Source: a virus. Taken from it: a DNA stretch of 55,771 nt. Location of the stretch: the IMG/VR virus record IMGVR_UViG_3300045971_000477, positions 1 to 55,771 of that record. One strand, 5' to 3'. Of the stretch, positions 1-55,771 are shown in pieces. The notes under the pieces were generated by a model that saw only the letters and a program-made list of their open reading frames with translations, was not told where the DNA came from and did no database searches. Position 1 is the stretch's first letter, and the number at the start of each line of letters is the position of its first letter. The position numbers and the translations under genes are program-made.

Positions 1-672
1 ATGAACTACCATATCTCAAAATGTTCGGAAAACGTCAAGACTGGCAGGATACTGGTAACATCGACCAGTTCGGATTCCTGTCCCCCATCGTGCCCGTTCA
101 GAATAACGGAATGCTACGGGAAAACTGGTCCGCTCAGTCTGCACTGGCGCAAGGTCGATTCCAAGAAATACGGCGCTACAACAATTGCTGATATTTGCCT
201 TGCTGTGGTATCGCTGGACCTCAATTCAATCTGGAGACACAACCAGGCTGGTGACCTACCGGGCAAAGGCGAGTATATTTCGCGGGTAGAGCTTGAAAAG
301 ATAGTCCAGGCGAATTACGGAAAGCGCGGATTTACGCATACGCACAAGCACAAGCTAGTGCGCAACCATGCAATAATCAAATCGGCAAACGACAATGGAT
401 TTGCGGTGAACCTTTCAGCAAACAACCTTACGCATGCGGATGAACTGCACGCATTGCAGATTGGGCCTGTTGTCGTTGTATTGCCGAGTGACGCACCTAA
501 GCGGCTCACAACGCCTAACGGTTTATCAATTATTACTTGTCCAGCAACATACAAGGAAGGATTCAACTGCAAAAAGTGTGGCATATGTGCCCGAATTGAT
601 AGGGAATTCATCGTTGGTTTTCCGGCCCATGGGGCCGCAAAACGCAAGGTTGACACTATAGCTAGAGGATAG
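1..672 (+). CDS. Conserved phage protein of unknown function (DUF7227-like)
   Basis: The 223-residue product belongs to a family I recognise from many phages, usually annotated hypothetical (DUF7227 from memory). Family hallmarks visible are the N-terminal MNYHISK stretch, a Cys-rich segment around residues 27-39 (SCPPSCPF then ECY), the LWRHNQAGDLPG-like segment near residues 77-88 (here IWRHNQAGDLPG), and a C-terminal cluster CKKCGIC near residue 190 followed by GFPAHG. The paired Cys clusters suggest a metal or Fe-S site, which is inference. The ORF starts at the first base. If the molecule is circular, the ATG at 55769-55771 adds one in-frame Met and supplies the usual AT-rich start context. 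A strong terminator follows. Confidence 0.85.
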   Translation: MNYHISKCSENVKTGRILVTSTSSDSCPPSCPFRITECYGKTGPLSLHWRKVDSKKYGATTIADICLAVVSLDLNSIWRHNQAGDLPGKGEYISRVELEKIVQANYGKRGFTHTHKHKLVRNHAIIKSANDNGFAVNLSANNLTHADELHALQIGPVVVVLPSDAPKRLTTPNGLSIITCPATYKEGFNCKKCGICARIDREFIVGFPAHGAAKRKVDTIARG

Positions 673-692
673 TCACCAATCGGCCCATACTC

Positions 693-728
693 AAAAGCCC
701 ATCAGACCGTTGGATCTGATGGGCTTTT
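693..728. terminator. Bidirectional rho-independent-type terminator
   Basis: A perfect 14-bp inverted repeat, AAAAGCCCATCAGA (693-706) and TCTGATGGGCTTTT (715-728), has an 8-nt loop. The arms end in A-run and T-run, so it could terminate in both directions. It lies 21 bases after the stop of the first gene and marks the start of the long gene-free region. Confidence 0.85.
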
Positions 729-1041
729 CCCTTTCCCTCAATCCTCAATGGACGCATAAAGTCAACCAAACTTGAATTGAATATAACTGGTGTTGCGCGT
801 CCAACGTCAAACAATCAGGCATGATGACAGTAAGTTGTCGTTTGGTGAACGACAACCGACTGCAGTTGTGTCAAAAGTCAAGGCGGTATGCTATGTCGAA
901 ATCGTGGGAACGCTCTAGAATGCCCCAGGAACGGTCTTGAGGTGCGAACCATGTCAACGGAGCGGACTGGTGCGCGAAATCGATTCTAGAGCCCATTGCG
1001 CGCGATTGCGCCCCATTGTTACACAATGGGGGAGGCGAAAC

Positions 1042-1104
<63 letters not shown>

Positions 1105-1504
1105 TGCTCATGTGATCCTGGGCGGCGCACACATTGCCCACCACACACGGCCCCCACTTGCGCCGGCGACCGGACCCCTCTGCTCGATGTCCCGTTGCCC
1201 ATATCCCGCACGCTCACCGTTCCTCCGCCGGTTTCCATGGACGGTTTCCCTGGGCGTTTCTCGCCACGATTTCACCCCTGTTTTTCGAGGGAATTTTGAC
1301 CCGTAAAAAGAGGGTCAATTTTGAGGGCCGAAATCAGGTCAAAAAATGACCGCAGTTTAGGTGCCCACCCCCCCTCCCCCCGGGGGATGTGAGCTAGGCA
1401 TGGTGCCCACCCCCACCCCCGGTTTAGGGGTGACCGGGGGTGGCCAAAATTTTCTGGCCAGCAAAAAAACCAAAATTGCCAAAACCACCAGCCTGACTCA
1501 TTCT

Positions 1505-1674
1505 TAGACACTATTTCACAAAATGTTTTTCTAAATTTGTCATTTTTCAGATCACGCGAAAGTACAGTGAACTGCTGTACTTAAGCGTGATTTCTCGGGG
1601 AGGGTCAAAAACACCCTCGTAAAAAGTCGGAAAAAAGCGAGAAATCGGCAAAACATTTTATGAAATAGTGTCTA
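1505..1674. repeat. Compound inverted repeat with two internal hairpins
   Basis: Outer arms 1505-1529 and 1650-1674 are inverted repeats matching at 24 of 25 positions (TAGACACTATTTCA start). Inside lie hairpin one (ATCACGC 1551-1557 with GCGTGAT 1585-1591, and AAGTACAG 1560-1567 with CTGTACTT 1575-1582) and hairpin two (GATTTCTCG 1589-1597 with CGAGAAATC 1638-1646, and GAGGGT 1600-1605 with ACCCTC 1613-1618). The outer arms begin and end with TA, so a MITE-like element is possible. A three-branched cruciform in an origin is an equally good reading. Confidence 0.85.
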
Positions 1675-1716
1675 GAAGCCGGACAGATTGAGACTTTTGG
1701 CATTTGCCCACCTCGC

Positions 1717-2024
1717 GCTGTCCAATGAAGTCTGGCCAGAAGTGACCATGGTGGGCCCCCAGAAGAGCCCAATACCAAAGGGTCCGCAGTGCGGTTTTTT
1801 ATGGGCGATGTGTGTAATTCCCTTTATTTTCTTAAGAAAAGATCAAAAATATAGTACAGCAAACCACTGTACTATACTGTAGAACACCCTCTCCACACCA
1901 CCAGCAGCATCGAAACGAGCAACTTTACACATTTGTCTGAAAAAACCACCCTTAAACCCTTATAACCACAACCACTTCCAGTGGGCCCACCATGGTCGTT
2001 TCTGTCCAGACTCGTCTGGACAGC
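1717..2024. repeat. 44-bp imperfect inverted repeats flanking a 220-bp core
   Basis: Arm 1717-1760 and the reverse complement of 1981-2024 agree at 36 of 44 positions, including GACCATGGTGGGCCC. The right arm itself contains a perfect palindrome, CTGTCCAGAC-TC-GTCTGGACAG (2002-2023). The core holds a weak terminator-like CCGCAGTGCGG followed by six T (1784-1800) and the dyad at 1851-1875. No coding sequence was found between the arms. Confidence 0.8.
1851..1875. promoter_or_regulatory. Operator-like dyad, second copy
   Basis: ATAGTACAG and CTGTACTAT are separated by seven bases. The core AGTACAG-N7-CTGTACT is identical in half-sites and spacing to the dyad at 1561-1581, while the spacers differ (TGAACTG versus CAAACCA). 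Conserved arms with a variable spacer suggest binding by a dimeric protein rather than a conserved RNA loop. Confidence 0.55.
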
Positions 2025-2470
2025 AAGTTAAACAACCTTTCCTAATGGCCTCTCTCTACCCGTGCCCCCCTGGGCATCCACGCCAACCGCCCTAGAATCC
2101 CCCACAATCGTCCGCGTCATCATTCCGCTCTGGTATCCCGCCCCACCCCACGGAACGCCCCACAACCCACCCCTTGTGCGTGGGATGGGCATTTGGGTCA
2201 CCCATCCCCCGAACACCCTTTAATTGTCCGGGGGCGTTCCCTCCCTGGGCAATTTCCCATAGTCCACCATACATGGTGCCCTGCTACGGGGGGTGATGTG
2301 GGCAATTCTCCCCCTCCAATCACGCCCCATAAATCCCGCCGCAAATCCTCCCTCATTTTCCCCCTCAAAAACCCCCTCTAAATTGCCCCTATTTCCGCCC
2401 CTATTTCCTCCCCCCTTTTCCGGTGGGCCACTCCTCCCCTCATTCCCACCCCCCAAAGCCCCCCGTGTCC

Positions 2471-2525
2471 CATGTCGAGGTGGGCAACGTCCATAAGCCA
2501 CATGTCGAGGCGGGCAACCGTCCAT
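2471..2525. repeat. Direct repeat pair, 30-bp period
   Basis: CATGTCGAGG followed by a GGGCAAC core and GTCCAT occurs at 2471-2494 and 2501-2525 with one substitution and one insertion. It is iteron-like but only two copies are present. Confidence 0.6.
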
Positions 2526-2780
2526 CACCCCTCGAAATCCGGCACCCCACTCCCCTTACATATAGCATCACCCATCCATTCACCATCGTTTCGTCATATA
2601 ACCAAGGCCCCTATTGTCAAACAACCTTTCACCATTCCCACCCAACTAAATCAGCCTTTTCTGCACAAAATCACCATTTTTATCAAAAACTGCAAAACTT
2701 TTTGTTGCAGGAAGAGACACTGTGGGCTAATCTTATTTCGTTGGCAGAGAAGACCAACGGGAAACGGAAAAACAAAATAT

Positions 2781-3047
2781 ATGAGAAAAATAAACGTGGA
2801 ATTACCGGCACATGTGCGAGGCGCTCTGAAATACGGCGCGAACTGCTACGGCGAAATCAAGGTGAAGATCCGCGAGGAAGGGACGGATTACGCTTATGGC
2901 TACGCCCAATGCGGAGCGGAATGGTTCGTTGGTCAGAATGGGGGGCGGTCGGTCTCGGGCAAAGCGTGCGAAATCTTGGGTGGGTCGGCGTTGTGCTATC
3001 TGGAAATCCCCGCGGATTCCATCGTCGTGCTATCGGAGGCCCAATAA
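2781..3047 (+). CDS. Small protein of unknown function
   Basis: An 88-residue product starting MRKINVELPAHVRGALKYG. The frame is open for another 309 bases upstream, but the ATG at 2781 was chosen because it sits in the AT-rich context AAAACAAAATATATG used by the following genes, and protein-like composition begins there. Two Cys and several Gly, no recognised domain. It is the first gene after the long control region and opens a run of small rightward genes. Confidence 0.65.
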   Translation: MRKINVELPAHVRGALKYGANCYGEIKVKIREEGTDYAYGYAQCGAEWFVGQNGGRSVSGKACEILGGSALCYLEIPADSIVVLSEAQ

Positions 3048-3133
3048 ATGTCCTCCCTGCGGTATGTGCCTGTTTCGGGGTGCATCCCAATCAGGTGGTG
3101 ATGGGCTAAATCAACCCTCAACTTAATCAATAT

Positions 3134-3415
3134 ATGTCAACAAAATTCAAAATCACAGGCGGTAAAAAAGGTTTCATCCGTGCAATTGAGGCGGCATTCG
3201 CCTCCAAGGTTAGCGACCCCACGGTGCGCTATAGCCACGCAAGGGGGTTCCACGTTGAGCCACAAACGACCCCTGCGGACGGTGACATGCTGTGGCAAGG
3301 GTGGGCATATTACCGTCCGGGCGTGTTGAGGAATGTCCGTTCCCTGCGCCCATGTCATTGGGCGGATGTCCGGCAGTCCATCCGGTGGGCCCATGAGAAC
3401 AATGTGGTAGGCTAG
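3134..3415 (+). CDS. Small basic protein of unknown function
   Basis: 93 residues, beginning MSTKFKITGGKKGFIRAIEA, rich in Arg and Trp, no family recognised. The start follows an SD-less leader, AATCAACCCTCAACTTAATC then AATATATG, very similar to those of neighbouring genes. It probably belongs to the same early transcript as the genes on either side. Confidence 0.65.
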   Translation: MSTKFKITGGKKGFIRAIEAAFASKVSDPTVRYSHARGFHVEPQTTPADGDMLWQGWAYYRPGVLRNVRSLRPCHWADVRQSIRWAHENNVVG

Positions 3416-3444
3416 TTCAACAATTCAACATTCAATATATATAT

Positions 3445-3651
3445 ATGACAAACAAATACAAAGCCCATTGTGCCGACTGCGGCAAGGAAGTCCCGGCGCG
3501 CATGGGCACGCTAAGCAAAGAAGGCCGGCGGTGGGCTGTGCGGTGCACGGATTGCAGCACGGTGAGCATGCGGAGGGATCGGTTTGACACGGAGTTGGAA
3601 GACCGCATGGCGGAAGCGTGCGGGTTGGGCATGGGCAATGAGAGGTGGTAG
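3445..3651 (+). CDS. Small zinc-ribbon protein
   Basis: 68 residues with two CxxC pairs (CADC near residue 9 and CTDC near residue 35), the layout of a single zinc ribbon of about 30 residues. The remainder is acidic and Arg-rich. A regulator or nucleic-acid-binding adaptor is possible, but function is not shown. The start is preceded by TTCAACAATTCAACATTCAA and an alternating AT run ending in ATG, with no Shine-Dalgarno sequence. Confidence 0.7.
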   Translation: MTNKYKAHCADCGKEVPARMGTLSKEGRRWAVRCTDCSTVSMRRDRFDTELEDRMAEACGLGMGNERW

Positions 3652-3724
3652 GCTAAAGTCCCCTGCCCCCCTGGTCCCGGTCCACTTGACCGGAGCCAGT
3701 AGGCAGTGAACAAGTAACCAAAAT

Positions 3725-4030
3725 ATGAAAACACAAGAGACGACATCGGGGCAGATAATCATTGAGCAGTTGGGCGGGAACAGGTTTCGCGCCATGACGG
3801 GGGCAAGGCACTTTGTTTTTGATGACGTGGGGCAATCCCTGACGTTCCGGTTGCCCTGGCCGGGCATCAATTTTGTCCGGGTGACCCTGACCCCGGCGGA
3901 CCTTTACGACATGGAATTTTTCAAGGTTCGGGGTTTATCCCTGACTTTGAAAGCACGGGAGGTGGGCATTTACTGGGATCGGCTGCAGGCGGTCTTTACG
4001 GCGAACACCGGGCTTGATACGCACCTTTAA
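3725..4030 (+). CDS. Hypothetical early protein
   Basis: 101 residues. The fold looks mainly beta-stranded (alternating hydrophobic pattern, QLGGNRFRAMTGARHFVFDD). Not recognised. The start follows AACAAGTAACCAAAATATG, the same SD-less AT-rich context as its neighbours. Confidence 0.6.
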   Translation: MKTQETTSGQIIIEQLGGNRFRAMTGARHFVFDDVGQSLTFRLPWPGINFVRVTLTPADLYDMEFFKVRGLSLTLKAREVGIYWDRLQAVFTANTGLDTHL

Positions 4031-4053
4031 TTTGGTTAACGAATAAAAATATT

Positions 4054-4410
4054 ATGATGACACCGGAAGCGAAGAACATTGCGCGGGAAACCCGGGCGGA
4101 GAGGATACTGGAGGGGGAACATGTTGCGGGTGTGCCCTTGCAGGCGTGGCATGTGGGCGAAACACCGTGTGCATGGGTGACGGGGGAGACCCCGGACGTG
4201 GATATTTTGACGGTGGGGGGGGTGCCCCGCCTTGCCATTCGCCGGGTGGCGGACGGGTGGGCGGTGAACACGGCAGGGCGGGCAACGGTGCGTTGGGACG
4301 GCGGGCGGGGCGCAATGGTGCTACATGCCGGGGAGAGTATCCTGGCGGGCGTGTTTGAAACTTATTTCAGGGCGAAAGTCCAGGCCGAGAAAATGACGGT
4401 ATGCCGGTAA
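4054..4410 (+). CDS. Hypothetical early protein
   Basis: 118 residues. The start is ATGATG at 4054-4059 after AACGAATAAAAATATT, and either ATG could be used. The second half alternates short hydrophobic and Gly/Arg segments, suggesting a small beta-rich domain. No family recognised. Confidence 0.6.
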   Translation: MMTPEAKNIARETRAERILEGEHVAGVPLQAWHVGETPCAWVTGETPDVDILTVGGVPRLAIRRVADGWAVNTAGRATVRWDGGRGAMVLHAGESILAGVFETYFRAKVQAEKMTVCR

Positions 4411-4468
4411 AGCAGTCCCCCGGGGGGGGCGGCAGCGGATTGCTGCACGAATCAACGAATCAACAAAT

Positions 4469-4822
4469 ATGAAATCGAAATACAAAATCGGTTGGATTGG
4501 CATCAGGGTGGGCAAGTTGCTTGAGGGTTACGGTTGGATGCGGTTGGATCCTGCGTCCCCGAACAACCGGGATGGGTTTGACTGGGCCATGCCCAGCCAG
4601 ACGCGCAATGGGTTCCTTGAGACTGATTGGCGCAAGCTGGCGCGGCAGGTTACGGGCACCCTCGAGCGGTTGGCGGAGTTGCGGAAGCTACGTCCCGCCC
4701 CCACCCCCCGGGAGGTGATGGGCAACGTGGAACGGGCGCGGTTGGGGGGGGTGTCCAAGTCCCCGGCCAAAGGGGCAGCGAGCAGGAAGAATGGGTTGAA
4801 GGGTGGGAGGAACCAAATATGA
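4469..4822 (+). CDS. Hypothetical early protein
   Basis: 117 residues, basic at the C-terminus (KGAASRKNGLKGGRNQI), which would suit nucleic-acid binding. The leader contains a tandem CGAATCAA repeat before CAAATATG. Its stop overlaps the next start (ATGA at 4819-4822), so the two are probably translationally coupled. Not recognised. Confidence 0.6.
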   Translation: MKSKYKIGWIGIRVGKLLEGYGWMRLDPASPNNRDGFDWAMPSQTRNGFLETDWRKLARQVTGTLERLAELRKLRPAPTPREVMGNVERARLGGVSKSPAKGAASRKNGLKGGRNQI

Positions 4823-5175
4823 ACCTTTGCAACCATGCCTGGACCGTGGACCGGACCACGCCCGGGGGAGAGTTGGAGTTGGAAGGATTCAGGCGGAAGG
4901 ACACGGCGATGCAGTATGCCCTCGAGCGCGGGGGCGCGGTGCGAAAGTCAACGGTGTATGATATCGGGCACTATCGTTGCGAGGAACTGGCGAGGAAGGT
5001 CGCCAGTCTGATTGCGGAAGACCTGGACAGGCGAGGCTGTGCGATAGGGGCGTTGCAGATGGGCGTGGTGGTTACCATGCTAAAGGATGCGGTGGAGGAA
5101 GCGACATGCCATTTCTGGGATGGCTTTGATACCCCCCGGGAGATGGGATGGGTGGGAGATGATGGTAACCCTTGA
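4819..5175 (+). CDS. Hypothetical early protein
   Basis: 118 residues. The start at 4819 is set by the ATGA overlap with the preceding stop and by AACCAAATATG. The first 35 residues (AWTVDRTTPGG... LEGFRRKDTAMQYALERG) resemble a small domain recurring in this phage, in which a Trp-rich strand leads into a helix. The second half is helical. Function unknown. Confidence 0.6.
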   Translation: MNLCNHAWTVDRTTPGGELELEGFRRKDTAMQYALERGGAVRKSTVYDIGHYRCEELARKVASLIAEDLDRRGCAIGALQMGVVVTMLKDAVEEATCHFWDGFDTPREMGWVGDDGNP

Positions 5176-5242
5176 CACCCTACCCCGGTGGGCCACCCCC
5201 CCCGGGGCAGCAGTCAGTGGTTAAATCAACAGCAATAAAATT

Positions 5243-6358
5243 ATGATTACAATAGATCAACAGAACAAGGCACTGGTGGAATTCATCGTCAAGCAGGCGG
5301 ACAGGCGGAACCCGCTTGTGGAAGTCTGGCAGAGCGAGGAGTCCATCACCATCAATGCTGGACTGGCGCGGGTTACCTTCCTGGCCCCCTGGTTGGAGAA
5401 CGGTGAGAACTTCGAGAGGGTCACCATCCCCGCGAGGGTTCTTAAGGGGTTGCCTGTCTCCCTGGTGGACTTTGGGGACGGCGAAACCCGGGTGACCTAC
5501 CCGGAGGGGTTGGTTATGCACCAATACAGCGCACACCTCGAGATGCCCCCCGGGGCGAATAGGGAGGGTGGGCTACTGGGTAGCCTGACCATGCCACCAT
5601 CGTTCCTGGAAGCACTGGGCAACGTGGCGCCTGCGGCGAGCAAGGCGGACACGCGATACATTTTGCAGGGGGTCAATGTCCAGGCAACCTTTGACGGGCT
5701 AAAGCTGGCGGCTTGTGATGGGCGTATGCTGCGGGTCGTGCACATCCCGACACGGGCGGAGGGTCCAAAGCCCAACCTAACCATCCCATCCCCGCTTGTG
5801 GCCCAGCTGCTGAAGCTTCCTGCGAGCATCAAGAAAGATTGCGTCATCCAGATGGGTTGGGGCGAAAAGTTCGTGACCTTCGAGGTGCATGCGCGGGTGG
5901 GCGCAGTCCAGCTCGAGGCGGGCATACTTGAGTGGCCCGGCGACACGGCAACTAGGCAGAGTTATCCTGATTACGGCGTAGTCACCCCCGCCCCCGGGGA
6001 CATGCCGATTACCGTGACGGTGGATGCCAAGTCCCTGAGCAACGCACTGGAGGCGATCAAGCCTGCTTGGTGCGAGACAACCACCGCCACCCGCGGCATC
6101 ATGCTGCGCCTTGATGCGGCAGGGGATTCCGGTGCCCTGCACGTTGAGGGTGTGGGCAATTCCACGATCCTTGTGCCTACGATCAAGGAGCCGTCCGCCG
6201 CCCTGAGCGTCGCATTTGATCCCCAGTGGCTCCTGACCCTGCTGGGCACCTACCGTGGGGCGGTGACGCTCCGGTTCAAGGACGAACTGACTCCGTGCCT
6301 GATGGGCCGGGAGGAAATGACAGATTATGCGGTTTTGATGCCTTGCAGGTTGGCTTGA
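5243..6358 (+). CDS. dnaN: DNA polymerase III beta subunit-like sliding clamp
   Basis: 371 residues, the usual beta-clamp length of about 366-370. Clamp features are TRYILQGVNVQ followed by DGLKLAACDGRMLRVV around residues 142-175, which corresponds to the LNGV and ATDGHRLA region of domain 2. The C-terminal FDPQWLLTLLGTY corresponds to domain 3 (fNp.YLldvl), and the last residues YAVLMPCRLA match the clamp C-terminus (VMPMRL). It is expected to form a ring on DNA and tether polymerase. The clamp partner is probably the family A polymerase at 21229, whose N-terminus carries a QxxLxF-like motif. The start follows AAATCAACAGCAATAAAATT. Divergent but confidently recognised. Confidence 0.85.
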   Translation: MITIDQQNKALVEFIVKQADRRNPLVEVWQSEESITINAGLARVTFLAPWLENGENFERVTIPARVLKGLPVSLVDFGDGETRVTYPEGLVMHQYSAHLEMPPGANREGGLLGSLTMPPSFLEALGNVAPAASKADTRYILQGVNVQATFDGLKLAACDGRMLRVVHIPTRAEGPKPNLTIPSPLVAQLLKLPASIKKDCVIQMGWGEKFVTFEVHARVGAVQLEAGILEWPGDTATRQSYPDYGVVTPAPGDMPITVTVDAKSLSNALEAIKPAWCETTTATRGIMLRLDAAGDSGALHVEGVGNSTILVPTIKEPSAALSVAFDPQWLLTLLGTYRGAVTLRFKDELTPCLMGREEMTDYAVLMPCRLA

Positions 6359-6403
6359 CACCCACCCCCGGTCATGGCAGGTTGACCCTGCGCTGAACAC
6401 GCA

Positions 6404-6508
6404 ATGAAAGAGACAATCAAAATTTACAGCCGTCTGACCGCATTGGGGCGATGTCTCTTGCCCTGTTCACCTTGCGCCGGACGGTTGTTTTGTTTTGTGA
6501 ACGAATGA
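6404..6508 (+). CDS. Possible 34-residue Cys-rich microprotein
   Basis: Starts MKETIKIYSRLTALGRCLLP and has four Cys in its second half. The stop overlaps the next ATG as ATGA (6505-6508), the coupling used throughout this genome, which argues for translation. The alternative is that this is only leader sequence for the following gene. Confidence 0.4.
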   Translation: MKETIKIYSRLTALGRCLLPCSPCAGRLFCFVNE

Positions 6509-7299
6509 AAACCAGTGGAATTATCATGGGCGTTGGAGCACCCAACCTGTGCCGGGATGGGCGGAAGACAATGTGCGCAATCATCCTGTCTGAACAAATG
6601 GGACTGATTCGAGTGTATCCGATTGACGGTGCGGCATACTTTCCGTTGTGGGCCAATGTGGATCTGGAGATAGAGACATCCCCCGGGGATGCACGCCGGG
6701 AAAGTTACAGGCTGATTTCATTTGCTGTCGGGAATCGGATGGAGGACGCCGCCATGAAGAGGGACTTGCTCGAGGCGTGCGTGCTCAAGAGTGGCAACCA
6801 AGATCCCATAGCCTACCAGAACAGCCGGCGGAAGAGCATCGCGCTGGTGCGTATGGCGTGGGGTGATCTGGAGGCAACGCTATCCCAGCGAGTGCCGGAG
6901 GTGCCCGGGGACGATGAGGAATGCGGTTGGGTTACCACCCAGGGGATGCACTGGAACAAGCCGTATTTGTCGTGGACAAGCTTACAAGGCGGCACTCACA
7001 AGACCCATTTGGTTGGCAGGGAGATTTACGAGGGCTTGCGGCATAACCCGCAGACGGCATGGCGCATATTCGAGAACATCCGGGTGAGTGACCCGGAGTG
7101 GGATGTGTGGTTGTTGCTGGGCAACATGAAGACCCGGCCCAATGTCTGGGTGTGCCCACATGTGCATAGATTGAAGCGTAAGGCAGCGGGGTATACCCCC
7201 GGGATATTTCCTTCCCGCGACGATGCGTGGCCGTATCAGGAACAGGAAGGCGTGAACACGGTTAAACCGGAAAATCAGTATTCGTTGGCATTACTATGA
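6505..7299 (+). CDS. Conserved-looking hypothetical protein
   Basis: 264 residues from ATG 6505 (MKTSGIIMGVGAPNLCRDGR). The frame continues 54 bases upstream to ATG 6451, but 6505 forms an ATGA overlap with the small ORF before it. Phrases such as TMCAIILSEQMGLIRVYPI followed by WANVDLEI resemble a phage and bacterial family I have seen annotated as unknown. Trp- and Arg-rich, with a His at the C-terminal CPHVHRLKRK. It overlaps the ParB-like gene by 4 bases (ATGA), so the two are likely coupled. Confidence 0.75.
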   Translation: MKTSGIIMGVGAPNLCRDGRKTMCAIILSEQMGLIRVYPIDGAAYFPLWANVDLEIETSPGDARRESYRLISFAVGNRMEDAAMKRDLLEACVLKSGNQDPIAYQNSRRKSIALVRMAWGDLEATLSQRVPEVPGDDEECGWVTTQGMHWNKPYLSWTSLQGGTHKTHLVGREIYEGLRHNPQTAWRIFENIRVSDPEWDVWLLLGNMKTRPNVWVCPHVHRLKRKAAGYTPGIFPSRDDAWPYQEQEGVNTVKPENQYSLALL

Positions 7300-8195
7300 A
7301 CAAGCATAAATTCAACATATTCCCAGAGGCAAAAGCGGAGGACTACAACAGGCTTCGTGACGACATTCTGGAGAACGGTTACGACAAGAAGCGTCCGGTG
7401 ACCCTCTACCAGGGGGACGTTCTGGACGGGTGGAACAGGCAGCGTGCGTGTGATGAGATTGGCATCTGCCCAAGCTACGAGCAGTTTGTGGGGGACGATT
7501 CTGCGGCGGTTGCGTTTGTGATGCGGACAAACAAGCGGCGCAACCTGAACAGTGGGCAGTGGGCTACTGTGGCCGTGGAGGCAGAGGCCGTGATGGAGGC
7601 AATCAAGGCGATGGTGGAGAAGGAAGCCTCTGCCAAACGGTCTGCGGCAACCACGGCACAGAATCTCGGTGGTGGACAAAATTGTCCACCACCGAAACAG
7701 GACACACCAAACCACACTGCCCCCAAACTGGCATCTGCATTCAATACCAGCGCGACATACGTCAAGCAGGCGACCAAGATCAAGGCTGCTGCCCCGGAGA
7801 TGTTTGAGAAGGTGAAGTCTGGGCACATGACCATGCAGGACGCCGCAAAGGCCGTCAGGGCCATTCCGACCAACCCGTGGCTACCAGATGAGGAGGAGCG
7901 GAAGGCGCAGGTGCTGGCGGGGCGCACAGTGGTTGCAAATGCGGAACGGTGCAAGAACCTAATCCAGTGGGCAGAGTCCAAGGGATTGGCCGTCCGGGTG
8001 GACCGTGGGACCGACTTTGGCAACCCGTTCATCCTTGGCCCGGACGGCACACGGGACGAGGTTTGCGACAAGTATCGCGATCACTACCTGCCATTCAAGC
8101 CGTCCATCCAGAAGCAGAGGCTGGCACTGGTGGGCAAGGTGCTTATTTGCCACTGCTACCCAGAACGATGTCACGGGATGGATCTCGAAAAATAA
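7296..8195 (+). CDS. ParB-like N-terminal domain fused to a DUF4326-like domain
   Basis: 299 residues. Residues about 1-85 look like a ParB/Spo0J N-terminal nuclease-like domain (RLRDDILENGYDKKRPVTLY, then DGWNRQRACDEIGI, then FVMRTNKRRNLNSGQ). Residues 125-185 form a helix-turn-helix-like segment (TSATYVKQATKIKAAAPEM, GHMTMQDAAKAVRA). The C-terminal 80 residues match DUF4326: VRVDRGTDFGNPF, GTRDEVCDKYRDHYL and GKVLICHCYPERCHG. Proteins with ParB-like parts in phages often act in DNA processing, modification or regulation. The role of DUF4326 is unknown. The fusion puts sequence recognition and a likely catalytic or metal-binding domain (CHCYPERCH) in one chain. Confidence 0.85.
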   Translation: MNKHKFNIFPEAKAEDYNRLRDDILENGYDKKRPVTLYQGDVLDGWNRQRACDEIGICPSYEQFVGDDSAAVAFVMRTNKRRNLNSGQWATVAVEAEAVMEAIKAMVEKEASAKRSAATTAQNLGGGQNCPPPKQDTPNHTAPKLASAFNTSATYVKQATKIKAAAPEMFEKVKSGHMTMQDAAKAVRAIPTNPWLPDEEERKAQVLAGRTVVANAERCKNLIQWAESKGLAVRVDRGTDFGNPFILGPDGTRDEVCDKYRDHYLPFKPSIQKQRLALVGKVLICHCYPERCHGMDLEK

Positions 8196-8239
8196 ATCTT
8201 CACCACCTACAAAACCTCGACAACCCCCCCGTAAAACAT

Positions 8240-8268
8240 TTGACAGTCCCCGCAAAACATTATATGCT
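8240..8268 (+). promoter_or_regulatory. Sigma70-like promoter with almost no leader
   Basis: TTGACA (8240-8245), a 17-base spacer and TATGCT (8263-8268). Expected transcription starts near 8275, only about 2 bases before the ATG at 8277, so the transcript would be nearly leaderless. The flanking repeated AAAACATT (8233-8240 and 8254-8261) may add to regulation. Confidence 0.55.
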
Positions 8269-8276
8269 TCCTACAT

Positions 8277-8540
8277 ATGTCAGTCATAAACACATCTGCA
8301 ATGACCTGGAACGACACGGCGCGGGCGTTCGGTGTTCGGGCGTCGAAGATCCCCCGGTGGCCGGACCCGCCCCCGGAGTTGCTGATGGTCATCAGCGAGC
8401 GGACAGGCAACGTGGTCCAATACAAGCTGGACTGTGCCACCGTGGGTGGCATGGACATTGTGCTGGGCTGGACGTATCGGCCCGGGGCGGATGCCCCTGG
8501 GTCAATTGCGGATACCAGAGTGCTGGTGGACAATAGTTAA
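8277..8540 (+). CDS. Hypothetical protein, possibly leaderless
   Basis: 87 residues, starting MSVINTSAMTWNDTARAFGV. There is an alternative in-frame Met at residue 9. A helical N-terminus (ARAFGVRASKIPRWP resembles a short helix-turn-helix) is followed by a beta-rich half. No Shine-Dalgarno sequence, and a promoter ends 8 bases before the ATG. Function not recognised. Confidence 0.6.
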   Translation: MSVINTSAMTWNDTARAFGVRASKIPRWPDPPPELLMVISERTGNVVQYKLDCATVGGMDIVLGWTYRPGADAPGSIADTRVLVDNS

Positions 8541-8670
8541 CAACCCATTTTCCCCGGGCGGCGGCCAAAGCGGATCCCTAGCCGCGCATCAATTCAGAAT
8601 ACCCAAACAAGTTGCTGGCTTCCATACCCCGCCCGGGGGACAATTTCAACAAATCACAAAGGAGTAATTT

Positions 8671-8817
8671 ATGCACATACAACCATCGGACATTAACATA
8701 GCCTGGATGGGAGTGGGCATCGCCATCGGCGGCATCATTTCCATCATCGTTTTAGCATTTAACAAATGGGCGCACGCCCGAATCGAAAAGGACAATAACA
8801 ATGACGACAGCAACTAA
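8671..8817 (+). CDS. Small single-span membrane protein
   Basis: 48 residues. Residues about 11-33 form one hydrophobic span (WMGVGIAIGGIISIIVLAF), followed by a charged Asn/Asp/Lys-rich tail, so N-out/C-in topology is likely. One of the clearer Shine-Dalgarno sites here (AAGGAG, 8 bases upstream). It overlaps the next gene by 17 bases. It could be a small inner-membrane effector, but nothing shows a specific job. Confidence 0.7.
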   Translation: MHIQPSDINIAWMGVGIAIGGIISIIVLAFNKWAHARIEKDNNNDDSN

Positions 8818-9124
8818 AACACCCCCCATCAACGACATCATCCCCAAGAACTACATTGACGCCTACGTCACCGGTTCGCGGGAGGTTCAGGTGGAAGCCT
8901 GCGGGGAGACCCTGCACGTTAACATTGAGACGGGCGTTCCTGTGACGCCCAAGGGTGCCTGGGGGCGCGGCGCGGTCATCAGGCAGATGAAGGTGGGCGA
9001 ATCCATCGTGGTGCCATTGAACGAACGGACGGGGTTCACGGCGCATGGCAAGAGCCAGGGGATCACGCTCATCTCCCGGCGGGTCGAGAAGACTGACACG
9101 GTCAGGATCTGGAGGACCGCATGA
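8801..9124 (+). CDS. Hypothetical protein
   Basis: 107 residues. AAGGA lies 10 bases before ATG 8801. The central part (VTPKGAWGRGAVIRQMKVGESIVVPLNERTGF, read as short segments) resembles a short beta domain found repeatedly in phage early proteins as 'MkvGDSf.vp'. The RQMKVGESIVVP phrase in particular suggests a small DNA-binding or regulatory domain. It overlaps the next gene by 4 bases (ATGA). Confidence 0.65.
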   Translation: MTTATKTPPINDIIPKNYIDAYVTGSREVQVEACGETLHVNIETGVPVTPKGAWGRGAVIRQMKVGESIVVPLNERTGFTAHGKSQGITLISRRVEKTDTVRIWRTA

Positions 9125-9423
9125 GCATGAAAGTGACTGAGTGGGTTATGTATGGTCCCGTGGAGGTTCAGGTCACGGCGGAGGCGGATCCGCACACGAA
9201 CGAGATCGTGGACGGCCCTTACTGCGCTTTGACGGGCGACCTGTTGTGCAGGGACGTGGCAAACGACCTTTTTAAGAAGCCGTTTCTGGCCCTCGACACG
9301 GAGGCCACAAAACGGGTCAACAACATCGTGCTGGGCATCGAGGAACTGAGCCAATTCCACAGGTTCAGCGGTGCGGCACTGGATCAGGCACGGGATACGT
9401 GGGAAGAGCGAGGTGGGCAATGA
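9121..9423 (+). CDS. Hypothetical protein
   Basis: 100 residues, mostly helical in the second half (TKRVNNIVLGIEELSQFHRF). The ATG overlaps the stops of its neighbours on both sides by 4 bases, so it sits in a fully coupled operon. No family recognised. Confidence 0.6.
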   Translation: MSMKVTEWVMYGPVEVQVTAEADPHTNEIVDGPYCALTGDLLCRDVANDLFKKPFLALDTEATKRVNNIVLGIEELSQFHRFSGAALDQARDTWEERGGQ

Positions 9424-9845
9424 AGTCCCCCAGGCTCAAGTGGGAAGACTGCACCCTCCGGCTGGACGGGAAACTGTTCGGGCATATCTGCGATAAGGAT
9501 GACGGGGATAGCTGGTTAGGTTTTCGCAGGCAGGAAAACTCGGACAACCTTGTGGGCTGGCGCAGCACAGAGGCAGAGGCGCGGCAGCTTCTGGAGTCCG
9601 TTGCCTACAACGAAATATCAGAGCAACGACAGGGTGCACCCCTCCCCCCGGGAGTGATCATCACGGGCCAGTCCATCACCCTTGAGCAGGCGGATGCCCC
9701 CGGGCACTTGGTGATCACAATAATTGACGAGGGCACGGGCCCATGCGCAAGGCTTGAGGCGGAGCAATGGACGCTGAACCCTGGTGAGATTGAAATGGTG
9801 TCGGCGTTGGTGAATGAAATGTTGGCTAAACAAGAGAAAGTATAA
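9420..9845 (+). CDS. Small Trp-domain protein with extra C-terminal domain
   Basis: 141 residues. The first 60 residues (LKWEDCTLRLDGKLFGHICD, then WLGFRR and STEAEARQLLESV) show the same order as the small paralogs downstream: W at the start, a ligand-like strand, a central W, then an EA-x-x-L helix. The second half is a beta-rich extension. The start at 9420 overlaps the previous stop. Function unknown. Confidence 0.65.
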   Translation: MKSPRLKWEDCTLRLDGKLFGHICDKDDGDSWLGFRRQENSDNLVGWRSTEAEARQLLESVAYNEISEQRQGAPLPPGVIITGQSITLEQADAPGHLVITIIDEGTGPCARLEAEQWTLNPGEIEMVSALVNEMLAKQEKV

Positions 9846-9847
9846 AT

Positions 9848-10348
9848 ATGGAAACTAAATATAGATTGTTGGAACAGCTCGAAGAGTGTTTGGATGGCGA
9901 CGAGGTGCTTACGGTTGGCATGGTCTGGCAACGTGTCTGTGAATGCGTAGCTGGTCAGGACCTTACGCGTCCCATGCGCCGACCCGACGATGGGAAGGGG
10001 AAATATATCATCTGCGGCGACCCGGAGGGTGAGGAGTTTTGGAAATGGGGCGTGGGGTGGGTCACGTGGACGCCTGAAACCAGAGACTGGAACCATGAAA
10101 ACATCTGGCGCAAGGCGCGGGAGGTGGAGAATCCCACCCCCGCACTCTGGGTGGTGGTTCACACTGCCGGTAGTTGCAATGACTACACGTCAGTGGAAGA
10201 CCAAACCTTCTCATCCTGGCAGGAAGCCTGCGAAGCCGCGAAGCAGCAGGCGAGGATCAATGGGGCTGGCGCGGAGTTCGCCGTGGCCCACATTTACCTC
10301 ACGTTCAGGTGCTCTGTTGAAGTCGTGGAAAAGGAGGTGGGGAAGTGA
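9848..10348 (+). CDS. YRLL-repeat protein, single module plus C-terminal domain
   Basis: 166 residues starting METKYRLLEQLEECLDGDEV. The N-terminal module (YRLL, then a GDEV turn, then MRRPDDGKGKYII) is shared with the genes at 10345 and 12307. The C-terminal 60 residues (LWVVVHTAG, then SSWQEACEAAKQQA, then a strand-rich end) are shared with 12307. It ends EKEVGK, whose codons form the ribosome binding site of the next gene. Such YRLLE/GDE modules occur as repeats in other phages, but their role is unknown to me. Confidence 0.7.
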   Translation: METKYRLLEQLEECLDGDEVLTVGMVWQRVCECVAGQDLTRPMRRPDDGKGKYIICGDPEGEEFWKWGVGWVTWTPETRDWNHENIWRKAREVENPTPALWVVVHTAGSCNDYTSVEDQTFSSWQEACEAAKQQARINGAGAEFAVAHIYLTFRCSVEVVEKEVGK

Positions 10349-11112
10349 GCAAATACAGACTACTCGATGCAGAAGAACAAATACAAATCGCCGATGAGGT
10401 GAGGGACAGCGGCGTCTGGGAGACCGTGCCCATTGCGTGGGTGGGCCTGCGCAGCGAAGACGCCTCTCCCCGCCCATTCCGCCGACTAGATGACGGGAAG
10501 GGTGCGTTCATCCAACTCGGCCCAGAAGACAAGGCGGAGCCTGGGGACCAGATGCGGATGGACGGGACATGGCGGACGATCTACCCGGGGGGGGAGTGCA
10601 TGGTGGGCGAGCAGACGTTCCGCAGGAAAAGGAAGTCCGTCACGTATCGCCTGATCGAGTTTGGGGAGCGGTTGCAGCCGGGGGACCAACGACTTGGGCC
10701 TCGGAGGGAATGGTGTGACGTTGTGAACAACATTGCGGAGGAATGCGTTACCGCCCTCCCCTTTCGCCGCCCAGACGATGGGAAGGGTAAGTGGGTGCTG
10801 CTTGACCTGTGGACCGAGTTCCAAAGCGACGATGAGATATGGTTCAATGACACATGGACATCGCATTCCATGACAGGGTGGGTTGGCGGCGAGGTCATGC
10901 GCCGACGGCGTTTGGTGCAGATGTTTGCCCTGATCGAAGCAGACAACGTCCTATGCACCGGATCGGAAGCCAACTGCCGCAGTGAAGCTGCAAAGTGCGT
11001 TGCGGCGTTCCCGGAGAAGATGTATCGCGTCTGCAAGATGGTTGATGTCGCGATATACCGCACGCAGGTTGTGACTGAAAACAAGGTCGTGATTGAGGTG
11101 GTGGGGAAGTGA
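10345..11112 (+). CDS. Double YRLL-repeat protein
   Basis: 255 residues, GTG start at 10345 overlapping the previous TGA (GTGA). Two YRLL-type modules are present: residues about 3-90 (YRLLDAEEQIQIADEV to RRLDDGKGAFIQL) and 98-195 (YRLIEFGERLQPGDQ to RRPDDGKGKWVLL). A short C-terminal domain of the FALIEADNVL type follows. It ends VVGK, again overlapping a ribosome binding site (GAGGTGGTGGGGAAGTGA). Intragenic duplication is clear at the protein level. Confidence 0.7.
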   Translation: MSKYRLLDAEEQIQIADEVRDSGVWETVPIAWVGLRSEDASPRPFRRLDDGKGAFIQLGPEDKAEPGDQMRMDGTWRTIYPGGECMVGEQTFRRKRKSVTYRLIEFGERLQPGDQRLGPRREWCDVVNNIAEECVTALPFRRPDDGKGKWVLLDLWTEFQSDDEIWFNDTWTSHSMTGWVGGEVMRRRRLVQMFALIEADNVLCTGSEANCRSEAAKCVAAFPEKMYRVCKMVDVAIYRTQVVTENKVVIEVVGK

Positions 11113-11306
11113 AAACCAAACGCACAATGACAGCGTGGATCGTGTTTGAGCAGGTAACACGTGAGGCCTGCATTATTCGCGGGACGTGCCTATCCAGAAG
11201 GGCCGCGGTGGAAAAAGCAAAAACCTTAGCGCGGAGGGACGGTCCACATTGTGAATTCTGGGTTTGCGAACAAACGAACATCATCACGAAGGAGGTGGGG
11301 AAGTGA
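11109..11306 (+). CDS. Small coupled early protein
   Basis: 65 residues with a GTG start embedded in the previous stop (GTGA). It consists mainly of the C-terminal domain type seen in 9848 and 12307 (TAWIVFEQVTREAC, SRRAAVEKAKTLARRDG, then a strand with WVCEQTN). It ends TKEVGK, supplying AAGGAGGTGGGG for the next GTG. No function recognised. Confidence 0.65.
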   Translation: MKTKRTMTAWIVFEQVTREACIIRGTCLSRRAAVEKAKTLARRDGPHCEFWVCEQTNIITKEVGK

Positions 11307-11692
11307 ACTCACACACATGGCAGACAACGGACAACCGCCAGACATGGTGGCTGAGTGTGACAGGTAAAGAGAAAGGCGTTGTGTTTATGATCCCGGGCCA
11401 ATCCTGGTGGACATTCTACACGGACGCCGATCCAGACAAGCCGTTGCCCCACTTTTGCAGCCTCCAGGAGGCGAAGATGGCTCTTGCGAGGGAGGTGAGC
11501 CAACCAAAACGCGACTGGAAGGATTGGGAGACTTATTCAGAATTATTTCTAGACGGTGTTCTCGTAGCCGAAATATTTGAGGGCCTACGCGGAACCTACT
11601 GGTGCTGGCAGTTTTGCGACGCATCCAAGCAGGGACATTCTTGTAACCGCGCCGAGGCGAAGGCTGCGCTGATGAAGGAGGTGGGGAAGTGA
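11303..11692 (+). CDS. Tandem Trp-domain protein (two fused copies)
   Basis: 129 residues from GTG 11303, which overlaps the previous stop. Two copies of a roughly 62-residue domain lie head to tail: WWLSVTGKEKGVVFMI to EAKMALAREVSQ, and YSELFLDGVLVAEIF to EAKAALMKEVGK. The order in each is a Trp-rich strand, a central W or Y-W, a Cys, then a helix ending EAK-x-AL-x-EV. The same domain stands alone in the following genes. A 26-bp stretch at its 3' end is duplicated exactly 200 bp downstream. Confidence 0.7.
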   Translation: MNSHTWQTTDNRQTWWLSVTGKEKGVVFMIPGQSWWTFYTDADPDKPLPHFCSLQEAKMALAREVSQPKRDWKDWETYSELFLDGVLVAEIFEGLRGTYWCWQFCDASKQGHSCNRAEAKAALMKEVGK

Positions 11693-11892
11693 GCAAGACC
11701 AAGCTGACGTGGGAGAATTACAAAGGCGCGTGGTATCTGAACCACCCGGATTGTTGCGTTGGTTCAATCGACAGGGTTCGGGACAAGGGATGGATATTCC
11801 TCAACTATTGCACGCCAGAACCAACGTGGTCCAAGACCTTCAAAACCCTTGCTGCCGCGAAGGCTGCGCTGATGAAGGAGGTCTCCAAGTGA
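11689..11892 (+). CDS. Single Trp-domain paralog
   Basis: 67 residues, GTG start overlapping the previous TGA. The domain is the same as the second half of the preceding protein: LTWENYKGAWYLNHPDCCVG, a central WIFLNYC, and AAAKAALMKEVSK at the end. The near-identical 3' DNA shared with its upstream neighbour (11657-11682 and 11857-11882) indicates recent tandem duplication. Confidence 0.7.
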   Translation: MSKTKLTWENYKGAWYLNHPDCCVGSIDRVRDKGWIFLNYCTPEPTWSKTFKTLAAAKAALMKEVSK

Positions 11893-12113
11893 AACGCAAG
11901 GATAGTCCCCGGGGCATCTGGTGGGAGCAATTTAAAGGCTGCTGGTATCTGGTATCCCACGACGTGTGCTGGGGCGTGGTGTACCGAGCATACAAGGGGC
12001 AAGAAGTGTGGGGATATGTGAACCACACGCTGTGCGGTCCTGTCGAAACGTCGGGCACATTCACAATCAGAACCGAGGCGATGGCTGCACTTAGAAGGGA
12101 GGTGGGGAAGTGA
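11889..12113 (+). CDS. Single Trp-domain paralog
   Basis: 74 residues from GTG 11889, chosen because it overlaps the previous stop by 4 bases. The frame is open further upstream, but that part lies inside the previous gene. Layout is IWWEQFKGCWYLVSHDVCWG, a central WGYVNHTLCG, and EAMAALRREVGK. Same domain as its two upstream neighbours, with one extra Cys pair. Confidence 0.65.
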   Translation: MKRKDSPRGIWWEQFKGCWYLVSHDVCWGVVYRAYKGQEVWGYVNHTLCGPVETSGTFTIRTEAMAALRREVGK

Positions 12114-12310
12114 AAAAACAATGGCACAAAGACCCAGTCATGGGGCACATCCACCGGCTGACCCGGGGGGATGAGCAGGTGGGTGCGGTGGTCAAGGCCC
12201 AGCAGGGGTGGGCAATATACAAGAATCATGCGGGAAAACTGGAACTGTTCGCATCGGCGGACACGTTGGAGGAAGCAAAGGAAACATTGAAAAAGGAGGT
12301 TGGATTATGA
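12110..12310 (+). CDS. Single Trp-domain paralog (divergent)
   Basis: 66 residues, GTG start in GTGA overlap. More divergent: the N-terminal strand is HKDPVMGHIHRLTRGDEQVG, there is a central GWAIYKNH, and the helix EEAKETLKKEVGL keeps the EAK-x-x-L-x-x-EV ending. The ending encodes AAAGGAGGTTGG ahead of the next ATG. Confidence 0.65.
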   Translation: MKKQWHKDPVMGHIHRLTRGDEQVGAVVKAQQGWAIYKNHAGKLELFASADTLEEAKETLKKEVGL

Positions 12311-12792
12311 GTAAATATAGACTGTTGGATGCGAACGAAATGGCTCGCGGGGGCGATGACGCACTGAAGATCGGTGGCTTCGGGTGGGAGCCTGTTACAG
12401 CAGGGGATCTTTACGAGGGACGGTTACCTGGGTGGGTACCTGTTCGGCGGCAGGATGACGGCAACGGGCAATGGTATCTGTTGGAGGAGGGTTGCACCAC
12501 AGAGCAGGGAGATCATGTGTGGGTGAATGCCCACGGGTGGAAGTCTGTGATTGCAGGGCAGGAGATCCATGCTGTGGCCGCACGCAGGAGGCGTGTGAAA
12601 GAACCCACGCTCTGGGTTGTGGTTGCAGATGGGCGCATTTCAACCAATCACTGGGAGGAATCCGCTGCCGTCAATGAGGCTAGGTGCATCAAACAGAATG
12701 CGCCGTGTCAAGTGGTGGTCGTCGCCCACATCACGCATGAGTTATCCATCGAGACAATCCAGACCGGGGTTGTGAAGGAGGTGGGCCATTGA
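12307..12792 (+). CDS. YRLL-repeat protein, second single-module copy
   Basis: 161 residues from ATG 12307, in a 4-base overlap with the upstream stop. It begins MSKYRLLDANEMARGGDDAL, contains PVRRQDDGNGQWYLL, and has the C-terminal LWVVVADGR domain with EESAAVNEAR. This makes it a full-length paralog of 9848. It ends VVKEVGH, where the AAGGAGGTGGGCC codons precede a TTG start. Confidence 0.7.
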   Translation: MSKYRLLDANEMARGGDDALKIGGFGWEPVTAGDLYEGRLPGWVPVRRQDDGNGQWYLLEEGCTTEQGDHVWVNAHGWKSVIAGQEIHAVAARRRRVKEPTLWVVVADGRISTNHWEESAAVNEARCIKQNAPCQVVVVAHITHELSIETIQTGVVKEVGH

Positions 12793-13058
12793 AACACCGC
12801 AAATACTATCTCTACATGCGGACCACAGGCATCTGCATCGCGGCATCCTGCGATTTTAACAGCCTGCGGACGTCCGACATGGATCACTGCGACTGGGCTG
12901 TGATCTGCAAGCACCCTGGGAAAGGGCGGTTTGAGGCGCGGGACATCAGCACCGGCGAGTTCCTGCCGCCAGCCAGATGCCGCAAGCTGGTGGAATCGTT
13001 GCGAAAAGCCCGGGCACGGAATGGGTTTGAAGGGGAATTGTGTGTTGTATGCAACTAA
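12789..13058 (+). CDS. Hypothetical protein, TTG start
   Basis: 89 residues. The TTG start overlaps the previous TGA (TTGA) and has a strong ribosome binding site inside the upstream gene. Basic, with Cys pairs at CDF...CDW and a terminal CVVCN. Not recognised. It closes the coupled cassette that began near 9420. Confidence 0.55.
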   Translation: MKHRKYYLYMRTTGICIAASCDFNSLRTSDMDHCDWAVICKHPGKGRFEARDISTGEFLPPARCRKLVESLRKARARNGFEGELCVVCN

Positions 13059-13071
13059 TCCAGCCACTGCT

Positions 13072-14499
13072 ATGAACCTTAAAACCACCCCATTCACCCA
13101 CCAGCGGGAGCTATACGAACGCACGCGGGAACTCAATAGATACGCACTATTCTGGGAGCAGGGCACGGGGAAGACTAAGCCCACCATCGACACGGCAGCG
13201 TGGCTGCACATGCAGGGGAAGGTGGATGGGCTTCTGGTGCTGGCTCCAAACGGGGTCCACCGGAACTGGGTCAGTGACGAGATCCCAGCACACATGCCCG
13301 ATTGCGTGAGCTACAGTGCCCACACCTACCATTCCAGCAATGCGGGGAACAAGGCGCACAAGGACGCCTGCGAGCGGCTCCTTGAGGCACCAGGGCTTGC
13401 TGTGCTAGCCATGAGTTACGATGCCGCAGTCACGAAGGATGGCAGCAAACTGCTGGAATCGTTTCTGACAAAGCGAAAGTGTCTTTACGTTCTGGACGAG
13501 GCCACAAGGATCAAGAATCCATCGGCCAAACGGACCAAGGCGGTCCTGCTCACTGCACGGTTGGCGGCATACAGGCGCATCCTTACGGGCACCCCCATCG
13601 CCAACGGACCCTTCGATTGCTTTGCCATGATGAAGTTTCTCAAGCTGGACTTCTGGAAGGACTACTGCATGGAATCCTTCTTCGTGTTCAAACACCATTT
13701 TGGCATTTGGAAACAGGGCATGGCAGCAGGACGGCAGTTCAGTTATGTGGTGGGCTACAGGAACCTTGAACAGTTGCACGCCATCCTGAAGGACCACTCC
13801 TCCAGGGTGACCAAGGACCAGGTGCTGGACCTGCCTCCCAAGCTCTACTCAAAGCGGTATTTTCAGATGAACAAGGAACAGGTCCGGGTTTATAACGATC
13901 TGAAGAACGAGTTCATGACCTTCCTTGACGGTCAACTTGTCACCGCCCCGCTCGTCATCACCCGGATGATGCGCCTGCAACAGGTCACCAGTGGTTACGT
14001 TCCGTTTGACGGGGCAACAACCGTGCAGCAACTGGGCGAGGACAACCCACGCATGAAACTGCTGGAGGAGATCCTCGAGGACATGCCGCACAAGGCAATC
14101 ATCTGGGCCAAGTTCACCAAGGACATTGACATGATCATGTCCCTGGTGGGCAAGGAAGGCGTGCGCTATGACGGGTCAACATCCCCGGATGATCGGGCCA
14201 AAGCCATTGAGGCATTCCAACGGGGACCGGCGAAATACTTCGTGGCCAACCCTGCGGCGGCGGGAGAGGGACTGACCCTGCACGCGGCACGAACTGTGGT
14301 ATATTACAACAACAGCTTCAAGCTTACTGATAGACTACAGAGCGAGGATCGGGCGCATCGAATAGGGCAGGCCCGCCCCGTCTCTTATATTGATCTTGTG
14401 GCGGAGGATACGATTGACGAGCATGTGGTTAAGTCGCTGGTGAAAAAGAGCGACATAGCCCGGACAATCCTGGGCGATGATATTAAAAACTGGATATGA
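13072..14499 (+). CDS. SNF2/DEAD-type superfamily 2 helicase
   Basis: 475 residues. Motif I is GTGKT at residues 31-35, motif II DEAT at 142-145, motif III TGTP at 172-175. In the second RecA-like domain are VANPAAAGEGLTLHAA (motif V) and EDRAHRIGQ (motif VI), the SNF2 signature. It is shorter than cellular SNF2 proteins, as is typical of phage versions used in replication or recombination. The start was chosen at ATG 13072, where similarity to the family begins (TPFTHQRELYERT). The upstream extension of the frame lies within the previous gene. It overlaps the next gene by 4 bases. Confidence 0.9.
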   Translation: MNLKTTPFTHQRELYERTRELNRYALFWEQGTGKTKPTIDTAAWLHMQGKVDGLLVLAPNGVHRNWVSDEIPAHMPDCVSYSAHTYHSSNAGNKAHKDACERLLEAPGLAVLAMSYDAAVTKDGSKLLESFLTKRKCLYVLDEATRIKNPSAKRTKAVLLTARLAAYRRILTGTPIANGPFDCFAMMKFLKLDFWKDYCMESFFVFKHHFGIWKQGMAAGRQFSYVVGYRNLEQLHAILKDHSSRVTKDQVLDLPPKLYSKRYFQMNKEQVRVYNDLKNEFMTFLDGQLVTAPLVITRMMRLQQVTSGYVPFDGATTVQQLGEDNPRMKLLEEILEDMPHKAIIWAKFTKDIDMIMSLVGKEGVRYDGSTSPDDRAKAIEAFQRGPAKYFVANPAAAGEGLTLHAARTVVYYNNSFKLTDRLQSEDRAHRIGQARPVSYIDLVAEDTIDEHVVKSLVKKSDIARTILGDDIKNWI

Positions 14500-14837
14500 C
14501 TAAAAATAGCAGAGTATATGTTGTGCAGGATCAGAAGATGATCTCGCCCAAGGGTGTGCTGGTGAACAAGTTTGACCTGCGACCCGCAGAACCGTTCGGG
14601 GAATTGATCACACTGCTGCCGCCACCCGCCGGGGCGTTTGACGTGGAGGGCGTGATGGCTGACCTGTGGAGCGGCCTGCGCGACTACAGGGACGGTGACC
14701 ACCTGCTCCTGGTGGGCAATCCATGCCTGATCGGCTGGGCTGTAGCCATCGCTGCCAAAATCAATGATGGCAGAGTGTCCGTGCTCCAGTGGCAGGCGCG
14801 GGAGCGGCGATACTTTTCGGTGAGTTGCAGAATTTGA
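14496..14837 (+). CDS. Conserved phage hypothetical protein
   Basis: 113 residues. It matches a very common phage family of unknown function marked by VYVVQ at the start, then KFDLRPAEPFGEL, LLVGNPCLIGWAVAIAAKINDGRV and a terminal strand. The invariant-looking GNPCLIGWA core is intact. In other phages this gene also sits beside helicase and replication genes, so a replication or host-interaction role is plausible but unproven. Start in ATGA overlap with the helicase. Confidence 0.85.
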   Translation: MTKNSRVYVVQDQKMISPKGVLVNKFDLRPAEPFGELITLLPPPAGAFDVEGVMADLWSGLRDYRDGDHLLLVGNPCLIGWAVAIAAKINDGRVSVLQWQARERRYFSVSCRI

Positions 14838-14973
14838 CCACGCCAAACCGCAACAATTATCAAAGTCAAACTAAGACACAAAACAACGATTCACCTGTGG
14901 ACAGTTCGCAGCCACCGGTGTAAAACATAAGCAGGTAAGAGACAGCGAAACGAAACACGAGATTATAAAGATT

Positions 14974-15525
14974 ATGTCAGCAGACTATACGCAATATCAG
15001 GAACCCACAAGCAGCGATGCCCTTGCCCAGTTGGGCAATCTCGCACAGGAGATGACCACCATGGAAACCAGGGTGGTTGAGGCCGAAAAGGCTTTGAAGA
15101 ATGCGCAGGAAGATCTTCGCATCATCAGTGAGAAAACCATCCCGGAAGCCATGGATGCACTGGGCATTGAAGATTTCACGGCGCGGGGTGGCCTGAAGAT
15201 CAAAATCGGCGAGTCCATCCGGGCTTCGATCCCCAAACAGCGGCAGGAGGAGGCGGTCATCTGGCTTGACTCACACGGCTACGCTTCGCTGGTGAAGCGC
15301 AAGTTCACCATCCAATTTGGCAAGGATGAGGAAGAGTGGGCAAACAGGTTCGCGGCGGATCTCGCCAAACGCAAGCGGCAACTCGCCGTTGCCCAGGACA
15401 AAGCGGTTCACCCGTCCACCCTTTCCGCTTTCGTCCGCGAGCAGTTGGAGGCCGGTGCCGATCTGCCTCTGGACCTGTTCGGGGTGTACCGCCAACGGTT
15501 CGCAAAGTTGGAAGTGAGGAAGTAA
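14974..15525 (+). CDS. Conserved phage replication-region protein (DUF7173-like)
   Basis: 183 residues. The N-terminal coiled coil (about residues 25-60) is followed by IPEAMDALGIEDFTARGGLKI, an ASIPKQRQEEAVIWLDSHGY segment and the C-terminal HPSTLSAFVREQLEAGADLP then LDLFGVY. This order identifies a family common in phage replication modules, often next to ssDNA-binding proteins. Its function is unknown. The -10-like TATAAA ends 4 bases before the ATG, and the leader carries GAAACGAAAC, also found near 55075. Confidence 0.8.
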   Translation: MSADYTQYQEPTSSDALAQLGNLAQEMTTMETRVVEAEKALKNAQEDLRIISEKTIPEAMDALGIEDFTARGGLKIKIGESIRASIPKQRQEEAVIWLDSHGYASLVKRKFTIQFGKDEEEWANRFAADLAKRKRQLAVAQDKAVHPSTLSAFVREQLEAGADLPLDLFGVYRQRFAKLEVRK

Positions 15526-15526
15526 C

Positions 15527-15778
15527 ATGACACTCAAAGATGCCATCATTCAAGCCCTCGTTGAAGTGGGCCACACCGAAGAGGAAGCCACACGCAAGGT
15601 GATCATCGTGGGCAGTTGCCACGGTGGCATGGCCCAGTTGAATGAGGATTGCATCCCTGATGACGAGGTCCGGGAAGCTGTAGACACGATGAAGGAACGG
15701 TTCGGCTACTTTCAGGCGAACCGTGATGAGGCAAATGAAGTCCGAATCGCGGCGGATAAGGCGAATAGCAACAATTAG
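15527..15778 (+). CDS. Small hypothetical protein
   Basis: 83 residues, beginning MTLKDAIIQALVEVGHTEEE. Acidic and probably mostly helical, with a single CHGG. It follows the previous stop by one base. No family recognised. Likely co-transcribed with the DUF7173-like gene. Confidence 0.6.
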   Translation: MTLKDAIIQALVEVGHTEEEATRKVIIVGSCHGGMAQLNEDCIPDDEVREAVDTMKERFGYFQANRDEANEVRIAADKANSNN

Positions 15779-15896
15779 CATCAACGCACAATTAGCGGCA
15801 CCTGCTTAGTGGTGCGTAGGATGCGTGCAACGCAATCGTCTTAAGTGCCCGGGGACGTTAAAATCCGGCCACAAACCAAAAGAAAGCAGAACAGTT

Positions 15897-16745
15897 ATGG
15901 CAGTAAAAAATACGGAAACCGCAGTGCAGAAAACCAGCCCCCTCCCCCCGCCAGCAATGGTCATTGACTACGGGGGTGATGTGGGCGCGGGCTTCGAGAA
16001 CCAGAGCCAGTCCGACATGCTCATCCCCCGGTTGGTTGTGCTCCAGGCACTCAGCCCGCAGTGCAGTGATCGCGAGGACTGCCGCCCGGGCATGTTGTGG
16101 AACACGGTCACGGAGACCCCTGTCAGTGGCACCAAGGGTGTGGTGTTCGTGCCCGCCACAACCAAGCACCTCTGGAACGAGTGGGTGCCCCGCGAGAAGG
16201 GTGGCGGCATGGCAGGACAACACGCCCCGGAATCCACCGTGGTCCGGCAGGCAATCGCCCAGTCCCGCGAGTTCGGCAAGTATAACACGCCCCACGGCAA
16301 TCAGCTTGTCGAGACGTTCGACATTTATGCGGTCCTGCTTGACGAAAGCAACCAGCCGGAGTCCATGGCGGTGATCTCGTTCACGTCCGCCAAGATCAAG
16401 GTCTACAAGCAGTTTAATACCAAACTGAATATGTTCACTGTCAAGGCACCGGATGGGCGCAAGGTCCGCCCCCCGTTGTTCGCCCACAAGGTTCGCCTTG
16501 TGACGGTCAAGGAGAAGAACAACAAGGGCGAGTTCTACGTGTTCGATCTCCAGCCGGCGGACGGGTCAGTTGCCGAAAGCCTGCTCCCCCCTGGACACGC
16601 GGCCCTCGAGGCGGCAAAGGAGTTGCGGTCTGTTGTGGACCGTGGCGAAGTGAAGGTGGCTGATGAGAACGCTTCCTCCCACCGGGAAGCACCAATTGAT
16701 GCGGACGTTGTGTCCGACACAAACAGCACCGGCTGGAATGCCTGA
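15897..16745 (+). CDS. Putative phage ssDNA-binding-type protein
   Basis: 282 residues from ATG 15897. It resembles a family found in many phage replication modules, recognised by MLIPRLVVLQALSPQ near residue 42, a GMLWNTVT strand, KGVVFVPATTKHLWNEWVPR, and a C-terminal core FAHKVRLVTVKEKNNKGEFY followed by an acidic, disordered tail. A beta-rich core with an acidic C-terminal tail is what phage ssDNA-binding proteins show, and the position next to DUF7173-like and helicase genes fits. I infer ssDNA binding. The family is often left as hypothetical. Confidence 0.6.
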   Translation: MAVKNTETAVQKTSPLPPPAMVIDYGGDVGAGFENQSQSDMLIPRLVVLQALSPQCSDREDCRPGMLWNTVTETPVSGTKGVVFVPATTKHLWNEWVPREKGGGMAGQHAPESTVVRQAIAQSREFGKYNTPHGNQLVETFDIYAVLLDESNQPESMAVISFTSAKIKVYKQFNTKLNMFTVKAPDGRKVRPPLFAHKVRLVTVKEKNNKGEFYVFDLQPADGSVAESLLPPGHAALEAAKELRSVVDRGEVKVADENASSHREAPIDADVVSDTNSTGWNA

Positions 16746-16816
16746 TTAACCAAGTCCCCCCGGAGGAGGTCCGATCCCTCACCCGGGTGGGCAATAACCA
16801 AGAAAGAGAATTGAAC

Positions 16817-17098
16817 ATGACGGAAAAAATGAAAGCGTTGGTGACAAAGCACACGGGGAACAGCAGGCTGCATGTGTCCTATGGCGTGTCCTCCAACTAT
16901 GACACAGGCCTGACTGCTGGGTTCACAGCCTACATGTGGGTCGGTGCCGCCAGCGCAACCTTCAACGCCCCGACTCTGGAGGAACTGGACGCACTGCTGG
17001 GTGCCAATGCCCACCATGCTGCGGTTCTACAGATCAAGGAGAAACGCATCGCGGAACTCCAATACGATCTCAGCCGTCTTCAGGGGGTGACCCCGTGA
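16817..17098 (+). CDS. Hypothetical protein
   Basis: 93 residues from ATG 16817. A GTG 30 bases upstream is possible but less likely. A beta-rich first half (GNSRLHVSYGVSSNYDTGL, FTAYMWVGAASATFNAPTLE) and a C-terminal helix that may form a coiled coil (LQIKEKRIAELQYDLSRLQG). It overlaps the next gene by 4 bases (GTGA). Confidence 0.65.
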   Translation: MTEKMKALVTKHTGNSRLHVSYGVSSNYDTGLTAGFTAYMWVGAASATFNAPTLEELDALLGANAHHAAVLQIKEKRIAELQYDLSRLQGVTP

Positions 17099-17325
17099 GT
17101 GCCACCAACGAACCGATTGTCCGGCACTGGCCCGGAACCACCGTCAAATGGATGACCTATCAGGTTGGCCGGATGGTCAACCGCCAGGAGATTGTGCCGC
17201 AGTTTCTGGGGCGTGCAGTGGTGGGCACCAAGACCACCAGCAACTTCGTCACGGTCTTCAAGCTCATGGGTTGGGGAAAGACCGAAGAAGACGCTGTCAA
17301 GATGGCACACAAGAACGGGATTTAA
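17095..17325 (+). CDS. Small hypothetical protein, GTG start
   Basis: 76 residues. GTG 17095 overlaps the previous stop. It contains VPQFLGRAVVGTKTTSNFVT and ends with the helix TEEDAVKMAHKNGI, a layout common in small phage early proteins. Function unknown. It precedes the radical SAM gene by 8 bases. Confidence 0.6.
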   Translation: MSATNEPIVRHWPGTTVKWMTYQVGRMVNRQEIVPQFLGRAVVGTKTTSNFVTVFKLMGWGKTEEDAVKMAHKNGI

Positions 17326-17333
17326 CGCCGAAC

Positions 17334-18314
17334 ATGAAACGATCCTTCCAATTCTGCATATCAACCAGCAACATCTGCAATCTGAAGTGCCCCTCCTGCC
17401 CCATCGGGCGGAGGGAAGAACAGAAGGCAGTTGAATGGCTCACCCCACAAAAGCTCCAGGCCATTATGACCAAGGCATTGGGCGAGTGCAGGGTGCCCCG
17501 GGTGACCTTCGTGGGGTGGTGCGAACCCACCTTGAACCCCGACCTTCCGCTCATGGTCCGCATCGTGCGTGACCACAAGGTGGCATGCTGGGTGACAACG
17601 AACCTGACCGCGAAGTTCGACATGGATGCCCTGCTGGATGCGTCCCCGGAGATGATCATCGTGTCCACCAGCGGGGTGACTCAGCGCACCTTCGCCGTGG
17701 ACCACCCCGGGGGCGATGTTGCCGCCATGCTCGACAGGCTCTGGTATCTTGCTGCCCACAAGCGGAAAGGCACCAAGCTCATGGTCCTGTGGCACAGATA
17801 CAACTACAACGAGTCAGAGATGGCGCAGATGGAGGGCTTGTGCAAACGTGCAGGCATCCACTTCTGCCCAGTGTTCGGCAAGTTGCTGGGGATCGAAGCG
17901 ATGCAGGCAGCGTTCGGCGGTTCCCGTGACCATGACGCCGTGATCGGGCGGATGATCCACCACATAACGGACATCCGGGATGCGTGCTTCAAGCATCGGA
18001 AGGCACCCTGCCGCGAGATCCAACGGTCCATCACCATTGATGCCTGGGGTCGGGTGCGCGTGTGCGGTGTGGCCTATCACAATGGTTACATGGGCGACTA
18101 CCTCGCAACGCCCATCGCGGATCTGATTGTCTCGAAGGGGAACAATCCGTTCTGCCGCCGGTGCATGGCCATTGGAACCCAGAACTGGGCCAACGAAACC
18201 ATGACCTGGAAACGGCGCGTGATTGATCGCGTGATTGGGGTGGGCTTCGCCACCGCGGGCCGGTTGATGACGATCAAGCCCACCATGCACAAGGGTCTGA
18301 GCACGGATCTGTAA
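17334..18314 (+). CDS. Radical SAM enzyme
   Basis: 326 residues. The radical SAM Fe-S motif CNLKCPSC (CxxxCxxC) lies at residues 17-24, followed by VGWCEPTLNPDLP, which stands at the place of the GGE motif. A later Cys group (CGV near residue 242, CRRCM near 277) suggests an auxiliary cluster or SPASM-like binding. Such enzymes use S-adenosylmethionine radicals to modify peptides, RNA or nucleotides. The substrate here is unknown. It lies two genes before thymidylate synthase, so a nucleotide or DNA-modification role is possible but unproven. Confidence 0.85.
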   Translation: MKRSFQFCISTSNICNLKCPSCPIGRREEQKAVEWLTPQKLQAIMTKALGECRVPRVTFVGWCEPTLNPDLPLMVRIVRDHKVACWVTTNLTAKFDMDALLDASPEMIIVSTSGVTQRTFAVDHPGGDVAAMLDRLWYLAAHKRKGTKLMVLWHRYNYNESEMAQMEGLCKRAGIHFCPVFGKLLGIEAMQAAFGGSRDHDAVIGRMIHHITDIRDACFKHRKAPCREIQRSITIDAWGRVRVCGVAYHNGYMGDYLATPIADLIVSKGNNPFCRRCMAIGTQNWANETMTWKRRVIDRVIGVGFATAGRLMTIKPTMHKGLSTDL

Positions 18315-18375
18315 ATTTCCGCAGTGGCAATACCGCCGGGACCATGCAGTTACTTGACTAACTATCCTTATTAAC

Positions 18376-18651
18376 ATGGCCCAAGAGCCACAACGTGGCG
18401 AAACTGCGGGATCTAACTACCCCACCACCATGAACGATTCATACCACACGGAGATATTTGGGCGAGGGGCCTTTGGTCCCTCGGGCGGTGGGGTCCATTT
18501 CATCACACTGAAAGCGTTCCTGAACAACATCCAGCAGATCGCCGCCAAGGACATGGCAGCGGATTGCAAATGCCAGTCCTGCAATGATCGCAGGGCGATT
18601 ATGAAACTGGCTGCGGATGCGATAATATTGATGGCAACGCCCACACACTGA
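18376..18651 (+). CDS. Small hypothetical protein with CxxC
   Basis: 91 residues, with a second possible start at Met 19. Gly-rich N-terminal half, then a helical segment containing CKCQSCNDRRAIMK, a possible metal site. It ends 6 bases before thyA, so the two may be translated together. Not recognised. Confidence 0.6.
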   Translation: MAQEPQRGETAGSNYPTTMNDSYHTEIFGRGAFGPSGGGVHFITLKAFLNNIQQIAAKDMAADCKCQSCNDRRAIMKLAADAIILMATPTH

Positions 18652-18657
18652 TCCCTT

Positions 18658-19473
18658 ATGCACACATACCTCGACCTTCTTACCACAATCATGCGGAACG
18701 GTGCCGTTAAAACTGACCGCACGGGAACGGGCACCCTGAGCGTGTTCGGTGCCCAGATGCGATTCGATCTGTCCAAGGGCTTCCCGCTCGTCACCACCCG
18801 GAAGATTGCGTGGAAACCCGTTGTGCATGAACTGTTGTGGTTCCTGTCCGGGTCAACCAACGTCAAGCCGTTGCAGGAGGCGGGGGTCCATATCTGGGAT
18901 CGGTGGGCAGATGAGAACGGGGATCTGGGGCCGATCTACGGGCAGCAATGGCGCAACTGGCGGGGCATGGATCAGATCTCGATGCTGATCTCCAATCTGA
19001 AGCGCAACCCCGATTCCCGCAGGCATGTGGTCAGCACTTGGAATGTGAACGATTTGCCCGACGAAGAGTTGTCCCCGCAGGCAAACGTCATGTGCGGTTC
19101 CATGGCCCTCGCCCCGTGCCATGCAATGTTCCAGTTCTACGTTTCCGACAACAGATTGTCATGCCAGCTTTACCAGCGGTCAGCCGATGTGCCCGTGGGC
19201 GTGCCCTACAACATCGCGGAATACGCGTTGCTAACGCACATGATTGCCCAGCAGGTTGGGCTTTCTGTGGGCGAACTGATCTGGACAGGAGGCGATTGCC
19301 ACATCTACTTGAATCAAATTGACGCCGTCCGGGAACAGTTGATACGAAGGCCACTGGGCCTCCCCCGGCTGCACTTGGCCTGGGCGGATAGCATATTTGC
19401 CTATCGCCCGGAGAACGTCGAGTTGATTGACTACCTGCCCCATCCGGCGATCAAGTATTTGGTGGCGGTATAG
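18658..19473 (+). CDS. thyA: Thymidylate synthase (ThyA type)
   Basis: 271 residues, close to the E. coli length of 264. It would convert dUMP to dTMP using methylene-tetrahydrofolate. Visible hallmarks are DRTGTGT near residue 20, [20 protein letters not shown] near 80-99, the catalytic Cys in [13 protein letters not shown] near 158, [17 protein letters not shown] with the Asn that selects dUMP, and the end PAIKYLVAV. Every landmark I checked is canonical, so a true synthase is the best call. dUMP hydroxymethyltransferases share the fold and cannot be fully excluded. Supplies thymidine for phage DNA synthesis. Confidence 0.95.
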
Positions 19474-19487
19474 CATTTTGTATTTTG

Positions 19488-19591
19488 CCCACCATCACCT
19501 CCGCATTCAGGAGCCAGCCGCACACCTCATTAGTGGATGGGTTTTAACTAACCTATGGGTGCGGACCCCGGAATGCGGAGTTGATGGTGGG
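19488..19591. promoter_or_regulatory. Long imperfect stem-loop between thyA and the next gene
   Basis: The left arm CCCACCATCA (19488), CCGCATTC (19501-19508) and CCGCAC (19518-19523) pairs with GTGCGG (19559-19564), GAATGCGG (19571-19578) and TGATGGTGGG (19582-19591). That is about 30 paired bases around a loop holding GGATGGGTTTTAACTAAC. As RNA it would form a stable structure just upstream of the small gene at 19623. It could be an attenuator, an RNase processing site or a small RNA. Confidence 0.65.
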
Positions 19592-19622
19592 AGATGAAAC
19601 TAACAAGGAACGCGCAACTGAT

Positions 19623-19796
19623 ATGAAAACCAAACACTACAGTGAACAGGTCTGCGCCCAGATCCTTGCCGCAGCAGCGGCTTTGGAGCAGGGCAAAGTC
19701 AACGATTGCCTGGATGCCCTACGGAAGGCAACGGCAGCGGCGCAAACACTTGAGCGACACATACTGGGCGTCACCGTGCCAAGGAGGGAAAAATGA
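19623..19796 (+). CDS. Small helical protein
   Basis: 57 residues, Ala-rich and almost entirely helical (MKTKHYSEQVCAQILAAAAA then KATAAAQTLERHIL). ATG 19623 was chosen. In-frame TTG 19581 and ATG 19584 are alternatives, but they lie inside the stem-loop. Its 3' end carries AAGGAGGGAAAAATGA, providing the ribosome binding site and start overlap for the next gene. Confidence 0.6.
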   Translation: MKTKHYSEQVCAQILAAAAALEQGKVNDCLDALRKATAAAQTLERHILGVTVPRREK

Positions 19797-20005
19797 ACAA
19801 GGCGTGGGTCAAAAAGAACAAGGGCACCGAACGCCACCTCTACGTGGATGGTGAATGGGCGGGCATGATCTGGTATGGAGGGTGCGACGATTGGATCGCA
19901 TCCACGCACATGTCCGGGTTCCCCTGCATCGGTTGCCACGACGACATTAAAGACGCCATGGCCCAGATGGAACTGCTCGCAGAGAAGGGACGGGTGAAGC
20001 AATGA
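19793..20005 (+). CDS. Small Trp-domain-like protein
   Basis: 70 residues. The layout (WVKKNKGTERHLYVDGEWAG, central DDWIAS, Cys, then DIKDAMAQMELL helix) resembles the Trp-domain paralogs at 11303-12310, but without the KEV ending. Good Shine-Dalgarno (AAGGAGG). It overlaps the helicase start by 4 bases. Confidence 0.65.
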   Translation: MNKAWVKKNKGTERHLYVDGEWAGMIWYGGCDDWIASTHMSGFPCIGCHDDIKDAMAQMELLAEKGRVKQ

Positions 20006-21222
20006 GCATCGCCTTCTCCCCAGAGCAGCAATCCGCACTCGCCAAAGCCACAGCATGGTTTGCAGGGCAGCACCACGGCGCAAATCAGGTCTTTCGCCTG
20101 TTCGGTTATGCCGGAACGGGCAAAACAACCATTGCCCAAGAGTTGGCCAAGCAAGTGGCAGGCAACCAGCGCGTGCTGTTCGCTGCCTTCACGGGCAAAG
20201 CCGCCTATGTGATGGGCCAACGGGGATGCCCCGGGGCAACGACCATTCACAGGCTGATCTACAAGCCGTCCGGCAGATCCCACCAGACCCTCATGGAGTT
20301 GCAGGCCAAGCTGGAAGCCCTCTGCGCCCTCGATCCCCAGCCCATCGAACGCATTGAACAGGTCAAGAAGCTGATCCATAACGAGGAGGAATCCGTGTCG
20401 CGACCCTCGTTCATCCTGAACGTGGAAAGCGATGTCCACCACTGTGCCCTGGTGGTGATTGACGAGTGTTCCATGGTGGATCAGCGGATGGGCCTTGATC
20501 TCCTTTCGTTCACGAAGCCAGTCCTTGTGCTGGGTGACCCTGCCCAGCTTCCTCCGGTTCGCGGCGAGGGATTCTTTACCGCCGCCACCCCGGACATCAC
20601 GTTGACGCAGATCCACCGGCAGGCTTCCGGCAACCCGATCATCGCCCTCGCAACAACCGTCCGCATGGGCAACCCACTCCCCCCGGGGGATCATGGTTCC
20701 AGTCATGTGGGCAAACGATCCGATTTCTGCAAGGCAACCCTCGATGGAATTGATCAGGTGATCGTTGGGAGGAACGCCACCCGCCGCCAGTTCAACACCA
20801 ATTACCGAAGATGGATGATGGACATCACAGACCCTATGCCGGTGCCCGGGGATAAGCTGGTATGCCTACGGAACAACCACGAACTAGGCCTTCTGAACGG
20901 TGGACAATGGATTGTCGAAGAGGTGGCCCTGCCCGAAGAGACGGGCACGGGTTACCTGCACATGCGGATCCGGGATGGGGATATTTCCCAAGTGGTATCT
21001 GCCCATGCCGACATATTCAATGGGATTGAGATCCCGTGGTATGAAAAGCGGGATGCGGAAGAGTTTGACTACGGCTACGCCCTGACCTGTCACAAGTCCC
21101 AAGGCAGTCAGTGGGAGAATGTCCTTGTGCTGGACGAGAGCGAGTCGTTCCGTGAAAACGCCCAGCAATGGCTCTACACAGCCATCACCCGCGCCTCAAA
21201 GCGGGTCATTGTCCTGAAATAG
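20002..21222 (+). CDS. RecD/Dda-like superfamily 1B helicase
   Basis: 406 residues. Walker A is GYAGTGKTT at residues 35-43, motif II DECSM at 154-158, motif III GDPAQLPPV at 178-186. The C-terminal YALTCHKSQGSQWENVLV and WLYTAITRASKRVIVL are motifs V and VI of the RecD2/Dda group. This is a 5'-3' helicase fold; in T4 the counterpart Dda acts in origin opening and fork progress. Its place directly before the DNA polymerase gene supports a replication role. Translation coupled to the small upstream gene. Confidence 0.92.
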   Translation: MSIAFSPEQQSALAKATAWFAGQHHGANQVFRLFGYAGTGKTTIAQELAKQVAGNQRVLFAAFTGKAAYVMGQRGCPGATTIHRLIYKPSGRSHQTLMELQAKLEALCALDPQPIERIEQVKKLIHNEEESVSRPSFILNVESDVHHCALVVIDECSMVDQRMGLDLLSFTKPVLVLGDPAQLPPVRGEGFFTAATPDITLTQIHRQASGNPIIALATTVRMGNPLPPGDHGSSHVGKRSDFCKATLDGIDQVIVGRNATRRQFNTNYRRWMMDITDPMPVPGDKLVCLRNNHELGLLNGGQWIVEEVALPEETGTGYLHMRIRDGDISQVVSAHADIFNGIEIPWYEKRDAEEFDYGYALTCHKSQGSQWENVLVLDESESFRENAQQWLYTAITRASKRVIVLK

Positions 21223-21228
21223 CCCGCC

Positions 21229-23100
21229 ATGCAAACCACTCTTGACTTCACCTCCGCAGCTTCGCGTTGGAAGGCAACACCCATTTCCCAGCTTCCCCAG
21301 TGGGAAGGGCACAAGCGCATTTGCGTGGATATCGAAACACACGACCCCACCCTCAAGGAGTTTGGTCCCGGCCCCCGGCGGGAGGGTTACATTGTGGGCG
21401 TTGCGTTCGCCATTGACGGTGGACCCTCCTATTACCTCCCGATGCGCCATGACTCCGGCAACCTCGACCCATTTGCCGTGACCCAATACCTTCAGGATCA
21501 AGCCAAGTTTTACACAGGCCAGATCGTGGGGGCCAACCTGTCCTATGACCTCGACTTCCTTGGTGTGGCTGGCGTTCACTTCAAACGCGCCGCCTTCCGG
21601 GACGTGCTGATCAACGACCCCCTGATCAACGAGCTTTACGACAAGTATTCCCTGAACGCGGTTGCGATGCGTTGGGGTGTGGGCACCAAGGATATGGGCG
21701 ACCTGAAGCAGGAGGCCCAGGCTCTTGGTATCAAGGATGCCATCGCCGCCATGGCGCGATTGCCCGCCCATGCTGTGGCCCGCTACGCACTGGGCGATGT
21801 GGACTTGCCCCTTCGTATCCTGCCCCTGCAAGAGCGTGAGATCGCCAAGCAAGGTCTGGAACGGGTTTACGACATCGAATGCCGCCTGATCCCCGTGCTC
21901 GCCGCCATGCGGCTCCGGGGCGTGCGGGTCAGTGAATCGCGCCTGACCCAGATCGAGGAGTGGGCATTGGCAGAGGAACAGCAGCAACTGGCAATCATCC
22001 AGAAGGCCACACGCGTCTCCATTTGCCCACATGAACTGTGGCAGGTGGATCTCACTGCACAGGCACTCCGCGCAGTTGGCATCTTTGTGGGCAAGACCCC
22101 ATCGGGCAAGTGGAACGTGGATAAGGAAGTGCTCGAGGGTTACGAGCACCCTGTGACGCAGGCAATCTCGATGGCGAGGAAGGTGAACAAGCTCCGCACA
22201 ACCTTCGCGGCATCTGTCCGCAAGCATCTCACCTATGGCAGGATTCATTGTGTGTACAACCAATCCCTGCGTGAGGACCGTGGGAAGATCCACGGTGCCC
22301 GTTGGGGTCGTCTCAGCACGGAACACCCCAACACCCAGCAGCAACCTGCCCGGGACGAGTTCCCGCACAGTTGGCGTGCCATCTACCTGCCGGATGAGGG
22401 GGGCATGTGGGCTGCGTGCGATTACAGCCAGCAGGAACCACGGATAGTGACACACTTCGCCTGCCGTGCAGGATGCGCGGGAGCACTCAAAGCAGCCAAG
22501 GCTTACAGGGACGATCCCAAGACTGACACACACCAGATGATGGCGAATTTGACCAAGCTTCCAAGAAAACAAGCGAAAAACATTTATCTGGGCTTGTGTT
22601 ACGGAATGGGAGGTGCAAAGTTGGCTATATCTCTGGGGTTGCCCACTGTGCAGAAGAAGGCTTACAACAAGGTGATTGAGGTTGCGGGACCGGAAGCCCA
22701 GTCCATCCTGGACATGTTTGACCGTGGCGCACCCTTTGTCCGGGAGTTGTTTAATGCGTCAAAGGAACTTGCGGATGATCGCGGATACATCAAAACACTG
22801 CTTGGCCGGCGGTGCCGGTTCCCGGCGGATAGTGGCGGGCGCGGTGGCTACATCTGGACGCGGGACGCAATGAATAAACTGGTGCAAGGATCCGCGGCGG
22901 ACCAGACGAAGATGGCAATGGTGATTGCCCATGAAGCGGGAATCCCGCTTCAACTGCAGGTTCACGATGAACTGGATCTGACGGTGAGCAGCCCAGCAGA
23001 GGCCCACCAGCTCGCGGCAATCATGCGGGATGCCCTGCCGCTGGTCCTCCCAAGCAGGGTGGACGTGGAGGTGGGCGCAAGCTGGGGTGAGGCGAAGTGA
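21229..23100 (+). CDS. polA: Family A DNA polymerase with 3'-5' exonuclease domain
   Basis: 623 residues. Exonuclease motifs are DIE (34-36), NLSYDLD (103-109) and YALGD (186-190). Polymerase motif A is CDYSQQEPRI with Asp 398, motif B RKQAKNIYLGLCYG (446-459), motif C VHDE (578-581). The residue equivalent to E. coli Phe762 is Leu454, a variant known from viral PolA and linked in the literature to altered speed and fidelity. There is no 5'-3' exonuclease domain. Residues 2-7 (QTTLDF) fit a QxxLxF clamp-binding pattern. This is the replicative polymerase. Confidence 0.95.
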   Translation: MQTTLDFTSAASRWKATPISQLPQWEGHKRICVDIETHDPTLKEFGPGPRREGYIVGVAFAIDGGPSYYLPMRHDSGNLDPFAVTQYLQDQAKFYTGQIVGANLSYDLDFLGVAGVHFKRAAFRDVLINDPLINELYDKYSLNAVAMRWGVGTKDMGDLKQEAQALGIKDAIAAMARLPAHAVARYALGDVDLPLRILPLQEREIAKQGLERVYDIECRLIPVLAAMRLRGVRVSESRLTQIEEWALAEEQQQLAIIQKATRVSICPHELWQVDLTAQALRAVGIFVGKTPSGKWNVDKEVLEGYEHPVTQAISMARKVNKLRTTFAASVRKHLTYGRIHCVYNQSLREDRGKIHGARWGRLSTEHPNTQQQPARDEFPHSWRAIYLPDEGGMWAACDYSQQEPRIVTHFACRAGCAGALKAAKAYRDDPKTDTHQMMANLTKLPRKQAKNIYLGLCYGMGGAKLAISLGLPTVQKKAYNKVIEVAGPEAQSILDMFDRGAPFVRELFNASKELADDRGYIKTLLGRRCRFPADSGGRGGYIWTRDAMNKLVQGSAADQTKMAMVIAHEAGIPLQLQVHDELDLTVSSPAEAHQLAAIMRDALPLVLPSRVDVEVGASWGEAK

Positions 23101-23106
23101 TAGGAT

Positions 23107-24393
23107 ATGAACATTTATAACGACATAGACAAGAACGCTGCTGCGTGGACGCAACAGCTTATAACCAACAGACTGATCCCGGGTGGGGTCATGGTCTGCA
23201 AATCAATCACGGACATACAACCACATGAACTCGACGGATTTACACAAGCACATTTCTTTAACGGAATTTCCGGCTGGGCCAGGGCACTCGACCTCGCAGG
23301 GTGGCCAGCAACTCGACCTATTTGGTGCGCCAGTCTCCCCTGCCAACCTTTCTCCTGTGCAGGGAAAGGCGAGGGGGTCAACGACGAACGTCATCTCTGG
23401 CCAGTCTTTTTCCAACTTGTCAAAGCCTGCCGACCTGTCGTCATTGTTGGCGAGCAAGTTGAAGCTGCGATTGGGCACGGGTGGCTCGATGGAGTATTCG
23501 CAGACTTGGAAGGAGAAGGTTACACCTGCGGGGCGACGGTATTGGGGGCACATAGCGTCCAAGCACCGCATAGGCGGCAAAGGATCTACTGGGGGGCCTT
23601 CGCCAAAGAGATCAGACAACCAGACAGCATCTTGGGGCACCCCAACGACGCAGGATGCCAAACACACGGGAATGTCACCATCGGAGTTGAATCGCGATCC
23701 CAACAACCTACGTGTGCAGGCGCACCAGACGGGAGGGTGGCCCACACCACAATCGGCAGACACGGGCAAGAGCGAAACTGTTCGGCAGGGATCGGAGAAC
23801 CTATCCGTTGTGGCCAACAAGACAAGGACGGATGGGCTCGCGTCAGCTTTGCAGCCGACTGCCTTGGAGGAGACGAAACGGAGCTTGGAGATACATGCTC
23901 AATCTGCGGTCTTGACTACGGAAACGAGTGCCTTTGCCCTGGCCCAACACAAGACGGAATCGAATACAGAGAAATTGACGGAGTGCTCTATGGCGGGCTG
24001 GGCAACAGCCAGCAGCCGGGATTGGAAGGACACCCCTGGAATGGCAGAGACGGGAGTGAACCCGGACGGGTCAGTGCGTCATCGGCTGGATCAGTTGCCC
24101 AGACAGGCAACATTGGCAACTTCTGGGGCAACACATGGCACCACTGCCGCGACAACAAATGGAGGAGAATCCCAGCCACGGCTAATGCTCAACGTGTTTT
24201 TCTCGGCATGGTTGATGGGCTACAATCCACAGTGGACCCTATCGGCCTTGCAAGCCTTGGGTTCCCGCTCGCGAAAACGATCCCAAACCGCGTCGCCCTC
24301 CTCAAAGGCTACGGCAACGCAATAGTACCACAGGTAGCTGCGGAGTTCCTGAAAGCCGTGATGAACATACTAGATAACAAGTCGGCAACATAA
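23107..24393 (+). CDS. dcm: C5-cytosine DNA methyltransferase
   Basis: 428 residues. Motif I region is HFFNGISGWARALDLAGWP (49-67), catalytic motif IV PCQPFS (78-83, Cys 79), GEQVEAA (115-121) stands for the ENV motif, motif VIII HRRQRIYW (155-162), and the C-terminal GYGNAIVPQVAAEF (401-414) is motif X. It transfers methyl from S-adenosylmethionine to cytosine, probably protecting phage DNA from host restriction. Residues about 170-350, the target-recognition part, are rich in Gly, Gln, Asn and Thr and look disordered. This is where a second long frame runs inside the gene (23225-24325) and may constrain composition. Confidence 0.9.
   Translation: MNIYNDIDKNAAAWTQQLITNRLIPGGVMVCKSITDIQPHELDGFTQAHFFNGISGWARALDLAGWPATRPIWCASLPCQPFSCAGKGEGVNDERHLWPVFFQLVKACRPVVIVGEQVEAAIGHGWLDGVFADLEGEGYTCGATVLGAHSVQAPHRRQRIYWGAFAKEIRQPDSILGHPNDAGCQTHGNVTIGVESRSQQPTCAGAPDGRVAHTTIGRHGQERNCSAGIGEPIRCGQQDKDGWARVSFAADCLGGDETELGDTCSICGLDYGNECLCPGPTQDGIEYREIDGVLYGGLGNSQQPGLEGHPWNGRDGSEPGRVSASSAGSVAQTGNIGNFWGNTWHHCRDNKWRRIPATANAQRVFLGMVDGLQSTVDPIGLASLGFPLAKTIPNRVALLKGYGNAIVPQVAAEFLKAVMNILDNKSAT
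23225..24325 (+). CDS. Overprinted gene inside the cytosine methyltransferase
   Basis: A 366-residue frame in the +2 register relative to dcm, open without interruption for 1.1 kb. It starts at ATG 23225; GTG 23183 is an alternative. The product matches a phage family I recognise from proteins with DLFG near the N-terminus, a segment like SMEYSQTWKEKVTPAGRRYW (residues about 87-106), GWPTP and SRDWKDTPG repeats, and a C-terminal FSAWLMGYNPQWTL. All are present here. The family is of unknown function. It also carries QLDLF at residues 29-33, the consensus of beta-clamp-binding peptides. No clear Shine-Dalgarno, so expression must be tested. Family likeness makes a chance open frame unlikely. 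Confidence 0.65.
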   Translation: MNSTDLHKHISLTEFPAGPGHSTSQGGQQLDLFGAPVSPANLSPVQGKARGSTTNVISGQSFSNLSKPADLSSLLASKLKLRLGTGGSMEYSQTWKEKVTPAGRRYWGHIASKHRIGGKGSTGGPSPKRSDNQTASWGTPTTQDAKHTGMSPSELNRDPNNLRVQAHQTGGWPTPQSADTGKSETVRQGSENLSVVANKTRTDGLASALQPTALEETKRSLEIHAQSAVLTTETSAFALAQHKTESNTEKLTECSMAGWATASSRDWKDTPGMAETGVNPDGSVRHRLDQLPRQATLATSGATHGTTAATTNGGESQPRLMLNVFFSAWLMGYNPQWTLSALQALGSRSRKRSQTASPSSKATATQ

Positions 24394-24397
24394 TCAT

Positions 24398-24796
24398 ATG
24401 AGCGAGCAACACATGCGTCAGAGAGTCATTCACATGCTGCATCCACTGGATGCCATCAGTGTCGAGAACGCGGTCTATCCGGGCACCCCGGACATCAACT
24501 TTTGCGATGGCTGGATCGAACTCAAGCAGATCTCCAAGTGGCCTTTCAACCCCAACACCAATGTCCTACTGCGCCATTTCACACCGCAACAACGGGTTTG
24601 GCTCATGCGCCGCTGGCGTGCAGGGGGCAACGTCTGGATGCTGCTCCAGTGCAACCGCGAATGGCTTCTGCTATCCGGCGAAACCGCCGCCGATCTGGTG
24701 GGCAGGGCACCCCGCAACACCCTGATTCAGGCCGCCCACAAATACTGGGAGTATGGTGTCGAAGGCGAAGATCTCATCGCATATCTGAAAAGGTAA
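24398..24796 (+). CDS. VRR-NUC-like / PD-(D/E)xK nuclease
   Basis: 132 residues. The nuclease core is visible as SVENAVYPGTPDINF then GWIELKQI (residues about 20-45), that is E, PD and ExK spaced as in phage VRR-NUC domains. Later come QRVWLMRRWRAGGNVWMLLQ and a C-terminal helix. Such proteins act as Holliday-junction or branch nucleases in phage DNA processing. It sits between dcm and the primase-helicase gene in the replication module. Confidence 0.85.
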   Translation: MSEQHMRQRVIHMLHPLDAISVENAVYPGTPDINFCDGWIELKQISKWPFNPNTNVLLRHFTPQQRVWLMRRWRAGGNVWMLLQCNREWLLLSGETAADLVGRAPRNTLIQAAHKYWEYGVEGEDLIAYLKR

Positions 24797-24802
24797 CCCG
24801 CC

Positions 24803-27187
24803 ATGACTCCAAATATCAAAACAGCCATCGACTTTTTCAAGGCAGTTCGCCCTGATGGTCCGTGGATGATCACATGCATCCACCCCGTCAAGCACGGTGC
24901 CTACACCTACACATTCAACGCGGATGATGCCGGGGAAGACCGGCTCGCGGACCAGATCCAACTGGGCAACGCAGCACACAACGTCTACTGGCAGGTGAAC
25001 CGGACGGAAGCCCCGATGAACGGGCCGACGAAACCTGCCAACAACAACATTACAATCGTGGAGTTTCTCCATGTGGACATCGATCCCCCGGGCAGGGGTC
25101 CACTGGGGCAGGAACAGGACAAGATTGAAGCGTTGCTGACTGGTCCGCTCCCGAACAACATCCCCCCGCCATCTATCATCGTCTGTTCCGGCAACGGCTT
25201 TCAGGCATTGTGGAAGCTGGACCCGCCCATTCTCATCGACGGGAACGGGTTCGGTGTGGATGAAGTGAAGCGTTACAACGTGGAGATTGCTGCGCGTCTC
25301 GAGGGAGATAATTGCGGGGACGTTTCCCGGGTGCTCCGCCTTCCGGGCACGGTCAACTTCCCCAGTGAATCGAAGATGCGGAAGGGGCGGTTGCCGTGCA
25401 TGTCCCGCGTCATCAAGATGGATATGTCCCTGACATATCCCATCAGCCAGTTCATCAAGGCTCCCATCCCCAAGATCGGTGCCAAGGGCAACGAGGTGCA
25501 TGTGGAAACGGACGTGCCCAAGTTGGATTCGGTGGAAGACCTCAACAAATGGGGTGTCCACAATCGCGTGAAAGCCATCATTGTGCAGGGGGAAGACACC
25601 CTGAACCCCAAGGAGGATGACAACAGCCGATCTGCCTGGGTGTTCGATGTGTGCTGCCAGTTGGCCCGCTGTAACGTGCCGGACAGTGTCATTTATGCGG
25701 TCCTGACAGATCCAGACTTCCTGATCTCCGCGTCTGTCCTGGAGAAGGGCAGCGGGGCGCGGAAGTATGCCATGCGCCAGATCGCACGGGCCAAGGAGAA
25801 TTCCATCGACCCATGGTTGGCGCGGATGAATGACCGCTACGCCGTGATCGGTAACATCGGCGGGAAGTGTCGCGTGATCGAAGATTCGTTTGACGAGGTG
25901 CTGAAACGGCACAGGATCACACGCCAATCATTCCCCGACTTCAACAACTTCTACTGCAACACCCGCATCCCGGTGGGAGACAAGGACATGGCGGTTGGGC
26001 AGTGGTGGCTCACGCATCCCATGCGCCGCACCTATGATACCGTGGTATTTAGCCCGGTGAAAGAGGTTGCCAATGCATACAACTTGTGGCGCGGGTTCGC
26101 AGTGGACCCCGTCCAGGGCAACTGCTCCCTGTTCTATGATCATATGCTGCACAACATCTGCTGCGGGAACAAGGAGCACTACGCCTATCTGATGGGGTGG
26201 ATGGCAAATGCGGTGCAGCACCCGGACACACCGGGGCAGGTTGCGGTGGTCATGCGGGGCAAGCAGGGAACGGGCAAGAGCTTCTTTGCCAAGACATTCG
26301 GGGCACTGTTCGGAAGGCACTTCCTGCAGGTATCCGACCCAAAGCATTTGGTGGGGTCTTTCAATGCCCACTTGCGGGATTGCGTTGTGCTGTTCGGGGA
26401 TGAAGCGTTTTTCGCGGGTGACAGGAAGCATGAATCCATCCTGAAGACACTGATCACAGAAGAACGGATCACGATTGAGGGCAAGGGTGTGGACGCTGAA
26501 GAGTGCAACAATTACGTCCACCTATTGATGGCGTCCAACAGCCAGTGGGTGATCCCCGCAGGCCCATCGGAACGGCGTTACTTCGCCATCGATGTGGGCG
26601 ATGGCAAGAAGCAGGACTCCGCCTACTTCGTGGAGATCGTGAAGCAACTCAGCAACGGTGGTCGTGCCGCCCTGCTCTACGACCTGATCAATTACGACCT
26701 GTCCGGGTTCGAGGTGCGGCATGTGCCCAAGACACATGCGCTCCAGGAACAGAAGGAAATCAGCATGACACCTGAGCAGGAGTGGTGGTATGGCAAACTG
26801 CTGGATGGGCGCATATTCCCCGCCGACTGGAGATGGACCCGGGAAGTGAAGCGGGACTCACTGTTCAAGGACTACATCGAAATGTGCGACATGCTTAGTG
26901 TGTATCGGAAACTGAGCATGGTTCGGTTGCTGCATTCCCTCGCGTCCCTCTGCCCCGGGACGATGACCGATGTCCGCAAGCGTGTGGATGGTGTGCGGCA
27001 GCAGATGGTGGCGTTCCCGTCCCTGGCCGATTGCCGGGAGGCGTGGAACACCCACTTCGGGGTTAACGCATTTGTGAATGCTGTGTCGGATAAGGATAAG
27101 GATACGGATAAGGATACGGATACCGCAACCGCCAAGGAACCCAAAGCCGCCGCGGAAGATGATCTCCGTGTCGAGGAGCCTTTCTAA
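24803..27187 (+). CDS. Primase-polymerase / SF3 helicase fusion
   Basis: 794 residues. The N-terminal part looks like an archaeo-eukaryotic primase domain: HVDIDPPG with Asp 92 and 94, GNGFQALWKL near 131-139, and GDVSRVLRLPGTVNFPS near 172-187. The C-terminal half is a D5/DUF5906-type SF3 helicase with Walker A GKQGTGKS (486-493), VVLFGDEAFFAG (motif B) and ASNSQWVIPAGPSERRYF (motif C and sensor). It would prime and unwind at the fork, replacing separate primase and DnaB. The last 25 residues are a charged DKDKDTDKDTDT tail encoded by a six-unit GGATAA/GGATAC repeat at 27088-27123. Confidence 0.92.
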   Translation: MTPNIKTAIDFFKAVRPDGPWMITCIHPVKHGAYTYTFNADDAGEDRLADQIQLGNAAHNVYWQVNRTEAPMNGPTKPANNNITIVEFLHVDIDPPGRGPLGQEQDKIEALLTGPLPNNIPPPSIIVCSGNGFQALWKLDPPILIDGNGFGVDEVKRYNVEIAARLEGDNCGDVSRVLRLPGTVNFPSESKMRKGRLPCMSRVIKMDMSLTYPISQFIKAPIPKIGAKGNEVHVETDVPKLDSVEDLNKWGVHNRVKAIIVQGEDTLNPKEDDNSRSAWVFDVCCQLARCNVPDSVIYAVLTDPDFLISASVLEKGSGARKYAMRQIARAKENSIDPWLARMNDRYAVIGNIGGKCRVIEDSFDEVLKRHRITRQSFPDFNNFYCNTRIPVGDKDMAVGQWWLTHPMRRTYDTVVFSPVKEVANAYNLWRGFAVDPVQGNCSLFYDHMLHNICCGNKEHYAYLMGWMANAVQHPDTPGQVAVVMRGKQGTGKSFFAKTFGALFGRHFLQVSDPKHLVGSFNAHLRDCVVLFGDEAFFAGDRKHESILKTLITEERITIEGKGVDAEECNNYVHLLMASNSQWVIPAGPSERRYFAIDVGDGKKQDSAYFVEIVKQLSNGGRAALLYDLINYDLSGFEVRHVPKTHALQEQKEISMTPEQEWWYGKLLDGRIFPADWRWTREVKRDSLFKDYIEMCDMLSVYRKLSMVRLLHSLASLCPGTMTDVRKRVDGVRQQMVAFPSLADCREAWNTHFGVNAFVNAVSDKDKDTDKDTDTATAKEPKAAAEDDLRVEEPF
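27088..27123 (+). repeat. Hexanucleotide repeat in the primase 3' end
   Basis: Six GGATAA or GGATAC units in tandem. They encode alternating Asp-Lys/Asp-Thr in the disordered tail. The length would be expected to vary between related phages. Confidence 0.9.
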
Positions 27188-27189
27188 GC

Positions 27190-27226
27190 ATCAAAGGGTC
27201 GTGGGGGAATCCCGCGACCCTTTGAT
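27190..27226. terminator. Strong bidirectional hairpin between convergent halves
   Basis: ATCAAAGGGTCG (27190-27201) pairs with CGACCCTTTGAT (27215-27226). With the inner TGGG/CCCG this gives a 16-bp stem and the loop GGAAT. It lies 2 bases after the primase stop and about 70 bases from the end of the leftward late operon. There is no long T-run, but the position between convergent transcripts makes termination likely. Confidence 0.8.
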
Positions 27227-27242
27227 CTCAGAGGCGGCACTA

Positions 27243-27291
27243 CCACACCCAGGGTATCTCCACACCCAATGGTATCTCCACACCCAATGGT
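27243..27291. repeat. Short tandem repeat, 18-bp unit
   Basis: CCACACCCAATGGTATCT occurs once complete (27260-27277), preceded by a 17-bp variant (27243-27259) and followed by a partial copy (27278-27291). It lies between the hairpin and the last late gene. Confidence 0.85.
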
Positions 27292-27293
27292 CA

Positions 27294-27674
27294 CTACCAC
27301 TTCCCCTCCGGGCACTTCGACGTCTTTATCCACCACTTGAACCGTGTGCAGCCGCACTTGAACGACTTGCACTTACCCAACCCACCCCTTGCGCCACCGT
27401 CCCATAATGGGCATGCTTCGCAGACTTCCTTGATCTGGGCTACCCGTGCGGCATCCGCCACGGGGAACCCTGCTGCGGCCCATGCAGTTAGGGCACTGGC
27501 AAGGTTGGCGGCTTCCTGCATGATCCCCGGCTCGGGGGGGAGGGGGGGGGCTGAGATCGTGGGCAGTGTTGGCTTGACTCCTTGGTCCTGCCCACTGGAC
27601 GGGGCAGGTTTCAGTGTGGGCTTGATTGGTTCGATCCCCCCGTGGGCAGGACCAAAGAGTCTTAATGCTGGCAT
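27294..27674 (-). CDS. Cys-rich small protein, late operon
   Basis: 126 residues. A Pro-rich N-terminus precedes a helix and a C-terminal zinc-binding-like domain, CEACPLWDGG then LGKCKSFKCGC and TSKCPEGKW. This C-terminal signature is familiar from small phage late-region proteins often found next to tail or lysis genes. Function unknown. Its ATG overlaps the upstream stop by 13 bases. Last gene of the leftward operon. Confidence 0.75.
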   Translation of the reverse strand: MPALRLFGPAHGGIEPIKPTLKPAPSSGQDQGVKPTLPTISAPPLPPEPGIMQEAANLASALTAWAAAGFPVADAARVAQIKEVCEACPLWDGGARGGLGKCKSFKCGCTRFKWWIKTSKCPEGKW

Positions 27675-30600
27675 ATCACTCCATCCTCATGGTATTCGGT
27701 TGCAAACGGGCCTGCGCCACACACACAGGCTTCTTGCGCCATGTAGATAGCCCAGGCTGTGCTGTAACGGTTTGGCTGGGCATTCGCATCATCCTTGTAG
27801 CCCAACCCATCGGGCGGCACCAGTGCAAGGCCGGCACTCGAAGATGCAGTGTTCCATTCGCTGAAGGTCAACACCCGATACGGCACTGGAGGGGTGGGTG
27901 CTCCCGTGGGCTTGTCGGAACGAGCCTCCACCAAGGTTTGCCGGGGATAATCCCCTGCGGTAGTTCCTGCCACCTCGCCGCACGCCCCGTCGTCCATCTC
28001 CCAGGGGGTCTGGGGCGTCTTGGTTGTTCCAATGCCCACCTGTTCGCAAGGCGCATGTGGTGGCTGCCACATCGGATCTTCCATCTGCTGGGCAAAAGCG
28101 CCCTGCCACTGGGCGAGGTAAGCTTCATCCCCGGAGGCCACGAGGCCCATCAGGTAGGACTGGCCCACCTCACCCCAGGTGTCCAGATCCGTGTTGTTCG
28201 TGATGCAAAGGACGTGCGGGTAGCAGACGGACCATTCCCGGCATGTTGGCGCATCGGAGTCGGTGAACGTGAACGCGGACACTGCCCGGGAGATCCCAAA
28301 TTCTGATGCCTGATGTTCCCTCAATGCCCCTCCCCCGGGGGCAGGAGGTGCCGGCGTGCAGCCGGAGCAATCGGCGTATCGGGCAAGGGCCAAGTCCCGT
28401 TCGGTGAAGTCCCGATAGTTCAACTCCCAAGTCAGGTAGAGGTAATCACCCTTCTGCCGCTTGTCATCCCACTTGTAATCCGCCGCCCCATGAACCTTGA
28501 CCGACCCGCCCCCTGCATATGCGGGCACGCTGCCAGTCACGTTGAAGATTGACGGACTGACGATACCAATGACCTCGATGTTCGTTCCCAGTGTCCCGAC
28601 ATCGGTGAAGTCCACATGATCCCCACGCTTGAGATATGGGGCAGGCTGCTCGAGGGTGATCGCCACTAGGCCCGTGTCGGCAATGTCCGTTGCGGACACC
28701 ACGTTGATTGGGCGACAGAACCCAGGGGCATCCGGCCACCGGATCTTGCCTATGATGCCCGTTCCGCAGTTGGCAATGGTTGGGCTTGTTCCCGGCCAAT
28801 AGGGTAGGGTGGATAGCGTGTAGGCTGTGGTGCCCGCGGTGTGGGTGACGGAGTAGTAGCCGTCAGGGATGCCCATCGCGTCACAGCCACAGACGTAAAC
28901 CTTGTCCCCTGTCAGGATGGGGTGGGCAACGGGTTCGGACAACACGTTCACGGTGTCCCCGCCTGAAGCGGATTGCACGCAGCACACGGTCAGTTCATCC
29001 AGCAAGTCCCGATCTTCTCCGCAGGGACGAGCGTAGTTCCATGAACGCCGGGGCACAACGGTCTCCGCCCACTTCTGGGCATAGCAAAGCCCCCCGTAAC
29101 CACGGATCCAGCTTCCGATGGGCATATCCCCGGCAGGCGCGTGCCACTGGGAATAATTCTCAGTCCACTGTGTTGCGGTGGCCGGGATGCCCACATCCGT
29201 GGCGTCATAGCTGCAGTAGGGGGTCGCCGTGCAGCACCGCAGGGGTTCTTCCCCCTCGTCCACGCACTGACTCGCCGCATTACCCCACGCACCCTGCACC
29301 CATCTGTAATACGATGCCCCTGCATCTCCCACACATCGTTTCCATGTGTAATGCTGGAAATCGAACTGTGGCCCGTAAGCTCGGACGAAAGGTGCAATGG
29401 GCGACCTGCACGGCAACGGCTTCCCCCTGATGGACCCGTCAAACGGTTCAGCGAAAGCTTCCGGGAAGTATTCCGGGTTGTTCGGGTCACGATAGGTGAA
29501 ATCGTTCGGCGGTGTCTCCATCAAGGTGTAATCGAACCATGTATCGGGAGAAACGGGTGACTTGACCTCCCGCCTTGTCACCAGGGGTGCGATGCTGACG
29601 AAATCATCTGTGCGCCACGGGTAGAGGATGTCATCGTTCATTGCCCACTCGTTCAGGAGGGAGAGGCAATCTGACTGGACGGATTCCCAAGTGTATGGCG
29701 TGCCCAGCGTGATGGAAACGGAAAGGGTGTTGGTGAGTGTGCCCTCCATGGTGTATATTGACCCACTCGTCCCCACGTCCTTCCGGTAAGCAATCTCCAG
29801 CACAGAGAAATGCAGGACATTGTCAGTCAGCCCGTATGACCCCGGGACGACATTCATCTTGTATTTGTTGGTCTGAGTGACCGGACCCAACACGGCCACG
29901 GTGGTTGTCTCGGGCACAAGGAAGTAATCCACCACTTCAGAAATCGTTTTGCCATTCAACAATGCCCATGCATTATCCGGTGCGGCTATGACCTTTCCGC
30001 ACTCTGCTGTGAGCTTGGTCAGATCCTTCAGAGATTCGAGGTCGATGTTTAGCCCACCACCCGCAGGATACAGGCCACCGTAGTCCCACGAACCGCCCCC
30101 GCAGGCGTTAACGGACGTAATGACGAGCGAATCCGTGCTTCCGTTGTCCCCCTGGGTGACGACACCTGTCAGCGGGGCAACGGCGTAGCTGCGCCGGACG
30201 CTTCCTGTGAGTGATCCTGAAACATCAAGACCAAGATCGCAACCGTGTGCGGTGGGCAATACCTCGAACCAGTTGTAACTCCCCTCAAGTTCAGCCACCG
30301 CCTGCTTGCTCAGATACTTCGTCTGAGGGGCGGTAAGCATCTCCGCACGGATCGCACTGCACCCGCATCCCGTGGGCAATGTGGCGCAGGATAGCCCATC
30401 CATTCCGTAACCACTGTTGAACCCATACCGCCCATGCCAAACCTTTGCAGCCTGCACATTCTTGAATCCGATCTTGCGGCATTTCGACATGTCCACTGTC
30501 CCGATGGGGTCAGTGGGGTATGTGTTGTAATCGTAGGTTCCCGTGCCGATGGGCGCCCCCACGGCGTTCAATGCGTAGAAGTCCCACGGGGCGCAGGGCT

Positions 30601-30901
30601 GAATGCAGACGTCCGGCACGGTGGTTGCCGTCTCATGCCCATTCTCGCAGATGACGTATCCGCACCCACCGCCCGCCCCGGGCGGGACGTTCTCCGGTCT
30701 ATTGTAGGGGAGCCGGTTTGGTCGTGGGGTGCTGGTGCCCACGTAGCACAACCAGTCCTTGATGCTGGTGTTGTTCGGATACCGCGCAATTGACTTCTCG
30801 TCGTTGCGTTTGTTCTGCCAACAGCCTCCCACATAGTTGCGGGAAGCTGTGGGCCATCCGCCACAGGGCGCGCGGAACGGTGCTCCGAAATCAGAGGCCA
30901 T
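27662..30901 (-). CDS. Large Cys-rich late protein, probably virion or host-interaction
   Basis: 1079 residues with about 39 Cys by hand count, unusually many for a phage protein. No signal peptide (MASDFGAPFRAPCGGWPTAS), no recognised domain. Beta-rich with many Gly/Pro/Tyr, and several Cys pairs (GCGC, RCC, CVCG) that may bind metal or form disulfides in the mature virion. Its place after the lysis-like genes at the end of the late operon, and its size, suggest a tail-tip, appendage or secreted protein. Expressed late, since it lies 3 bases after the preceding gene. Confidence 0.7.
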   Translation of the reverse strand: MASDFGAPFRAPCGGWPTASRNYVGGCWQNKRNDEKSIARYPNNTSIKDWLCYVGTSTPRPNRLPYNRPENVPPGAGGGCGYVICENGHETATTVPDVCIQPCAPWDFYALNAVGAPIGTGTYDYNTYPTDPIGTVDMSKCRKIGFKNVQAAKVWHGRYGFNSGYGMDGLSCATLPTGCGCSAIRAEMLTAPQTKYLSKQAVAELEGSYNWFEVLPTAHGCDLGLDVSGSLTGSVRRSYAVAPLTGVVTQGDNGSTDSLVITSVNACGGGSWDYGGLYPAGGGLNIDLESLKDLTKLTAECGKVIAAPDNAWALLNGKTISEVVDYFLVPETTTVAVLGPVTQTNKYKMNVVPGSYGLTDNVLHFSVLEIAYRKDVGTSGSIYTMEGTLTNTLSVSITLGTPYTWESVQSDCLSLLNEWAMNDDILYPWRTDDFVSIAPLVTRREVKSPVSPDTWFDYTLMETPPNDFTYRDPNNPEYFPEAFAEPFDGSIRGKPLPCRSPIAPFVRAYGPQFDFQHYTWKRCVGDAGASYYRWVQGAWGNAASQCVDEGEEPLRCCTATPYCSYDATDVGIPATATQWTENYSQWHAPAGDMPIGSWIRGYGGLCYAQKWAETVVPRRSWNYARPCGEDRDLLDELTVCCVQSASGGDTVNVLSEPVAHPILTGDKVYVCGCDAMGIPDGYYSVTHTAGTTAYTLSTLPYWPGTSPTIANCGTGIIGKIRWPDAPGFCRPINVVSATDIADTGLVAITLEQPAPYLKRGDHVDFTDVGTLGTNIEVIGIVSPSIFNVTGSVPAYAGGGSVKVHGAADYKWDDKRQKGDYLYLTWELNYRDFTERDLALARYADCSGCTPAPPAPGGGALREHQASEFGISRAVSAFTFTDSDAPTCREWSVCYPHVLCITNNTDLDTWGEVGQSYLMGLVASGDEAYLAQWQGAFAQQMEDPMWQPPHAPCEQVGIGTTKTPQTPWEMDDGACGEVAGTTAGDYPRQTLVEARSDKPTGAPTPPVPYRVLTFSEWNTASSSAGLALVPPDGLGYKDDANAQPNRYSTAWAIYMAQEACVCGAGPFATEYHEDGVICQH

Positions 30902-30904
30902 GAC

Positions 30905-31090
30905 TTACTCCGGGGTCACTTCCCATTCCTTGCCCTCGAAGGCTTTGCCGTTCCGCAACTCCTCGATCTTCGCCATGAGCGCGGCCTGATCCTCAACGGA
31001 CACCAGTCCTTTCTTCACGGCATCGTTGATGTAAGGAATGATTGCCTGCAAAATCTGGATTGCGGCACTGGCTATTGTGATTGGGTCCAT
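30905..31090 (-). CDS. Small helical late protein
   Basis: 61 residues, MDPITIASAAIQILQAIIPY, with an amphipathic or weakly hydrophobic N-terminal helix and a charged C-terminus ending EWEVTPE. The type is common in phage lysis or tail regions. It may associate with membrane but has no clear transmembrane span. Function unknown. Confidence 0.6.
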   Translation of the reverse strand: MDPITIASAAIQILQAIIPYINDAVKKGLVSVEDQAALMAKIEELRNGKAFEGKEWEVTPE

Positions 31091-31094
31091 AGTG

Positions 31095-31487
31095 TTATTG
31101 AGTTGCTGACAACATGTATTGGGAAGCTTCAGTCATGGCTGCTTTCAAGACTGCCAGTGACTGCTGTAACGCGGCAAGGTTTGCCGTGCTGGGCACTGAT
31201 GCGTAGGCATCGCGGAGGGCAATGGCGGTGGTCATCCACTTTGGCGTGTTCTTCCGCATGACGTCCGCCGCCTTCTTGATGTCCGGGTTGGACTTCAGGG
31301 CGGCACGGTTCTGCGATTCCCACGTCACGAATGTGTGGATGGTGTCGTATGCGGCACGGATGCCCACATCCTGTGCATACAGTTTGCTGTCCCCCTTGTA
31401 TGGTCCCGCAGGGTCCAGTGATCTGCACCCGATCAATGCCAGGGCGGCAAAGAGCAGGATCAACGGTGTTTGGATTATCTTTTTCAT
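31095..31487 (-). CDS. Lipoprotein, possible spanin-like
   Basis: 130 residues. The N-terminus has Lys-Lys, a hydrophobic stretch and the lipobox LIGC at residues 18-21, so it should be cleaved by signal peptidase II and lipid-anchored. The mature part is helical (residues 45-125), consistent with a periplasmic coiled coil. It sits directly after holin-like genes, where outer-membrane spanins (Rz1) are found, although it is longer than Rz1. Spanin function is inference. ATGA overlap with the gene before it. Confidence 0.7.
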   Translation of the reverse strand: MKKIIQTPLILLFAALALIGCRSLDPAGPYKGDSKLYAQDVGIRAAYDTIHTFVTWESQNRAALKSNPDIKKAADVMRKNTPKWMTTAIALRDAYASVPSTANLAALQQSLAVLKAAMTEASQYMLSATQ

Positions 31488-31786
31488 GTTATCAGGTCTT
31501 TCGCATTCGGCAATTTCACCGACGCAAACAGGTCCACCAGAAAGGCGACCAGTCTGTAGAGTTTATTGTTGAGAATCACCGAAAGTAATTCCGGGTCCGC
31601 CTTGCTCTGCACAATGCGGGTAAGCCCATCCTGCAACCGCGTGCTGATGAACTTGGCGGCAAGGCGCAATGCGCCCATCCACGCAACCGCACCGGACACC
31701 CAGCCGTATTTCCCGGCCAACAGACTCATCAATGGTTCGATCTCATTCATGGCAAAAAGGAGTAGGACTGACAGTTCATCATTCAT
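31484..31786 (-). CDS. Membrane-associated late protein
   Basis: 100 residues from ATG 31786 (MNDELSVLLLFAMNEIEPLM). An in-frame ATG at 31792 is an alternative. The centre GWVSGAVAWMGALRLAAKFI and C-terminal RLVAFLVDLFASVKLP are hydrophobic and match a phage family found beside holin-like genes. Probably two membrane-interacting segments. Part of the lysis cluster by position. Confidence 0.65.
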   Translation of the reverse strand: MNDELSVLLLFAMNEIEPLMSLLAGKYGWVSGAVAWMGALRLAAKFISTRLQDGLTRIVQSKADPELLSVILNNKLYRLVAFLVDLFASVKLPNAKDLIT

Positions 31787-32033
31787 CCACATGCTTCTTG
31801 TTACAACCTTTCCCTTCGCAGGGCAGGCTTCTCAGGTGATGTTCAATTGATGACAACTGGTCGTCAATTCCCTTGAACTTTGTCGCAAGCCACCAGCAAG
31901 CTCCGACCACCACACCCCCGACAGCCAGTGCTGTTCCTATCGAGATGTGTGTCTCCGGGCTGATGGCGTCTGCCGCGATGTTCGCTGCCATGGCGACGAG
32001 TGGAGTTCCTAGGATGAATAATTTGTCAGTCAT
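31779..32033 (-). CDS. Holin-like membrane protein
   Basis: 84 residues with two hydrophobic segments (about 5-22 and 32-50, the second GTALAVGGVVVGACWWLATK), then a charged amphipathic helix (GIDDQLSSIEHHL) and a Cys-containing tail. Small size, two spans, charged tail and late-region position fit a class II-type holin. Pore formation is not proven. It overlaps neighbours on both sides. Confidence 0.7.
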   Translation of the reverse strand: MTDKLFILGTPLVAMAANIAADAISPETHISIGTALAVGGVVVGACWWLATKFKGIDDQLSSIEHHLRSLPCEGKGCNKKHVDE

Positions 32034-33190
32034 TTGAGCCTGGTGCGGTAGTATGTCTGCCCAGCAGGGGAGATGGGCAATGTGGCGTTACCGGCAGCAT
32101 CGGCAATCACGTCAGGCATGGGTGTCCATGTCAACAAGTCGTGAGTTACACTGACGCTGAATGCGCCAGATGCTGGTCCCCGTAAATTGAGTCCTTCTGT
32201 CGTCATCTTCTGTTCTGGCCCAGTAACCGCCCATCGATAGTTCAGCCTCCCCCCGGTTATCGTCTTGCCCGTGTAGGCGGGCATCCGATCCACTGCCGCA
32301 AGTAACGCATGAATTGCGTCCACGTCAGGTCGAGCGGATTTGATCAAGGCTAACGCCCCGGCCACCTTTGCGGCGGCAAAACTCGTGCCTGACGTGTAAA
32401 CATAACCATCCGTTCCGTGCAATGCAACAGGAACAATTCTCCCGGGCGCATGTAAATGTACGGATACAGCCGAATACGCAGCAACCGGATACGGGACATC
32501 CGCCATTGTTGACGATGACACAGCCACAACATTGGGCAGATGCCAGTTGATCGGGTAATCGATCCTGGTGGATTCGTCTACGCCAGCATTCAGTGCGGAG
32601 CACACAACGACAAGACCACTCTGGGCTATTGCATCCATGGCAAGTGGATCATTGGCTGTGAATCCCCATGGTAGCACAAGGATTGATGCACCAACGGCCT
32701 GCGCCGCCTTGACGGCGGGTCGGATGGCGATGCTGTTGAACTGGCACTTGATCATGTAGATCGAGGCCTCCGGGGCGATTCCCGCGATGCCTATGGCGTT
32801 GTTCGCTTCCGCAGCAATCACGCTCGCCATCGCTGTGCCATGCCCCGTGGAATCGGTCTGCCAATCGGTTGTTGGGCTGATGGCGATGCCGCCAATGATC
32901 CGGTTGCGAATGTCGGGATGGTTTGTGTCGATGCCCCCATCGGCCAGAGCAACAATGACACCCTTCCCCCGGGTGTATTGCCATGCGGTCAATAAGCCCA
33001 TGTCCGCACCTGTCGCGGGTGCTTCGTCGTAGGAAGGTGCGGGGTTTCCCTTGGAATCGTAGGTGTGGCACTGGTGGTTGGTTGGGCACATGTCCCACTG
33101 CCACGCGTCGCGGTAATAGGCAGGCCCGCCATCCCACTGGAGGCGTGTGGCGGGGTTGACCTGAAGGAACGTGTCGTTGGGTAGGTCCAT
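32030..33190 (-). CDS. Subtilisin-like serine protease (S8 family)
   Basis: 386 residues (387 if GTG 33193 is used; numbering below includes it). The catalytic triad is present: Asp85 in VIVALADGGID, His118 in STGHGTAMAS and Ser271 in TSGTSFAAA, with Asn202 for the oxyanion hole. No signal peptide is visible. After the protease domain a C-terminal 60-residue module (FSVSVTHDLLTWTPMPD to TYYRTRLK) resembles domains common in secreted Verrucomicrobiota proteins. Uncommon in phages. It could mature virion proteins, degrade host surface protein or act in lysis in place of an endolysin. Located between the adenine methyltransferase pair and the holin-like genes. Confidence 0.92.
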   Translation of the reverse strand: MDLPNDTFLQVNPATRLQWDGGPAYYRDAWQWDMCPTNHQCHTYDSKGNPAPSYDEAPATGADMGLLTAWQYTRGKGVIVALADGGIDTNHPDIRNRIIGGIAISPTTDWQTDSTGHGTAMASVIAAEANNAIGIAGIAPEASIYMIKCQFNSIAIRPAVKAAQAVGASILVLPWGFTANDPLAMDAIAQSGLVVVCSALNAGVDESTRIDYPINWHLPNVVAVSSSTMADVPYPVAAYSAVSVHLHAPGRIVPVALHGTDGYVYTSGTSFAAAKVAGALALIKSARPDVDAIHALLAAVDRMPAYTGKTITGGRLNYRWAVTGPEQKMTTEGLNLRGPASGAFSVSVTHDLLTWTPMPDVIADAAGNATLPISPAGQTYYRTRLK

Positions 33191-33202
33191 CACTTCATCC
33201 AG

Positions 33203-33397
33203 TTAGGCTTCGCCTGTCGCACATCCTTCGCGGGCAGGGCAACCAGCGTCGCGTTTGATCCCGATCTCGTAATTCCGAATGATTTCTCTGGAGTGGAATG
33301 GGTAGTCCTGAAGGGCTGAGCCGAGTTCGGTGTAGATCACGCCATCCACGACTACGCCCTCGTCGTCGGGTTGTATTTTGGGGTGGTGCGTGCTCAT
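33203..33397 (-). CDS. Small hypothetical protein
   Basis: 64 residues, start ATG 33397 in ATGA overlap with the methyltransferase stop. Begins MSTHHPKIQPDDEGVVVDGV and ends with two Cys (AGCPAREGCATGEA). A longer frame in another register overlaps here but lacks coupling and protein-like composition. Function unknown. Confidence 0.6.
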   Translation of the reverse strand: MSTHHPKIQPDDEGVVVDGVIYTELGSALQDYPFHSREIIRNYEIGIKRDAGCPAREGCATGEA

Positions 33398-34365
33398 AGG
33401 CTAAGTCCCTTTTCATGACCAGTGCAACTCGGTGAGAACCAAATAGTTTCCCGCTTTGAATTCTTGTTTCCAGCGGAGTTTCCATATCCACCATTCGTTG
33501 CCTTACCGTTAACCTTTGACCACCCCGGAATGTCATGTTCACCATCATATCCGCATAGCGCGATTCTCAAATCAGGATCATTTTGATTTGCGATGCACCA
33601 GTTTCTGACCGTTGTGGAAACCGCCCCCTCCTGCATGTAAAGCCCATTTGAACAGTCCGCATCGTATGGAGGATCGAGGAATATGGCCGTTACACCGTGG
33701 CGCGTGGTGACAACTGGCGTGACAACTCTTGACCAGTCACCGCAACATACCCTCACATCGCGGATACGATCATGCAACCGGCTGAACCAATCCAAAATGA
33801 ATTGGCCCCTCCCTGAGTTTCCCACGTGGGGGAGTTGTCGATTGATGCCCTGACCTGAGTTTCCCACGTGGGGGAGTTTTCGATTGATGCCCTGACCTGA
33901 GTCGGCTTTGACGATCTCAACGCCGTTTGATTTCCACGGGCCTTTACCCAAGCACCACCCCGCGCCGATCCATGAGCATGCTCCCCACACCCACCACCCC
34001 GCTATTTTGGCGTCATAATAGTCGGGGTCTTCCAAAGACCAAAGCAGCTTCTCCGTTCGGTTTACAAGCCACCCATGGCGTGCGTGAAGATCAATCTCAC
34101 TCACCGGATAATCAGCCCAGTGCGCCGCCCCCTCTGGATCATTCGCTATTGCTCTCCAAAAGTTAGCCACGAAACCATTTGCGTCGTTGATCGTTTCAAC
34201 ACGCCTGCCCTCTGGAGCACCTAACAGCATGGCCAGACTCCCGCAGAATGGCTCAACATAATTATCAACCTCCCCGAATTGGGGCCAAACAATGTCCAAA
34301 GCTCTGCGCTTCCCCCCGAAATAGGGGAATGGAGCAACCAGTTGTTCGGTATTTTGTAAACTCAT
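33394..34365 (-). CDS. dam: D12-class N6-adenine DNA methyltransferase
   Basis: 323 residues from ATG 34365, which overlaps the tail fibre stop (ATGA). An ATG at 34374 is an alternative. Motif X is PFPYFGGKRR near residue 12, motif I VEPFCGSLAMLL near 36-47, and the catalytic motif IV DPPYD near 226. It methylates adenine in DNA, probably for restriction evasion. A 14-residue peptide (SGQGINR-LPHVGN type) is repeated twice around residues 158-185, encoded by 42-bp DNA repeats. Similar Leu-Pro-His repeats occur in this region of related phage enzymes. Confidence 0.9.
   Translation of the reverse strand: MSLQNTEQLVAPFPYFGGKRRALDIVWPQFGEVDNYVEPFCGSLAMLLGAPEGRRVETINDANGFVANFWRAIANDPEGAAHWADYPVSEIDLHARHGWLVNRTEKLLWSLEDPDYYDAKIAGWWVWGACSWIGAGWCLGKGPWKSNGVEIVKADSGQGINRKLPHVGNSGQGINRQLPHVGNSGRGQFILDWFSRLHDRIRDVRVCCGDWSRVVTPVVTTRHGVTAIFLDPPYDADCSNGLYMQEGAVSTTVRNWCIANQNDPDLRIALCGYDGEHDIPGWSKVNGKATNGGYGNSAGNKNSKRETIWFSPSCTGHEKGLSL
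33812..33902. repeat. 42-bp tandem repeat inside the adenine methyltransferase
   Basis: Two full units (33812-33853, 33854-33895) differ at one base and are followed by a partial third. Each carries the palindrome CCCACGTGGG. The unit length is a multiple of three, so copy number can change without frameshift. Confidence 0.92.
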
Positions 34366-37300
34366 TGCATCCATCCGGGTTTAGCCTGTTTCACGTTCCG
34401 CACGGGGAGGGCATCTGGGAGAGGCACCAGAGTCAGGTTGGTATCCCCCGCCGCGATCTGGGCCTGAATCACCGCATTCGTCGCGCTCAGATAGGTGCGT
34501 TGCAGGTCGATGTTTGCACGTTGCATGTCGTAGGTCGCTTGCACACTGGCCTGCATCGTGTCCCAGTTCAGAGGCTGTAGGTTGCCACCTGTCCTAGCGT
34601 TGTAGGTTTGGTAGTCTTCGGTTGCGATTACAGACCTCTCCCACGGTTGGAGGGCCTTGAGTTTTACCAGGCCATTGCTCGGCCCCACGGCTGTGTTACC
34701 TGCCAGATAAAGGATTGCTCGTGTGTTCAGCTCCGTGAGCCTAGCCATCCTCCGCATGTTGATGAATGAGACTAGGCCGTTAGTTATATAAGGATTGGAT
34801 TCACGCCAAATGATCTCCTTCATGTCGCCTGTGGTTTTGTCGTAAAGCTGGGGCGGGGCGTCATCCGCGTGCGGGCTGATCTGCGTGGCCACACCATCAC
34901 CACCGGAAATATACATCTCAACCACTGCATTCGTGCTATTCGTTATAGAATAGAAGTATGCGAAATTGGGCGGTATGTTCGTGGGTTGGGAACCCATCGG
35001 ATTCAGCACCAACGCAACCGCCTCTTTGCCTGTGCCGCCAAGGGTGACTGTGTTATTCGCTATGGCCTTGGAATTGTAGCCGATGGATGTGGCGTTCGTC
35101 AGCGGCGTTGTGTTCGGGATGGTGGAGGAGCGACCTGAGGAGGTGCCGATGAACGTGCAGTTGGTGTCGATTAGGGATGCTGCGTTGTCTGCGGCGTTTG
35201 CACCGTCCGCGCTCCTGTAACCAACCGATGTATTCCCAGAACCTGTGATTAAATACGTCTGAGATTGATATCCCAGAGCAGTATTCTGCGTCGATAGCTG
35301 CAAAACGTTCTGCGCCTGATAGCCAATAGCAACTGTTCCTGTTATGTTAGTTGCACTTAGCAGCGCACTAGCCCCGACAACAACATTGTAAGAGCCGTTC
35401 GTCTTATCCTGTGCCGCCAATGTGCCCATAACAGTGTTATACGCGCCACCAGTCTCGTAGTAGGCCGTGGAGTAACCAACGGCTACGTTGTTGCTCCCCG
35501 TCATCTTATAGTGTGCCCCTCTACCAATTGAAGTATTGTATGATCCGGTCTGAGATGAATATTGCGCAGAGGTGCCAACAGCGGTGTTGGCTACGCCAGT
35601 CGTTGTGTTCCTCTGAGCGTAAGCACCAAGTGCCGTGTTGTCGGTTCCATCCAAATATTCTTGAGCATAGCTGCCAACGGCAGTATTTGCGATCCCGACG
35701 ATAACAGATTTTTGAGCTTGATAGCCAACTGCTGTGTTCTCCGTTCCGCTCTGCAAAACGTTCTGCGCCTGATAGCCAATAGCAACTGTTCCTGTTATGT
35801 TAGTTGCGTTCTGGACAGCACCCGCACCAATCGCCACATTGTAACTCCCATTCGTGTTTTTACTCAACGCACTCGACCCAATCGCAACGGTTACTATCCC
35901 AGCACTCGCAACCTGCGCGGCGTTGCTGCCGATGCTGATGTTGCCGCCGGGGTAGGCCGATCTGATCTCTTTGAAATAGGTGATGCCATTGAACGTATTT
36001 GATCCATAAAATGCATTATCCATGTTGGTCAGCGGCACTGTGCGGGGCAGTGTGAACCCACTCGCAGCAGGCACGCTGAATGACAAATGCGAATCGTAAG
36101 CCCCGCCACTCACGAAGTTCAGTGAAGTCGGAGTGCCATTCGTCCCGTCGACCTTCCACGCCCAGACGATGTGGGAAGCGTTCGTTGGGACGAAGGAGGA
36201 TGGAAGCGATACTGAGAAGTCGAACAGCACGGGCACGTTGCTCTGGCAGACCTGCGATGGTGCGGCGGCGACCTCTACGAGGTTGGAGAGGATGGGATCG
36301 TAAATGTAGATTTCGGGATGGAATGAGACGGAGGTTGCCGCGGCCCCCACCCTGAATGCATAGGCCTCGATGCTGATCGGCCCAGCCTCAAACCGTGCGA
36401 ATGTGTTCGAGGAAACAATGGAGCGGACGTATTGCCCAGCAGCAGCGGAGACTGTGTTGGTCGTCACGGTAGTTGGGACCGCGGCCCAACCCTGCGATTT
36501 GTTCGTGAGGGTAAGAACGCCTTGGGTGTTCGTAGTTCCCGTAGCATAAACGTGTGCGCCAAGAGAGGCGATCTGGGAGAGCACCCAGTTTGTATCGGCC
36601 ATGGAGCCTAGAGAGTAGCCGCTGGTGTTGGTGATCCCCGCGCCATTGCCTGTGATGGTGAAGCCGACTCTCAGATTTCCTGCAATCACGCCTGAACCCT
36701 GCACCGCAATTTCGCTGCCGACAACCAACTCATTGTCTGATCCTGCGGTCAGAATTACAGGGGAGTTTACACCCACGATCTCCAGCACGCCTGCGGAGTT
36801 GGTGCCGTTCACTGTCAGGTTGTTCGCAAACGTGATAGCTCGCGTGTCGCTGTTGGTCAGAGCGTTCGGACTGGCGGCGTTCGCCAGAGCATTTGACACC
36901 GCAATCAGCTCGGTGCGGGTTGCCAGTGTTCCGGTGGATACCGGAGGCAGTGAGTTGATGAAGTTGACAAGGTTCGTCCCAATGATCCAGCACCCTGCCG
37001 CGTTGAAATGGAGGTTGTCAATCGTGGTCCCCGGCAGAGGATACCAGAGGTTACCGGCTGGGCCTGTGGGTGAGTTGGAGCCAATGTAAGGTGCCGCGTC
37101 CCAATATACACCCCCGTAACTCGCCACGTTATTGCTGATCCAGTTGTTGAGCAACGCCCTGTTCGTTGGGTCCACCCAGCCTGACGTTGGGAATATTGCG
37201 CACTGAACAAATGGAATTGAGCGGTCTGAAATCGTGGTCCAGAGCGCACCGAAATAGCCCTGAATCGTGGCATTGGCGTTGCCTGCGATGAGGTTGTTCA

Positions 37301-38765
37301 CGCCGCCTTCGAGGATTATCATCCGTGGGTTTGCGTTGAACACATCGTTGGTGATCCGTGCCGTAAACTCCTGCACCTGTTGCCCACCCACGCCCATGTT
37401 CTGCCAGATCAACCCGAGATTCGTGGAAACGATGTCCGGGATGATGTTCGATGCGGCGGTATCGGCCTGCAAGTTCCCAATGATCGAATCACCCAGGAAC
37501 ACCACGACTGGGCTATTGGTCGCGTATAGCTCCACCAGAGGGACATAGTTGGTGAAGAATGTCTCGGTGCTCCACTGTTTGCTCCCAGTGAATCCCGTGC
37601 CATCGTTGTGCATCCACGTCCCTGCGCTCTGGAATCCACGAGTGTCGAATTTGAACGGGTTATAGTTCGAGTTTGTCCAGCTTGCGAATACCCCGACGTA
37701 ATCCCCAACCTGACAGTTCAGCGGTGGGGTGAAAGTCACGGTGTTGGTTCCACTCACTGTAACCTGCGAATGCACATCTGCACTGGTATCAATCAGGGTG
37801 AACGTCCCGGCGGCCGTGGTGTTGGTCCTCCAAATCTTGAACCGCAACTCGTAGAGGTTGGTGTTCAGGAGCGGGCTGGAGACGTAAAGGAACCTCGCCT
37901 GACTGACCGGGGTTGATTGCCTGATCCTGAACCGCGTGCCTGTGCTAAGCCACTCCAGGTTGGTGCCCGATGATCCCCAGCTAACGCTCGAGTTAGTGAA
38001 CGGTGCCCATGGGATTGACTGCGCTGTGTTGGTTGATGCAGTGGCATACCGTGCGGAGTAGAGGAGATTACTGTTGGATGGTGACGGGCCTGTGAGCAGG
38101 TTCGTTGCGGAGTTGAGCTGGGCCAATGTGGTGAATCCGTTTGTAGCTGCGGCATCCTGCCCGTAAACCGCACCCGCAAACGTGATGTCCCGCACATCCC
38201 CATTCGTTAACGCGCCAGATGTCCCCACGTTCGTCAGGCCTGCACCGTTGCCTGTGATTAATCCACCCACCGTCAGGTTGCTCACCAATGAAACGGCCCG
38301 CACATCCCCGTTCGTGAGTGCCCCGGATGTCCCACCACCCGCCCCGGCCACAAGTGCGTCCACCTGGGACATCGTGTAGAAGTTCGTGGCGGGATTGGGC
38401 ATGGCCACCGTGGCGGATGTGGCAAGGCTCGCCATTGGCACATCGCCCTCCGTATTGGTCAGCACAGCCATCTTGAAGACTGTGTCCACCCTCCCGGCAA
38501 AGGTCAGGGTGTAGTTGCCCCAGACCACGTTGGTGAAGTAGAAGGCACCGTTCGTGTCGGAGGTGGCGACCACTGGATCGCGACGGATGAAGACGCCATT
38601 GACTGTGCGCGGGTTGGGCGACACAAGGGTCAGTGTGCAGGCAATCCCTGTCTGTGGCGCAAGACCGTAGTTACCCACACTACCCGTGAGCAGGTTGGTC
38701 TGGGCAAAGGTGGGTGATGCAAGCGTCAGGAACGCGAGCAAAAGGATGGCGAGCTTATTTTTCAT
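34362..38765 (-). CDS. Tail fibre/adhesin with SGNH hydrolase and YadA-head-like repeats
   Basis: 1467 residues from ATG 38765; ATG 38777 would add four residues. A classical signal peptide lies at 1-21 (MKNKLAILLL... FAQ). Residues about 80-230 repeat GALTNGDVR and GNGAGLTNV, typical of phage fibre shafts. An SGNH/GDSL hydrolase domain follows: VVVFLGDSIIGN near 423, GGVNN, and DNLHFNAAG near 583, carrying the catalytic Ser, Asn and Asp/His blocks. Residues about 945-1180 repeat AIGYQAQ, NTAVG and NTSIG units like the YadA head beta-roll. The end is helical (DMQRANIDLQRTYLSATNA). It likely binds and deacetylates host polysaccharide. The signal peptide is odd for a virion fibre. Confidence 0.85.
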   Translation of the reverse strand: MKNKLAILLLAFLTLASPTFAQTNLLTGSVGNYGLAPQTGIACTLTLVSPNPRTVNGVFIRRDPVVATSDTNGAFYFTNVVWGNYTLTFAGRVDTVFKMAVLTNTEGDVPMASLATSATVAMPNPATNFYTMSQVDALVAGAGGGTSGALTNGDVRAVSLVSNLTVGGLITGNGAGLTNVGTSGALTNGDVRDITFAGAVYGQDAAATNGFTTLAQLNSATNLLTGPSPSNSNLLYSARYATASTNTAQSIPWAPFTNSSVSWGSSGTNLEWLSTGTRFRIRQSTPVSQARFLYVSSPLLNTNLYELRFKIWRTNTTAAGTFTLIDTSADVHSQVTVSGTNTVTFTPPLNCQVGDYVGVFASWTNSNYNPFKFDTRGFQSAGTWMHNDGTGFTGSKQWSTETFFTNYVPLVELYATNSPVVVFLGDSIIGNLQADTAASNIIPDIVSTNLGLIWQNMGVGGQQVQEFTARITNDVFNANPRMIILEGGVNNLIAGNANATIQGYFGALWTTISDRSIPFVQCAIFPTSGWVDPTNRALLNNWISNNVASYGGVYWDAAPYIGSNSPTGPAGNLWYPLPGTTIDNLHFNAAGCWIIGTNLVNFINSLPPVSTGTLATRTELIAVSNALANAASPNALTNSDTRAITFANNLTVNGTNSAGVLEIVGVNSPVILTAGSDNELVVGSEIAVQGSGVIAGNLRVGFTITGNGAGITNTSGYSLGSMADTNWVLSQIASLGAHVYATGTTNTQGVLTLTNKSQGWAAVPTTVTTNTVSAAAGQYVRSIVSSNTFARFEAGPISIEAYAFRVGAAATSVSFHPEIYIYDPILSNLVEVAAAPSQVCQSNVPVLFDFSVSLPSSFVPTNASHIVWAWKVDGTNGTPTSLNFVSGGAYDSHLSFSVPAASGFTLPRTVPLTNMDNAFYGSNTFNGITYFKEIRSAYPGGNISIGSNAAQVASAGIVTVAIGSSALSKNTNGSYNVAIGAGAVQNATNITGTVAIGYQAQNVLQSGTENTAVGYQAQKSVIVGIANTAVGSYAQEYLDGTDNTALGAYAQRNTTTGVANTAVGTSAQYSSQTGSYNTSIGRGAHYKMTGSNNVAVGYSTAYYETGGAYNTVMGTLAAQDKTNGSYNVVVGASALLSATNITGTVAIGYQAQNVLQLSTQNTALGYQSQTYLITGSGNTSVGYRSADGANAADNAASLIDTNCTFIGTSSGRSSTIPNTTPLTNATSIGYNSKAIANNTVTLGGTGKEAVALVLNPMGSQPTNIPPNFAYFYSITNSTNAVVEMYISGGDGVATQISPHADDAPPQLYDKTTGDMKEIIWRESNPYITNGLVSFINMRRMARLTELNTRAILYLAGNTAVGPSNGLVKLKALQPWERSVIATEDYQTYNARTGGNLQPLNWDTMQASVQATYDMQRANIDLQRTYLSATNAVIQAQIAAGDTNLTLVPLPDALPVRNVKQAKPGWMQ
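35298..35807. repeat. 57-bp exact direct repeat in the tail fibre gene
   Basis: 35298-35354 and 35751-35807 are identical, about 450 bp apart. They encode the same stretch of the head-like repeat (ATNITGTVAIGYQAQNVLQ). DNA identity over 57 bases suggests recent duplication or gene conversion within the receptor-binding region. Confidence 0.9.
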
Positions 38766-38769
38766 ATTT

Positions 38770-39549
38770 TTACGCATACGGATTGCAAACGATTGCAGGC
38801 TCCATCAGATCTGTTCGGACGTATTGGCGGATGATGGCCCGTTGCGCTAAAGCATACGTTGATGTGTTGATTGTTGCAATCAGGATGTAATTGCCATCTC
38901 CAAACGTGATTCCACTGGAGGACGTGCCGTCCAGCAGGCGGACGTACCACTCGCCAGCACTGATCGTGCTCCGGTCAACATAGACGTAGAACCATTCCGA
39001 ATCCTTGGGCACCGTGAAGTCGCATCCAGCCGATCCGTCATCCTGCCACGGAGTGTAATCAACCATCGTGCCCACATCGGTTGTGTCGTCCGGGTCTGAG
39101 TTTACGCCATCCGTCTGGTGAACGTATTTCCCCCAATCGTCCCCAATCCTCCCAGCCCGCACGCGAAATGTCCGCCACTGGAGATCTTCCGTAATGGGTA
39201 TGCTCCCCCCCTGGGCAATAATGAGGGCATCCCCGGCACTGGCAGACCCACCATCGGCTGTTGTGGAAAAGGCCGCGCGGTAGGTATTTGACATCACCGG
39301 CGAGGGGATCACCTTGAACGGGTAATAGATCGTCTGTGGTTCTGTTCCGCTGCCCTTATAGAACCGCATCCGGTCAATCTGCCGTTGAATGTGGTGGACA
39401 TTCTGGGAGACAGACCGGATCTGGGCATTGGTCTGGCTGTTCTTCTTCCACTGCCGGGGCACAGCATCCGAATCGCGCAAGGACCGTTGCGCCGATGCCT
39501 CATTGAAGTGCGGCAATGTCCTTAACGGGATTGGGTTGGTGTTGCTCAT
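38770..39549 (-). CDS. Tail tip/baseplate-region protein, unknown
   Basis: 259 residues. An N-terminal helical part with a possible coiled coil (NSQTNAQIRSVSQNVHHIQR) leads into a beta-rich domain (residues 75-250). Position between the tape-measure group and the fibre gene makes a tail tip or fibre-attachment role likely. No family recognised. Start overlaps the previous stop (ATGA); followed 4 bases later by the fibre gene. Confidence 0.7.
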   Translation of the reverse strand: MSNTNPIPLRTLPHFNEASAQRSLRDSDAVPRQWKKNSQTNAQIRSVSQNVHHIQRQIDRMRFYKGSGTEPQTIYYPFKVIPSPVMSNTYRAAFSTTADGGSASAGDALIIAQGGSIPITEDLQWRTFRVRAGRIGDDWGKYVHQTDGVNSDPDDTTDVGTMVDYTPWQDDGSAGCDFTVPKDSEWFYVYVDRSTISAGEWYVRLLDGTSSSGITFGDGNYILIATINTSTYALAQRAIIRQYVRTDLMEPAIVCNPYA

Positions 39550-40670
39550 GTCGTTCTGAGCTTGGGCATGTCAATGGTGCTGAAGGGGCGATAGTCCGTC
39601 ACGGCATCCGGCCTCTTCGTGGCGGCATAGAACTCTGCGTCCCAGTAGCCCACGGGGGAACCAATCCACGTCCGGGTCAGCTTGAACCATGTCCGCTCAA
39701 ATTGCAGCTCATCCGCCTTCCGCAACCAACTGATGACGGGACTGCCTACAGCGTAGCCTGTGGACGAATAGCACTGGGGATTGATCTTGGCAATGTCATC
39801 AAAGACCGTGGCGGTGGAGTCTGCGGGATAGGTAGGGTTGTGGAAATAGTCCGGTAGCCCACCATCCGCGATGGGGTCTTCGATGTAACCTCCGGGGTTG
39901 AGGTAGGGTGGTCGCCAATAGTAGGAGGCCCATGTCACCTGGTAACCCGTCAGGTAGGGCGTCTCTTCCCCGCGCCAATGCTTCTGGATAATCTCTAGTG
40001 CCGCATATTTGCACATCGCCGTGCCTGCAAGCTTGGTGGAACTTGTCGTGTTTCCTGATGCGCAGAAGTCGAGGGAATCTTTGATCTGTTTGGCGAGTGC
40101 ATTTCTGGTGACTGGAGATGGGTTCTCCATGTAAAGCTGCAATGCGCGAATGGTCTGCTGGTTCCTGCTCCATTCCTCTGCGCTGGCCCCGTTCAACGAA
40201 TAGACATAGCGAGGGTGCTTGAGGATGTTCACGCCCAGTTCCACGGGCACAATGCCGAATGTGTCCCAGGGGACATCGAAGGATGTGGCTTCTGCTGTGC
40301 AAGTCAGGAGGGCAAACCCGCCACGTTGATGCTGCACCCTGGTGGAGAGCACGCGGGTTCTGTTTCCGCCATCGTCCAGAAGATGTGCCCCTCTGCCCAG
40401 CGTCTCCATTCGGGTCAGTGCCTCGTTCCAAGGCATCCTGAACCGGTGCGTGATGGTGCATTGTTCGGCACGTTCAATCTCGGGCGAATCAGGATCTTCC
40501 TCAACGATGGGCAGGTTGGTGCCGTTTGTGCCTGCTCTATTGGATACGATCCGTGCAGCCTCCGGGGTGGCTGTACCTTCCCGGGTGCCTGAGCTTGTGA
40601 CCAACCCGTCCGCACGGTTCATCCCACTGATGATGGGCCTGTAAACTGGATTGAATATGGTGGCGGGCAT
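39546..40670 (-). CDS. Tail-associated protein, unknown
   Basis: 374 residues, Trp/Tyr-rich in the second half (YQVTWASYYWRPPYLNPGGY). Contains VPWDTFGIVPVELGVNILKH and ALQLYMENPSP. Not recognised. By order it follows the tape measure and the Ig-like protein, so a distal tail or hub protein is the most likely role. Confidence 0.7.
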   Translation of the reverse strand: MPATIFNPVYRPIISGMNRADGLVTSSGTREGTATPEAARIVSNRAGTNGTNLPIVEEDPDSPEIERAEQCTITHRFRMPWNEALTRMETLGRGAHLLDDGGNRTRVLSTRVQHQRGGFALLTCTAEATSFDVPWDTFGIVPVELGVNILKHPRYVYSLNGASAEEWSRNQQTIRALQLYMENPSPVTRNALAKQIKDSLDFCASGNTTSSTKLAGTAMCKYAALEIIQKHWRGEETPYLTGYQVTWASYYWRPPYLNPGGYIEDPIADGGLPDYFHNPTYPADSTATVFDDIAKINPQCYSSTGYAVGSPVISWLRKADELQFERTWFKLTRTWIGSPVGYWDAEFYAATKRPDAVTDYRPFSTIDMPKLRTT

Positions 40671-40677
40671 AGGGAGA

Positions 40678-41250
40678 TTACGTTACGAGCAGCACAACGG
40701 AGTCAGATGTCAGATCCGCGCCCTGCGCGTTGTGGACTAAGCACCTGTAGAATTTCCCATTCAGAGTTGCATCGGTGGGCGTTATGGTGAGCGTTCCGGG
40801 CACCGCCACACTGTAAACGCCATCTGTGGTAATTGTGGTGGGTGACGCAAAGTCGCTTGTTGCCGATACCTGCCACGTGTAGGTGGTGGCGACCTCGTTG
40901 GTTGTCACAACGACAGTGTAGTCCGCGTGATTCCCTCCGCCATGCACAAAGGTGGGAACCCCCACGGGCTGCGTCGTGATCTCGATGGGCCAAGTCAGAT
41001 CTGGTTCCACGGTGAAGGCCAGCAGGGCAAATGACGTCACGCCCATCGCAAACGGGGTGGACCCGTATCGCTTGCACATGAGTGCCTCGTCCGTCATTTG
41101 AATGGCCCTCGTCCAGACGGTGTTGCCCGCAGGCCTGTCCGCAATGGTTACCTGCTGGGCGGGTTGCGTGTAGGTCACGTCTGAAAGTGTGCCTGCAATA
41201 GTCACATCCGTTCCCGCCACCGTCACTGTGCTTATCGTTAATGTTTTCAT
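40678..41250 (-). CDS. Tail protein with C-terminal Ig-like domain
   Basis: 190 residues. The first 80 are beta-rich, and residues about 95-190 look like a bacterial Ig-like fold (TTQPVGVPTF, TYTWQVSATSDF, GTLTITPTDATLNGKFYRCL then VHNAQG). Ig-like modules on phage tails bind carbohydrates or decorate the tube. Located directly downstream of the tape measure gene. Confidence 0.75.
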   Translation of the reverse strand: MKTLTISTVTVAGTDVTIAGTLSDVTYTQPAQQVTIADRPAGNTVWTRAIQMTDEALMCKRYGSTPFAMGVTSFALLAFTVEPDLTWPIEITTQPVGVPTFVHGGGNHADYTVVVTTNEVATTYTWQVSATSDFASPTTITTDGVYSVAVPGTLTITPTDATLNGKFYRCLVHNAQGADLTSDSVVLLVT

Positions 41251-41253
41251 TTT

Positions 41254-42612
41254 TTATGCTCCGTTGAATGCCATGGGCATTCCACCGGGGTTGAATGCCG
41301 GTTTCTCACTGCCCCGTCCTGAAAGTATCTCCGCAATCCGTTTGGTGTTCGCTGCCGTGTCCTTGGCGTAGTTCGCCCCTGCTCCGGTGCCGATGACGAG
41401 GCCCATCTTCTCCCAGGCTGAGGCGGGAAGTCGTTTGGTGGCAGCGTCAGGTTGATCTGGAGTGGGTCGGAAAATATCCCCAATCTTGCTGGTGACTGCT
41501 TTTCCTCCGGGAAACAATTCAATGACCCACTTCAACCCCTTGTAGATCTGATCAAATAGCCAGTTGAACCCTTCTGCAATCTTTGCCAGTGCAAGGATCA
41601 CGCCACGGATTACAATGGTGACGGCATTTATTGCGGGTGCAAGCATGTAGGCCAGTTCCGCGCCCAATGCCTTCAAGTCCTGTCCAAGTGCGGAGAAGTT
41701 GACGCTCATGCCCATCAGGACGGGTGCCGTGCTTGCAAGCATCTCAGAGGACATCTTGAACGTGTTGCCCACATAAGCCACCACGTTCGCATATCTATCC
41801 ATCTCTTCCACACTGACGCCCATCGCATCGGCTACGGCAGATCGTTGTGTTACCATGCCCATCGGAAGCCCTCCTGATTGCATAGTCTTGGCGTAAATCT
41901 TCTTTGCCTCCTCAAATGCATGTGCTGTTGCCCGAACCACGGACATTAGCCCTTTGAGTGCGACACCAACACCCAGTGCTGCTGCTGTAAGCACAGCGGC
42001 GGCTGCGGCAGATCCCGATGTCCCTGCGGCACTCACTGCACTTCCCAACCCAGGAAGACCTCCTGCGGTAAGTCCACGACCCATTGCCCCGCGCATGCCT
42101 GTCCCGAACGGTGTGTTGAGTGCTGAGAATCCCTGTCGGAAAGATGCGAGGGTGGACAGAGGAGATCCGGGGTTGAACATGGGTAGTCCCGCAAAACCGA
42201 TGTTCTTTAGGAACTGGCCCGTGCCGGATGACCCGGAACCACCGGATGTCCCACTTGGCGTAGGCAACCCCGGAATAACCTGTCGTTTGTTGAACGGGGT
42301 GGGTTGCGCTGGCGGCGGGAGGATGATGGGGTTGAATGGGTTGCTGGATCCACCCCCAGTGTTCCCCGGGGTGGGGATCTTGGGCATCTTGGGCAGTGCA
42401 GTGCCCATCGCGGATACCATCTCTTTCCACGCGAACGTGGTCCGCATGATTGCGCTCGCCCATGTGTTCTGGGCAACCGTTGCACGTTCAAGACTTGTGA
42501 CCTGCTTGGACAGGTCCACGCCCATCGCTGCTTTCAAAGCTTTCTTGGCCTCTTCGAGATCCTTGCGCATCTCCTCAAGGCCCAGCCTCAGATTTACTTT
42601 GATATCAGCCAT
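41254..42612 (-). CDS. Tail tape measure protein (short)
   Basis: 452 residues. The N-terminal helical part (EEMRKDLEEAKKALKAAMG) precedes a Pro/Gly-rich linker (residues 75-140), hydrophobic helices (AAAAAVLTAAALGVGVALKG, and INAVTIVIRGVILALAKIAE) and a C-terminal helical tail. Composition, hydrophobic centre and position after the two chaperone-like ORFs identify it. It is short for a tape measure. If about 0.15 nm per residue applies, the tail would be roughly 70 nm. Confidence 0.8.
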   Translation of the reverse strand: MADIKVNLRLGLEEMRKDLEEAKKALKAAMGVDLSKQVTSLERATVAQNTWASAIMRTTFAWKEMVSAMGTALPKMPKIPTPGNTGGGSSNPFNPIILPPPAQPTPFNKRQVIPGLPTPSGTSGGSGSSGTGQFLKNIGFAGLPMFNPGSPLSTLASFRQGFSALNTPFGTGMRGAMGRGLTAGGLPGLGSAVSAAGTSGSAAAAAVLTAAALGVGVALKGLMSVVRATAHAFEEAKKIYAKTMQSGGLPMGMVTQRSAVADAMGVSVEEMDRYANVVAYVGNTFKMSSEMLASTAPVLMGMSVNFSALGQDLKALGAELAYMLAPAINAVTIVIRGVILALAKIAEGFNWLFDQIYKGLKWVIELFPGGKAVTSKIGDIFRPTPDQPDAATKRLPASAWEKMGLVIGTGAGANYAKDTAANTKRIAEILSGRGSEKPAFNPGGMPMAFNGA

Positions 42613-42802
42613 GGTTCAAAATCCTATCGTATTCCTGCTTCACATATCCGGGGGACTTCCGCTCGAGGTTGCTTCCCCAGAGGCTCGCTTCATTTTCCCG
42701 TGCCCAGTTGTAGTAGGCCCACCCTTGCGCCCCGGGAATCCGCTTTCTGATGTGGTCCGGGGTCCACCCGAACGCCTTCATCAAAATGCAACGCTTCTCC
42801 AT
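42605..42802 (-). CDS. Tail assembly chaperone-like ORF (second of pair)
   Basis: 65 residues from ATG 42802, overlapping the previous stop as TGATG. FGWTPDHIRKRIPGAQGWAY and a Trp-rich centre resemble the second chaperone ORF that precedes tape measure genes in siphophages. In many phages it is made by frameshifting from the first. No classical slippery heptamer is evident near the junction, so reinitiation is likelier. It overlaps the tape measure start by 8 bases. Confidence 0.65.
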   Translation of the reverse strand: MEKRCILMKAFGWTPDHIRKRIPGAQGWAYYNWARENEASLWGSNLERKSPGYVKQEYDRILNHG

Positions 42803-43329
42803 CAACCAACCGAAACCGTCAACGGCACTACCGATGACGCGGTAGGGTCCGCGCTCTGCTCACCCTCCTTGGTTGCGGCTCCATACGCCACAACGGTGGA
42901 CCAATAGGTGGTCAACTGCTGCACAATGGCCTTGCTCAACTCCGCGAGTGCGGGAAGGCGCAACTTGCCAAACTCCTTCTTGGCATGGGCACGCAACCCT
43001 TTCAATCCCTCACCCTGGATGATGCCTTCCACGGTGTCCGCATCGCGGGTCAAGATCCAGCACAGTTCCCATGCATGAGGCCCACGGGGGGTGAAGTCCC
43101 CCTCGTTCGCGGTCATCATCTTGTGAAGCGGATGCTCCAGCAGTGCGAGGAACTCGAAGTCAATGTCGTAAAACGGACGAACACTGTAAGGCCCTACCAC
43201 GATGTCGGGCAGGATTGAAAAAGCGTCGCGCAGTGGGCCGGGTAGCGGTTCGGCTGCTGCGCGACGTCCTGCGGTGTCTTCTCGTGCTTGTCGGGCAACG
43301 GTCTCTGCAATCTGTTGTTCAATGTCCAT
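42802..43329 (-). CDS. Tail assembly chaperone-like protein (first of pair)
   Basis: 175 residues. Core: VGPYSVRPFYDIDFEFLALLEHP, HAWELCWILTRD, then helices. Position immediately before the short second ORF and the tape measure, plus a helical acidic composition, fit a gpG-type chaperone that coats the tape measure during assembly. Confidence 0.7.
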   Translation of the reverse strand: MDIEQQIAETVARQAREDTAGRRAAAEPLPGPLRDAFSILPDIVVGPYSVRPFYDIDFEFLALLEHPLHKMMTANEGDFTPRGPHAWELCWILTRDADTVEGIIQGEGLKGLRAHAKKEFGKLRLPALAELSKAIVQQLTTYWSTVVAYGAATKEGEQSADPTASSVVPLTVSVG

Positions 43330-43366
43330 GTGCTACAATGGCCCTGAACGGTTCAGGTTGCAATAA

Positions 43367-43801
43367 TTAACCTTCGATCAGGCGCAAACGCTCCACGGTA
43401 ATGGTTCGTTCACCCGCCTGCTTGGGCGCGGCCTCGTAGTTGCTGTCAACCACGGTGGCGGCATATGATCCACGGGATGAGCTGATAAGCCCCCCCGCGT
43501 CCACGATTGTGACGGAAGTCCCCACGGTCGGCGGGACCATTCCAGATTCATCACGAACCGTGATGTTCCAATCGTTGCCGTCGGTGAGGATGATACGTGT
43601 CGTGGTGATCCCTGTGCCGTTGGGCAACTTGATCAATTCAGCCAATTGCTTCTGGCTGAACTTGGACACAACGTAGTAGCCCGTGCCGTTGACGGTGCCG
43701 CCGGGAGATGGGCTGGTAAGAAGCCCATCTGTGCCCCACCTGATAGTGGTGTTGCCGCTTGCGGCGTATCCGACTGATTGTGCTGTAGGCCAATTAGCCA
43801 T
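43367..43801 (-). CDS. Putative tail tube protein
   Basis: 144 residues, beta-rich, with GNTTIRWGTDGLL at the N-terminus and a C-terminal domain with RIILTDGNDWNITVRDESG. Order (after tail completion genes and before chaperones) and size suit a major tail tube or tube-associated protein. Which of this and the next gene upstream is the main tube subunit cannot be decided here. Confidence 0.55.
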   Translation of the reverse strand: MANWPTAQSVGYAASGNTTIRWGTDGLLTSPSPGGTVNGTGYYVVSKFSQKQLAELIKLPNGTGITTTRIILTDGNDWNITVRDESGMVPPTVGTSVTIVDAGGLISSSRGSYAATVVDSNYEAAPKQAGERTITVERLRLIEG

Positions 43802-43822
43802 AAATGTGATTTCCTTTCTTGA

Positions 43823-44230
43823 TTACGCGGCAGCACTGATCAGTGCTCGCATTGTGAATACGCAGGGGGTGGCAGCAGCCGCAGTGGATGCCGTCACCTT
43901 CATAAGCGTCACTGTGGTTGCTGCGGCAACAAGGAACGGGTTTGTTCCATAAACTGCCGTGGTGGACCAGATGTAAGGCACGTTGGCTGTCAGTGACAGG
44001 GATGTTCCCGCAGACGCACCGTTGTAGGGAACCACCGTGGCATCCAGTGTGGAGAAGAAAACCACGGACTTAACGGTGGACACCGTCAGGTTTACGGGGT
44101 CGAGTGTAACCTGGGCACTGGAAATGATGGTGTTCTCCACCACCAACTCCACTTCCTCCGTGACATCCGTGCTCTTGGCGAAGTTGCCGCCTGCGGTGAC
44201 GCACCCCATTGATATTGTATGTGTAGGCAT
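43823..44230 (-). CDS. Putative tail tube or decoration protein
   Basis: 135 residues, Thr/Val/Ala-rich and beta-stranded (LTLDP..., VPYNGASAGTSLSLTANVPY, ATTVTLMKVT). The layout resembles small phage proteins that decorate heads or form tail tubes. Located between the tail terminator-like gene and the other tube candidate. Confidence 0.55.
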   Translation of the reverse strand: MPTHTISMGCVTAGGNFAKSTDVTEEVELVVENTIISSAQVTLDPVNLTVSTVKSVVFFSTLDATVVPYNGASAGTSLSLTANVPYIWSTTAVYGTNPFLVAAATTVTLMKVTASTAAAATPCVFTMRALISAAA

Positions 44231-44238
44231 TGTTTTCC

Positions 44239-44751
44239 TTAAGGTTGAACCTGATAAACATCAGGTATGTCGTTTGCTGTGCTAAACTCCAACACGAATG
44301 CGTCCATGAACACGTTGGCCGAATTGTTCGGGCCACTCCCCGGCAATGGCCGGATGCTCTTGTAATCGATGGGGAACTCCTCGGTGATCACCGTGATCGT
44401 CCGCAGAATCTCCCGCACTGTCTCAACGCAATCGTAAAACGGATCTTCCTTGGATGTCGGTCCCTGCTCAGACATGGCATTCTTGAACCCATGCCCGCGC
44501 ATGATGACCACCATCCAGCTACGGTCAACCCTATGGAGCCGATTTGCAAGATTAAATCCACCACGCGACACCTCGCCGTTAAATGCAACAAGGATTCGCG
44601 GAGCTTCCGACAACAGATAAATCTCCTCCCACAAATGGCGCATGTTCGCCATGACCTTGACGCTGCCGCCTTTCGGCTCTGCCCATGCCGCAATGGATCC
44701 CCCAATGTATTGGGCCTGCTCGGTTATTGATGGCGGGGTGGGCAAGCTCAT
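44239..44751 (-). CDS. Putative tail terminator/completion protein
   Basis: 170 residues. Contains PRILVAFNGEVSRGGF, SWMVVIMRGHGF and a C-terminal ANVFMDAFVLEFSTANDIPD, a pattern typical of phage tail-terminator-like proteins (an alpha/beta fold ending with a strand). Start overlaps the preceding stop by 4 bases. Confidence 0.6.
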   Translation of the reverse strand: MSLPTPPSITEQAQYIGGSIAAWAEPKGGSVKVMANMRHLWEEIYLLSEAPRILVAFNGEVSRGGFNLANRLHRVDRSWMVVIMRGHGFKNAMSEQGPTSKEDPFYDCVETVREILRTITVITEEFPIDYKSIRPLPGSGPNNSANVFMDAFVLEFSTANDIPDVYQVQP

Positions 44752-45194
44752 TTCAACAGCCTTTCAATGGCTTGCGATGCAACATCTTCCATCCGCGCCT
44801 GTATTGCCGGGGTGGGATCACCGTTCTCCAGCATTGGAAAATAGGGACGTGCCGGGATGTTGTTTCCGCCGCCAAACTGATGGACAGTGGCGTATGGCAC
44901 CCGATCATCGGATGTGGACACCGTGTTGCCGTCCACCTGAATGGCGGACAACAGATCCCCGTCAACCAAAAGTGTGGCGTGCGCCCTGCCCACCCGGGCA
45001 GCATAATTGGGACTGAGTGCTGGCCATGACATTGGCCGGTAGGGGCCTGAATCACCGATGTTCCTCTGCACGCAATCCAGATAGTCCAGAGCCATCGCAT
45101 GCTCAATGTCTTCCTTGGCTCCCGTGAGCTTTGCGAGGATCTCCGTGCCCATCTGGGCCAGTTCAGTGTCGTCCACGGTCAGTTGGAAGTTCAC
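44748..45194 (-). CDS. Phage virion morphogenesis (tail completion) protein
   Basis: 148 residues from GTG 45194, chosen because it forms a GTGA overlap with the gpF-like stop. The frame is open 36 bases further. The C-terminal VHQFGGGNNIPARPYFPML is the signature of the virion morphogenesis family (PF05069, P2 gpS / Mu gpG type). It acts at the head-tail junction. Confidence 0.85.
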   Translation of the reverse strand: MNFQLTVDDTELAQMGTEILAKLTGAKEDIEHAMALDYLDCVQRNIGDSGPYRPMSWPALSPNYAARVGRAHATLLVDGDLLSAIQVDGNTVSTSDDRVPYATVHQFGGGNNIPARPYFPMLENGDPTPAIQARMEDVASQAIERLLK

Positions 45195-45964
45195 TTGGCG
45201 CCTCCCACCATCCAGCAGCGGCAGTTGCACACTTCTTCAGGACTGCCTTCCGGGTCGCCCGGATACATTAGCCCATTCGCGAAGGCTGTTTCCATGGCAA
45301 CGGCACCTTGGTTCCCGCAGTTCACATGGGTGTTCCGCACTTTATCATCCCCCACCGTCACCCAAATCTTGGTCTTGTAGCCCTGCTGCTGCAACGCGAG
45401 CAGTTGAACTGCACCAAAGGTGGCCTGGGCCTCTGTTAACGCCAATCGTTGCGCCTCCGTGTCCGCCAGACGCCTTCCGGTTTCGATCACCCGCGCCATT
45501 GCCTCCGCGTTGTTCAAGCCCTCCTTGCGGGCATCCTCTGCAGTCTGCCGCAGGGTTATCCTTGTTCTGTCCGAAAAATCACTGATCAAGTCTGATCTCT
45601 GCCGCAGGAATGCCGTCACGTCATCATCGGTGACCGTGGCTCCCAGGGTCGTTGCGGCATCCCTGAACTGGGCTTCCCCCTCATCATCCATCAACATCAG
45701 CCAATAGAGCATGAGTTCGTCACCTTTGCGCTTCCGCATTGCGTCCGCTTCGGCAGCGGCAATCAATCTGTGTGCTGCAATGAGGTAGGCAGCTTCTGCC
45801 TTGTCCCGGGCATCTTCTGCCGATTTGGTCGAGGACTCTTTCTCCGCATGGGCAATTTCTGCCTCACTAGCCCGAATTGCCAATGCCTCAATGCGCTGCG
45901 CCAACGATAGACGATGCATCACATCGTCCACGGTCAACGGAGCGGATTGTAGGAGTGTGGCCAT
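45191..45964 (-). CDS. Mu gpF-like head morphogenesis protein
   Basis: 257 residues, largely helical for 1-195, then WVTVGDDKVRNTHVNCGNQG, MYPGDPEGSPEEVCNCRCWM, the conserved C-terminal domain of Mu gpF-like minor head proteins (PF04233). Expected inside the procapsid near the portal. The ATG overlaps the upstream stop (TAATG). Confidence 0.9.
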   Translation of the reverse strand: MATLLQSAPLTVDDVMHRLSLAQRIEALAIRASEAEIAHAEKESSTKSAEDARDKAEAAYLIAAHRLIAAAEADAMRKRKGDELMLYWLMLMDDEGEAQFRDAATTLGATVTDDDVTAFLRQRSDLISDFSDRTRITLRQTAEDARKEGLNNAEAMARVIETGRRLADTEAQRLALTEAQATFGAVQLLALQQQGYKTKIWVTVGDDKVRNTHVNCGNQGAVAMETAFANGLMYPGDPEGSPEEVCNCRCWMVGGAK

Positions 45965-46464
45965 TATGGGGAAACCACCATGTCGTATTCACCGTCTATC
46001 GTGTCAGCCCCACCTGTGTCAGGCACTTCGCCTGCCGTGGTTTCAGGGTCCGTGGGGCGCGTATAGGGCATCCCGTCCCGGATCTGCTTGAGCATAGCCT
46101 GTGCGTCCTTGTACATCTGCATGAGCGGGGCGTAAACCCCGCCATTGGTCAGGAGCACCATCTGTAGGTTTGGCATGGAGTTAACCAACCGGAAAGCTGT
46201 CATGGCCAACACATGAATCTCTGCATCGGGCGGCACAGATCCTTCTGTCTGGCTCCGTGGGATGCGCCCGCCAGCAATCATGGCACCACGGAACTCCTGC
46301 ACGGTCTGGTCGAGCAGTGCGGTCTTCCGGTCTGTGTAACTAGGATCCAGCGGAGTGTCCGCTGTCGCGTCCTCGTTCACGTTCTCATTGCTGCGGGCCT
46401 GAACCATGATGCTAAGCACCTTGTTCACATCCGCCGCAACAGGGACTTTCCAGTTGGTTGACAT
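45964..46464 (-). CDS. Head completion or connector-type protein
   Basis: 166 residues, mainly helical, with an acidic disordered C-terminus (ETTAGEVPDTGGADTIDGEY). Located between the capsid region and the gpF-like gene, where connector proteins lie. No specific family recognised. Confidence 0.55.
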   Translation of the reverse strand: MSTNWKVPVAADVNKVLSIMVQARSNENVNEDATADTPLDPSYTDRKTALLDQTVQEFRGAMIAGGRIPRSQTEGSVPPDAEIHVLAMTAFRLVNSMPNLQMVLLTNGGVYAPLMQMYKDAQAMLKQIRDGMPYTRPTDPETTAGEVPDTGGADTIDGEYDMVVSP

Positions 46465-46517
46465 AGTGATGGGTGCCCACCCCGGACAGGCGGGATGGGC
46501 ACCGTCGCATGTAAGGG

Positions 46518-46964
46518 TTACTTGCTGGTCGCAATGACCTGGAAGTTGGTCAGTCGGGCACTTTCAAGTGCGTCCGTGTAAACCGCCAACTTCACAAACT
46601 TCACAGCATTCATCGTGATGTTTGTGGTGATGGTCCGCGCGGACGTCAGGTTGGCTGTAAGCTGGACAGAGTTGTTCGTAGTCCAGTTAAGCCCATCCAA
46701 TGACCGGCTGATCGACAGAATCAAGTTGGATTGATTGTTGCCGTAGGTCTGGGCACCCACGTTGATCTGCAGGCCCAACTCCTTACCCGACAGGGTATAG
46801 ATGTTGGTCATTGCAGCATTCGTGGAACCAGACGAACTGGTGTTCAGGCTTTTCGCGGTCAGTGAATCAGAGCTGATCACCGTCGCCGGGGACCAGTAGT
46901 TAGCGTCCTGTGCAGCAGCAGTCACTGCGCCCACAGCCAGTAGAGATAGAAGGAATTTCTTCAT
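46518..46964 (-). CDS. Secreted-type Thr/Asn-rich protein in the head operon
   Basis: 148 residues from ATG 46964. A clear signal peptide (MKKFLLSLLAVGAVTAAAQ) is followed by a beta-rich domain, LSISRSLDGLNWTTNNSVQL to TITMNAVKFVKLAVYTD, with no other Cys. This composition resembles secreted proteins of Verrucomicrobiota and the fibre protein of this phage. It may be a decoration protein or an exported factor. A signal peptide between head genes is unusual. Confidence 0.7.
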   Translation of the reverse strand: MKKFLLSLLAVGAVTAAAQDANYWSPATVISSDSLTAKSLNTSSSGSTNAAMTNIYTLSGKELGLQINVGAQTYGNNQSNLILSISRSLDGLNWTTNNSVQLTANLTSARTITTNITMNAVKFVKLAVYTDALESARLTNFQVIATSK

Positions 46965-47040
46965 AGTCAAAAAGATAATCGGTCAGTTTTCAGGTTTGTG
47001 CAAGGGGATGAGCACCATTGCCCATCCCCTCACGGTTCAA

Positions 47041-48639
47041 TTACGGGGTGAGCACGATGCCCTGGCGGGGGTCGCCCTGGGCAAAGCCATACATCAGGCT
47101 GAGCCTGTTGGTCACCGTTGCAAGCTGGTGGTTGACATACTTGCAGTTCAGCATCGACAACCCGGAATCCGGGTCCGTCACGATCTCAATCGCGGCAGTG
47201 GCCGGGATGTTCGGGAAGGCCTGCGTGTAATCCTGCGGGATGCGGGACACCATCAGGGCTGAGGACTGGTTGCCCACGAATCCTACCTGGTTGATGCCAG
47301 CAAAGCTGACAGCACCCGTGGTGGCGTCAATGGCAGGCGCAGTCGCCGTGCCGCTGGCGTATGAGGACAACTGGCTTTCCAGCGGCTTCAGACCGTAGAG
47401 GATGGGCAGTTCCGCACTCTCCAGGGCGGACAGATCCTTGTTCACCAGTGCCGTGATGGCCTTGGCGGTGACAAGGTTGGTGTCGGTCAGGATGCCGTCG
47501 TGGTAGTAGGAGTGCAGGAGTGCAAACCGGCCAATGGCAGGCATCTTGGCGAGGGTCGCCCGATTCTTCAACGCGGCGAAGCTGGACAGGTTGAAACTGC
47601 CACCCAACGCGTAGGACTTGACGAGACCGGACCATGTCGCACCAAAGATGGTGGCGAGGAAGTCCTTGGTGATCTGCTCGCCCAAGCTGTAGGTCTGCGC
47701 GGACACCTGTTCAGCGAGCAGGTTACGAACAGTGCTGCCCAGCAACTGGGTGTTGAAGGAGATCTGCACGCCGTAGTGCTTGTTCATCGTCACGGAGACG
47801 TCCGTGGTCGAGGGTGTCGCATCCACCCAGCCGCCGGTGGTCGTGGCACTGGTCCCGCTGCCGGAGGCAGTGGGCGCGTTATACGAACTCACCGCCGGGG
47901 GCGTGATGTAGCGGGTGAACACAGGCTGGTTATACAGCGCGGGTTCGTTCCGCAGATCGGTGCTGATGTATGGCATGAAGTTCAGGATGTTCTTCAGATA
48001 GCCCAGGTTCCGCATGAGCACCAGAGATCCTGCAATGGTCCCGACGTTGGAATCAGTAACGTCAGCAGCGCGAACGATGTCGCGAAGCATGAAGTCGTTA
48101 CCGCCCCGCAACTTGGGCTGGATCTCGCTGGCGATGATCACGGCACTCTCGCGGGAGAGGGCGGCAGCCTCGGCAATCCGACCCGTGCGAATCAGGTTGT
48201 CCATGGGCTTCCGCAGGTCGCAAGCCTTGATGGCTGCATCCCGGGGATCAGCGTTCATGCTGGTGACACGCCCACTCACGCCGTTCTGTTCCTGCTGGAA
48301 CTGGGTGACGCGGGAGGCGAGGATGGTCTCGTCCTTTCCAGGAAGGTTGTCGATCATCTCCACCAGGATGTCCGCACTGGCGGCACCCGATGTCAGACGC
48401 TCAACCGCCTTGGCCTGCACGGTCTCGTCCTTGGGCAGCACTGCCCCGCGAGACTTGGCCCGGGTGACGGCGTCATTAACGCGACCCACGTTGGCCTGCA
48501 CAGCAGCCTGCTGCGCCTTGTGTTCGGTTTCGGTGACGGCAAAGCCGCCATCGGCAAGCACGGCGAACTCCTGTGCATTGCACTCAACGATGTCGCCCGC
48601 TTTGAAATTGTCGCGGGCCTTGATTAGAACTGCTTTCAT
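47041..48639 (-). CDS. Major capsid protein
   Basis: 532 residues. A long N-terminal region (1-170) with helices (HKAQQAAVQANVGRVNDAV) may act as a scaffold or delta domain. The rest carries HK97-like traits: long helix and loops, INQVGFVGNQSSALMVSRIP, and a domain rich in Thr/Ala/Ser. Position directly after the protease gene and before connectors supports the call. AAGGACC upstream is a fair Shine-Dalgarno site, as expected for an abundant protein. Confidence 0.8.
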   Translation of the reverse strand: MKAVLIKARDNFKAGDIVECNAQEFAVLADGGFAVTETEHKAQQAAVQANVGRVNDAVTRAKSRGAVLPKDETVQAKAVERLTSGAASADILVEMIDNLPGKDETILASRVTQFQQEQNGVSGRVTSMNADPRDAAIKACDLRKPMDNLIRTGRIAEAAALSRESAVIIASEIQPKLRGGNDFMLRDIVRAADVTDSNVGTIAGSLVLMRNLGYLKNILNFMPYISTDLRNEPALYNQPVFTRYITPPAVSSYNAPTASGSGTSATTTGGWVDATPSTTDVSVTMNKHYGVQISFNTQLLGSTVRNLLAEQVSAQTYSLGEQITKDFLATIFGATWSGLVKSYALGGSFNLSSFAALKNRATLAKMPAIGRFALLHSYYHDGILTDTNLVTAKAITALVNKDLSALESAELPILYGLKPLESQLSSYASGTATAPAIDATTGAVSFAGINQVGFVGNQSSALMVSRIPQDYTQAFPNIPATAAIEIVTDPDSGLSMLNCKYVNHQLATVTNRLSLMYGFAQGDPRQGIVLTP

Positions 48640-48674
48640 TTAGTTGGTCCTTGTTGTTTCCGCGTTTGTTTAGT

Positions 48675-49814
48675 TCAGGTTGCGGGCGTGCCTGTTTGCC
48701 GCTTCAGCGGCGAAATTCGTGCCCAGACACTGTCCAGTGTCATTATGGGCGTTAAGTGTGCCAGGACGGAATCCACATTGCCTTCCTGCGGCTCTTTCAG
48801 CATGTATTTGGCCTTGCTCAATGCTGCCTCAATATCAGCCAGCGCGTTCAGGAGATCATCATCCTCGCCAACAGTCAATGCTTTCCGCAGCTCCGATACC
48901 GCACTGCATCCTCCTTCAAGCATCTCTGGCACCGGCGGTGCAGGCGCATCTCCACATGCGGCAATCTTCCGTTTGCCCATATACAACTCCACAAACGTGT
49001 CCACCGTCGAATCAAGTGCTTCATACAAATCACCCAATGCGCGATGCTCATTGGACGTTGTTGACGCATTCCAGTGGGCCACACGCACGTTGCTCAGCAG
49101 AGCAAGAAGCGAACCAGCGCGGAGACAGGTGGGGGCAAGGTCACCTGTCTCCGCCTGGGGAGGCGCGGGTTCTGGTGGGGTTGTGGCTAAGTCGTCGGGC
49201 GTCTCGCCAGTGACTTTCGGTTCACTGGTGGACTTCTCTTGATCCGTGGTGTCCTTCGCCATCACCGGATTGATCGCCTTAAAAGCTGGTTTGTTGGTCA
49301 GGGTGCCCACACAGAACGCCACCCCGGTGATCCGGGCAGGGTTCTGGGCACTGCCACGCACGCCGTCCGGGAACTGATATTCCCCATCCTTGGCGGTTGC
49401 ATGGGCGTAGTCCGCATCCGTCGTGAATGATGGGGACCAACTGCGGTGGATCCTGCCATTGACGTTTCTTTCCCCCAACGCCGATGGCTCCGCAGCCAGA
49501 TAAACCCCATCTTCCTTGGCGACAAATCTCTTGGCCCAGATGCTCGCATCCTCTTCCTTGTGTTCGATGCAACCAAAGGGCTTCTGCTTTGGGGCATCAC
49601 TTATAAGCCCATCAAAGCACGCCTGCAACACACCTGCAGTCTGGGCAGGTTCAATCGCCACGGTCATGGTGATCGCCTTCCCGCGAAACCCCGCAGTGAT
49701 GGTATGCACTCCTGCCGGCATATACATGAACTCAACTTCCTCACCCTGCTTCCAGGGCTTGGGCACCTCGATCTCGTTCCCGACAGATAGACGGCAGTAA
49801 ATGATGTCGCTCAT
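48675..49814 (-). CDS. Mu gpI-like protease/scaffold fused to a DUF5856-like domain
   Basis: 379 residues from ATG 49814 (ATGA overlap with the portal stop). Residues about 70-180 (FGCIEHKEEDASIWAKRFV, LAAEPSALGERNVNGRIHRS, WSPSF) match gpI-like phage capsid proteases. After a Pro-rich linker, residues about 235-285 (LLALLSNVRVAHWNASTTSN, EHRALGDLYEALDSTVDTFV, ELYMGK) resemble DUF5856, a ferritin/Dps-like helical domain usually encoded alone. The fusion is unusual. Confidence 0.8.
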   Translation of the reverse strand: MSDIIYCRLSVGNEIEVPKPWKQGEEVEFMYMPAGVHTITAGFRGKAITMTVAIEPAQTAGVLQACFDGLISDAPKQKPFGCIEHKEEDASIWAKRFVAKEDGVYLAAEPSALGERNVNGRIHRSWSPSFTTDADYAHATAKDGEYQFPDGVRGSAQNPARITGVAFCVGTLTNKPAFKAINPVMAKDTTDQEKSTSEPKVTGETPDDLATTPPEPAPPQAETGDLAPTCLRAGSLLALLSNVRVAHWNASTTSNEHRALGDLYEALDSTVDTFVELYMGKRKIAACGDAPAPPVPEMLEGGCSAVSELRKALTVGEDDDLLNALADIEAALSKAKYMLKEPQEGNVDSVLAHLTPIMTLDSVWARISPLKRQTGTPAT

Positions 49815-51520
49815 TTCAAAATCTCCTGTATCCGGCTCCATTCCCCGTTCAGCTTGGGTGATTTCTCCGCCTCATCCACCAGTCGAGTCAACTCATCCAC
49901 CCTGTCCCGGGACAGTCCCTCGACCCGTGCCTTGACAGGTAACGTGCCGCCCGTGGGCACCGGATGCTGAAACTTCTGCGTCAGGTTGTCCCCGACGCCG
50001 TGATCCTTGCCTTTACCCAACCCTGACGCCGCTTGTTGCGCCTTCTCCGGGCTGGGATCGAGGATCTGGGTCGTGTCGCCCAGGATGCCCAACTGCCCCC
50101 GCACCAGCACCTTGTCGCCCTCTTCAGGCATCGCAACGCCCATCCTGTGATAGGTCTGCTCCGCAGGAACCGGCAGCGGGCAACTGCCAAGAATCGCCAG
50201 AAACTGGGCCTGCTCCATCGCCGTCATGGGCTTGCTGAAATCAACATCTATCTTGGGGCACTCACCAGTCTCCCCGTAGTTGACCATCAAAATGCTCTCC
50301 GCCAACTGCGACAGCGGCTCCGCTGCAATCCACTTGGCCAATCCTTCAATGCGGTCTGACCGAACTGTCATGTGGGCCTGACCCAAAGCGTAACTGCCCG
50401 ACCCGCCTTCCGTCCCGGTGCTCAGCGTCTGGCCCAGCATCAACAGTTGGCATTGCCTGTCGGCATTCTCCGCGAGTGCCCTCTGCGGATTGTCCGACCC
50501 AAGGGATGCAGGGGGACTCACGTTCAGGGTGGTCCCTTCAATGTGCCGGATAAAGCGATTGCCCAACCCCGCCTTGATGTTGGCATCAAGTGCCGCCAAC
50601 TCCTGCGGGGTGGTTCCGGGTCGGTAGGTCACATCCAGAAATGGACTTCCATAGTTCTGCGCCATCTTGGCCATCCATTCCCGGTTAAATACCACCGACG
50701 ACCAATACCAGGCAAGCGGACGCATGAATCCGGCCCCAAGCGTGCTGCCAGATGGTGAAAGGAACTGTCCGCATACGAACTTGCGAGCATCGGGTGTCTG
50801 ACCGACCTTCGCGAGGTTGAAATAGAGCCTGTTGTAGTTGTCATCGAAGACTGCCAAGGTGCCGTCGTTCGCAAACGTGAAGTGCCTCGGATGCACAAAT
50901 GCCGCACTACGCAGCAATCGCTCCCCGCCTTTCGGCTCTTCCCACATCAACTCTTCCATCATCAGGCCCATCGTGAAGGCTCCCGCCATGTGATAGACCA
51001 TCCCCTTGAATCCACGCTCGTCTGTGAACCGGTCAGGTTTCATGTTCTTGAAACACCGATTCACCAAATCTGCCTTCTCTTTCGCCTGCTTCGTGGGTTC
51101 CCTGCCCTCTTCAGCATAGGCCCGTGCCACATACTGCACGGATGACGCCGCATCCCGCAACTCATGGTCGCATTTGCGAAACATCGGCCACGAATCCTGC
51201 ATCAACAGATACAACTGATGCTGCTGCCACACGTCGCCACCCTGGGCGGCGCGAAGGATCATTGTAACCTGAGATGGACTCAGTTTACTGGGTAGTGCTA
51301 AATAAAACAGCTCTCGTGGATCATTCGTTATAGACCGATCCTCCAGGGGAGTGTCGTATTCTACGAGGGGCCTGTTCGGTGGATTGGTGCCAAACGGAGG
51401 AAGGATGTCTACTAAGCTTCTAGGCTTGTGCTTCTGCTCCACCTCTGTGTCTGAGGGGTGCCGCGGAATCCGGCCAGCCGTTGCCTTCACCACATTGATG
51501 TCGTAGCCGAATATCTTCAT
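49811..51520 (-). CDS. Portal protein (Mu gp29-like, DUF935)
   Basis: 569 residues. Recognised by SPSQVTMILRAAQGGDVWQQ, the central MKPDRFTDERGFKGMVYHMA region, GSPFLDVTYRPGTTPQELAA and the AHMTVRSDRIEGLAKWIAAE region, which correspond to the DUF935 portal family of Mu-like head modules. Forms the dodecameric channel for DNA packaging. Transcribed with the terminase and capsid genes. Confidence 0.9.
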   Translation of the reverse strand: MKIFGYDINVVKATAGRIPRHPSDTEVEQKHKPRSLVDILPPFGTNPPNRPLVEYDTPLEDRSITNDPRELFYLALPSKLSPSQVTMILRAAQGGDVWQQHQLYLLMQDSWPMFRKCDHELRDAASSVQYVARAYAEEGREPTKQAKEKADLVNRCFKNMKPDRFTDERGFKGMVYHMAGAFTMGLMMEELMWEEPKGGERLLRSAAFVHPRHFTFANDGTLAVFDDNYNRLYFNLAKVGQTPDARKFVCGQFLSPSGSTLGAGFMRPLAWYWSSVVFNREWMAKMAQNYGSPFLDVTYRPGTTPQELAALDANIKAGLGNRFIRHIEGTTLNVSPPASLGSDNPQRALAENADRQCQLLMLGQTLSTGTEGGSGSYALGQAHMTVRSDRIEGLAKWIAAEPLSQLAESILMVNYGETGECPKIDVDFSKPMTAMEQAQFLAILGSCPLPVPAEQTYHRMGVAMPEEGDKVLVRGQLGILGDTTQILDPSPEKAQQAASGLGKGKDHGVGDNLTQKFQHPVPTGGTLPVKARVEGLSRDRVDELTRLVDEAEKSPKLNGEWSRIQEILK

Positions 51521-51765
51521 GTGGTTACCTCCCCAAAAGAGGTTGCACCGTCACCGAATGACATGACATCAGACATCATCCATGCGGAACATACACCCGT
51601 TGCAACTGCAATGCAAATTATTTGTTTTGGCGTCGCTGCTGGCTCTGCGGTTGTGTCGAAGGTGCGGGTAATGGTGCCCAATGCCCACACACCCGCGTGA
51701 CCTTCCGCACAGTGGGCCTCAACTGTAGCCCATTGGGAAATGGGATCGGAGGATTCAAATAACAC
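51517..51765 (-). CDS. Uncertain small ORF upstream of the portal gene
   Basis: 82 residues if the first ATG is used, but then it overlaps the zinc-finger-like gene by about 150 bases in another frame. Its stop overlaps the portal ATG (ATGA), which suggests real translation, perhaps only of a short 3' part starting at ATG 51579 or 51576 (about 20 residues). Not recognised. Confidence 0.3.
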   Translation of the reverse strand: MLFESSDPISQWATVEAHCAEGHAGVWALGTITRTFDTTAEPAATPKQIICIAVATGVCSAWMMSDVMSFGDGATSFGEVTT

Positions 51766-51809
51766 AGGTCATCACTGTAATGCCTGCAACGCTCACATGT
51801 GTTCGTCAT
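51618..51809 (-). CDS. Small zinc-binding phage protein
   Basis: 63 residues from ATG 51809. CERCRHYSDDLCYLNPP at residues 5-21 and VCGHW near 43 give four Cys and His typical of a recurrent small phage protein between terminase and portal genes. The rest is Pro/Gln-rich. Function unknown. ATG is 7 bases after the terminase stop. Confidence 0.7.
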   Translation of the reverse strand: MTNTCERCRHYSDDLCYLNPPIPFPNGLQLRPTVRKVTRVCGHWAPLPAPSTQPQSQQRRQNK

Positions 51810-51816
51810 AAAATGA

Positions 51817-53808
51817 TTACTTTCCAAAAAACGCCTCGCCACCCGTGCTGTCGCCAAACTCCGCGTCGGAATGCACGAATTCCGATTCCCCCTGCGGGAC
51901 AGCCACCGGCGGCATTTCCGCATGGACCTGCCCAAATGCCCCGGTTACCTCGCAGAGCTTGTTTAGGGCACCAGAGGCAGCGTCGCACTGATCTTTCAAC
52001 CGCCCCACCGGGAACACCTCGATCTCATCCAGAAACTCCTCGTTCCACCTGCCCTTGAGCAGTTTCACGTTGCCCACACTCGCCTGCGCCGCCATCGGCT
52101 CAGCCCGCACTTCCTTGGCTCCCGTCACACGCTCTATCCGGCAATCGAACCCAGCAAGGTTCCGCACCGTCGCCTCCGCCGATTCCTTGCCACCACTCCC
52201 CGGCTCCTGCTCAACATACGTGGTCACTCGCCCATCATACCTCTGCGCATCCACTATCGCCATCCGCTTGATCAATGCCTCCCGCTCCACCGCCCCCAAC
52301 CGCTCCTTCACCACGTCAAGGATAACGAACATGCCCTTCTCTGTCCTGCCCATCAGCACCCCAGCAGTCCTTGCGCCCTTGCCGCCAAGTGTGCCCGCTT
52401 TATCGAAGAATCGCACCAGCCGCACAAACTGCGGCTCATACCCCAACACATCAAACCATTCCCTCTTGAACATGCCGCCACCCCTGGGTGCAGGCCGTTG
52501 CTGCAATTGCCCCGCCACATGGTGAATGCCCATGGTCTTCTCCAGACGCGTCACCATCTCCTCCGTGAATAGGTCCGGCCACAACAACTCCCCATCCTTT
52601 CCCCGGGGATCTTGAAAGCCCAGGCTGGTGGTCTTCATCCGGTCCGCCTCATACCGCATGGGCAGACAAATATGGTCCCACGTCCCTTTGCCCATCAAAT
52701 GACCCGTCAAATCCATCGTGTGCAACCGCTGCTGCACCACGATCTGACTCACCCCGCGACTCACACCACGGGTGCTGATCGTTCCGTCCCACCAGTCTAT
52801 CACGTTCTGCCTGTCCGCCTCGCTCTCCGCCTCCTTGGCGTTGTTCGGGTCGTCCGCGCAGTTGTGGGTCAGGATCCCGTTGGCAAAATAGTTGTGGTTG
52901 CCATCCACATTCAGGTTGTAGACATGCTCCGGGGCAGGGATCCCCTCAATGGATTCAATCAGATCATAACCGTGGTCGCCCACCACACCCGCACTCTTGG
53001 TTATCAGCACCATGCCCACCACACAATCCACCGCCGGGATGTAGGTTCCCTTGTTCGGAGCAAGGCTGACATATATCGGATGCTCCTCCGTGCATTCCAG
53101 CTTACGCCCTCCCCGCGTGGTTATCCGCACGCAGGCCCGCCCCACATGCTTCTCGTAGGCAAGTATCTGCCTCCACTCAACGGTTCCCATGGCCTCGTTC
53201 CACGTCGCCACACGCTCAGGCAGCCGGTTCTCCACCAATGGCCCAATGGGGACGTTTCCCTTCTCTGTCAGGATCAGTGTGTCCTTATATACACACACTA
53301 CGTCCGGATGCAACCCTGTTCCCTTGCCACCCACGCTCGTTGATAACCGCCAGCCACCTTGCGAGTTTTCAAACAACCCTTTCGTGTTCTGGTCGTCCTT
53401 GAATTTGATCGGCCAGTTGCTCTGATACCAGTCGCTAGATAATATATTCCTACACCTTACACTGTCTCTCATGGTTAGCCCATCACTATACGAGGCAAAC
53501 AGAAATCGCTTCGCAGGACTCTTCGCCCATACCCACGCAGGCCAAAACACGCACACCAACAAACTCTTCATCGCCCCGGGGGGCACGTTGATCAACAATT
53601 GCTTGATCTTCCCATCGTTCACCGCACTCAAATGATCGCACAACGCCCCAATATGCCAGTTGTCCCGATACTCCACGTCCGGCTCCACTATAGCCCACGC
53701 CTGCCGCACAAACTCATGGAAACTGTCCTCCGCCAATGACTTGAGTAACGCCTTCCTCCTGGCAATCAATGACGCCTTGCTGATTTCAATGTCTTTGGGG
53801 GATGTCAT
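51817..53808 (-). CDS. terL: Terminase large subunit containing a mini-intein
   Basis: 663 residues in the precursor. P-loop VPPGAMKS at 75-82, then GKGTGLHPDVV just before the intein. The Walker B motif reads DVV-CADDP only after removal of residues 172-316. The C-terminal nuclease part is present (RFFDKAGTLGGKGARTAGVL, VEQEPGSGGKES). After splicing the enzyme would be about 518 residues, the usual TerL size. It packages DNA into the procapsid. Overlaps terS by 4 bases. Confidence 0.92.
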   Translation of the reverse strand: MTSPKDIEISKASLIARRKALLKSLAEDSFHEFVRQAWAIVEPDVEYRDNWHIGALCDHLSAVNDGKIKQLLINVPPGAMKSLLVCVFWPAWVWAKSPAKRFLFASYSDGLTMRDSVRCRNILSSDWYQSNWPIKFKDDQNTKGLFENSQGGWRLSTSVGGKGTGLHPDVVCVYKDTLILTEKGNVPIGPLVENRLPERVATWNEAMGTVEWRQILAYEKHVGRACVRITTRGGRKLECTEEHPIYVSLAPNKGTYIPAVDCVVGMVLITKSAGVVGDHGYDLIESIEGIPAPEHVYNLNVDGNHNYFANGILTHNCADDPNNAKEAESEADRQNVIDWWDGTISTRGVSRGVSQIVVQQRLHTMDLTGHLMGKGTWDHICLPMRYEADRMKTTSLGFQDPRGKDGELLWPDLFTEEMVTRLEKTMGIHHVAGQLQQRPAPRGGGMFKREWFDVLGYEPQFVRLVRFFDKAGTLGGKGARTAGVLMGRTEKGMFVILDVVKERLGAVEREALIKRMAIVDAQRYDGRVTTYVEQEPGSGGKESAEATVRNLAGFDCRIERVTGAKEVRAEPMAAQASVGNVKLLKGRWNEEFLDEIEVFPVGRLKDQCDAASGALNKLCEVTGAFGQVHAEMPPVAVPQGESEFVHSDAEFGDSTGGEAFFGK
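52861..53295 (-). other. Mini-intein in terminase large subunit
   Basis: 145 residues (C172-N316 of the precursor). Block A is CVYKDTLILTEKG with nucleophile Cys1, block B is GRKLECTEEHPI with the conserved TxxH, block F/G is NHNYFANGILTHN ending His-Asn, and the +1 residue is Cys317. All elements needed for splicing are seen. There is no LAGLIDADG or HNH endonuclease, so this is a mini-intein. The site is the Walker B motif, a highly conserved host position as inteins prefer. Confidence 0.92.
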
Positions 53809-54383
53809 CGTGTGTTGTCTGGAGGACTGAGCTTGAGCAGTAACTCCACAGCCGCCAACGCCGCCCTCTTCTCCGCATCTCCCATCCCTTGCGGGATCTC
53901 CACCTTCTCATCCACATTCATATTCAAATTCGCGTTCATACTCACCTCCCTCCAAATCTCACCCCTCTTCGCCCTCAACCACGCCAACGCCGCCCCCACA
54001 TCCGGCGGATAATGCTCCACCGTGTCTATCCTGGTAGGCACCCCATTCAAATTCATGATCTTCTGACCCACCCTGTCATACCCCAATGCCCTCTTCAATA
54101 ACGCATTAACCACCAACCCGTCCGCCACCGACCGCCCATCCTCCAATGATCCCTGCAACTCCCTGCTGCCCAACACGGTGTCCTGAAACGCACTGGGCTT
54201 CATGCCCAACGTCTGCGCTATGTGCGCATCAGATAATCCCAATAACGCCAAATCCCGCACCCTGCGCGGATCAAGCCGCACCTCACACACCACCTCCAGG
54301 GCGTCTCGAGTCGACGTGAGATGGTCGCGGCGCATGGTGCCATTGCCCAAGTCCCGGATCTGATTCGGATATTTTTTCCGCAT
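53805..54383 (-). CDS. terS: Terminase small subunit-like protein
   Basis: 192 residues from ATG 54383. An upstream ATG at 54425 adds 14 residues but lacks similarity. A helix-turn-helix-like segment (LALLGLSDAHIAQTLGMKPS) is followed by ALLKRALGYDRVGQ and EHYPPDVGAALAWLRAKRG, the layout of small terminase proteins found next to this TerL type. It would recognise the packaging site, probably in or near the adjacent control region. Confidence 0.8.
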   Translation of the reverse strand: MRKKYPNQIRDLGNGTMRRDHLTSTRDALEVVCEVRLDPRRVRDLALLGLSDAHIAQTLGMKPSAFQDTVLGSRELQGSLEDGRSVADGLVVNALLKRALGYDRVGQKIMNLNGVPTRIDTVEHYPPDVGAALAWLRAKRGEIWREVSMNANLNMNVDEKVEIPQGMGDAEKRAALAAVELLLKLSPPDNTR

Positions 54384-54503
54384 TCTGATGTTTACGATAG
54401 CCCACAGGGTGGCGCGATGCAACAATGAAAAATTTTATGTGGGGTATGGAAAAGGGGGCTGATGGTGCTGTTAAAATGGACCCCGGGGGGTATCACAGCG
54501 GCA

Positions 54504-54536
54504 CATGATGCATGGGCGCCACGCCCATGCATCATG
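54504..54536. repeat. Perfect 33-bp palindrome
   Basis: CATGATGCATGGGCG and CGCCCATGCATCATG flank a 3-base centre. Lies about 120 bases upstream of terS. Candidate binding site for terminase, a repressor or an origin protein. Confidence 0.9.
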
Positions 54537-54818
54537 GGCAGATGGGATAGATGTGGGGACGATGGGCGCATAGCCCATATCCGCATATGCACCGGGACCC
54601 TTGTGCGGGGATCAGCAATATGGTGGGTGTGACCATGTCACGGGGTTCAATGATACACGGTCTATAGGTAAGGATCTGGGTTCTGGGTTTATGGGGGAGG
54701 GTGGGGGGAAAGCGGGCGGCGATCCGGGACCCCCTACCGCAATAAAAAGATACCCCGGGACGTGCCGGTCTGCAATGCACGCGAGCAGTCCGGGACATGT
54801 CAGGACGCAATGCAATAA

Positions 54819-54908
54819 GGAGCCGCGGCCACCGGAGCCGCGGCCACCGGAGCCGCGGCCACCGGAGCCGCGGCCACCGGAGCCGCGGCCACCGGAGCCG
54901 CGGCCACC
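54819..54908. repeat. Six perfect 15-bp tandem repeats (iteron-like)
   Basis: The unit GGAGCCGCGGCCACC is repeated six times with no mismatch. Each unit contains the palindrome CCGCGG. Unit length and perfect conservation fit iterons or an operator array. The short ORFs across it, coding Arg-Gly-His repeats, are not credible genes. Confidence 0.93.
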
Positions 54909-55069
54909 TATACTATATAGGGCGGCCCCTATTAACCACTGCATCAGGCCACTTTATTGTCATAGATGTTTGCTCATAATCACCAATAAAACCGGGCTTT
55001 TCTCATAAATCGTAAAAAAGTGTAAAATATTTGTTGCACTTTGGTGGGGACGTGGTAATGTTGGTTTGT

Positions 55070-55105
55070 CGATAGAAACGAAACAAACGATAGAAACGAA
55101 ACAAA
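55070..55105 (+). repeat. 18-bp tandem repeat in the leader of the next gene
   Basis: CGATAGAAACGAAACAAA occurs twice in a row, ending 4 bases before ATG 55110. The core GAAACGAAAC also occurs before the gene at 14974 (about 14948). Possibly a shared regulator or a translation-enhancing A-rich leader. Confidence 0.85.
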
Positions 55106-55109
55106 ATAT

Positions 55110-55373
55110 ATGATCACAGCAACGATAACGGACTACAGCGAATACGCGGTTTGTGTGGGTACCGATGAATCCAACTATGGATCCAGCTGCACCCGGGTGC
55201 AGGCGATTAAAATCGCAGACACCCTCGATGAACTGATTACCGGTGAGTTTCCCGGGATCAACGTGCGTAGGACTGACGAGATTGGAACCCCCACCCCCAC
55301 AACTGGTCCGGACTTGAGCGTGATCGAAAAGGTTGATAGCTGGGTTGCGAACAACTGGACCGCCGCGCTTTAG
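55110..55373 (+). CDS. Small hypothetical protein
   Basis: 87 residues, beginning MITATITDYSEYAVCVGTDE. Acidic, with an alpha/beta-like pattern, not recognised. The start follows ACAAAATATATG. It is the first rightward gene after the divergent control region, so it is probably early. Confidence 0.65.
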   Translation: MITATITDYSEYAVCVGTDESNYGSSCTRVQAIKIADTLDELITGEFPGINVRRTDEIGTPTPTTGPDLSVIEKVDSWVANNWTAAL

Positions 55374-55403
55374 GGCGAAAAACAATCAACTAAAATTCAA
55401 TAT

Positions 55404-55688
55404 ATGAAAACAAACGAAAACACAACACGCTGGGCAGGTATGTTGCTGCCATGCTGGAAGGCGTCATATACAACACGTAGTTCTCACGCAATCGTGGAAG
55501 CCAGGGTTGCAATATGGCAAATCTGCACAGATGCGACACTAGGGCGCGGGCATGGTGGCAATATTCGCGAAACCCTAACGGACACCTTTCGCATCATGCG
55601 CAGACGCGTGGACCCGCAGGATAGGCATGATTTCTCTATGTTTTGCAAAATCATGAGGACGGATATGTCTGCACTTTGGAAGTCATAA
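55404..55688 (+). CDS. Small basic hypothetical protein
   Basis: 94 residues, helical, with several Cys and Trp (ARVAIWQICTDATLGRG, TFRIMRRRVDPQDRHDFSMF). The leader CAATCAACTAAAATTCAATA matches those of the early genes at 3134-5243. Function unknown. Confidence 0.65.
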   Translation: MKTNENTTRWAGMLLPCWKASYTTRSSHAIVEARVAIWQICTDATLGRGHGGNIRETLTDTFRIMRRRVDPQDRHDFSMFCKIMRTDMSALWKS

Positions 55689-55689
55689 C

Positions 55690-55764
55690 ATGAAGTCAAT
55701 CACCCTTATTCTTCAATCCCTCGCGCTGGCCGCATTGGCCATAGCGATTTACATAATAGCATAA
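55690..55764 (+). CDS. 24-residue membrane microprotein
   Basis: Almost entirely hydrophobic after MKSITLILQ, so one transmembrane helix is expected. ATG is 1 base after the previous stop. No clear ribosome binding site; coupling to the upstream gene is likely. Such tiny membrane proteins are easily missed in annotation. Confidence 0.45.
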   Translation: MKSITLILQSLALAALAIAIYIIA

Positions 55765-55771
55765 ATATATG

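Follow-up and report, generated by a model that had tools for sequence, protein, structure and literature searches.

A +1 reading frame within a phage cytosine-C5 methyltransferase gene probably encodes the motif-IX subunit of a two-polypeptide enzyme

Two open reading frames at one locus

The window analysed here is a 55,771-nucleotide stretch of phage DNA (IMG/VR record IMGVR_UViG_3300045971_000477). Positions 23107 to 24393 of its plus strand hold the gene for a cytosine-C5 methyltransferase (MTase), a large, alpha-like polypeptide of 428 amino acids that matches PF00145 (E 1.5e-16) and phrog_363 (E 4.5e-61). Its place in PF00145 agrees with the presence of the catalytic PCQ (aa 78-80) and of motifs I-VIII and X in this frame. 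Motifs I-VIII lie in aa 1-168 and motif X in aa 395-427, with GYGNAIVPQ at aa 401 (24307-24333, plus strand) and helices predicted by AF2 at 395-404 and 408-427. A low-complexity stretch, aa 173-336 (23623-24114, plus strand), is predicted to be disordered, its AF2 pLDDT being mostly <50.

The +1 frame of the same strand contains a second ORF, a candidate beta-like, motif-IX-bearing polypeptide that matches phrog_1008 (E 3e-22). It measures 380 aa when read from a GTG (23183-24325) and 366 aa when read from an ATG (23225-24325); the latter corresponds to MTase codon 40, and an ATG occupies the same position in 45 family genes. The motifs quoted for this product in an earlier note on the sequence are all present, namely DLFG (23315), TWK (23504), GWPTP (23735), RDWKDTPG (24017) and WLMGYNPQW (24209), and the recognisable phage family of which it spoke exists as PHROG 1008. 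Three parts of the nested protein can be distinguished, all on the plus strand: a conserved N-terminal module, predicted as a helix and beta-hairpin (LASKLKLRL..MEYSQTWKEKVTPAGRRYWGHIA; 23429-23563), a region of WGTP/GWPTP/RDWKDTPG repeats (23633-24040), which corresponds in position to the variable (TRD) region that separates motif VIII from motif IX, and the motif-IX-like segment WLMGYNPQW (24209-24235). The nested ORF is kept across relatives family-wide. The overlap had been placed at the low-complexity recognition region of the MTase; it does include that region, but is not confined to it, covering ~89% of the MTase with the catalytic motifs included.

Openness of the second frame

The claim that two frames stay open over the same DNA was confirmed. 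In 5000 synonymous-codon shuffles of the window's MTase, the mean +1 open run was 139 codons and the maximum 364, compared with an observed run of 382 (p<0.0002); the +2 frame was ordinary under the same shuffling (74 versus 91). To lessen bias, we also fetched relatives (67 viral and 78 genome loci) through a search limited to the MTase catalytic domain; some bias is retained, since most of the loci in its seed alignment had been found with the nested protein. By the earlier note's criterion, an overprinted gene would be refuted by second-frame stops in relatives with an intact MTase, yet an open +1 frame spanned >50% of the MTase in 145/145 of these loci. Their mean was 296-300 open +1 codons versus 150-157 in shuffles, and +2 showed no excess. 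Members of PHROG 1008 occur in the +1 frame of nearly all loci fetched in this way, and the nested-family N-terminus in 157 of 160.

Canonical full-length C5-MTases from the same genomes served as a control. Their +1 frames showed no consistent excess opening, and a search of these frames for the nested motifs found none; three control loci that did carry the motifs are partial PF00145 matches of the phage type. Some of the canonical-control ORFs were mis-trimmed and were given no weight.

It could be argued that constraints of codon use and composition on the MTase keep the second frame open as a by-product that is never translated, as GC-rich, stop-poor frames are often long and the null runs already reach 140-160 codons. 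Shuffles that preserve the protein and its codon usage nevertheless fail to give the observed opening, canonical MTases lack it, and particular synonymous codons are fixed only at sites that specify conserved residues of the nested protein. On the combined strength of the shuffles, the codon tests and the canonical-MTase control, chance opening is ruled out, and we attach almost no probability to a by-product.

Selection on the nested frame

Codon-level selection over homologs, which the earlier note had proposed as a check, bears out a nested gene that is itself constrained. In a column-by-column shuffle test, nested residues at TWK, WPTP and WLMG were far more conserved than synonymous shuffling permits; MTase codons 26-40 showed no such excess of nested-frame conservation. 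The W of TWK is under strong codon-level constraint, and since TWK overlaps the catalytic domain, an overlap limited to the low-complexity region is ruled out. Third positions were fixed at sites where the nested residue requires a given base (V118 is GTT in 94% versus 29% gene-wide, and G391 is GGG in 94% versus 21%), as was xTG at L134 (98%) and L388 (95%) versus 42% gene-wide. Among controls outside the overlap, L18 and G27 were near gene-wide codon use and L15 was raised to 67%, so that shared ancestry or codon bias must contribute to the codon pattern, though far less than the signal. The shuffles ignore phylogeny, for which these controls and thinning of the alignment are the guard; codon fixation was still significant after thinning to 48 genes (<67% identity).

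An OLGenie-like count over 91 independent pairs gave a nested dN/dS of 0.95 before the overlap, 0.84, 0.66 and 0.64 inside it and 0.92 after it, where 0.64-0.66 refers to its conserved parts and the mid-region is uninformative because of poor alignment there.

A separate translation start

Many relatives carry an AGGAG over R32-S33 and an out-of-frame ATG 8 nt downstream, at MTase codon 36. The two features are tightly associated: the ATG is present in 57/58 genes with this Shine-Dalgarno (SD) sequence versus 45/150 without it (p 1e-21), and AGGAG in 57/102 relatives having the codon-36 ATG and 1/106 of those lacking it. After thinning at 75% identity the figures were 27/28 versus 26/106; at 70% the association also persists, and in the 48-gene set it is weak (p 0.025). 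In the window itself, the nested ORF starts elsewhere than at the codon-36 ATG, and no SD was visible at GTG 23183 or ATG 23225. Codon choice, dN/dS and the out-of-frame SD/ATG of relatives indicate that the nested product is under selection and is initiated separately.

Breadth of the family and its annotation

Searching with the nested protein returned 33 phage records and 221 viral contigs. Nearly all of the 80 loci fetched from this search overlap an MTase. Among all loci collected, four (L054, L080, L383 and L387) lack a catalytic match, of which L054 matches the C-terminus of the query MTase. All of the aligned relatives (71/71) match the phrog_1008 profile. According to record titles, the hosts of the genome loci include Proteobacteria, Verrucomicrobiota, Planctomycetes, Acidobacteria, Nitrospirae, Leptospiraceae, Saprospiraceae and Bacillota such as Aneurinibacillus, to which annotated phages add Bacteroides, Lactobacillus, Paenibacillus and actinobacterial hosts. 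The nested arrangement is present in phages and prophages of many bacterial phyla and is mostly unannotated. A few phages do have the nested family (PHROG 1008) annotated in the same place, among them Escherichia phage K1G with its 'Mte8-like' ORF and Paenibacillus phage Leyra with gp62; the names given are only 'DNA methyltransferase' or 'Mte8-like'. In the E. coli prophage copies examined, the nested ORF is missing from the RefSeq annotation. These copies sit among phage genes, and a restriction-modification neighbourhood was ruled out for them. In one E. coli prophage (ECCTRSRTH03; L420:3989-5158) RefSeq treats the MTase as a two-piece pseudogene, and the +1 nested frame keeps a long open segment with TWK, WPTP and WLMG.

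Motif IX and predicted structures

An LMGF-like motif IX was found in the +1 frame of 187 of the 202 family genes, in frame 0 of one and in both frames of none. Frame 0 gave no detectable motif IX in 201/202, the window's MTase included, and this MTase therefore falls outside the canonical single-polypeptide class, in which motif IX lies in the same polypeptide. In five canonical full-length C5-MTases, a frame-0 RLMGF or RLQGF..GNS was detected. In the window, the WLMG segment has the variant form GYNPQW. When the profile of the nested C-terminus is aligned directly with Dcm, only LMGF is picked out, and with the actinophage profile it is motif X of Dcm that aligns; the identity of motif IX thus rests on position, spacing and the actinophage proteins described below. 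By reading, MMGW and GN are 20 residues apart in a fused actinophage protein, compared with 21 between LMGF and GN in Dcm.

The AF2 model of the MTase frame comprises a catalytic core and motif X with a disordered stretch between them, and a folded recognition domain is absent. The core (aa 1-170) is mostly at pLDDT >90, and its top Foldseek matches are M.HhaI/M.HaeIII. The nested protein was modelled mostly with low confidence (pLDDT 59), its N-terminal module being predicted as a helix (69-86) and two strands (91-99 and 105-113) in a block with pLDDT of about 71-91. A fold match for the nested protein was sought in the PDB, as was a PDB profile match for the nested family and for the second actinophage gene; none was found.

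Actinophage fusions and split pairs

In actinophages, a module of the nested type is either fused in-frame to the catalytic domain or found in a neighbouring 'DNA methylase' gene. The phrog_1008 profile, which matches the nested ORF, also matches single-frame actinophage MTases in their C-terminal half (E 1e-57), and hhalign relates the nested family to the second gene of split actinophage MTases (prob 97.5, E 8.7e-12). The split pairs are Cintron 79/78, Bora 6/5, Vash 32/33, RedFox 42/43 and Float294 62/61. Pairs and fusions (for example Cintron 79/78 and IrishSherpFalk 71) hold the same catalytic and LPTP/WMMG modules as the window. Their modules are, however, adjacent or fused with motif X in the second one, whereas in the window they are nested and motif X stays in the MTase frame. 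The first gene of split pairs stops after motif VIII, which leaves only the second gene to hold the recognition region there, and it is mainly for this reason that we suspect a recognition role for the nested region. For Mycobacterium phage Cintron gp78 (L255:1504), the annotated TTG start is probably too late, as its +1 frame runs on upstream through TFPTSGMTRSGRLLPLEPSEPHT within gp79.

Both the single-frame fusions and the annotated pairs, which overlap by about 26 nt in +1, would be in keeping with programmed frameshifting that joins motifs I-VIII from frame 0 to WPTP and motif IX from +1 and then returns to motif X. We regard this as highly improbable: genes of the window type would require two opposite shifts, the conserved SD and ATG of many relatives provide for separate initiation, and conservation of the nested protein extends to its N-terminal module, which precedes every plausible site for a shift.

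A two-polypeptide methyltransferase

The absence of motif IX from frame 0 and its presence in +1, the link through actinophages and the layout of M.EcoHK31I lead us to the view that the nested gene is probably the motif-IX subunit of a two-polypeptide C5-MTase, namely the one that it overlaps. Reportedly (Lee et al., 1995), the small polypeptide of M.EcoHK31I is encoded within the large gene in another frame. M.EcoHK31I is a two-polypeptide C5-MTase whose large polypeptide has motifs I-VIII and X and whose small one has motif IX only; in M.AquI, the catalytic polypeptide has motifs I-VIII and the second comprises the distal variable region and motif IX (PMC3404938). Compared by described layout, the window's MTase resembles the large polypeptide of M.EcoHK31I (YGGCCR) in having motifs I-VIII and X and lacking IX, and the motif IX of the second polypeptide has a candidate counterpart in the LMGF-like +1 segment (WLMGYNPQW in the window). 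The window differs in that its small ORF is long, contains WPTP repeats and is phage-borne, and in that a recognition domain is predicted in the large subunit of M.EcoHK31I, which leaves a TRD role for the WPTP region uncertain. M.AquI (CYCGRG) is closest to the actinophage split pairs; its small subunit also carries motif X, an arrangement (IX and X in the second polypeptide) seen only in those pairs.

Under the proposed mechanism, the MTase frame would give a catalytic polypeptide that holds motifs I-VIII and X and is disordered at the place expected for the recognition domain and motif IX. From its own internal start, the +1 frame would give a smaller protein as the source of motif IX (WLMGxPxxW) and probably also of part of the recognition-side surface, through the TWK hairpin and WPTP repeats. 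We infer assembly of the two products, a need for both of them and recognition of DNA by the WPTP region; the assembled enzyme would be active and sequence-specific and would mark phage DNA.

Alternatively, the nested ORF could be translated into a genuine protein that takes no part in catalysis, such as an MTase regulator or inhibitor, or one with an unrelated phage function, and have no more than the DNA in common with the MTase. The most confidently predicted part, the helix and TWK hairpin, is not a recognised MTase element. In addition, a TWP-type N-terminus is kept in the +1 frame of 31/35 fused actinophage MTases that have motifs IX and X in frame 0, and motif IX can therefore not be the whole job of the nested product. 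We consider a wholly separate job unlikely, given that homology ties the C-terminal half of the nested product to that of MTases, with in-frame fusion in some phages, that the MTase frame lacks motif IX at the very place where the nested ORF carries it, and that no stand-alone copy away from an MTase was found among the loci examined.

A literature search for the overlap or for a nested function in PHROG 1008/K1G/Leyra-type genes found no description among the papers searched. The earlier note knew of no described function for the overprinted product, but M.EcoHK31I offers a precedent from which a function can be proposed (PMC3404938). New here are the breadth of the arrangement, its connection with 'DNA methylase' pairs of phages and the evidence for selection. 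If the subunit reading is right, many of the 'DNA methyltransferases' of phages and prophages, a large class, would as annotated be half enzymes with the second subunit in the other frame; such enzymes are predicted to show no apparent activity if one recoded gene is cloned by itself, and would form a large multi-phylum natural set for the co-evolution of two overlapping proteins. More tentatively, there may be an old, cross-phylum superfamily of phage cytosine MTases that keep the recognition side and motif IX in the +1 frame of the catalytic gene, with interconversion of nested, adjacent and fused forms. In such a superfamily, catalysis and specificity would evolve in the same nucleotides.

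Neighbouring genes

Immediately 3' of the MTase, a small ORF (24398-24796, plus strand) matches phrog_2165. The related MTase of several E. coli prophages has a gene for a VRR-NUC/PDDEXK nuclease beside it. Elsewhere in the window, genes for a thymidylate synthase (18658-19470, plus strand; PF00303 E 1e-110) and a radical SAM protein (17148-18311, plus strand) lie upstream of the replication genes, and the large terminase gene (51817-53808, minus strand) contains an intein splicing domain (PF14890 E 3e-10) between its two terminase halves.
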